Below, in pieces: positions 1 to 33,435 of a DNA stretch of 33,435 bases. Numbering within the stretch: position 1 is the first letter of the stretch; every line of letters starts with the position of its first letter. A program made the translations under genes and the position numbers. The notes below the pieces were generated by a model, which searched no databases, was not told the DNA's origin, and saw nothing but the letters and a program-made list of their open reading frames with translations. The stretch spans positions 1 through 33,435 of the forward strand of contig CAMZIV010000004.1 in NCBI GenBank assembly GCA_947307355.1, in the 5' to 3' direction. The stretch is from an uncultured Candidatus Saccharibacteria bacterium. GTDB taxonomy: Bacteria; Patescibacteriota; Saccharimonadia; Saccharimonadales; Saccharimonadaceae.

Positions 1-177
1 TTGAACCCAGCAGTAGCACTCATGTTCCAAATCTTCCCAACTACTGGTGAAAACTTTGGTGAAATCATGCAAGGCGTTGGTGCAGCACTTGCAATCTACG
101 CACTCTTCCCAATGGTAGGTGGCGTAATCGGTATGTACATTTCCGACTTCGCAGCCAAACTCACTGGCGAAGAATAA
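1..177 (+). CDS. Aquaporin / MIP-family channel, C-terminal end (partial)
   Basis: An open frame enters from the left edge in frame 1 and ends at TAA 175-177, giving the last 58 residues. It begins LNPAVALM, which resembles the second NPA motif of major intrinsic proteins, and ends with a helix containing FPMVGGVIGMYISD, matching the last transmembrane helix of AqpZ-like channels in spacing and Pro/Gly pattern. Such channels pass water or small neutral solutes across the cytoplasmic membrane. The residue after NPA is Val, whereas the Arg of the selectivity filter normally stands there. This is the only plus-strand gene in the window and converges on metG. The family call rests on a short C-terminus, so it is moderate. 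Confidence 0.6.
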   Translation: MNPAVALMFQIFPTTGENFGEIMQGVGAALAIYALFPMVGGVIGMYISDFAAKLTGEE

Positions 178-196
178 TTAGTTCCTTAAAACAAAA

Positions 197-308
197 GAAA
201 CAAATAATACCATTTAGGGGTGTCCGGAGGCCACGGCCGAGGATTAAGGGCGCGAGCCCCGTAACGACGGGCGCGAGCGACCCGTCCCCTAAATGGTATT
301 TTTGTTTC
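197..308 (+). repeat. Structured inverted-repeat element, copy 1 (terminator-like)
   Basis: Arms at 197-220 and 286-308 pair almost perfectly (one base inserted) and enclose a GC-rich core of about 65 nt. The core reads GTCCGGAG, a small hairpin (GCC/GGC), CGAGGATTAAG, then a hairpin CCCGT-AACG-ACGGG. After the right arm comes a T-rich run, so read on the plus strand it could end aquaporin transcripts; as an inverted repeat it may also serve metG, whose stop codon overlaps its right edge. A second copy with the same core but different arms lies at 10093-10201 on the minus strand. I do not recognise a named RNA family. Confidence 0.75.
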
Positions 309-1723
309 TACCTATTTTTAGGGAATAATGGTTCGGCCGGAGGATTTACTTGCCCATCGAAAATGTTCAAAATCTTTTCCGCCGTCTGCGGGATGAATGG
401 CGAAAGCAACGTTGCAACATAAACAAGTTCATTTGCGAGTGAGTTCAAGCACTCATTTAGCTTTTCAGTCTCACCAGCCTTTGCTAACATCCATGGTTTT
501 TCTTCATCAATTCTGCGATTAATATTTTGGACTTTTTCCCATACCAAATCAAATGCTTTATTAAATTCAAAATTTTCCATTAGCTCACAGTATTGTTTTT
601 CAATCTCAATGTTATGTTTTTCAAACTTAACATTGTTTTTTGAAATCATAGTCGCAAGTCTTTGCACTAAGTTACCAAGGTCATTTGCCAGCTCATTATT
701 ATAAGCATTCTCATATTTTTCCCACGTAAAGTCGGAATCATCAAAAGTATCAATGTGACGAAGGAAGTAGTAACGAAAAGCATCCACGCCATGACGATCA
801 AGCACGTCTACCGGATTTATTACGTTACCAATCGATTTACTCATCTTCTGTCCGTCGGCAAGAACCATACCGTGAGACACGAGCGCTTTAGGCATCGGCA
901 AGCCAAGACCAAGCAACATTGCTGGCCAAATAATGGAATGGAATCTTAAAATATCTTTCCCGACAAATTCTGCCGTAGCTGGCCACCACTCATTGATCTC
1001 ATTTTCTGGATAACCAAGTACGGTGATATAATTCGAAAGCGCGTCCATCCAAACATACATCACATGTTCGTCGTCGCCCGGCACTGGCACGCCCCACGAC
1101 AATTCTTTTTTCGGACGGGAAATCGAAACATCTGGCGAATCTTCTAGAAGTGCTAACATTTCCTTTTTTCTAAATTCTGGCAAAATCAAAAGTTTGTCGC
1201 TTTCGATTAGCTCGCGAATTTGATCCTTAAAATCGGAAATGCGAAGATAATAATTCTCTTCCTCAAATTTCTCATAAGGCTTGTTATGATCCGGACAAAC
1301 GCCATGCGTTTCTTCGTATTCTTTATCAGTCACATATCTTTCACAGCCAGTACAATACCAGCCCGCATAAGTGGCCTTATAAATATGGTCGGAAAGTTTT
1401 TTCCAAACTTCTTGCACGCGACGCTCATGATCCGCATCAGTCGTACGCACAAAATCCGTATATTCTACGCCAAGTTTAGCAATAAAATCTTTAAATAAAG
1501 CGACGTTTTTATCAACATATTCTTTTACTGGCACGCCAGCTTCATTAGCTTTTTGCTGAATTTTATTACCATGCTCATCCGTACCAGCAGACATGCGCAC
1601 TTCATTACCAATCAAACGATGATATCTAGCGAAAACATCCGCAAGACAATAATCCATTGCATGACCGATATGCGGAGTCCCGTTCATGTATGGAATTGCA
1701 GTAGTAATATATATTTTTGCCAT
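308..1723 (-). CDS. metG: Methionine--tRNA ligase
   Basis: This cytoplasmic class I synthetase charges tRNA-Met with methionine. The HIGH motif is HIGH at residues 18-21, and the KMSKS motif appears intact as GQKMSKSIGN near residue 295. The connective-peptide insertion has a CTGC pair followed by CPDH, suggesting a single zinc knob. The protein is 471 residues, so it has the catalytic core and anticodon-binding helical domain but lacks the C-terminal EMAP/OB extension of longer forms. The ATG start lies 6 bases after a -10 box, so the message is probably leaderless and this start is well supported. Its stop codon overlaps the structured element at 197-308. Confidence 0.95.
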   Translation of the reverse strand: MAKIYITTAIPYMNGTPHIGHAMDYCLADVFARYHRLIGNEVRMSAGTDEHGNKIQQKANEAGVPVKEYVDKNVALFKDFIAKLGVEYTDFVRTTDADHERRVQEVWKKLSDHIYKATYAGWYCTGCERYVTDKEYEETHGVCPDHNKPYEKFEEENYYLRISDFKDQIRELIESDKLLILPEFRKKEMLALLEDSPDVSISRPKKELSWGVPVPGDDEHVMYVWMDALSNYITVLGYPENEINEWWPATAEFVGKDILRFHSIIWPAMLLGLGLPMPKALVSHGMVLADGQKMSKSIGNVINPVDVLDRHGVDAFRYYFLRHIDTFDDSDFTWEKYENAYNNELANDLGNLVQRLATMISKNNVKFEKHNIEIEKQYCELMENFEFNKAFDLVWEKVQNINRRIDEEKPWMLAKAGETEKLNECLNSLANELVYVATLLSPFIPQTAEKILNIFDGQVNPPAEPLFPKNR

Positions 1724-1729
1724 AAAAAT

Positions 1730-1758
1730 ATTTTACAATACTTTTACCTAAAAAGCAA
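1730..1758 (-). promoter_or_regulatory. metG promoter (leaderless)
   Basis: On the minus strand TTGCTT (1753-1758) is followed after 17 bases by TAAAAT (1730-1735). Six bases separate the -10 box from the metG ATG, so transcription is predicted to begin at or next to the A of the start codon. No Shine-Dalgarno sequence fits in that space. Confidence 0.6.
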
Positions 1759-1770
1759 TTTAAGAGATTA

Positions 1771-2364
1771 TTACAACATTGAAACCAAAACGATTGCAAG
1801 GGCTGCCACTACGAGCACGCCAACTACTGCGAGTAAAATCAAAGTGGATTTGCTAACTGGTTTTTTGGCGGCAGGGGCTGGAGCTGGAGCGGTAGTGTTT
1901 ACCATTGGAGCGTCCTGAGTAGCAGGATCGGTGAAGGCAACACTAGGAATATTTGGTTGAGTAGCGGCATCGGCAGGCATCGAAACAGCACTACCAATCG
2001 AGCCAGGTACTGGTGCGGCTGGAGTAATTGGAGCTTTGAGTTCTTCTTCTACTGGATCTGGTGCCTTTGGAGCTTCTGGCATCGTAATTGGAGAAGTATC
2101 AAGGATTGGACTAGAAGCGATTGGGTTTGGCGCACCCGGAGTGATTACCGGAGCCACAGGAGCTACAGGTTCTGGAACTACTGGAGCAACTGGCTCAACC
2201 GGAGCAACAGGAGCTACAGGCTCAACCGGAGCAACAGGAGCTACAGGCTCAACCGGCGCGACCGGAGCAATAGGTTCAATTGGGGCAACAGGTTCTACCG
2301 GTGGCACTGGTGGTACTGGTGGTACAGGGTTTGTAGTTGGCATTGGATTATTTGTTGGCTCCAT
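1771..2364 (-). CDS. Pro/Val/Glu-rich repeat protein with C-terminal membrane anchor
   Basis: The 197-residue product has a long low-complexity N-terminal part built on PV/PVEPVAP repeats, including about three tandem VAPVAPVEP units, then a variable linker and one hydrophobic helix (roughly [19 protein letters not shown]) ending five residues before the C-terminus. This is the layout of a tail-anchored protein with an extended stalk; which side of the membrane the stalk faces cannot be read here. I chose the ATG at 2364 because AAGGA stands just upstream; a TTG start eight codons earlier is possible but less likely. It has its own strong promoter at 2403-2431 and lies downstream of a DUF2207 gene. 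No function is recognised. Confidence 0.75.
2192..2272 (-). repeat. 27-bp tandem repeat inside the Pro-rich gene
   Basis: Two identical 27-bp units (2192-2218 and 2219-2245) and a third, diverged unit (2246-2272) encode the nine-residue repeat VAPVAPVEP. More degenerate versions continue on both sides. The nucleotide identity suggests recent slippage, so copy number may differ between strains. Confidence 0.85.
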
Positions 2365-2402
2365 TTTTATTCCTTCATTAAAAATCAATGTTATTTGTCG
2401 TT

Positions 2403-2431
2403 ATTATAATACTAATGCTTATTTTTGTCTA
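2403..2431 (-). promoter_or_regulatory. Promoter of the Pro-rich gene
   Basis: TAGACA (2426-2431) and TATAAT (2403-2408) are 17 bases apart on the minus strand. The spacer shares an unbroken 15-base stretch, including the last bases of the -35 box, with the promoter at 7152-7180. The predicted leader is about 30 bases and carries the AAGGA ribosome-binding site. Confidence 0.65.
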
Positions 2432-2438
2432 GTTTGTG

Positions 2439-4316
<1,878 letters not shown>

Positions 4317-5212
4317 TGATAGACTCCTGTAATTTTACACCTTCTTCTTCTGTTAATTTTAAATCAAGACGGCGAATAATTCCAGACCTACCCACCACGG
4401 CTGGGAAACCATAATAAACATCATTATAGTCATCGTAAGTTGAAACTGACATAATTCGCATTTCATCATTCAAAATACAATTTAGAATCGACGCCACGCA
4501 GGTTGCGATACCGTAATAAGTTGCGCCTTTTTTCTCAATAATGTCGTAGGCTTCGTTTTTTACAAAATCAGAAATACCATCCAGCGTATCGCGCGGAAGT
4601 AAATCAATGATATCCTGTCCACCAGCATCAGCGCGAGACCACAAAGTCAACTCCGTATCTCCGTGTTCACCTACTTGGTAGGCATGCACAGATTTCGGGC
4701 TGATATTTAGATATCCAGCTAGTCTCGTGCGAAGTCTGGCCGAATCCAAAACTGTACCCGAACCAATCACTTTTTCAGCTGGCAAGCCTGAAAACTTTTT
4801 CACGAAATATGTAAGCACATCCATCGGGTTAGTTACCACCAGGAAAATCCCATCAAAGCCACTGGCCATAATTTGCTCAACCATACCCTTCAAAATATTC
4901 GCGTTTTTCTTCAAAAGATCCATGCGCGATTCGCCCGGCTTTTGCGGTGCGCCCGCGGTAATCACCACCACATCACAATCCTTCGCATCTTTATAAGTGC
5001 CGTTAGAAATTTTTACATAGCTCGGCGCTACCGACAAAGCATCACGAAGGTCCATCGCCTCACCTTCAGCGTCTTTAGCGATGATATCAGTTAAAACAAT
5101 TTCATTCACGGCGGTACGTTGGTTCATGAGCGCAAAAGCAATGCTCGCACCAACATTTCCCGTCCCCACAATCATGACTTTATTATTATCCATGCCACCC
5201 TTTCTTTACAAT

Positions 5213-5221
5213 ATTATACCA
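5213..5221 (-). promoter_or_regulatory. Extended -10 promoter of ldh
   Basis: TGG directly precedes TATAAT (5213-5218) on the minus strand. No good -35 box is present at 16-18 bases. The leader would be about 13 bases. The site lies in the short gap after the exonuclease gene, whose stop is at 5227. Confidence 0.5.
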
Positions 5222-5226
5222 TAAGC

Positions 5227-6570
5227 TTAATAATCTGTGTTGATTAAAGACTCAAAATAGAGTTTTAATTCCTCAGCAATAAACTCATCTTTTTCGTAAA
5301 CATTTTGCAGTTCAGCAAGAAACTTTGGCGTTTGGCGTTTAATTCTCTCGGTGCGGTATTTTTCATATTCCGCCGCTTCAGTTTCCGAAAGTGCCCGCGG
5401 GAAATTACGACCTTTGTAATGTAATAATAATTCTGGCAACCTCGGATCATGAAAATCCGGATTAAAATCTGCCAAACTATTCTCATCTGCATTTCTCACG
5501 GCGTTTACTTTCGCACGGTCCGGATCATCAAGAAATCCTTCATAGATCGCCGCTTCCGGCTCTACGGCCGGCGGAAAATCTGGCATTTTTTCTCTTTCCT
5601 CACGCATCCTTTCGGCAAAATCCGGGGATTTAAGCAACTTCTCCAAGTTTTTATCAACAGTTTCTTTATCTAGTTTAATCTTTTCCCAGCCATCATTTTT
5701 ATCAAGCACCGAAAGCGGCGCCACCGCCGGACATTTATTCAGTCCTATTTCTTTCACTACCGGATAGACCGATTCGCGCTTTAGTACTTCATCTAAATCA
5801 TAACGAAGGTCATATACTAGCACATTCCCATTTCTTCCCGCCGTGAGCGGAAAAGCCACGGTAGTTTTATTAAATTCCGAAGGATATCTGCCACATGCAT
5901 ACACAAACGGTTTTTTATTCTCCAAATTCACGTATTTTTTCACATCATTTTTGTTGCGAATACTAAACAAAAACTTAAACAAATCCGGTTGTTTATCTCG
6001 GATTAATCCCGCCACCGCGATTGTAGCATACACATCAGACAAAGCATCGTGCGCATGCTCATGAGAGAGCCCATTCATTTTAGTCAGAAGTTCGAGTCGG
6101 TTAGTTGGTTTACCGTCTTCTGTAAATGGCCAATTAATACCCTCCGGCCTAAGCGCCCGAGTTAGTCTCACCACATCGAGCATATCCCAGCGACTGCGTC
6201 CATCCTTCCATTCGTATTCATATGGATCATAAAAATTTCGCCAAAACACCGCGCGCATAAACTCATCATCAAACCGCACCGTGTTGTAACCAACCACCAC
6301 TGTATCCGGCGTAAAAATCTCTTCTGTCACATATTTCGCAAACTCGGCTTCAGAAATTCCGTCTGCGAGCGTTTGCTGCGGCGTGATTTTGGTAACCATG
6401 ATGGCCCCCGGACTCGGCAAAGCGTCATCCGTCATTTTCACCAAAATATTCACCGGCTCGCCAATCGGATTCAATTCCATATCCGTCCTCTGCCCAGCAA
6501 ATTGCATAATTCTATCAGAACGCGGGTTCAGCCCACTTGTCTCAAGGTCATAAAAGAAAAACGATTTCAT
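5227..6570 (-). CDS. sbcB: Exodeoxyribonuclease I
   Basis: This enzyme degrades single-stranded DNA 3' to 5' and acts in recombination and mismatch repair. The N-terminal DEDDh nuclease domain shows FYDLETSG (Asp and Glu), VGYNTVRFDDEF, and HAHDALSDVYAT with the catalytic His-Asp. The blocks RNFYDPY and ALRPEGINWP are hallmarks of SbcB rather than of DnaQ-type exonucleases. With the start chosen here the protein is 447 residues, near the 475 of E. coli ExoI. I chose ATG 6570 because a TATAAT box ends six bases upstream; a TTG start six codons earlier would include that promoter. It is a single-gene unit behind a terminator. Confidence 0.93.
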   Translation of the reverse strand: MKSFFFYDLETSGLNPRSDRIMQFAGQRTDMELNPIGEPVNILVKMTDDALPSPGAIMVTKITPQQTLADGISEAEFAKYVTEEIFTPDTVVVGYNTVRFDDEFMRAVFWRNFYDPYEYEWKDGRSRWDMLDVVRLTRALRPEGINWPFTEDGKPTNRLELLTKMNGLSHEHAHDALSDVYATIAVAGLIRDKQPDLFKFLFSIRNKNDVKKYVNLENKKPFVYACGRYPSEFNKTTVAFPLTAGRNGNVLVYDLRYDLDEVLKRESVYPVVKEIGLNKCPAVAPLSVLDKNDGWEKIKLDKETVDKNLEKLLKSPDFAERMREEREKMPDFPPAVEPEAAIYEGFLDDPDRAKVNAVRNADENSLADFNPDFHDPRLPELLLHYKGRNFPRALSETEAAEYEKYRTERIKRQTPKFLAELQNVYEKDEFIAEELKLYFESLINTDY

Positions 6571-6576
6571 ATATAT

Positions 6577-6605
6577 ATTATATAACAAAAAAATCCCCAG
6601 GTCAT
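6577..6605 (-). promoter_or_regulatory. sbcB promoter (leaderless, inside upstream terminator)
   Basis: TATAAT (6577-6582) ends six bases before the sbcB ATG, predicting a leaderless message. The position for a -35 box (ATGACC at 6600-6605) matches poorly and falls inside the terminator hairpin at 6595-6615, so the promoter may depend mainly on its -10 region. Confidence 0.5.
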
Positions 6606-6615
6606 AGACCTGGGG
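6587..6615 (-). terminator. Intrinsic terminator after the 153-residue membrane gene
   Basis: A nine-base-pair stem CCCCAGGTC/GACCTGGGG with a three-base loop is followed on the minus strand by A and seven Ts. It sits seven bases past the stop codon at 6622-6624. Confidence 0.92.
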
Positions 6616-6621
6616 TAGAGA

Positions 6622-7083
6622 TTATTTGCACCACTCGTTAAGCAAATTAATACTTGCCGCGGTGTCTCTATGAGACTCCTCTATGAATGCCTTTCTCTTT
6701 CTTATTTTTTTGTTCTCTTCTCTCATCTTTTTAAAGAGAAAAGCTCTAGCCGAATAACGGCTTGATATTATAAGAACACCCATATCAGCAACAAAGAAAC
6801 AACCGAATGTTATTGAATAATACAGAATCGTAAAGAAAGCCGTAAAATACCAAGGACCTTCTGCTACCCATGAATTACTATTGAAATGGATTATTAATGC
6901 TGAGCCAACAGCATAAAATAAAGTCATAACATGGATTACCAGAGATAAAACCTTGAACGGATATCTTATTTTCCAACTTCCGTCTTTCTTTTTTAACGAA
7001 GGTAAGAAAATTCCTGCGAAAACTGTTAAGATAATTAAGATAGAACCGAATAAAAACTGATACCAAAAAGTATTTTCACCCAT
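6622..7083 (-). CDS. Small membrane protein A (three helices, basic coiled tail)
   Basis: The 153-residue product is not recognised. It has three hydrophobic segments (about residues 7-27, 44-66 and 77-106) and a basic C-terminal helix rich in Lys, Arg and Glu that ends NLLNEWCK. The same length and layout recur in the gene at 8814-9275, and both genes have near-identical promoters, although sequence identity is low. AGGAG lies eight bases before the ATG and supports the start. The leader is about 60 bases and contains a small hairpin. It lies downstream of the FISUMP gene and ends in a strong terminator. An accessory subunit of an envelope complex is one possibility, without direct support. 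Confidence 0.75.
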   Translation of the reverse strand: MGENTFWYQFLFGSILIILTVFAGIFLPSLKKKDGSWKIRYPFKVLSLVIHVMTLFYAVGSALIIHFNSNSWVAEGPWYFTAFFTILYYSITFGCFFVADMGVLIISSRYSARAFLFKKMREENKKIRKRKAFIEESHRDTAASINLLNEWCK

Positions 7084-7111
7084 AGTGATCTCCTCTCTAT
7101 AAATGTACTTA

Positions 7112-7126
7112 GGGTCTGAGAGACCC
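7112..7126 (-). promoter_or_regulatory. Short hairpin in the leader of membrane gene A
   Basis: GGGTCT and AGACCC form a six-base-pair stem with a three-base loop, upstream of the ribosome-binding site. No T run follows, so it is not an intrinsic terminator. It may affect message stability or translation. Confidence 0.35.
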
Positions 7127-7151
7127 CGCCACCTCCAAAACCTATACCCTA

Positions 7152-7180
7152 ATTATACCACACATGCTTATTTTTGTCAA
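7152..7180 (-). promoter_or_regulatory. Consensus promoter with extended -10 (membrane gene A)
   Basis: A perfect TTGACA (7175-7180), a 17-base spacer and a perfect TATAAT (7152-7157) preceded by TGG lie on the minus strand. The 29-base block differs at only two positions from the promoter at 9306-9334. It starts in the gap behind the FISUMP stop codon, so gene A is probably expressed independently and strongly. Confidence 0.88.
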
Positions 7181-7193
7181 GACGCTTATGCTT

Positions 7194-8765
7194 TTATCTG
7201 GCTACACAGCGGAGAGATCTACCTCTCCAACCATCTTGGGAGTTGTTGAATTTGAGGGTATCAGACTTAAAGTCTAAATTAAACTCTTTTGCGCTAGTAT
7301 CTATGGTACTAGTATAATAACCCCCAGATTCACCAGCGTATTGAAGCGAATTATTTCTCATTACCCCTGCACGGTTAAAGTAAAGTGGTGCCGAGAAGAA
7401 TCCAAGATCCAATTTGCTGCTATCTGTTGAAGGATAATAGCTACTAAGGATAGCAAAGTCACTCTTGGTAGCATCAGATGCATACACCGGCATTCTCCAC
7501 CCCTTAGGACAAATTGAATTCTTTGGATTATTAGCCGTATTGCTGGCTGTACTTGAAGAAAATTCAGATAGAGTATTAGTTGCCACCATCGCAATCCAGT
7601 TATAATAGTTCCCCATATGATAGTGCATTTGCAACGGTGTAGGGTCATTGGTTTGATAATATTTACCTCTATCGTAACCTGTTAGATAGTTACACCATGG
7701 GCTAGCGCCAGTACATTCACTCTTAACGAAATAAACATCTGTTTGGAACCAATTACCTACATCTACAGATTTAATAAAGTTTTGATCGTTGCTCCAGGTA
7801 ACACCACCACTAGCATTAGGGGTAAGAGTGTCCCTCGGTGGAGTCCAAGTAATTACCCCATCAGCCTCAGAATAACCATCGGCAGCGGTATATTTATTGT
7901 TGTTATCTCTACCATTCCAGGTGTTTAGATCGGTGTTTTCAGATGTGAGCGCCGCCACATTAGTAGGGGTAGTCTCGAGGTCAAGATCGAGATTTTGGGT
8001 CATCCAACATTTGCCATCTTTTGCCTTGAGAATCCAATAAAGTTTGTTATCGCGAATATCTTGCACCTGTAGCTCGGACTCAGTGTCGGCTGCCGCACAA
8101 ATATCAGAATTCATATCCTGCATCACATAATACCCCTGGGCAGTTTTAGTTTTGCCATTGATCCTATACGCATAGGCGAGGTCAGGAATAATAATATTTG
8201 CGGTGATTTCAAAATTAAGAGTAGTAGAATACGCTCCGGTTGGAGTGTCATAATCCACCTTGCTACCGATGTTAATTGTGGTGGTATCAGGGGTGGCGCC
8301 GGTTGGTGCATCGGTCTCTTTAAGGATACTAGAGAGAGCGATTGGGTTAAAGCTATCAGTATTATCGATAGAAATACCCCAACGGTTATTATCGCTGGCG
8401 TTTGCGGCAAATTCGGCCGCCGTCCTGCCCCCAGTAACACTAGAGAGTGCCGGAATTGTAGGATAGTCATTTAATGTCGCATCAAGGGTATCGGAAGTAA
8501 GATCAACAGAGGTAGTAGAAAGTACGATTGTGTAACCACCGCGAGCGTTAGTAGCCGCTCTTACCAGTAGTGGAGTTTGCCCAAAAATACCATTATTTGA
8601 GGCCTGCAAATTCAATATCACATCACTTTGGACGTCAATCGCTACCGATTCAGCGAGGTTCAAATTCACCCCCATTTCATCAGCAAAAACCGGCGCGTTA
8701 AGAGAAAAAATGAGCATGAGAAAACCCGCTACGCTAAAAGAAATTTTCTTACACCCAAACCTCAT
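7194..8765 (-). CDS. Secreted surface protein with C-terminal FISUMP domain
   Basis: The 523-residue product starts with a signal peptide (about residues 1-28, ending near VFADE). An N-terminal Ser/Thr/Asp-rich, beta-type region to about residue 195 is not recognised. The C-terminal region (about 200-523) matches the Fibrobacter succinogenes major paralogous domain pattern, with CWMTQNLDLDL, ICPKGWRMP, GYYTSTI and a final GRSLRCVAR. Several cysteines (ICAAA, KCWM, ECTG, PWCN, ICPK, RCVA) could form disulphides outside the cell. No lipobox or cell-wall sorting signal is visible. The ATG lies six bases after a -10 box, so the message is probably leaderless. An adhesin or other surface-exposed role is a guess. 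Confidence 0.8.
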   Translation of the reverse strand: MRFGCKKISFSVAGFLMLIFSLNAPVFADEMGVNLNLAESVAIDVQSDVILNLQASNNGIFGQTPLLVRAATNARGGYTIVLSTTSVDLTSDTLDATLNDYPTIPALSSVTGGRTAAEFAANASDNNRWGISIDNTDSFNPIALSSILKETDAPTGATPDTTTINIGSKVDYDTPTGAYSTTLNFEITANIIIPDLAYAYRINGKTKTAQGYYVMQDMNSDICAAADTESELQVQDIRDNKLYWILKAKDGKCWMTQNLDLDLETTPTNVAALTSENTDLNTWNGRDNNNKYTAADGYSEADGVITWTPPRDTLTPNASGGVTWSNDQNFIKSVDVGNWFQTDVYFVKSECTGASPWCNYLTGYDRGKYYQTNDPTPLQMHYHMGNYYNWIAMVATNTLSEFSSSTASNTANNPKNSICPKGWRMPVYASDATKSDFAILSSYYPSTDSSKLDLGFFSAPLYFNRAGVMRNNSLQYAGESGGYYTSTIDTSAKEFNLDFKSDTLKFNNSQDGWRGRSLRCVAR

Positions 8766-8771
8766 ATGGTT

Positions 8772-8780
8772 ATTATAGCA
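8772..8780 (-). promoter_or_regulatory. Extended -10 promoter of the FISUMP gene (leaderless)
   Basis: TGC precedes TATAAT (8772-8777) on the minus strand, and six bases separate it from the ATG. The -35 position falls in the terminator hairpin at 8789-8807 and does not match the consensus. Confidence 0.6.
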
Positions 8781-8781
8781 T

Positions 8782-8807
8782 AAAAAATCCCCGGGTAAAT
8801 ACCCGGG
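8782..8807 (-). terminator. Intrinsic terminator after membrane gene B
   Basis: CCCGGGT and ACCCGGG form a seven-base-pair stem around a four-base loop. On the minus strand GGA and then six Ts follow. It lies just past the stop of the gene at 8814. Confidence 0.9.
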
Positions 8808-8813
8808 AGTTTC

Positions 8814-9275
8814 TTATTTTAATAAATCCAGCAAACTTCTGCTGCTGCGGACAAAATCTTGGTTTTCAGCGTATTTTCTTTTCATTTGTTTTTTATCTAG
8901 TTTAGTGTTTTTGCGTTCAACTTCTCTCTGAAGCATATTTTCCCTGATATTGGAAAGAAAAGTCATTTCAAGAAGCATCACGCCTCCGTAAATTACCCCT
9001 ATTGCCATCAACAAAGGTAAAAATATTGCGGCCGCCATGTCTGCGTTGATCTTTTTAGTAAGAAATGCGATTATTTCGTCGTAAGATTCAACAAACAGCA
9101 AAATGCCAAACACTAATGCCGAAAACGCAGAGACGATTGAAAATTTTTCATCTGGGCCATCTTCTACAAAATAGCCGTTTTCTCCCCTTCTAATATCGGG
9201 AGAAACAAATCCAATCACCCCTGCTGCAATTAAGAAAATCGGTGCCAAGATCATCCAAAAATTAAAGTGCATCAT
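8814..9275 (-). CDS. Small membrane protein B (three helices, basic coiled tail)
   Basis: This second 153-residue product is also unrecognised. Hydrophobic segments lie at about residues 6-24, 46-64 and 81-107, followed by a charged helix (REVERKNTKLDKKQMKRKY) and the end SLLDLLK. Topology and length mirror the protein at 6622-7083. A GGAGGG ribosome-binding site six bases upstream supports the first of two consecutive ATGs. The gene has a consensus promoter behind the FKBP gene and a terminator before the FISUMP gene, so it forms its own transcription unit. Distant paralogy with protein A is inferred from layout, not from clear sequence identity. Confidence 0.75.
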   Translation of the reverse strand: MMHFNFWMILAPIFLIAAGVIGFVSPDIRRGENGYFVEDGPDEKFSIVSAFSALVFGILLFVESYDEIIAFLTKKINADMAAAIFLPLLMAIGVIYGGVMLLEMTFLSNIRENMLQREVERKNTKLDKKQMKRKYAENQDFVRSSRSLLDLLK

Positions 9276-9305
9276 ATATCCCTCCTTTTATACGAACATC
9301 AGAAA

Positions 9306-9334
9306 ATTATACCACACATGGTTATTTATGTCAA
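9306..9334 (-). promoter_or_regulatory. Consensus promoter with extended -10 (membrane gene B)
   Basis: TTGACA (9329-9334), a 17-base spacer and TATAAT (9306-9311) preceded by TGG lie on the minus strand, starting seven bases past the FKBP stop codon. The spacer is almost identical to that at 7158-7174. The leader would be about 25 bases and contains GGAGGG. Confidence 0.88.
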
Positions 9335-9341
9335 CAGTAGA

Positions 9342-10055
9342 TTAGTACTGAGTATCGTAATCTATACCGTAGTAAGCATATTGGAGTTTCATATAAGCGG
9401 TGTCTAGCTCAGTAGCAATCGCAGTGCGTTCTTCGGATTTGTTCTTGGCCATCACCATAAATTTAAGAGGTTTGTTATAACCGCCACAAATTTCCATCGA
9501 ATCACCATAAGCTAGAGCGCCAGGCACAGTAATGATACGAATGCCATTAATATGCATACCAGCTACCCCTGTAGTCCAGCCTTCAATCATGCCTAGAGAT
9601 GCATCAAGAATCTTTGCAAACGAGGAAGGACTATCGTTGTTGTCGAAAGAAGAGTCAAAAATCGTCTCATCTGCGCACCAGCCCACATAGTAAGCATAGT
9701 AATCAGAATCATCAGCGGTAAGCTCGCGACCATTACCCACTACAAGGTCTTTAGTTGTCACGGCATCGCTATTTGCCGAAGCTTCATTATAAGCCTTGAT
9801 CTCTGAGTGATACTTATAAAAAGTATTAAAATCACTCTGAGAATAAGATTGGAATCTGGCCAACACGTCACTATAGGCCTCTTCGTATTCCATCAATTTT
9901 TCTTCGGAAATGGTGGAAGTGGTATCGGTGGTACCTTTACCGTTGCTTAAAATAATCGCTGCATAACTTGCAATAATTGAACCGAGCATCACAAATGCAA
10001 TCAAGGAAATCACAATACGCTGCTTCGGGCTAGTCTTTAGCTCTTTTTCATTCAT
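9342..10055 (-). CDS. Membrane-anchored FKBP-type peptidyl-prolyl isomerase
   Basis: The 237-residue product has a basic N-terminus, one transmembrane helix (about residues 14-36), a Ser/Thr-rich linker, a helical stretch, and from about residue 100 an FKBP-like domain. That domain shows VGNGRELTADD, YYVGWCADETIFDSS, MIEGWTTGVAGMHINGIRIITVP and ALAYGD, following the FKBP pattern of E-G-W..G..GM..G..R.I..P..LAYG. It would sit outside the membrane and help fold secreted proteins. Two cysteines lie in the domain. AGGAG before the ATG supports the start. Isomerase activity is uncertain because several active-site aromatic residues cannot be matched with confidence. It occupies the place where secY usually follows L15. 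Confidence 0.8.
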   Translation of the reverse strand: MNEKELKTSPKQRIVISLIAFVMLGSIIASYAAIILSNGKGTTDTTSTISEEKLMEYEEAYSDVLARFQSYSQSDFNTFYKYHSEIKAYNEASANSDAVTTKDLVVGNGRELTADDSDYYAYYVGWCADETIFDSSFDNNDSPSSFAKILDASLGMIEGWTTGVAGMHINGIRIITVPGALAYGDSMEICGGYNKPLKFMVMAKNKSEERTAIATELDTAYMKLQYAYYGIDYDTQY

Positions 10056-10075
10056 AATAACTCCTATCTATAATA

Positions 10076-10084
10076 ATTATACCA
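10076..10084 (-). promoter_or_regulatory. Extended -10 promoter of the FKBP gene
   Basis: TGG precedes TATAAT (10076-10081) directly after the T run of the structured element at 10093-10201. The -35 position (GTATTA at 10099-10104) lies in the element's outer arm and is a weak match. The leader is about 15 bases and contains AGGAG. Confidence 0.55.
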
Positions 10085-10092
10085 CAAAAAAA

Positions 10093-10201
10093 CTGAGATA
10101 ATACTTTCGGGACACGTGTCCGGCCGGCCCATCGCCATGGGCGGCCGGCACTAAATCCTCGCCTTGCCAGGCTCCGGACTGTCCCGAAAAGTATTACTCA
10201 G
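10093..10201 (-). repeat. Structured inverted-repeat element, copy 2 (terminator-like)
   Basis: Arms at 10093-10113 and 10181-10201 pair over about 20 bases and enclose a GC-rich core. Read on the minus strand the core is GTCCGGAG, a hairpin CCT-GGCA-AGG, CGAGGATTTAG, then a long hairpin containing CCCAT-GGCG-ATGGG. Seven Ts follow the second arm, so it should end L15 transcripts. The core matches the element at 197-308, while the arms and two inner stems differ by paired changes. The first arm overlaps the last codons and stop of the L15 gene. Confidence 0.75.
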
Positions 10202-10661
10202 CTTTTTTAGTTGCAGGTTTCTTTAGAATAGCAACTTTTTTGAATGAGCCACCAGCTTTTTTGATAGCTTCAATTGCAGTCTTTGATGCAAATTGAGTTT
10301 CTAGATCGATTTTTGCGGTAAGCTCACCACGAGTGATGACTTTTACCTTTACAAATGGACTAGAAATAAGAGATGCTTCAGCGAGAGCGTAGTTATCAAC
10401 TTTGCCTTTAAGCTCGTTCAAACGATCAGTGTAAACAACTTCAGCCTTAGCGTGGAAGGATTTAAAACCTTTGAGCTTTGGAATAGCTTGCATGATAGCA
10501 CGTTGGCCGCCCATGAAGCCGGCTGGCATTTTGCTGTGACCGGTACGAGACTTTTGACCTTTAGTACCACGACCAGCAGTTTTACCCTGACCAGCAGAGA
10601 TACCACGACCCTTACGAGAAGGACGAGTATTCTTTTCTACGGTTAATTCATTGTATTTCAT
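10194..10661 (-). CDS. rplO: 50S ribosomal protein L15 (uL15)
   Basis: L15 binds 23S rRNA and joins late in large-subunit assembly. The conserved Gly/Arg-rich N-terminal region is intact (KGRGISAGQGKTAGRGTKGQ, then RTGHSKMPAGFMGGQ). The 155-residue product ends in a Lys/Ala-rich tail (KKPATKKAE). Its ATG overlaps the S5 stop codon in TAATG, with no L30 gene between them. It is the last ribosomal gene of this segment; no secY follows. The final codons form part of the structured element at 10093-10201. Confidence 0.96.
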   Translation of the reverse strand: MKYNELTVEKNTRPSRKGRGISAGQGKTAGRGTKGQKSRTGHSKMPAGFMGGQRAIMQAIPKLKGFKSFHAKAEVVYTDRLNELKGKVDNYALAEASLISSPFVKVKVITRGELTAKIDLETQFASKTAIEAIKKAGGSFKKVAILKKPATKKAE

Positions 10662-11311
10662 TACTTAGTCTCCTTTTTGGCGGCTGGCTTTTCTGCCTTA
10701 GCAGCAGATTTAGCACCGTTCCAATCTTTGCGAGAAACTTGTTGCTTAAGTCCTTCGATTACAGCGTAAGCAATGTTTACCTTGTTGGTAGAACCTAGAG
10801 ATTTAGAAATAAGGTTCTTTACACCGGTAAGACCCATGATGGAACGAACAGTACCACCAGCGATAATACCAGTACCAGGAGCAGCTGGCTTCATGAGGAC
10901 ATCAGCGCCAGTAACCTTGGTGCGAACTTCGTGGCAGATAGTTTCGCCGTCCATGTTAAAGGTAATCATTGATTTTTTAGCTTTGGAAGTAGCTTTGGCT
11001 ACAGCGGTAGTAACATCGTTACCTTTAGCTACGCCAACACCAACTTTGTTTTTGTGGTTACCAATTGCAACAAGTGCTTTAAAGCGCATGCGGCGACCAC
11101 CAGCTACGGTACGAGAAACACGATCAACAGCGATAGTGATTTCGTCAAATTCTTTTGGTGCAACATCAGCTTTCACACGATCGCGACGATTCTTGCGATC
11201 CATTTTCTTGCCAGCGATATCTTTGATATCTTTCTTGGCAGCGGTCTCGTCTGTCATTTTGAGGGTGCCAGACTTATTGATGACCTTGGCTTTTTTATCG
11301 GTTTCGGCCAT
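10661..11311 (-). CDS. rpsE: 30S ribosomal protein S5 (uS5)
   Basis: S5 contributes to translational fidelity and mRNA unwinding at the small-subunit entry. The S5 double-stranded-RNA-binding and C-terminal domains are clear (TVAGGRRMRFKALVAIG, VGVGVAKGNDV, PGTGIIAGGTVRSIM). I chose ATG 11311, giving 216 residues, because it follows the L18 stop by one base with GGAG just upstream; an upstream in-frame codon at 11344 lies inside L18. Both ends carry Lys/Ala/Asp-rich extensions of about 40 (N) and 15 (C) residues not found in E. coli S5. Confidence 0.95.
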   Translation of the reverse strand: MAETDKKAKVINKSGTLKMTDETAAKKDIKDIAGKKMDRKNRRDRVKADVAPKEFDEITIAVDRVSRTVAGGRRMRFKALVAIGNHKNKVGVGVAKGNDVTTAVAKATSKAKKSMITFNMDGETICHEVRTKVTGADVLMKPAAPGTGIIAGGTVRSIMGLTGVKNLISKSLGSTNKVNIAYAVIEGLKQQVSRKDWNGAKSAAKAEKPAAKKETK

Positions 11312-11312
11312 A

Positions 11313-11642
11313 TTAGAACTCCAATCCTTCCTTGCGAGCTGCATCAGCGAGAGCGCTCATGCGACCAGCATATAGTTTTGAACCACGGTCGAATACAACT
11401 TTTTTGATCTTTGCAGTCTTTGCCTTTTTGGCAATTTCTTCACCGATCTTAGCTGCTTTTTCCGTTTTGGTACCAGTCATTTTGGTGCCTACAGTAGTAG
11501 CGTAAGCTAAGGTTACCTTCTTGTCATCATCGATGATTTGAGCGGTAATGTGTAGGTTTGAAAAATGAACGGAGAGACGTGGACGCTCTGCGGTGCCATG
11601 GATTTTGGCACGAGTACGATTTGCTCTAAATACTTTATTCAT
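11313..11642 (-). CDS. rplR: 50S ribosomal protein L18 (uL18)
   Basis: L18 binds 5S rRNA and places it in the large subunit. The 109-residue protein shows the family pattern: RTRAKIHGTAERPRLSVHFS near the N-terminus, ending with FDRGSKLYAGRMSALADAAR and KEGLEF. Length is typical. Its ATG overlaps the L6 stop in TAATG, and the S5 start follows its own stop by one base. Confidence 0.96.
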   Translation of the reverse strand: MNKVFRANRTRAKIHGTAERPRLSVHFSNLHITAQIIDDDKKVTLAYATTVGTKMTGTKTEKAAKIGEEIAKKAKTAKIKKVVFDRGSKLYAGRMSALADAARKEGLEF

Positions 11643-12178
11643 TATTTCTTCCCTGCCTTTCCAGCCTTGCGGATGATAACTTCATCAACATACTTGATGC
11701 CTTTACCCTTGTATGGTTCAGGTTTCTTGAGGCTGCGGATTTCTGCGGCTACCTGACCGACTTTTTGTTTGTCGATACCAGAGACCGTGATCTCCATTTT
11801 ATTGGTGGTAAGTTGGACACCTTCTGGTGCACGGTATTTCACAGGGTGTGAAAAACCAAGTGCCATCTCGATTTCCTGACCACCGCCTGATAGACGGAAG
11901 CCTACACCGTTAATTTCTAGTTTTTTCTCGAAACCTTTGGTCACACCAACAACGGCATTATTAAGAAGTGCGCGTTGAAGACCGTGCCAAGCACGAGATT
12001 TTGGCTCGTCATCCTTGCGGGTAACGACTGCCTGAGTACCTTCCACCTTTGTAGTGGTATTAGGTTGAACCGGAACAATGAGCTGACCCTTAGGCCCAGC
12101 GACAGTAATCTCTTTGTCGCCGACCGTAATTGTCACTCCTGCCGGAATTTCGATAGGTTGTTTTCCGATACGACTCAT
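11642..12178 (-). CDS. rplF: 50S ribosomal protein L6 (uL6)
   Basis: L6 sits near the factor-binding site of the large subunit. The 178-residue product begins MSRIGKQPIEIPAGVTI and contains GFEKKLEINGVGFR and the C-terminal signature KKPEPYKGKGIKY. The normal spc neighbour upstream would be S8; here S8 is about 14.7 kb away, beyond the polysaccharide island. A separate promoter at 12208-12236 precedes it, and the leader includes AAGGGAAAG as a possible ribosome-binding site. Confidence 0.97.
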   Translation of the reverse strand: MSRIGKQPIEIPAGVTITVGDKEITVAGPKGQLIVPVQPNTTTKVEGTQAVVTRKDDEPKSRAWHGLQRALLNNAVVGVTKGFEKKLEINGVGFRLSGGGQEIEMALGFSHPVKYRAPEGVQLTTNKMEITVSGIDKQKVGQVAAEIRSLKKPEPYKGKGIKYVDEVIIRKAGKAGKK

Positions 12179-12207
12179 ATCTTTCCCTTATTATTAATAT
12201 CCGTACC

Positions 12208-12236
12208 ATTTTACCACAATTTTCTCTATTTTTCAA
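12208..12236 (-). promoter_or_regulatory. Promoter of the L6-L18-S5-L15 unit
   Basis: TTGAAA (12231-12236), a 17-base spacer and TAAAAT (12208-12213) preceded by TGG lie on the minus strand. The -35 box is formed by the last sense codons of the PHP phosphatase gene. I see no terminator between that gene and L6, so read-through from the island is also possible. Confidence 0.75.
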
Positions 12237-12933
12237 GGATTTTCTTGGGGTTTGATACGAGCAATTGTTTAATTTCTTTTTCGCTATAAAATTTAGTCAT
12301 TTTTTTGTAAGCTTTTTGCCAATAAACATCGCCACGACGATGATGGACGTCGCTCGCAAAAGCAAAAATCATCTTGTCTTTGGCGAGTTTTTTCACCAAT
12401 TTTTTCTCTCTTTTGCCGTAGCTACCGATGAGGCTGCCCATATTACATTGAAATAGCACACCCATCGCACGTAATCTTTTTGCAATTTCGTAATCCTTTT
12501 GGATGATCAAATATCTCTCTGGGTGAGCCAAAATCACTTCAAATCCACGATCAATTAAATCTTTAAAATGTTCCTCGTAATTTGGGAATTCTTCGTTTAA
12601 CGGCAGCTCGATTAATAGATACTTGCCACCAGCCAAAGTTGTGATTTTTTTCGCTTTCAATAGCGCAAGAAGATTATCATCAATATAGATTTCGTTGCCT
12701 AGATACAGATTTACAGCGATATTTTCCGCTTGTACAGCCTTCCGGAGCCCATTTAGTATCTTCACATTCTCACTACATGGCGACATGTAAACCGTCTCGT
12801 TCATATAGTGTGGCGTCACAATAATATCAGTCACGCCGTTTTTCACGCACTCACGAATCACGCGCAAACTATGTTCAAGCGTTTCGGCCCCATCATCTAT
12901 ACCAGGTAGAACATGGGAATGAATATCTATCAT
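12226..12933 (-). CDS. cpsB: PHP-type protein-tyrosine phosphatase (CpsB/CapC/YwqE family)
   Basis: This metal-dependent phosphatase removes phosphate from the tyrosine tail of the cognate polysaccharide kinase. Metal-binding motifs are DIHSHVLPGIDDG at the N-terminus, VTPHY, LLIELPLNEE, VILAHPERY and ASDVHH, all typical of the CpsB group of the PHP superfamily. Length (235 residues) is close to the usual 240-255. Its ATG overlaps the stop of the kinase gene in TAATG, so the pair is translationally coupled. It is the last gene of the polysaccharide island. Confidence 0.93.
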   Translation of the reverse strand: MIDIHSHVLPGIDDGAETLEHSLRVIRECVKNGVTDIIVTPHYMNETVYMSPCSENVKILNGLRKAVQAENIAVNLYLGNEIYIDDNLLALLKAKKITTLAGGKYLLIELPLNEEFPNYEEHFKDLIDRGFEVILAHPERYLIIQKDYEIAKRLRAMGVLFQCNMGSLIGSYGKREKKLVKKLAKDKMIFAFASDVHHRRGDVYWQKAYKKMTKFYSEKEIKQLLVSNPKKILEK

Positions 12934-14297
12934 TATTTTTTGTCACCGTAGTAATAGTTGTTGTAGTATCTGGTCGCTTTGCGATTAGTCATGTTAAAGA
13001 CAAGGCCAGCCACTTTGGCACCAACTTTGTTCAATGAATCCCTTACCGCAATCAAATCGTTCTTGCTGGTCACGCCCTCTCTTACTACAATCAAGGTTTC
13101 ATCTACCAAGCTAGACAAAATCACGGAATCCGCGAGACCGCCCACTGGCGCGCCATCAAAGATCACTACATCATAAAAGTCACGCAAAATCGCAATAAGT
13201 TTAGCATTTTTCTTGGAAGCTAGAAGTTCGCTTGGGTTTGGTGGATAAGTACCACAGGTAATGAGTTCAAGATTTTTGGTCTTGGTCTTCCTGATGTAAT
13301 CCCCAAATTTTTTCACGTCGGCAGCAAGAAGATTCGATAAACCACTAGTGTTTGGAATATCAAACATACGATGCAAACGCCCTTTACGTAAATCGCAGTC
13401 TACAAGTAGTACTCTTTTATCAGCTTGCGCAAAGGAAATTGCGAGGTTTGCCGATACGAAGCTCTTACCTTCGCTAGCGTTAGTGCTGGTAACAAGAATG
13501 GTTTTAAGGTCTCCATCTACAGCAGTAAATTGCAAGTTAGTACGAAGACTTTTTACGTTTTCGCTTACAATGGATTTTGGCGAACGCTCCACAATTAATT
13601 CGTTTACAGCGCGACCGTTCTTTCTAGACTCGCCCCTCAAAATATGCCCAGTCACAGTTAAGCCAAAGGTCTTTTCAATATCATCATTGTCTTTAACGGT
13701 ATCATCAAAGTAGAATCTAAGAAAGGCAAAGGTCACCACGAGGGCTGCAGCAATCACTACCGCTAGTACCAAATCACGAGTAAGAGTATTATTAGATGGG
13801 TTATTTGGAGCTACCGCAACACTAAGCTGGGTGACATTTTCTACTTTATAGATTTCGGTGACTTCCGCCGCAAAAACCTTGGCGATTTCATTCGCGATGA
13901 TTGCAGATTGTTTAGCACTCAAGTCTTTTACAGTAATACTCAGAATCGCGGTGTTATCTACTGGCTTTACGGAAAGATTTTTGCTAAGCTCGCCCGCACT
14001 AGATTGCAAATTTAAATTGCTAATCACTTGGTTTAATACGAGCTCACTTTTGGCGATTTCGCTGTAAGTAGTAGCGAGCTTCTGACTGGCGTTGACTTCA
14101 TTTAAAGAAGCGGCATTATCAGACATGCCATCCGACGATTTAGCAATTACAACTGTAGTTTGAGCTTGATAAACTGGTTTTTTAAATGCTGTATCATAAA
14201 TAGCTACCACGCCCACAGCAAAAACCACGACGGTAACCAAAGCGAACAAGTAATGTTTTAAATAACTTAAAAAATCTCTAATATTTATTTCTTCCAT
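12933..14297 (-). CDS. Polysaccharide co-polymerase fused to BY-type tyrosine kinase
   Basis: This protein controls chain length and export of Wzy-made polysaccharide. An N-terminal Wzz domain lies between two membrane helices (about residues 17-33 and 176-195). The cytoplasmic BY-kinase domain has Walker A TNASEGKS (272-279), Walker A' VLLVDCD (296-302) and Walker B VVIFDGAP (377-384). The C-terminus ends in a tyrosine cluster RYYNNYYYGDKK, the usual autophosphorylation site. Most Firmicutes split these two parts into CpsC and CpsD; here they are fused as in Wzc. AGGAG supports the ATG. It is followed directly by its phosphatase. Confidence 0.92.
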   Translation of the reverse strand: MEEINIRDFLSYLKHYLFALVTVVVFAVGVVAIYDTAFKKPVYQAQTTVVIAKSSDGMSDNAASLNEVNASQKLATTYSEIAKSELVLNQVISNLNLQSSAGELSKNLSVKPVDNTAILSITVKDLSAKQSAIIANEIAKVFAAEVTEIYKVENVTQLSVAVAPNNPSNNTLTRDLVLAVVIAAALVVTFAFLRFYFDDTVKDNDDIEKTFGLTVTGHILRGESRKNGRAVNELIVERSPKSIVSENVKSLRTNLQFTAVDGDLKTILVTSTNASEGKSFVSANLAISFAQADKRVLLVDCDLRKGRLHRMFDIPNTSGLSNLLAADVKKFGDYIRKTKTKNLELITCGTYPPNPSELLASKKNAKLIAILRDFYDVVIFDGAPVGGLADSVILSSLVDETLIVVREGVTSKNDLIAVRDSLNKVGAKVAGLVFNMTNRKATRYYNNYYYGDKK

Positions 14298-14316
14298 TGA
14301 ATAACTCCTACATGAT

Positions 14317-14345
14317 ATTTTAACATGAGCTTATAAAAAGTTAAA
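14317..14345 (-). promoter_or_regulatory. Possible internal promoter before the kinase gene
   Basis: TAAAAT (14317-14322) preceded by TGT forms an extended -10 box on the minus strand; TTTAAC 17 bases upstream is a weak -35. It lies in the 51-base gap between the LCP and kinase genes, ahead of AGGAG. Confidence 0.4.
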
Positions 14346-14348
14346 GTT

Positions 14349-15629
14349 TTATTCCTCTTCCGGCTCCTCTATTGCCAAAAATTCGTTAATCTTCGTTTTG
14401 GCATTATTAATAGTTTCGGTAGAAGGAATCATCACATAAAGCGGCAAATTTGAGCCCATACTGTAAGTCGGCTGGTAGGTACCAGTACCGTCAATCGCAA
14501 TAGACGTGACCTTCCAATCCGGCCCATCGGAAAGCTGCATACGCAAAAATGCCATGATATTATCACGCGAAAAGGTAGTTTCAAACGAGTCGCCAGCAAT
14601 ATCCAGAATGGTTGGGACTTTCAAAAGATAATCTTTTGCCTTGGAAAGTTTACCAATAATACTGGTAATCACCTGCTGTTGGTTCTCGCCACGGTGGCGA
14701 TCGCCAGTAGTATAGGATTTGCGTTCACGCGCAAAACGTAGAGCACAGTTACCATTTACTAGTTGCTTGCCTTCAATAAAGTTACATACTTCGCCGTTAG
14801 ATTTTAGGGTCATCGCCTTGTCCGAAGTAATTTCAATTCCATCGAGCTGATCCACTACTTTTACCACGGTCTCAAAGCTTACTTTTATCGTATAGTCAAT
14901 TTTAATACCTAGAAAATCTTCAATTGTAGTTTTGCTTTTGTTGATACCATAAATACCAGCGTGAGTAAGCTTGTCTTTTAATCCAGTAGTATCATGGAGT
15001 TGTACATAAGTATCGCGCGGAATGGAAACCAGCAAAATCTTTGCTTCTTTTGGATTTACCACCGCCACGATATTTACATCCGAACGCGCCACAGCTTTAA
15101 TACCATTTCTAGAATCGCTACCAGAAATATAAACAATAAATGGCTCCGTGGTGATTTCTTTATCAGAAATTATCATATCTTCGGCCTCTAGCTCAATCTC
15201 AAAAGTATAAATCACACGCGTAGTAGCCACGGCAGATTCGGCCTCTTCTTTTAGAATCTCAATGCGGTCCGTCTCGAGCACAATTGCATCGGTAATATTA
15301 TTGTTTAGCATCTCCACCATCAAATTAACGTCCGGATAAAAAGCCGAGTCGATTTTTACCACGCCTTGCAAATATTGCTCGGCGTTTGCCACCTTTGGGT
15401 CGGCTTCCAAGAAGCTTACATTTTTCTCGGCAAGGTCATTAATTTCGTTTGCCGAGCTATCTTCTTTTACGATTACGCTATATTCTTTCATTTCTGGACG
15501 ACGCCCAGTAATTTTATCTAGAAAACCACTAAATGCTAGCCAATAGCGAAGAGCAAAGCCTGCCGCCACCAAAAGAATCGCCACTACCACCCAGATGATA
15601 ATTTTGATAACTTTTTTCTTATTGTTCAT
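14349..15629 (-). CDS. LytR-CpsA-Psr (LCP) family glycopolymer transferase
   Basis: LCP enzymes move lipid-linked glycopolymers onto peptidoglycan or another acceptor outside the membrane. The 426-residue protein has one N-terminal membrane helix (about residues 8-30), an accessory domain of about 140 residues, and the LCP domain. Conserved blocks are RSDVNIVAVVNP, LLVSIPRDTYV, KLTHAGIYG, and RFARERKSYTTGDRHRGENQQ, which carry the Asp and Arg residues that bind the pyrophosphate and metal. I chose ATG 15629, one base after the UGDH stop. An earlier in-frame start at 15671 lies inside the UGDH gene. It is the likely attachment step for this island's product. Confidence 0.92.
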   Translation of the reverse strand: MNNKKKVIKIIIWVVVAILLVAAGFALRYWLAFSGFLDKITGRRPEMKEYSVIVKEDSSANEINDLAEKNVSFLEADPKVANAEQYLQGVVKIDSAFYPDVNLMVEMLNNNITDAIVLETDRIEILKEEAESAVATTRVIYTFEIELEAEDMIISDKEITTEPFIVYISGSDSRNGIKAVARSDVNIVAVVNPKEAKILLVSIPRDTYVQLHDTTGLKDKLTHAGIYGINKSKTTIEDFLGIKIDYTIKVSFETVVKVVDQLDGIEITSDKAMTLKSNGEVCNFIEGKQLVNGNCALRFARERKSYTTGDRHRGENQQQVITSIIGKLSKAKDYLLKVPTILDIAGDSFETTFSRDNIMAFLRMQLSDGPDWKVTSIAIDGTGTYQPTYSMGSNLPLYVMIPSTETINNAKTKINEFLAIEEPEEE

Positions 15630-15630
15630 A

Positions 15631-16815
15631 TTAATCTCTTGCAAACAAATCACGCGTGTAGACTTTGTCACGCACGTCGTCTAGTTCCGGCGAAACTCTA
15701 TTTGCTACAATCACGGAGCATTTAGTTTTAAACTCTTTCAAGTTTTTAGTAACTTTGATTCCTTCAAATTCATCCGCACCTAGCATTGGCTCGTAAATCA
15801 AAATCTTGTCAGTCTTTTCTTTGATATTTTTAATCACATCACGAATCGCTGCATCACGGAAGTTATCCGACTCGCTCTTCATGGTAAGCCTATAAATCCC
15901 AACTAGTTCTGGATTCCCGGCGAGCACATCATCGGCAATAAATTTCTTGCGAATGACATTGGCCTTTACAATAGCTTTAATCAAATCTTGTGGCACATCC
16001 TTGTAGTTAGCAAGAAGTTGTTTTGTATCCTTTGGTAAACAATATCCACCATAACCAAATGATGGGTTGTTGTAATGCGCGCCAATTCTAGGATCCAAAG
16101 AAATACCACTAATGATGTTCTTTGCATCCATTCCCTTAACCTTTGCGTAAGTATCTAGTTCGTTAAAATATGCTACGCGAAGCGCCAAGTAGGTATTAGA
16201 AAATAGTTTTACCGCTTCGGCTTCGTCGCTATTCATCATCAAAACTTGCACGTCTTTGGCTAGGGCCGCATCACGCAAAATATCGGCAAATTGCTGAGCC
16301 TTTTCAGAAAACGACCCCACGATGATACGTGATGGATAAAGGTTGTCGTAAAGAGCCTTGCCCTCGCGCAAAAATTCCGGCGAGAAAAAGATGTTGTCGA
16401 TGTTGTATTTTTTACGAATCGAATTTACATAGCCTACCGGAATGGTAGATTTTATCACGATGGTAGTTTTTGGATTATCCAGCGAGATCACTTTTTCGAT
16501 TACATCTTCTACCGAACTAGTATTAAAGAAGTTTTCGTCGGCATTATAGTCGGTAGGAGTAGCGATTACCACATAATCCGCATCAGTAAAAGCGTCTTTC
16601 CAATCTAGAGTAGAGCGCAAATTTAGCTTTCTTTTGCCCTCGGCCGCTTCGTTAAAATATTTTTCGATATATTCATCCCGGATTGGCGAAACAAAATTAT
16701 TCACTCGTTTAACTTTTTCTGGCACAATATCCACAGCCACTACTTCGTTCTTTTCAGAGAGAAGAGTAGCTAAAGACAAGCCAACATAACCGGTTCCCGC
16801 AATTGCAATTTTCAT
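15631..16815 (-). CDS. ugd: UDP-glucose 6-dehydrogenase
   Basis: This cytoplasmic enzyme oxidises UDP-glucose to UDP-glucuronate with two NAD+. It has the Rossmann motif GTGYVG (residues 7-12), the substrate-binding block [13 protein letters not shown], and the catalytic Cys259 in [11 protein letters not shown]. At 394 residues it belongs to the short class that includes E. coli Ugd and streptococcal HasB. It follows the UDP-glucuronate epimerase gene, so the two would form a route to UDP-galacturonate. An extended -10 box overlaps the end of the epimerase gene. The LCP start follows its stop by one base. Confidence 0.95.
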
Positions 16816-16824
16816 ATTCTACAT

Positions 16825-16833
16825 ATTATAACA
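16825..16833 (-). promoter_or_regulatory. Possible extended -10 promoter before ugd
   Basis: TGT precedes TATAAT (16825-16830) on the minus strand, formed by the last codons of the epimerase gene. Nine bases separate it from the ugd ATG, which would leave a leader of two or three bases. There is no clear -35 box. Confidence 0.4.
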
Positions 16834-17869
16834 TATAAAAGGTTTTATACCAGTTCGCAAAGGTTCTTAGACCATCGCGAAGTTGCGTGGTTGGTTTAAA
16901 GCCAAAATCTTTTTCTAAAGCAGATGTATCTGCGTAAGTTACCGGCACATCTCCTGGTTGCATCGGCACCATTTCTTTATGCGCTTCAAAATCGTAATCT
17001 TTTGGCAATACACCGGCTCGTATTAATTCTTCTTGTAAAATTTTTACGAAGGTAAGTAAATTTTCTGGGTGCGAGTTGCCAATGTTATAAACCTTATATG
17101 GTGGAAGAGGCAGACCGTCTTTACCTTCCTTTTTCTCTGGAGCTTTTGCCATCACGCGAATTACACCCTCAACAATATCGTCTATGTAAGTAAAGTCACG
17201 CTTACAGTTACCATAGTTAAATATTTGGATTTTTTCACCTTTTATTAACTTGTTAGTAAATCCAAAGTAAGCCATATCTGGACGGCCAGCTGGTCCATAA
17301 ACAGTAAAGAAGCGGAGACCAGTAGATGGAATATTATATAGTTTAGAATATGCGTGGGCTAAAAGCTCATTGCTCTTTTTGGTAGCCGCATACAAACTTA
17401 CTGGATTATCTACTTTGTCATCCACAGAGAATGGCACTTTTTTGTTGCCACCATAAACAGATGAAGAAGATGCATATACCAAATGCTCCGGCATATAGTG
17501 GCGACAAGCCTCTAAAATATTATAAAAACCAATAATGTTGGCTTCAATATAGGCGTCTGGATGATCTATGCTGTAGCGTACGCCCGCTTGTGCGGCCAAG
17601 TTCACTACAATGTCTGGATGATATTTTTTGAACAAACCATCAACCGCCTGCTTATCCGCCAAATTACCTTTAATGAATTCAAAGTTTTTGTATTCGGCAA
17701 GTTGCGCCAAACGGTGAATTTTTAGTTTTACATCATAATAATTATTGACACTATCAAAACCAATTACTTTGACGTCTGGATTTTCTGTACAAACTCTTTT
17801 CGCTAACGCAGCACCAATAAAACCGGCCGCACCAGTAATTAGAATTGTCTTCTTCCCAAACTCAATCAT
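16826..17869 (-). CDS. NAD-dependent UDP-glucuronate 4-epimerase
   Basis: This extended short-chain dehydrogenase inverts C4 of UDP-glucuronate to give UDP-galacturonate. The NAD site is GAAGFIG (13-19), the catalytic pair is Tyr160 and Lys164 in SLYAATKKSN, and SSSSVYGGNKKVPF and LRFFTVYGPAGRPDMA are typical of the CapI/LspL group. Length (347) is usual. The neighbouring Ugd supplies the substrate, which supports this call over a UDP-glucose epimerase. The ATG lies seven bases behind a -10 box, so the message is probably leaderless, and this gene starts a promoter-defined sub-unit of the island. Confidence 0.88.
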   Translation of the reverse strand: MIEFGKKTILITGAAGFIGAALAKRVCTENPDVKVIGFDSVNNYYDVKLKIHRLAQLAEYKNFEFIKGNLADKQAVDGLFKKYHPDIVVNLAAQAGVRYSIDHPDAYIEANIIGFYNILEACRHYMPEHLVYASSSSVYGGNKKVPFSVDDKVDNPVSLYAATKKSNELLAHAYSKLYNIPSTGLRFFTVYGPAGRPDMAYFGFTNKLIKGEKIQIFNYGNCKRDFTYIDDIVEGVIRVMAKAPEKKEGKDGLPLPPYKVYNIGNSHPENLLTFVKILQEELIRAGVLPKDYDFEAHKEMVPMQPGDVPVTYADTSALEKDFGFKPTTQLRDGLRTFANWYKTFYML

Positions 17870-17876
17870 ATATTAT

Positions 17877-17905
17877 ATTATACCATTTCTGTCTATTTTT
17901 TTCAA
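17877..17905 (-). promoter_or_regulatory. Promoter of the epimerase-ugd-LCP segment (leaderless)
   Basis: TTGAAA (17900-17905), a 17-base spacer and TATAAT (17877-17882) preceded by TGG lie on the minus strand. Seven bases separate the -10 box from the epimerase ATG. The promoter stands at the border between the AT-rich centre of the island and its conserved assembly genes. Confidence 0.75.
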
Positions 17906-18008
17906 ACATAATGGATACAGCAAAACACGTTCAAAACTTTTTCTAGATTAGTTGAACAGAAATAGCCAATCGTTAAAATATAATAGTCCATGAATTCTTT
18001 AAGTACCC

Positions 18009-19331
18009 TTATGACTCGGTCTTATTTTTCAAAATTCTTTTTAATTTTACAAAATCACTCTTTTTTATGAAATAAATATCTCTAAATTTCACATTGTAAT
18101 CCTTAAGATATAAATGTAGGAACATTACGCCAATACCACCATAAGAAACCACAGAAGCAAGTGCCGCACCATAAATTCCCCAAATCGGTATCACTGCACA
18201 ATTCACAATTATATTAGTTATCACGCCAATCAATAATGTTATAAAATACTGTTTTGATTTGCCATCGCTAATAAACAAATTCCCAATAATTTCATAATAA
18301 ACCATACTATAAGCACCTAAAAATAGAATCAGAGTTATATAATATGAATCGGCAAAACCGTCACCAAAAAGGAATATAAATAGATTTTTATTTAGAAGAA
18401 CAATAGCAATAAAAGCAAAAAACACAAAAGTGAATGAACATCGTAAAGAAAAATTCACGGTACTTATGGGGTTACCTTTTGCGGCGCGTTTTTGTACCAC
18501 GTCTTTAAAAATGTCAGGAATGACCCAAATGTATTCCGTGATAGAAAGCCCTAATGAATAAACCCCAATCGCAGCGAAATCAATAGAATATGAGTTTAAC
18601 ATAACGGTGTCGATTCGATAATTTAACATTATGAGCAAACCAGAGAGCATAGGGAGAAAACCTTCAATCAAAATTTGCTTATAATACTTCACATAAGGTT
18701 TTCGAAATAGTTTTTTATAATTGATCTTTATGGCGTACAAGAATATTATTACAATATCTTTTATGATATAGATAGCTAAAGCAACAACTAAATTACCCTC
18801 CAACAAAAGAAAAGAAAGGATAGTGACAGCGCAGTTGATGAAAGCCATAACAAATACTACAAAAGTATTTCTCCTAATATTCTCTACCAAATTGATATAT
18901 CTAAATTGTGATGTCAAAGCAGCAATAGGCGAAATGACGCAAATAAAAACAATACTAATATCTAAATCGTAAATTAAAACAATACCAAACGAAATCAGTG
19001 CATGCAACAAGAATTGAGCAATAGACAAAGAAACAAAAATTTCATAACAATTATCAATATTCCGTCTTTTAAATTTCGGATAAACCATAGATATGCCGAA
19101 CTGCAAAACAGCCGAAACAATCGATACATAATTTAAAATAAAATAATACTCACCCTTTAAAGTCGTCCCAAGAAACCTATTTAAGAAAATAAGAGAAATA
19201 AAACCAAAAACTATTGTAAAAAACCTACTACAGAACGAAAGAAAATAATCGTTTCTAAATACATTTTTTTCCATATTTAAGCGCTTTACATAATTAGGCA
19301 ATCTTGAATATCCTTCTTTTTTGGGGACCAT
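18009..19331 (-). CDS. Polysaccharide flippase (Wzx/MOP superfamily)
   Basis: This integral membrane protein would move the lipid-linked repeat unit from the inner to the outer leaflet. The product has about 12-14 hydrophobic helices across 440 residues, begins its first helix near FCSRFFTIVFGFISLIFL, and contains GEYYFILNYVSIVSAVLQFG, typical of the polysaccharide-biosynthesis MOP group. The start is uncertain: ATG 19331 lies behind a promoter at 19351-19379, but an internal ATG at 19274 (MEKNVFRND) matches where such proteins usually begin; neither has a strong ribosome-binding site. Base composition is AT-rich compared with the flanking Ugd and ribosomal genes. Confidence 0.88.
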   Translation of the reverse strand: MVPKKEGYSRLPNYVKRLNMEKNVFRNDYFLSFCSRFFTIVFGFISLIFLNRFLGTTLKGEYYFILNYVSIVSAVLQFGISMVYPKFKRRNIDNCYEIFVSLSIAQFLLHALISFGIVLIYDLDISIVFICVISPIAALTSQFRYINLVENIRRNTFVVFVMAFINCAVTILSFLLLEGNLVVALAIYIIKDIVIIFLYAIKINYKKLFRKPYVKYYKQILIEGFLPMLSGLLIMLNYRIDTVMLNSYSIDFAAIGVYSLGLSITEYIWVIPDIFKDVVQKRAAKGNPISTVNFSLRCSFTFVFFAFIAIVLLNKNLFIFLFGDGFADSYYITLILFLGAYSMVYYEIIGNLFISDGKSKQYFITLLIGVITNIIVNCAVIPIWGIYGAALASVVSYGGIGVMFLHLYLKDYNVKFRDIYFIKKSDFVKLKRILKNKTES

Positions 19332-19350
19332 CTTCTATTATTACTATGCT

Positions 19351-19379
19351 AGTATAAAATACTCTTCTCTTTTTATCAA
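19351..19379 (-). promoter_or_regulatory. Promoter before the flippase gene
   Basis: TTGATA (19374-19379), 17 bases and TATACT (19351-19356) lie on the minus strand in the 82-base gap after the polymerase gene. The predicted leader to ATG 19331 is about 13 bases. Confidence 0.55.
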
Positions 19380-19413
19380 GAATCCTTTAATAGAAGCTTT
19401 GCTTATATTATAC

Positions 19414-20616
19414 CTATTTATTTAATTGCTCCTTTTGCCCATACTGATAAAAACGACGAGGAGTATTGTTGTTTTGTTCTGTCTGGGTTCTTTTATGGTT
19501 AAAGAGAATGATCAATACAATAAGTACCCATATCAGCGTATTCCGCCAAATTTGGTGCGTAATACCGAATAAAAGAATCCCACTTATTAGAGAATAATTA
19601 TTGTATTTTTTCCCAAGTGCCCCGATAATAAACATGGATAGCAACACAAAACCGATAACACCATAATAGCAAAGTATACTTGCATAAGCAGAATGGATTT
19701 CAAGTCCTTTAAGCGTATCAAATCTATCAAATCCACCTTCACCTACACCTTCAATTATGTTGTATTTACTTTCTTTTAGCCTATCATAGCCTCTCCCAGT
19801 TCCTAGATCACTATCATTTTCTTCAGTTATTTTTTCTATTTTTATTGTTGCTGCTTTAATTATAGGTATCTCACTAATCTTATCATAAATAAAACCGCCT
19901 AAACCACTAGCCACAATCAAAACGACCGTCATTACTACTGCGCACTTCAAAATTTTATTTCTGTTATTCAAAATAAACGTTAATAAAAAGAAAACGATTA
20001 GACTAATTATTGCTGCCTTTGACAACGAGAAAAAGATCATACACACCGCACATAAAACAGCAATATAGAAAAGGTATTTATATTTACCAAATTCACTCTT
20101 CAAAAAGAAAAGAATCGTAATAGTAATTAAGGCATATAAACCGAGCTGATTGGGATTATTAAATAGGCCAGTCGTTCTTATCGAGGAACCAGATATCAGA
20201 ATGATTAATATAAATTGCATAATTAAGCCAATCGATATACGTGTTGCTATATGTCTATATATGCTATCACCAAATACTAAGTACAATTTGTAAATAATGA
20301 CCATTGAAAAATAATTAAAAATATAATATGTGATTGGCCTTAGTAATGTAAAATCCTGAAGAATAATTAACCAAATCGTATTTATTAACACCACCCAAAG
20401 AATAAAAGGAATAACTCTCTTTATTTTCTTTTTTACATTGTAATCCAGGGAAAACTTTTTTTCATGTTTAAATAATAAAAGAATAAATAATAGCACCAGA
20501 ATAAAATCCGAAATCTGAGGCAAACCGCTAGGAAATAAATATATCGGCTTTAATACTAGATAGAAGGATACCAGTGTTTTTAGTAAGCCTTCATAGATTC
20601 TTTTCTTTTTCTCCAT
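19414..20616 (-). CDS. O-antigen/capsule polymerase (Wzy-like)
   Basis: This protein would polymerise lipid-linked repeat units outside the membrane. It has 400 residues and about 11-12 hydrophobic segments. Between helices there is a loop with TEENDSDLGTGRGYDRLKES and GVGEGGFDRF followed by EIHSAYASIL, which fits the Wzy_C/O-antigen-ligase pattern of a long periplasm-facing loop with a conserved His. Sequence conservation in this family is weak, so the call rests on topology, that loop and the neighbouring flippase. GGTGAGG is close to the ATG. AT-rich, like its neighbours. Confidence 0.82.
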   Translation of the reverse strand: MEKKKRIYEGLLKTLVSFYLVLKPIYLFPSGLPQISDFILVLLFILLLFKHEKKFSLDYNVKKKIKRVIPFILWVVLINTIWLIILQDFTLLRPITYYIFNYFSMVIIYKLYLVFGDSIYRHIATRISIGLIMQFILIILISGSSIRTTGLFNNPNQLGLYALITITILFFLKSEFGKYKYLFYIAVLCAVCMIFFSLSKAAIISLIVFFLLTFILNNRNKILKCAVVMTVVLIVASGLGGFIYDKISEIPIIKAATIKIEKITEENDSDLGTGRGYDRLKESKYNIIEGVGEGGFDRFDTLKGLEIHSAYASILCYYGVIGFVLLSMFIIGALGKKYNNYSLISGILLFGITHQIWRNTLIWVLIVLIILFNHKRTQTEQNNNTPRRFYQYGQKEQLNK

Positions 20617-20656
20617 ATCCTCACCATACTACATATTATACATCTATTGCTATTAA

Positions 20657-21202
20657 TTACTTTATGCTTATTTGCTTAGTATTCTTTTTTTGTACGATTA
20701 TCGTATTTTCTGGAACATCGAAATTTATAACTGAACCAGCAGCTATAACGGAATTTTTTCCAATTTCTATACCCTTCAGTATGACGCAATTTGCCCCAAT
20801 CCAAACACCGTCGTTAATGATAATTTTGTTTGTCTTATAATTAGTTCTATTAACCCCAAACAATGCATCAAATTCATGATCGTGGTCTACTATTACTGTG
20901 TTTGGCCCGATTGACACATTATCTTTAATAACAATTTTTTCGTGGCTTACGATATAACAATTCCTATTGATAAAAACGTTTTTGCCTATAGCGATACCCC
21001 CCCCATTATGAGCCGCAAGATAGCTATTATTTCTCATAATAAACTTCTTTCCGATAACCACTTTGCTATTACCTGAAATATTAATTTCTGCCGATAGACC
21101 CACGTTATTATAAATATTAAACTTTAACTTACCAAATGATACTATTCTTTTAAATAACATTCGCAAGTTGCCAAATATTAGAATAATAATTTTTTTGCCC
21201 AT
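20657..21202 (-). CDS. Hexapeptide-repeat acyltransferase
   Basis: The 181-residue protein carries the left-handed beta-helix repeat pattern in its central and C-terminal parts (for example KVVIGKKFIM, IAIGKNVFIN, VSIGPNTVIVDHDHEFD, GVWIGANCVILKGIEIGKNS), ending in a short Lys-rich tail. HDHEFD matches the catalytic-loop histidine region of the maltose/galactoside O-acetyltransferase group. It probably acetylates a sugar of the repeat unit, using acetyl-CoA, in the cytoplasm. It could instead supply the N-acetylation step for the amino sugar made by the dehydratase and aminotransferase. AGGAGG four bases before the ATG supports the start. Confidence 0.88.
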   Translation of the reverse strand: MGKKIIILIFGNLRMLFKRIVSFGKLKFNIYNNVGLSAEINISGNSKVVIGKKFIMRNNSYLAAHNGGGIAIGKNVFINRNCYIVSHEKIVIKDNVSIGPNTVIVDHDHEFDALFGVNRTNYKTNKIIINDGVWIGANCVILKGIEIGKNSVIAAGSVINFDVPENTIIVQKKNTKQISIK

Positions 21203-21210
21203 ACGTCCTC

Positions 21211-22323
21211 CTATTTTTCAAGATGGCTTATTATTGTTTTATTTACGACATTAATGTCAAAATGCTCCTCCGCTATTTTTCTTGATTCCACCCCAAATCC
21301 CTGCATTTTGTCTTTATTGTTTAAAAAATATCTCATTTTGTCAACCAACTGCTTAACATTTTGTTTTTCTACCAAAAAACCATTTACGCCATCAATCACT
21401 GTTTCCCTACACCCAGGCATATTACTAGTGATAATTGGTCTCCCAGTCGAAATAGCTTGCAAAAGGCATCTAGAAACGCCTTCTGGATAATACGATGGGT
21501 AAACAAAAAATCGACATTTTTTTAAAGCGGTTTTTACGTCATTCGTCTTGCCGTGGTACTCAACTACCCCATCATTAATTGCTCTATCGAGTATATCTCC
21601 AACTGAACCTTCGATCGTTGAATCAATCCCTCCATAAATATCAAATCTACAACTCTTAAACTCTTTTTTCACTATATATGCTGCCTCAATATATTCTTTA
21701 ATACCTTTAGACAAAGTAATCCTTGCTAAATACAAAAAGTTATTGCTTTCTGGTAAAAAACTAAACGGGAATTCTGCCAGATTAACTCCAGAACCGCCAG
21801 TAACAAATGCTTCTTTTTTACCAGTAATCAAATGCTTTTTTTTGAAAAACTCTAAGTCATCTTTGTTCTGGAAACACACGCACTTAGAAAACTTGTAAGC
21901 AATCCATAACATGGGAAACGATATTATTCTTAATAATTTTCCTTTAAGCCCATTTATTTTAAAAAGATTCCCGCTTCCATTGACAACACACATTATCCTT
22001 TTTGCACCACCTAATTTGCTCCCAATTGACATTGCGGCATGGTTTTTAACACCGTAAATAATAACAGATTCAATTTTTTCTTTTTCAATTTGTTTTTTTA
22101 CGCTATGAATTGATTTAATTTCGTTAAATGGATTCGTATTGTTTCTACTAGCAATTATCGGAATAAAAGAAATATTATTTAATGCATAATAATTGTTTAC
22201 TGTTCCATCAAATATTTCGCCGACGAATGTTTTGTAACCTTTTTGTTGTAATAGTTTTATCAATTCTTTCCTATCAATCACTTCGGAACTTACACCATTA
22301 CAGAGTATTGCTATTTTTTTCAT
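21211..22323 (-). CDS. Glycosyltransferase family 4 (GT-B fold)
   Basis: The 370-residue cytoplasmic or membrane-associated enzyme would add a sugar to the lipid-linked intermediate. The C-terminal half has the GT4 nucleotide-sugar site: NNFLYLARITLSKGIKEYIE, VEYHGKTNDVKTALKKC, and the E-x7-E-type block YPEGVSRCLLQAISTGRPII followed by PGCRETV. The N-terminal acceptor domain is divergent and AT-rich. Donor and acceptor cannot be read from sequence. Its ATG overlaps the GNAT stop codon in ATGA. It is the only clear GT besides the initiating phosphoglycosyl transferase, which would give a short repeat unit. Confidence 0.9.
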   Translation of the reverse strand: MKKIAILCNGVSSEVIDRKELIKLLQQKGYKTFVGEIFDGTVNNYYALNNISFIPIIASRNNTNPFNEIKSIHSVKKQIEKEKIESVIIYGVKNHAAMSIGSKLGGAKRIMCVVNGSGNLFKINGLKGKLLRIISFPMLWIAYKFSKCVCFQNKDDLEFFKKKHLITGKKEAFVTGGSGVNLAEFPFSFLPESNNFLYLARITLSKGIKEYIEAAYIVKKEFKSCRFDIYGGIDSTIEGSVGDILDRAINDGVVEYHGKTNDVKTALKKCRFFVYPSYYPEGVSRCLLQAISTGRPIITSNMPGCRETVIDGVNGFLVEKQNVKQLVDKMRYFLNNKDKMQGFGVESRKIAEEHFDINVVNKTIISHLEK

Positions 22324-22934
22324 CGCTCATCTCCGTAAAATCTATATTCGTTCATTTTTCTACCCTCTCTAGTGGTATAGGTTCTTGCCAATATAAAACC
22401 ATTTTTGATATAGAAATTATTTACTTTTTCATTACCATCTGCATCTGTTTCTAGGTTTATGTATTTATAAACACTATAGTCAACATCATCTTTAATATAA
22501 TTTATTAATAATGTACCGACACCTTTCCTGTTTCTCTTAGGGTCGACACATATTGACGCTATTTCTATATATTTTTCCGTTTTTTTAACCTCGTTGCTTT
22601 TTCTAAATGCACCAAGTAATCTTTTTGTAAAAGATGGGTGTTTTACGACAGCACCAATCGAGCATAGAGCAAATTTAACGATATGCTTTTTAATTAATTT
22701 TTTATAGAAGGATGGGTAGTCTTTGGAGTACGCAATAAAACCTATTATATTCTCGTCGTCTTTCGCAATAATTATGCCTGATTCGTCATCTTTTAGATAA
22801 CATTTATATAGTAATTTTACAAATTTTTTTCCTAGTTTTGTTAGAAAAAAATCCGGGAACGCTTCAAGATGCAAAACTGCAATAGTGTTAATAACTCTTT
22901 TATCGTATTTTCCAACTTCTTCTACACTTACCAT
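22320..22934 (-). CDS. GNAT-family N-acetyltransferase
   Basis: The 204-residue protein has a central GNAT core: IIIAKDDENIIGFIAY, then motif A IASICVDPKRNRKGVGTLLI with the acetyl-CoA pyrophosphate loop (RKGVGT), and NFYIKNGF in motif B. Lying next to a sugar aminotransferase and a phosphoglycosyl transferase, it may acetylate the new amino group of a 4-amino-4,6-dideoxy sugar. This assignment is by context; GNAT substrates are not predictable from sequence alone. Its ATG follows the sugar-transferase stop by one base and its stop overlaps the glycosyltransferase start. Confidence 0.87.
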   Translation of the reverse strand: MVSVEEVGKYDKRVINTIAVLHLEAFPDFFLTKLGKKFVKLLYKCYLKDDESGIIIAKDDENIIGFIAYSKDYPSFYKKLIKKHIVKFALCSIGAVVKHPSFTKRLLGAFRKSNEVKKTEKYIEIASICVDPKRNRKGVGTLLINYIKDDVDYSVYKYINLETDADGNEKVNNFYIKNGFILARTYTTREGRKMNEYRFYGDER

Positions 22935-22935
22935 A

Positions 22936-23631
22936 TTATCTCCTAAACATGTTCGCCGCGGTTTTTAACATTGTCCCTACATCTGCCAAAAGATTAAATT
23001 TTTCAATATACTTGATATTCAAAATCATTTTTTGAGGCAAAATCTCTTCAATGTATGCTTGGTCTATGCTTTTATATTTCTTTACGCATTTATTAAGCAT
23101 CTCGTCTTCATCTTTATACTTCATACTCGCCTCAGAAGTTACCCCTGCACGCATCAACAACGTAGCCTTCATCTCATCAGTATACTTATCAACATACTTT
23201 TTTACTTCCGGGCGCGTTCCCACAAACGACATTTCGCCCTTCAAAATATTGATTAATTGTGGCACCTCATCCAGACGAATCTTACGAATCACTCTCCCGA
23301 CACGAGTTATCCGTTTGTCATTTTTCGAAGTTACTAGAGCACCAACTTTGTCTGCATCCTGAATCATAGTTCTAAACTTATAAATCTTAAATAGTTTATC
23401 ATATCTTGTTACTCTCTCTTGTCTGTAAAAAACTGGCCCATTAGAATCAATTTTTACAGCAATAGCAACAATCAACAAAAATGGCAAAGACAGAATAAGA
23501 CCGATAACGCTAAACACAATGTCAAACAAACGTTTAAAAAGGAGACTCATCTTCTTATGCTGGAGGATGTCATAATATTTTTTTACTTCATCGTTTCTCA
23601 TCGATTTAGGTAGATCGTCCCACTTTCTCAT
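22936..23631 (-). CDS. Initiating phosphoglycosyl transferase (PF02397, PglC/WcaJ type)
   Basis: This monotopic membrane enzyme moves a sugar-phosphate from a UDP-sugar to undecaprenyl phosphate, starting repeat-unit assembly. The 231-residue protein has an N-terminal hydrophobic hairpin (KRLFDIVFSVIGLILSLPFL), GPVFYRQERV, FKIYKFRTM, and the catalytic Asp-Glu pair in IRLDEVPQLINILKGEMSFV followed by GTRPE. It lacks the large extra N-terminal membrane domain of WbaP-like enzymes, so it resembles the small PglC class, known for diacetylbacillosamine phosphate transfer. A short extra N-terminal segment (about 28 residues) precedes the hairpin. Confidence 0.93.
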   Translation of the reverse strand: MRKWDDLPKSMRNDEVKKYYDILQHKKMSLLFKRLFDIVFSVIGLILSLPFLLIVAIAVKIDSNGPVFYRQERVTRYDKLFKIYKFRTMIQDADKVGALVTSKNDKRITRVGRVIRKIRLDEVPQLINILKGEMSFVGTRPEVKKYVDKYTDEMKATLLMRAGVTSEASMKYKDEDEMLNKCVKKYKSIDQAYIEEILPQKMILNIKYIEKFNLLADVGTMLKTAANMFRR

Positions 23632-23637
23632 TTTTTA

Positions 23638-24843
23638 TTACGCCTTTACAATTTCGTTATATTTTTTACAAATATATTCAACATCTTCATTAGATAATTT
23701 GGTATGGAGAGGCAACGAAATTTCATTCTGATACATTTCATAAGCGTTCGGATAGTCTTCGATTTTAAAACCAAGATTCTTGTATGCCGTATGCATAGGC
23801 AAAGGTTTATAGTGGACATTAGCAGAAATGCCAGCTTCCGCAAGTTTTACGATTATCTCGTTTCGTTTTTCTGCGTCAACCCCCCTAATTCTTGTAAGCA
23901 TCAAGTGCATACTAGAAACACCATTACCATCTTCGTGTTTAATTATGTCGACTTTATTGGTATCAAGTAGTTCATTGTATAATTTAACTATTTCTTTTCT
24001 TCTTGCAAGAAGGCTTGGATATCTTTCCAGCTGTGCAAGCCCGATTGCAGCCATGATGTCAGTCATATTGCATTTGTACCCAGTATAAACAATATCATAT
24101 TCCCACGCCCCAAGTTTAGTTTTAGCTAGCGCATCTTTTGACTGACCGTGAAGGCTCCAGAGCATAAACTCTCTATATAAAGCCTCATTATCTAAACCAT
24201 CAACATGCTTCCAGGTTAAAGCTCCGCCCTCTGCAGTAGTGAGGTTTTTAACAGCATGAAAAGAAAAACTAGTAAAATCGGCAACACTACCGCTTCTCTT
24301 ACCTCTATACGTAGCGCCGAATGAATGCGCCGCATCGGCAGCTACAACTACTCTTCCGTAAAGCTTCTGAAGATCGTTATTCGGCTTAAACAAGGCTTTC
24401 TTTCGCTCAACAATTCCAAAAATCTTATCATAATCGCACATCACACCAGCTATATCTACTGGGATTATCACTTTTGTCTTTTCAGTGATGGCCTTTTCAA
24501 GGACATCATAATCCATTTCATAAGAGTCTTTTTGGGTGTCCACAAGAATAATCTTTGCGCCTACATGATTAATTATGCTAGCGGACGCAGTGTAAGTATA
24601 TGCACTTGTGATGACCTCATCGCCAGGGCCTACACCCAAAACTCTCAAAATCAGTTCCTGGCACGCGGTATTCGAGTTCAGACAAACTGCTTTTTCCGTG
24701 TCACAGTATTTAGCAATTTTTTCTTCAAATTCCTTAGTTTTTGGACCTGTAGTAATCCAGCTGGACCCTAACACCTCATTTACATTTTCAATCTCTTTTT
24801 TACTCAGATCCGGCGGCGAAAATGGAATAATCCTATCACTCAT
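23638..24843 (-). CDS. DegT/DnrJ/EryC1 PLP-dependent sugar aminotransferase
   Basis: The 401-residue enzyme would transfer an amino group to C4 of a nucleotide-linked 4-keto-6-deoxy sugar. The PLP-binding Lys199 is in SFHAVKNLTTAEGG, the PLP-ring Asp in VAADAAHSFGA, and SSWITTGPKTKEFE and LNSNTACQELILR are typical N-terminal blocks. Its ATG overlaps the stop of the dehydratase gene in TAATG, so the two are coupled, matching the PglF-PglE pair of the bacillosamine route. A 3-amino sugar product cannot be excluded. Confidence 0.93.
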   Translation of the reverse strand: MSDRIIPFSPPDLSKKEIENVNEVLGSSWITTGPKTKEFEEKIAKYCDTEKAVCLNSNTACQELILRVLGVGPGDEVITSAYTYTASASIINHVGAKIILVDTQKDSYEMDYDVLEKAITEKTKVIIPVDIAGVMCDYDKIFGIVERKKALFKPNNDLQKLYGRVVVAADAAHSFGATYRGKRSGSVADFTSFSFHAVKNLTTAEGGALTWKHVDGLDNEALYREFMLWSLHGQSKDALAKTKLGAWEYDIVYTGYKCNMTDIMAAIGLAQLERYPSLLARRKEIVKLYNELLDTNKVDIIKHEDGNGVSSMHLMLTRIRGVDAEKRNEIIVKLAEAGISANVHYKPLPMHTAYKNLGFKIEDYPNAYEMYQNEISLPLHTKLSNEDVEYICKKYNEIVKA

Positions 24844-26714
24844 TAATTATTCTCCTTTACTATTTTATATGTACTTACCATCTTTGCGGTCCACTTTTTA
24901 ATCTCATCATCGTTCTTTTCGGCGGCGCCAATTAGTTGATCTAGGTCACTCAAAAAACTTTCTTTAATTTTTATTGGCTGACCCACATGAATCAACTTAT
25001 TTGGCGTTTCTTTTAGCCCTTCTTCGTCCATCAACATTTCTTCATATAGTTTTTCACCCGGACGAAGCCCCGTAATTTTAATGTCAATATCTTTACCAGG
25101 CTCTAAACCCTTGTAACGAATAATTTGTTTAGCAAGATCATAAATCTTTACCGGCTTGCCCATGTCTAGTACAAAGATTTCGCCGCCGTCCGCATACACC
25201 GAAGCCTGCAAAATCAAACTTACCGCTTCTGGAATGGTCATAAAATAACGCGTGATGTCTTTGTGTGTTACTGTTACTGGGCCGCCGTTTTCAATCTGCT
25301 TTAAGAATAGTGGGATTACCGAGCCATTAGAACCTAAAACATTGCCAAACCTCACCGCTACATAATCCGTCTTGGACATCTTATTGTAAGTTTGGATAAT
25401 CATTTCGCAAATGCGCTTAGATGCGCCCATAATATTAGTTGGTTTTACAGCCTTGTCTGTGCTAACTAGCACAAATTTCTTTACGCCATATTTGTCCGCA
25501 AGTTTTACAGTATTCAAAGTGCCTAGACAGTTGTTCTTAATTGCCTCATTTGGACTTACTTCCATTAGCGGCACGTGCTTGTGTGCTGCCGCATGATATA
25601 CATGGTCTGGATGAAACTCCTGGAACACTTTTTCTAAACGAGCATAGTCACGCACAGAACCGATAATTGTTTCGAGATTCAGCCCAGGGTAATTGCGATA
25701 TAGCTCTTGCTGAATTTCATACGCATTGTTTTCATAAATATCAAAGATAATAAGAAGCTTCGGTCCGGCCTTAGCAATTTGGCGGCATAGCTCCGAACCG
25801 ATCGAGCCACCACCACCAGTTACCAAAATAGTTTTATTCATCAAATTATCAGTAATTTCTTCATTATTAACAATGATTTGGTCGCGCCCCAAAAAGTCCT
25901 CGTATTTAATCGGACGAATCTGCGCCACAATATTATTAACTTTTTGATCCATCGTTAGATAGATGGATGGCAAAATCTTTATTTCACACTTGGTCTTTTG
26001 GCATTCCGTTACTACACGGGCAATGTTTTCCTTACTTGCAGAAGGAATCGCAATGATAATTTGCTCTATTTTATATTTCTCTGCTGCTTCCTGGATAGCA
26101 CGGCGCCCGCCCACAATTTTGATGCCACGAATGCGTGTACCATGTTTTTGTTTGTCGTCATCAATAATACATATCACATGGTCACCACCATTATTGTTAT
26201 GGTGACGGTTAATTTCATCAATCAACATCCTGGCTGCTTCGCCACCGCCCACAATCATCGTACTCTTTAGATGATTTTTGTTTGGCAAAGTCCTAAGAAC
26301 TGCACGGCTAATGCGATACGAATAGCGTATGCCACAAGTAAAGAAGATTAGAAACGCCGCAAAGATAAACCAAAAGCTACTCGGCACCGGCATCGAAGCG
26401 ATTCCTTTATACGCAAAAATCAACAAATCCGACGCCACACAGGAGCACAAAATAGAAATCAGCTCCGGAATGGATGCGTATTTCCAAATCGAAGTATAAA
26501 GCCCGGCCGCAGCAAAAATTGCTATCACAATCGCGCAGTCCACCGGTAGCCATTGCACTACGGATAGCCAATAATCCTCCGGAATTTGCTTAAAATCAAA
26601 CCTTATCCAAAGCGCCAAAAGCGAAGCTAGGACCACCGAAATGATGTCAAGAAAAACTAGAGTTGTGATTTTAAAAATCTTACTACTCAAAATCATTAAT
26701 AGTCTATTTTTCAT
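24843..26714 (-). CDS. Membrane UDP-N-acetylglucosamine 4,6-dehydratase (PglF/WbpM/CapD)
   Basis: This enzyme makes UDP-2-acetamido-4-keto-2,6-dideoxyhexose from UDP-GlcNAc. The 623-residue protein has four N-terminal membrane helices (about 12-130), a first Rossmann domain with VGGGEAAR (from 154), and a C-terminal SDR domain with VTGGGGSIGSE (298-308). Catalytic Thr-Asp-Lys is at STDKA (418-422), and Met429 with Lys433 in NIMGASKR replaces the usual Tyr-x3-Lys pair, as in PglF and WbpM. It is the first gene of the island, behind a strong promoter. The start shows no Shine-Dalgarno sequence. Confidence 0.94.
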   Translation of the reverse strand: MKNRLLMILSSKIFKITTLVFLDIISVVLASLLALWIRFDFKQIPEDYWLSVVQWLPVDCAIVIAIFAAAGLYTSIWKYASIPELISILCSCVASDLLIFAYKGIASMPVPSSFWFIFAAFLIFFTCGIRYSYRISRAVLRTLPNKNHLKSTMIVGGGEAARMLIDEINRHHNNNGGDHVICIIDDDKQKHGTRIRGIKIVGGRRAIQEAAEKYKIEQIIIAIPSASKENIARVVTECQKTKCEIKILPSIYLTMDQKVNNIVAQIRPIKYEDFLGRDQIIVNNEEITDNLMNKTILVTGGGGSIGSELCRQIAKAGPKLLIIFDIYENNAYEIQQELYRNYPGLNLETIIGSVRDYARLEKVFQEFHPDHVYHAAAHKHVPLMEVSPNEAIKNNCLGTLNTVKLADKYGVKKFVLVSTDKAVKPTNIMGASKRICEMIIQTYNKMSKTDYVAVRFGNVLGSNGSVIPLFLKQIENGGPVTVTHKDITRYFMTIPEAVSLILQASVYADGGEIFVLDMGKPVKIYDLAKQIIRYKGLEPGKDIDIKITGLRPGEKLYEEMLMDEEGLKETPNKLIHVGQPIKIKESFLSDLDQLIGAAEKNDDEIKKWTAKMVSTYKIVKENN

Positions 26715-26754
26715 CTATAAGCAATCCACGTTTTTCTACAAATTTTCTAGAATA

Positions 26755-26783
26755 ATTATACCACTCTATCTGTATTTTTGCAA
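26755..26783 (-). promoter_or_regulatory. Main promoter of the polysaccharide island
   Basis: TTGCAA (26778-26783), a 17-base spacer and TATAAT (26755-26760) preceded by TGG lie on the minus strand, between the S8 terminator and the dehydratase ATG. The predicted leader is about 35 bases. Confidence 0.8.
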
Positions 26784-26799
26784 AGATAACCACTATACC

Positions 26800-26825
26800 A
26801 AAAATAGCCCCGCAGGGCTATTTTT
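26800..26825 (-). terminator. Intrinsic terminator after S8
   Basis: TAGCCC and GGGCTA, extended by five A-T pairs, enclose a four-base loop. The A and T runs on both sides would let it act in either direction. It closes the L3-to-S8 transcription unit 15 bases past the S8 stop. Confidence 0.9.
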
Positions 26826-26840
26826 GTGGTTCGTTTTTTA

Positions 26841-27242
26841 TTACCAAACACGTACCAAGATTTCGCCACCAAGGCCATTTTTCTTGGCTTCGCGACCAGT
26901 CATCAAACCTTTAGAAGTGGATACAATTACTGCACCACGACCAGATTTAACTACTGGAAGCTCAGCTGCCGCAGAGTAAACGCGACGACCAGGTTTAGAA
27001 ACCTTTGTAATCTCGTTGATCTTTGCAATTTCACCAGGATTGTTAATTACAACGTGGAGAATACCACGTGGAGTACCTTCCTGAATATCATAACTTGCTA
27101 GATAACCATTTTTTACCAAAATTTCTACAATCGCTACTTTGAGTTTGGAAGTAGGAACGAGAATTTCAGTCTTGTTTGCGCTGATCGCATTACGAATACG
27201 AGTAAGGAGGTCAGCGATTTGATCAGTAGATTGTAATGACAT
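26841..27242 (-). CDS. rpsH: 30S ribosomal protein S8 (uS8)
   Basis: S8 binds the central domain of 16S rRNA and is a primary assembly protein; in E. coli it represses the spc operon. The 133-residue protein starts DQIADLLTRIRNAI after a short leader and has the C-terminal signature VVKSGRGAVIVSTSKGLMTG and ends GGEILVRVW. It is the last gene before the terminator that separates the ribosomal genes from the polysaccharide island; L6, its usual next neighbour, is at 11642-12178. Confidence 0.97.
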   Translation of the reverse strand: MSLQSTDQIADLLTRIRNAISANKTEILVPTSKLKVAIVEILVKNGYLASYDIQEGTPRGILHVVINNPGEIAKINEITKVSKPGRRVYSAAAELPVVKSGRGAVIVSTSKGLMTGREAKKNGLGGEILVRVW

Positions 27243-27257
27243 ATTTTCTCCTTTCTC

Positions 27258-27527
27258 CTACCAGCTACTCTTTGTTACACCAGGAATTTCGCCCTTAGAT
27301 GCTTTTTCCCGGAAATTAATACGACTTAGACCAAAGCGGCGCATATAACCACGTGGACGGCCATCCAACATGTCACGGTTTTTGAGACGAGTTGGAGATG
27401 CGTTACGTGGAAGCTTTTGGAGACCTTCTAGATCACCAGCAGCTTTTAGTTCTGCACGCTTTGCAGCATATTTTTCATACATTTTGCGACGCTTTTCGTC
27501 ACGGAGAACTGCAGATTTCTTAGCCAT
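27258..27527 (-). CDS. rpsN: 30S ribosomal protein S14 (uS14, zinc-free form)
   Basis: S14 lies in the head of the small subunit. The 89-residue protein is the longer, cysteine-free type: no CxxC motif occurs, and the conserved C-terminal block [18 protein letters not shown] is intact, ending in GVTKSSW. Its ATG follows the L5 stop by one base, and a 15-base gap separates it from S8. Confidence 0.97.
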
Positions 27528-27528
27528 C

Positions 27529-28128
27529 TTACTTATCTCCTTTCACGAAAGGCATTCCGAAGAGTTCTAGCAATTTAGTGCTTCCTTCCTTTGAGCCATT
27601 TTTAATAATAAATGTTACTTCTAGACCATGAAGAACTGCTGCATCTTCGAAAGTAATTTCTGGGAATACAGTTTGTTCTTTGAGACCTAGGTTGTAGTTA
27701 CCTTGCTTGTCAAATGCAGTGCGAGATACACCGTGGAAATCACGAACGTGTGGCAATGCAATATTGATAAGACGATCTACGAATTCATACATCTTATCGT
27801 TACGTAGAGTAGTGAGATAACCAACTGGGGCACCCATTCCTTTACGAATTTTGAAAGATGCAATAGATTTCTTTGCGAGACGAGAAGTTGGGGCCTGGCC
27901 AGTGATTTTAGCCAAGGTAAGCTCAACAGTCTCTGTGAATTTCTTATCCTCACGCTTCTTGCCTACACCTGAGGAGACGATAACTTTCTTTAGCTCTGGA
28001 ACTTGGTTAATATTCTTAAGGCCGAGTTCTTTTGCTAGCTTCGCCTTGAGCTCTGTGTTGTAGAGAGCTTTGAGGCGTGGTTGTGCTTTAGCTGTAGTAG
28101 CTTTAGCAGCCGTTTTCTTTTCCGCCAT
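27529..28128 (-). CDS. rplE: 50S ribosomal protein L5 (uL5)
   Basis: L5 binds 5S rRNA and contacts the P-site tRNA. The 199-residue protein carries a Lys/Ala/Thr-rich N-terminal extension of about 20 residues, then the normal fold with [33 protein letters not shown], and the C-terminal [15 protein letters not shown]. Bacterial L5 is usually about 179 residues, so the extension accounts for the extra length. Its ATG overlaps the L24 stop in TAATG. Confidence 0.96.
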
Positions 28129-28424
28129 TACTTAGCTCCTTTCTTTGCTTTAGCGTCTTTTTTATCTGCTTTTTTAGCAGTTGCTTTCTTTTCTACCTTA
28201 GCAGCTTCAACAAGCTTCAAGTTAGACAAATCAATACCAACATGAATAGTTTTCTTGCCACCTTTTGGATTGTAGTAAGTCTTTTTCATGTGGCGTTCGC
28301 GTACTTCGATACCTTCTAGGCAAGCTTTATTAGCTTTGCGGTCAATCTTGACGATTTTTGCGGTTTTACCCTTGTTGTCGCCAGAAATAACAATTACTTT
28401 GTCGTTTACTTTTAAGTCTGCCAT
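28128..28424 (-). CDS. rplX: 50S ribosomal protein L24 (uL24)
   Basis: L24 starts large-subunit assembly by binding the 5' end of 23S rRNA. The KOW motif is at the N-terminus (KVNDKVIVISGDNKGKTAKI). I chose ATG 28424 (98 residues): it follows the L14 stop by one base and has GGAGGT eight bases upstream. An in-frame start at 28505 lies inside L14. The last 26 residues are a Lys/Ala-rich low-complexity tail, like those on L23, L22 and S5 here. Confidence 0.95.
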   Translation of the reverse strand: MADLKVNDKVIVISGDNKGKTAKIVKIDRKANKACLEGIEVRERHMKKTYYNPKGGKKTIHVGIDLSNLKLVEAAKVEKKATAKKADKKDAKAKKGAK

Positions 28425-28425
28425 A

Positions 28426-28794
28426 TTAGAGTACCTCCGGTGCAAGGCTGATAATCTTAGAAAAGCCGAGATCACGCAATTCGCGTGGGATAGGGCCAAA
28501 GACACGGGTGCCTTTTGGAGTCTTATCTTCGTTTACGAGTACAGCAGCGTTCTCGTCGAAGCGGATGGTAGAACCATCTGGACGGCGGATTGGGGCAACT
28601 GTACGTACGATTACAGCTTTTACTACAGCCTTTTTCTTTACGTTACCAGTAGGTGATGCTTCTTTTACAGAACAAGTCACAATGTCGCCTACTCTTGCAT
28701 ACCTAGCTCTAGTACCACCAAGGACACGGATTACTCCGAGCTCTTTTGCACCAGAGTTGTCGGCTACTTTTAATCTAGTTTCCTGTTGAATCAT
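28426..28794 (-). CDS. rplN: 50S ribosomal protein L14 (uL14)
   Basis: L14 lies at the subunit interface and contacts 16S rRNA. The 122-residue protein is highly conserved: [20 protein letters not shown] at the start, [18 protein letters not shown], then [18 protein letters not shown] and the C-terminal [14 protein letters not shown]. Length is typical. The ribosome-binding site for L24 lies in its last codons. Confidence 0.98.
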
Positions 28795-28796
28795 AA

Positions 28797-29132
28797 TTAT
28801 TCCTCCCCTTCTTTCTCAGCAGCAATTTTGTCTGCGCCGACTTTTTCAGGAAGCTCAACGTTATTGACGTCTTCTTTAAGCTCAACGGTACCATGTGAGC
28901 GCTCGAGCACCTTTACCAAAGTGTAAGCTTTGGTCTTAGAAAGTGGACGAGTAGCTGCAATTTCTACACGGTCGCCGAGTTTGGCTTCATTTTTCTCATC
29001 ATGAGCAGTATATTTACGAGTTTTCGTGTACTGCTTGCGATAGAGTGGATGAGTTTCACGACTTACGATGGAGACGGTAATGGTCTTATCACGCTTGTCG
29101 GAGGTAACTGTCCCTACTAATGTGTGTGCCAT
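28797..29132 (-). CDS. rpsQ: 30S ribosomal protein S17 (uS17)
   Basis: S17 binds 16S rRNA early in small-subunit assembly. The OB-fold core is clear ([57 protein letters not shown]). At 111 residues it is longer than the usual 80-90; the extra C-terminal part is acidic (ending IAAEKEGEE). L29 normally sits between L16 and S17, but here the S17 ATG follows the L16 stop by one base. Confidence 0.96.
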
Positions 29133-29133
29133 A

Positions 29134-29553
29134 TTAGAACTCCTCTTTCTTAATAATTTTACATTTTACTGGCAACTTGTGAGAAGCAAGGCGAAGAGCC
29201 TCTTTTGCTTGCTCATCAGTTACGTCTGCGATTTCAAACATTACAGTACCAGCTTTTACCTTAGCGACGAAGAACTGTGGTTCACCTTTACCGGAACCCA
29301 TTTTTACGTCTAGAGGTTTCTTGGTAACTGGAGTGTGTGGGAAGATGCGAATCCAGATCTTACCACCACGCTTAATGTAACGGGTAATTGCTTGACGAGC
29401 TGCCTCGATTTGGCGGCTGTTGATACGTTCGTTGTCGAGAGACATAAGACCATAGTCACCAAATGCTACAGTGTTACAGCGGGTAGCAACACCTTCGTTT
29501 TTACCCTTACGTACCTTGCGGTGTGCAGTTTTCTTTGGAAGTAAAATAGCCAT
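29134..29553 (-). CDS. rplP: 50S ribosomal protein L16 (uL16)
   Basis: L16 organises the A-site region of the large subunit. The 139-residue protein shows KTAHRKVRKGKNEGVATR near the N-terminus, AARQAITRYIKRGGKIWIR, and the conserved loop MGSGKGEPQFFVAKV. Length is normal, so it carries no fused L29. Its ATG follows the S3 stop by one base. Confidence 0.97.
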   Translation of the reverse strand: MAILLPKKTAHRKVRKGKNEGVATRCNTVAFGDYGLMSLDNERINSRQIEAARQAITRYIKRGGKIWIRIFPHTPVTKKPLDVKMGSGKGEPQFFVAKVKAGTVMFEIADVTDEQAKEALRLASHKLPVKCKIIKKEEF

Positions 29554-29554
29554 A

Positions 29555-30181
29555 TTATTTCTCCCCCTTGTAGATCCAAACCTTTACGCCTACGATACCA
29601 GCAATAGTTGGTGCATGATGACAATGGAAGTCAATGTCTGCACGAAGGGTATGTAGAGGCACAGAACCTTCAATAAATTTTTCACGACGGCTCATCTCAG
29701 CACCGTTCAAACGACCGGATACCTCGATACGTACACCCTTAGCGCCAGCATTCATAGAAGACTGAAGTGCAGTCTTTACTGCGCGGCGGAAGTTCATACG
29801 CTTGCCAAGTTGGAAGCCGATATTTTCAGCTACGAGCTTAGCATTGAGCTCTGGTTTTTTAACTTCTTCAACGTTGATACGGATAGGACCGTCAACGATT
29901 TTTTCAAGCTCTTTCTTGAGCTCGTTGATGCCCGCACCTTGCTTACCAATTACAGCACCTGCTTTTGCAGTGAGAATAGTAATGGTAGTAAGATTTGCGG
30001 AGCGTTCGATATTGATACGTGCAATTGTAGGACGGCTTTTGAAGCGGTCTTCAATGAGTTCACGAATCTTTACGTCTTCCACTAGCCAATGGCGAAAATC
30101 ACTCTTCCTGGTAAACCATTTTGAAGACCAATCTTTGCTGACCTGGAGACGGTAAGAGATGGGATTAACCTTCTGACCCAT
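29555..30181 (-). CDS. rpsC: 30S ribosomal protein S3 (uS3)
   Basis: S3 forms part of the mRNA entry channel and helicase site. The N-terminal KH domain has the GxxG loop in AGAVIGKQGAGINEL, and the C-terminal domain has RRAVKTALQSSMNAGAKGVR, ISGRLNGAEMSR-like sequence (VSGRLNGAEMSRRE) and VPLHTLRADIDF. It is 208 residues, slightly shorter than E. coli S3, with almost no C-terminal tail. Its ATG follows the L22 stop by one base. Confidence 0.97.
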   Translation of the reverse strand: MGQKVNPISYRLQVSKDWSSKWFTRKSDFRHWLVEDVKIRELIEDRFKSRPTIARINIERSANLTTITILTAKAGAVIGKQGAGINELKKELEKIVDGPIRINVEEVKKPELNAKLVAENIGFQLGKRMNFRRAVKTALQSSMNAGAKGVRIEVSGRLNGAEMSRREKFIEGSVPLHTLRADIDFHCHHAPTIAGIVGVKVWIYKGEK

Positions 30182-30182
30182 A

Positions 30183-30584
30183 TTACTTTTTCTCCTTCTT
30201 TTCTGCTTCTTTAGCAGGAGCAGCCTTTACTTTCTCTTCGCCGGCGACCTCGACAAAGATATTGCTACTTACTTTTTCGTAAGGAAGGGCACGGCCGCGA
30301 GATGCTGGAACGTATCTACGCATGCGAGTACCGCTAGTTACAAAAATTCTTGCAATACGAATAGTTTTTGGATCGATGCTAACTTTGGAATTGTTAAGTA
30401 GGTTTGCGTTAGCAGATTCTACAGCTTTACGAACAGCTTTTGCAGCGCGACGTGGAGTATTCTCAAGGATTACTACAGCATCTGCTACATAGCGATCACG
30501 TACAAGAGCAGCTACAACGCTAGTCTTGCGTGGCATAGAATCAATGCCTTTTTCATATGCGTGTGCGAAATATGTCTTAGCCAT
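30183..30584 (-). CDS. rplV: 50S ribosomal protein L22 (uL22)
   Basis: L22 contacts all 23S rRNA domains and its loop lines the exit tunnel. The core contains MPRKTSVVAALVRDRYVADA, NTPRRAAKAVRKAVESANAN and the loop-region GTRMRRYVPASRGRA. The 133-residue length reflects a C-terminal Lys/Glu/Ala tail of about 20 residues. It starts two bases after the S19 stop. Confidence 0.96.
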   Translation of the reverse strand: MAKTYFAHAYEKGIDSMPRKTSVVAALVRDRYVADAVVILENTPRRAAKAVRKAVESANANLLNNSKVSIDPKTIRIARIFVTSGTRMRRYVPASRGRALPYEKVSSNIFVEVAGEEKVKAAPAKEAEKKEKK

Positions 30585-30586
30585 AA

Positions 30587-30880
30587 TTATGCCTTTCCTT
30601 TCGCAGCGGCAGCTTCAGCAGCCTTCTTACCGCCATGACGCTTAAATTTACGAGTTGGCGCAAATTCACCAAGTTTGTGACCGACCATGTTTTCGGAAAT
30701 GAAAACTGGTACGTGAACTTTACCGTTGTGAACGGCAATAGTGCGACCTACCATTTCTGGAGAAATAGTAGATTGACGTGCCCACGTCTTGATAACGGTG
30801 CGGTCTTCGCTGGAGAGAGCGGCAACTTTTTTCGCGAGTTTGTAGTCTACGAATAGACCTTTCTTAAGACTCCTCGACAT
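30587..30880 (-). CDS. rpsS: 30S ribosomal protein S19 (uS19)
   Basis: S19 lies in the head of the small subunit next to S13. The family signature is intact: [19 protein letters not shown], then [20 protein letters not shown] and [19 protein letters not shown]. The end is Ala/Lys-rich. At 97 residues it is slightly longer than usual. Its ATG overlaps the L2 stop in TAATG. Confidence 0.97.
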
Positions 30881-31716
30881 TATTTCCTCTTTCCTTCGTG
30901 GCGACTGCGCACGATCATTTTATTAGTTTTCTTATTGTGACGAGTACGATAGCCAAGTGTGAGCTGACCCCATGGTGTACGAGGAGCTTTACCTGAGCCG
31001 TGACGACCACCGTCACCACCACCGTGTGGGTGGTCTGTAGCGTTCATTACAACACCACGTACAGTTGGACGGATGCCTTTACGGCGACGGCGACCAGCAG
31101 CACCAATCTTTACGTTTTGGTGTTGGAGGTTTGATACCGTACCAATTGAAGCTTCACAAGCTACGAGTACTTTACGAACTTCGCCAGATGGCATTTTGAG
31201 AGTGGCATAGCCATTTTCTTTTGCCATAAGCTGAGCGGAAGCACCAGCAGCGCGCACCATTTGTGCACCTTTGCCAGGTTGAAGCTCAATTGCGTATACA
31301 AATGTACCGACTGGAATGTTTTCGAGTGGAAGACGGTTAGAATCTTCAACTTCGATTTCGTTACCAGTCTTAAAAGTGGTACCTTTAGTCATCTTGGTGT
31401 CTGCGATTACATAGTAATAAACACCATTTTCGTCCTTTACGCGTGCGATACGAGCACTACGGTTTGGATCGTATTCGATTTCTTCTACAGTGAAAGTAAG
31501 ATCCTTTGGTAGATTGTAAGTCATGATACGATAGTGACGTTTTACACCACCACCACGATGACGTACAGTGATACGACCTTGGTTGTTCTTACCTGCTTGT
31601 TGTTTCTTTGCAGCGAGCAAAGATTTCATTGGTTTATTAGTCGTGATCTGATCATAATCTTCGGTCGTCTTTTGACGTTGTGCCGGAGTGATCGGACGAT
31701 AAGCTTTAATAGCCAT
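30880..31716 (-). CDS. rplB: 50S ribosomal protein L2 (uL2)
   Basis: L2 is needed for subunit joining and supports the peptidyl-transferase centre. The 278-residue protein contains [18 protein letters not shown] and the C-terminal signature [20 protein letters not shown] with the conserved His, followed by [12 protein letters not shown]. Length is typical. Its ATG overlaps the L23 stop in TAATG. Confidence 0.98.
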
Positions 31717-32090
31717 TACTTATTCTCCTTACCTGCATTCTTGTCTGCCTTAGCTTTTTTGTCAGCTTTAGCATCCTTTGCGCTGGTTTTAGTATCTTCT
31801 TCAGGCGTATCAAATACTTTGATAAAGTCGCCTTCTTTCAAAGTAACATATGCATACTTCTTGTCTTTGCGGTGAGTAATACCAGGATAAGCATGTTTGC
31901 CTTTGCTAAACTTGGTTTTCTTACCGTCGCGGATAAGAGTGCGAACATCTGTTACGGTTACGTTGAATTCTTTTTCAACCATCTTTGCTACGTCTTGCTT
32001 AGAAGCACTTAGTGCTACTGGGAAGACGTAAGTACGCTTGGTTTGTTCGAGGTAGCTTTTTTCAGTAGCACGTGGCTCAAGGATGTTCAT
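31716..32090 (-). CDS. rplW: 50S ribosomal protein L23 (uL23)
   Basis: L23 sits at the exit of the peptide tunnel and is the docking site for trigger factor and SRP. The core (about 95 residues) has EPRATEKSYLEQTKRTYVFP, KQDVAKMVEKEFNVTVTDV and YVTLKEGD. A Lys/Ala/Asp-rich C-terminal tail of about 26 residues brings it to 124. The tail would lie near the tunnel exit. The ATG follows the L4 stop by one base. Confidence 0.95.
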   Translation of the reverse strand: MNILEPRATEKSYLEQTKRTYVFPVALSASKQDVAKMVEKEFNVTVTDVRTLIRDGKKTKFSKGKHAYPGITHRKDKKYAYVTLKEGDFIKVFDTPEEDTKTSAKDAKADKKAKADKNAGKENK

Positions 32091-32091
32091 A

Positions 32092-32691
32092 TTACTTCTC
32101 CTCTCCCATTAACCATTTTTCAGTAGCCTTGAGGGCAGCTTCGCTAAATACGATTGCATCAGCATTTAGAATGTCGAATACATTAAGGTAAGTAGCGCGA
32201 ACTAGCTTTACGTTTGCAAGGTTGTTAGTTGAGCGAAGAACCTCTGGGGTTTTCTCTGCGGCAACAGCCAAAACGTTTTTACCTTCAAGTTTCATATCTT
32301 TAAGAACTTTAACTGCATCTTTGGTTTTGCCGGTGAGTTTTACGTCAGCAGCAAGAATAAAGATAGCTTTATCTGCGTTCTTCATAGATAGGGCTTGACG
32401 AACAGCAAGTTGTTTTGCTGAACGAGAGATTTTCTTGGTGAAGTTCTCTTCACCGGTGCGGCCGAAGGCTACACCACCATGGCGCCAGATAGGGTTACGA
32501 GTAGAGCCGAAACGAGCGCGACCAGTACCTTTTTGTTTCCATGGTTTCTTGCCACCACCACTTACTTCACCACGCTTCAAAGTTTTGGCGTGAGAGCTGC
32601 GGGAGTTTGCAAGATATGCATCGTAAGCGAGTTTTACGAGTTCGTGATTTTCTACGGTTAAACCGAAAATATCTTTGTTCAAAGTAGCCAT
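32092..32691 (-). CDS. rplD: 50S ribosomal protein L4 (uL4)
   Basis: L4 helps start large-subunit assembly, and its loop reaches the exit tunnel; in E. coli it also represses the S10 operon. The loop signature is intact: GGGKKPWKQKGTGRARFGST followed by RNPIWRHGGVAFG. The 199-residue length is typical. The ATG follows the L3 stop by one base. Confidence 0.97.
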   Translation of the reverse strand: MATLNKDIFGLTVENHELVKLAYDAYLANSRSSHAKTLKRGEVSGGGKKPWKQKGTGRARFGSTRNPIWRHGGVAFGRTGEENFTKKISRSAKQLAVRQALSMKNADKAIFILAADVKLTGKTKDAVKVLKDMKLEGKNVLAVAAEKTPEVLRSTNNLANVKLVRATYLNVFDILNADAIVFSEAALKATEKWLMGEEK

Positions 32692-32692
32692 A

Positions 32693-33313
32693 TTACTCCT
32701 TTCCCTCCACCGCTACGATACCTTTCTTTGGGCCAGGCACAGCGCCTTTAAGACCGATAAGGTTATTTGCAGCGTCAATATAAGCAACTACCAAGTTCTT
32801 TACAGTAACTTGATCGTGACCCATGCGGCCAGGCATTTTCTTGCCCTTCCAAACTTTTTGTGGGTACATAGAGCCGATAGAACCGACTTTACGAATGTCG
32901 CCCTTAAAGCCATGGGTGTTGCGGGATTCGTTAAAATTCCAGCGCTTTACAGTACCAGCGTAGCCTTTACCTTTGCTGGTGCCAGTAACAGTAACTTTGT
33001 CACCGAGTTTGAAAGCTTCTACGGTGATAGTATCACCGAGTTTCATGCCTTCTGGGATTTCGTTTACGCGGAATTCCTTGAGTACTTTAGGATTGATATT
33101 TTCACCAGCCTTTTTAGCGTGGCCAGTAACCGACTTGCTCAGATTCTTACCCTGACCAAAACCAAATTGCACAGCATTATAACCGTCTGTTTCGACAGTT
33201 TTTATCTGAGTCACTGTGATTGGTCCGGCTTGAAGGACGGTTACAGGAGTAACAACGCCATCATCACCGATGATCTGGGTCATACCAATTTTGGTGCCGA
33301 GAATGACTTGCAT
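32693..33313 (-). CDS. rplC: 50S ribosomal protein L3 (uL3)
   Basis: L3 is an early assembly protein near the peptidyl-transferase centre. The 206-residue protein starts VILGTKIGMTQIIGDDGVVT and has the conserved loop region RNTHGFKGDIRKVGSIGSMY followed by GKKMPGRMG. AAAGGAAAGG upstream supports the ATG. The 122 bases to the window edge contain no S10 gene, which is usually the first gene of this operon, so L3 appears to lead the unit unless S10 lies further upstream. Confidence 0.97.
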   Translation of the reverse strand: MQVILGTKIGMTQIIGDDGVVTPVTVLQAGPITVTQIKTVETDGYNAVQFGFGQGKNLSKSVTGHAKKAGENINPKVLKEFRVNEIPEGMKLGDTITVEAFKLGDKVTVTGTSKGKGYAGTVKRWNFNESRNTHGFKGDIRKVGSIGSMYPQKVWKGKKMPGRMGHDQVTVKNLVVAYIDAANNLIGLKGAVPGPKKGIVAVEGKE

Positions 33314-33337
33314 TCTATTCCTTTCCTTTATATTGCC

Positions 33338-33364
33338 ATTCCGCCTCTGTACAACAGGCAGAAT
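33338..33364 (-). promoter_or_regulatory. Leader hairpin upstream of L3
   Basis: On the minus strand ATTCTGCC pairs with GGCGGAAT over eight base pairs (one G-U), around an inner TGT/ACA stem. It ends about 25 bases before the L3 ATG. No T run follows, so it is more likely a leader structure than a terminator. A ribosomal-protein binding site is one possibility. Confidence 0.45.
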
Positions 33365-33388
33365 ATTTCTCGCAATTTTTTAATATTT

Positions 33389-33400
33389 TTTACATGTAAA
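33389..33400. promoter_or_regulatory. 12-bp palindrome upstream of L3
   Basis: TTTACATGTAAA is a perfect palindrome in the AT-rich region where the L3 promoter should lie. It could be an operator, but no clear -35/-10 pair can be set around it, so the role is open. Confidence 0.3.
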
Positions 33401-33435
33401 TAACTAGACTTTTAGGCCGGTTTCCGCTCGTGAGT

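Follow-up and report, generated by a model that had tools for sequence, protein, structure and literature searches.

About a third of first genes in the genome of an uncultured Saccharibacterium appear, judging by sequence, to be transcribed from the exact start codon and to have no leader. The case came to light in a window of 33,435 nucleotides, one contig of a 658,670-bp genome in 54 contigs. An initial annotation of this window had proposed that four genes – metG, sbcB, a FISUMP-like gene and an epimerase gene – start transcription on or next to their ATG, giving coordinates (6570–6582) that cover the sbcB case only. We consider it very likely that these four starts, and those like them elsewhere in the genome, belong to leaderless genes with extended −10 promoters.

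Predicted leaderless starts in the window

All genes, promoter elements and terminators described in the window lie on the reverse strand. The metG gene (308–1723; TIGR00398, 434 bits) encodes methionyl-tRNA synthetase and has a predicted leaderless start at 1723, with a −10 box TAAAAT at 1730–1735 that is assigned by its spacing and by the alignment of relatives. The exodeoxyribonuclease I gene sbcB (5227–6570; NF008746, 490 bits), whose product is closely related to proteins from ruminant-gut and other Saccharibacteria assemblies, has a predicted leaderless start at 6570 and a TATAAT box at 6577–6582. The identities of both genes are firm. A FISUMP-like secreted protein gene (7194–8765; TIGR02145, 4e-6, under the curated cut-off) has its predicted leaderless start at 8765, preceded by an extended TATAAT box at 8772–8777 with TGC directly 5′; the box reads TGCTATAAT, then 6 nt, then ATG. 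The fourth gene, an NAD-dependent sugar epimerase/dehydratase (16826–17869; PF01370, 3.7e-56; predicted leaderless start 17869), has a TTGAAA-17-TATAAT promoter with TG at 17877–17905 (an 11/12 match), its box reading TGGTATAAT, then 7 nt, then ATG.

The gaps between −10 box and ATG are exactly those originally proposed: 6 nt for metG, sbcB and the FISUMP-like gene and 7 nt for the epimerase. The absence of a Shine–Dalgarno (SD) site from these four starts also held up, with no SD 4-mer within 20 nt 5′ of ATG. Three contrasting genes had been described as carrying AGGAG-type sites, and such sites lie 5–7 nt 5′ of their ATGs: GAGGAG at the leadered gene at 7083 (AGGAG core at 7090–7094), AAGGAGG at the leadered gene at 9275 (9281–9287) and AGGAG at the leadered FKBP-like gene at 10055 (10061–10065). 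Perfect TTGACA-17-TATAAT promoters with TG (12/12) precede the first two, at 7152–7180 and 9306–9334, respectively; the products of these two genes (153 aa each, function unknown) are not detectably related.

Two other arrangements in the window resemble these starts. A UDP-sugar dehydrogenase gene has an extended −10 TATAAT (16825–16830) 9 nt from its ATG (16815) and is probably a near-leaderless, intermediate case with a leader of about 3 nt. At 9281–9311, 5′ of the gene at 9275, the −10 box of the perfect promoter is followed by 6 nt and then by ATG-TTC-GTA-TAA, which ends just before the SD; this three-codon ORF may be a leaderless mini-uORF, or may be due to chance.

Two initiation modes at first genes

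We examined −10-to-ATG distances in a 319-kb sample, about half of the genome, that held 272 genes starting with ATG and encoding at least 100 aa, with starts called by a simple longest-ORF caller that takes the 5′-most ATG. The histogram had been predicted to peak at 6–7 nt, and a sharp peak is found there. Among 168 first or lone genes, 52 have an exact TATAAT at these distances (37 at 6 nt and 15 at 7 nt), compared with 0–4 at any other distance. Viewed from the promoter side, 55 of the 138 TGNTATAAT sites in the sample lie 6–7 nt before an ATG ORF, and another 26 have an SD-led ORF within 90 nt downstream. Where TGNTATAATN6 leads directly into an ORF of 60 codons or longer, the first codon is ATG in 43 cases, GTG in one and TTG in none; a search of the sample for GTG or TTG leaderless starts yielded hardly any.

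When one mismatch is allowed, a box at 6 or 7 nt is present in 60 of the 168 first genes and an SD 4-mer in 62, while none has both. The remaining 46 have neither signal, and their starts may be miscalled. The 16S rRNA of one genus member (L067) and one family member (L065) retains an intact 3′ end (GGATTACCTCCTTTCT); the anti-SD was read in these relatives, the 16S gene being unassembled in the genome itself. Together, the mutual exclusivity of box and SD and the intact anti-SD bear out the earlier suggestion that two initiation modes coexist.

An extended −10 signature and abutting terminators

Aligning the 77 box-bearing starts gave the consensus T-R-T-G-N-TATAAT. Counting from the first T of the box, −3 is T in 71 of 77, −2 is G (TGN) in 59 and −4 is R in 67, although the starts had been selected without regard to these positions. 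A search of the 77 starts for a general −35 consensus found a slight TTG excess at spacer 17 (10/77), which indicates that there is no strong −35 overall, though single genes (metG, the epimerase) do have one. Extended −10 (TG or TRTGN) promoters carry TRTGN 5′ of TATAAT and have a weak or dispensable −35. The starts described here share the TRTGN-TATAAT sequence and the weak −35, but differ in that the element is placed so that the start point would coincide with the initiation codon. Consistent with the A of ATG serving as +1, for which a pyrimidine excess at the preceding base is expected, a pyrimidine immediately precedes the ATG at 90% of box-bearing starts, compared with 53% for SD starts and 38% for internal ATGs.

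Terminators abut the promoters of several of these genes. The strong intrinsic terminator of the gene upstream of sbcB (6595–6615) has its stem end 24 nt from the sbcB ATG, and another strong intrinsic terminator (8789–8808) ends about 24 nt from the ATG of the FISUMP-like gene. Between terminator and ATG, both loci contain nothing but a T-tract followed by the −10 box and its 6-nt spacer. Including three more in the sample (19–21 nt), terminators end 19–24 nt from five box-bearing ATGs.

Separately, the intergenic stretches 186–312 and 10083–10208 each fold into a long AT-rich stem topped by a branched head rich in GC (RNA z-scores −8.6 and −10.2). With A and T runs on either side, they resemble bidirectional terminators; an inverted repeat of similar kind, its loop also GC-rich, is present at L010:2366-2486. 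These elements possibly represent a mobile or terminator-associated repeat family.

We considered whether the AT-rich hexamer could instead be a ribosome-facing signal – an unstructured or S1-binding, SD-less leader – on transcripts that begin further upstream. The relatives do have S1-domain proteins and IF3 (the assembly itself has a single S1 match and an incomplete IF3), and A/T-rich SD-less leaders have been discussed for other phyla (PMC5397173). Against this, a TATAAT fixed at 6–7 nt with TRTGN upstream is a polymerase signature, the TTG at the −35 position of metG is conserved, terminators lie immediately upstream, and in the divergent pairs with 14-bp spacers described below an upstream start would fall within the opposite gene. 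We regard this explanation as improbable.

The proposal that transcription starts on or next to the ATG thus draws support from the TRTGN element, the pyrimidine at −1, the abutting terminators and the conservation described in the next section. In the leaderless model, the housekeeping RNA polymerase would read TRTGNTATAAT, with a −35 that is mostly weak or absent, and would begin 7 nt after the last T – the A of ATG – or one base earlier with a 7-nt spacer. The resulting transcript, starting with AUG, would have to be translated independently of an SD, presumably by 70S or IF2-bound ribosomes that recognize the AUG directly. Operon-internal genes and some first genes would retain SD-led initiation.

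Box position is conserved at orthologous starts

The spacing TATAAT-6-ATG is kept in seven of ten sbcB homologues (53–82% protein identity) despite differing upstream DNA; the other three (L030, L034, L038) have no box at 6–7 nt. In an alignment of metG with 29 relatives (about 68–79% identity), 29 of the 30 rows have a box at 6–7 nt, and the TTG about 17 nt further upstream, at the −35 position, is also kept.

Of the 30 rows aligned for murC, 18 have the box exactly 6 nt from ATG, seven have it at 8 or 10 nt (implying leaders of 2–4 nt) and one reads GATAAT. The four remaining rows have an SD instead, and in all four murC lies downstream of an overlapping co-directional gene. In L147 this gene is tsaE (PF02367), 52% identical to the tsaE that is divergent from murC elsewhere; the other three upstream genes have a similar S-E-Q-(E/A)-M N-terminus. 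This pattern suggests that initiation mode follows gene context. A candidate murC −35 within tsaE (TTCTTG, antisense to conserved EQE codons) is not claimed, as coding conservation explains it.

Since the 5′-most ATG was taken as the start, the ATGs could have been miscalled, with the true starts being downstream ATG, GTG or TTG codons that have their own SD and belong to ordinary short-leader genes. However, N-termini are conserved from the called ATG in the sbcB homologues (MKSFFFYD) and in MurC, and miscalling leaves the exact 6-nt box-to-ATG conservation unexplained. Its likelihood is very small, below even that of a ribosome-facing hexamer.

The leaderless-type signal in the genome, genus and class

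Across the 659-kb genome, TATAATN6ATG occurs 121 times, compared with 10 for the reversed pattern, and TGNTATAAT-N6-ATG (TGNTATAATN6ATG) occurs 98 times, compared with zero. In the 319-kb sample, 0.94 internal ATGs per 1000 have TATAAT at 6–7 nt. The same pipeline applied to 50 kb of E. coli K-12 returned 0/31. Although A and T make up about 59% of the sampled genome, and an AT-rich genome will often place TATAAT near an ATG, chance is refuted by the reversed controls and by the roughly 1 per 1000 internal ATGs compared with 31% of first genes, and retains a negligible probability.

Each of the 66 genus members that were searched has 32–111 instances of TGNTATAATN6ATG, with 0–2 for the reversed control. 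Counts range from 1 to 90 in other genera of the family, with g182, g172, g4 and g173 elevated, and are mostly 0–20 in the rest of the class. When the looser TAnnnT is allowed, the 6–7 nt peak persists in other family members (70/283 first genes), which suggests that the mode is family-wide and that consensus TATAAT boxes are enriched in the genus. Other Patescibacteria classes exhibit weaker 6–7 nt peaks, in small samples with too few genes to quantify.

Divergent genes with 14-bp spacers

Of the divergent pairs in the sample that are less than 80 bp apart (n=15), eight have a box on both sides and six on one side. The most compact form of the proposed arrangement would be two divergent leaderless genes with a 14-bp spacer and overlapping, opposed −10 boxes. 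The spacer CATNNTATAATTATANNATG was identified in 24 of 75 genomes of the genus (g1) and in one other genus (G303), with zero hits for reversed controls; none of the remaining class genomes sampled contains it. The pairs it separates include tsaE/murC, ung/tdk, glyS/ABC transporter and epimerase/sugar transferase. Most, but not all, of the loci read have real ORFs on both sides; at a few, one side does not open a gene, and in L063 this short side is 23 codons. In three further genomes (L041, L046, L054) the short side is five codons long and appears to lead into a tRNA-like sequence (judged from translation), while the opposite side has a predicted leaderless gene, which in L041 and L046 is release-factor-2-like (judged from its N-terminus).

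As in known bidirectional promoters (PMC10268837, PMC12825309), whose symmetric −10 boxes overlap in opposed orientations and direct divergent starts 7–25 bp apart, a single CATNNTATAATTATANNATG palindrome supplies both −10 boxes, overlapping and oppositely oriented. CAT is followed by G at 63 of 90 sides (overlapping loci may double-count a few sites), so that CATG provides the TG of the opposite gene's extended −10. The base pair at one gene's predicted +1 is the −15T of the other. The start-to-start distance implied by the sequence is 15 bp, in contrast to the 18 bp that is optimal for bidirectional promoters (PMC10268837) and typical of most bacteria, though not obligatory. The 14-bp units also differ from known bidirectional promoters in that each start codon overlaps the opposite gene's extended −10, the two genes are just 14 bp apart and both transcripts would be leaderless mRNAs; the spacer itself has no room for a leader.

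From the overlap of the opposed −10 boxes we infer that polymerase would be bound in one orientation at a time. We think it probable that in this genus the 20-bp palindrome CATGNTATAATTATANCATG constitutes a complete two-gene start unit, in which both start codons serve as +1, the −10 boxes overlap, and each CAT contributes its T, with the following G, as the TG of the other gene. Such a unit would couple essential genes (e.g., tsaE/murC) through mutually exclusive polymerase binding, without a leader.

A further crossed-promoter arrangement, CATGNTATAATN{0,4}ATTATANNATG, whose spacer is longer, is present in 19 of 75 genomes of the genus. It was seen at the murC start in L144, L149, L150, L159 and L165, with the −10 at 8–12 nt from ATG, which implies leaders of a few nt.

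Relation to known leaderless systems and implications

Leaderless genes with a −10 motif adjoining the ORF have been described in Deinococcus-Thermus (PMC12340547) and Actinobacteria (PMC3160421, PMC3898074), where about 20–40% of genes are reported to be leaderless. The TA-like class of PMC3160421 is recognized by a −10-like hexamer at a fixed distance of about 10 bp from the start codon, by the lack of an SD in the same genes, by an mRNA 5′ end on or within a few nt of the start codon and by conservation of the signal at orthologous starts. The genome described here has such a hexamer and no SD in the same genes, its predicted 5′ ends fall on or next to the ATG, and the signal is conserved at metG and sbcB.

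The likeness to the Deinococcus-Thermus and Actinobacteria systems extends to a −10 a few bp before the start codon, the lack of an SD, SD-led genes alongside and a comparable fraction of genes. The differences are a near-consensus TATAAT with extended TRTGN in place of a loose TANNNT, ATG as nearly the sole start codon, a small-genome Saccharibacterium as host, and counts raised in a single genus and some of its relatives, not class-wide. The texts of PMC12340547 and PMC3160421 do not mention Saccharibacteria, and partial coverage of the literature turned up no report of leaderless genes in this group.

Most of what has been charted of leaderless initiation comes from Actinobacteria, Deinococcus-Thermus and archaea. 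With about 30% leaderless-type starts, a Saccharibacterium that has a small genome and probably depends on a host would represent an independent case. Within a single class, genera differ strongly in their use of such starts, which bears on the timing of, and the reasons for, switches between SD-led and leaderless initiation; tsaE-murC presents that switch at one locus: predicted leaderless when divergent, SD-led when murC follows tsaE. In practical terms, gene-finding programs built around an SD or a leader may call leaderless-type starts at the wrong position, and expression constructs for Saccharibacteria should have the −10 set against the ATG. The 14-bp divergent units, finally, would be extremely compact natural two-gene promoters.
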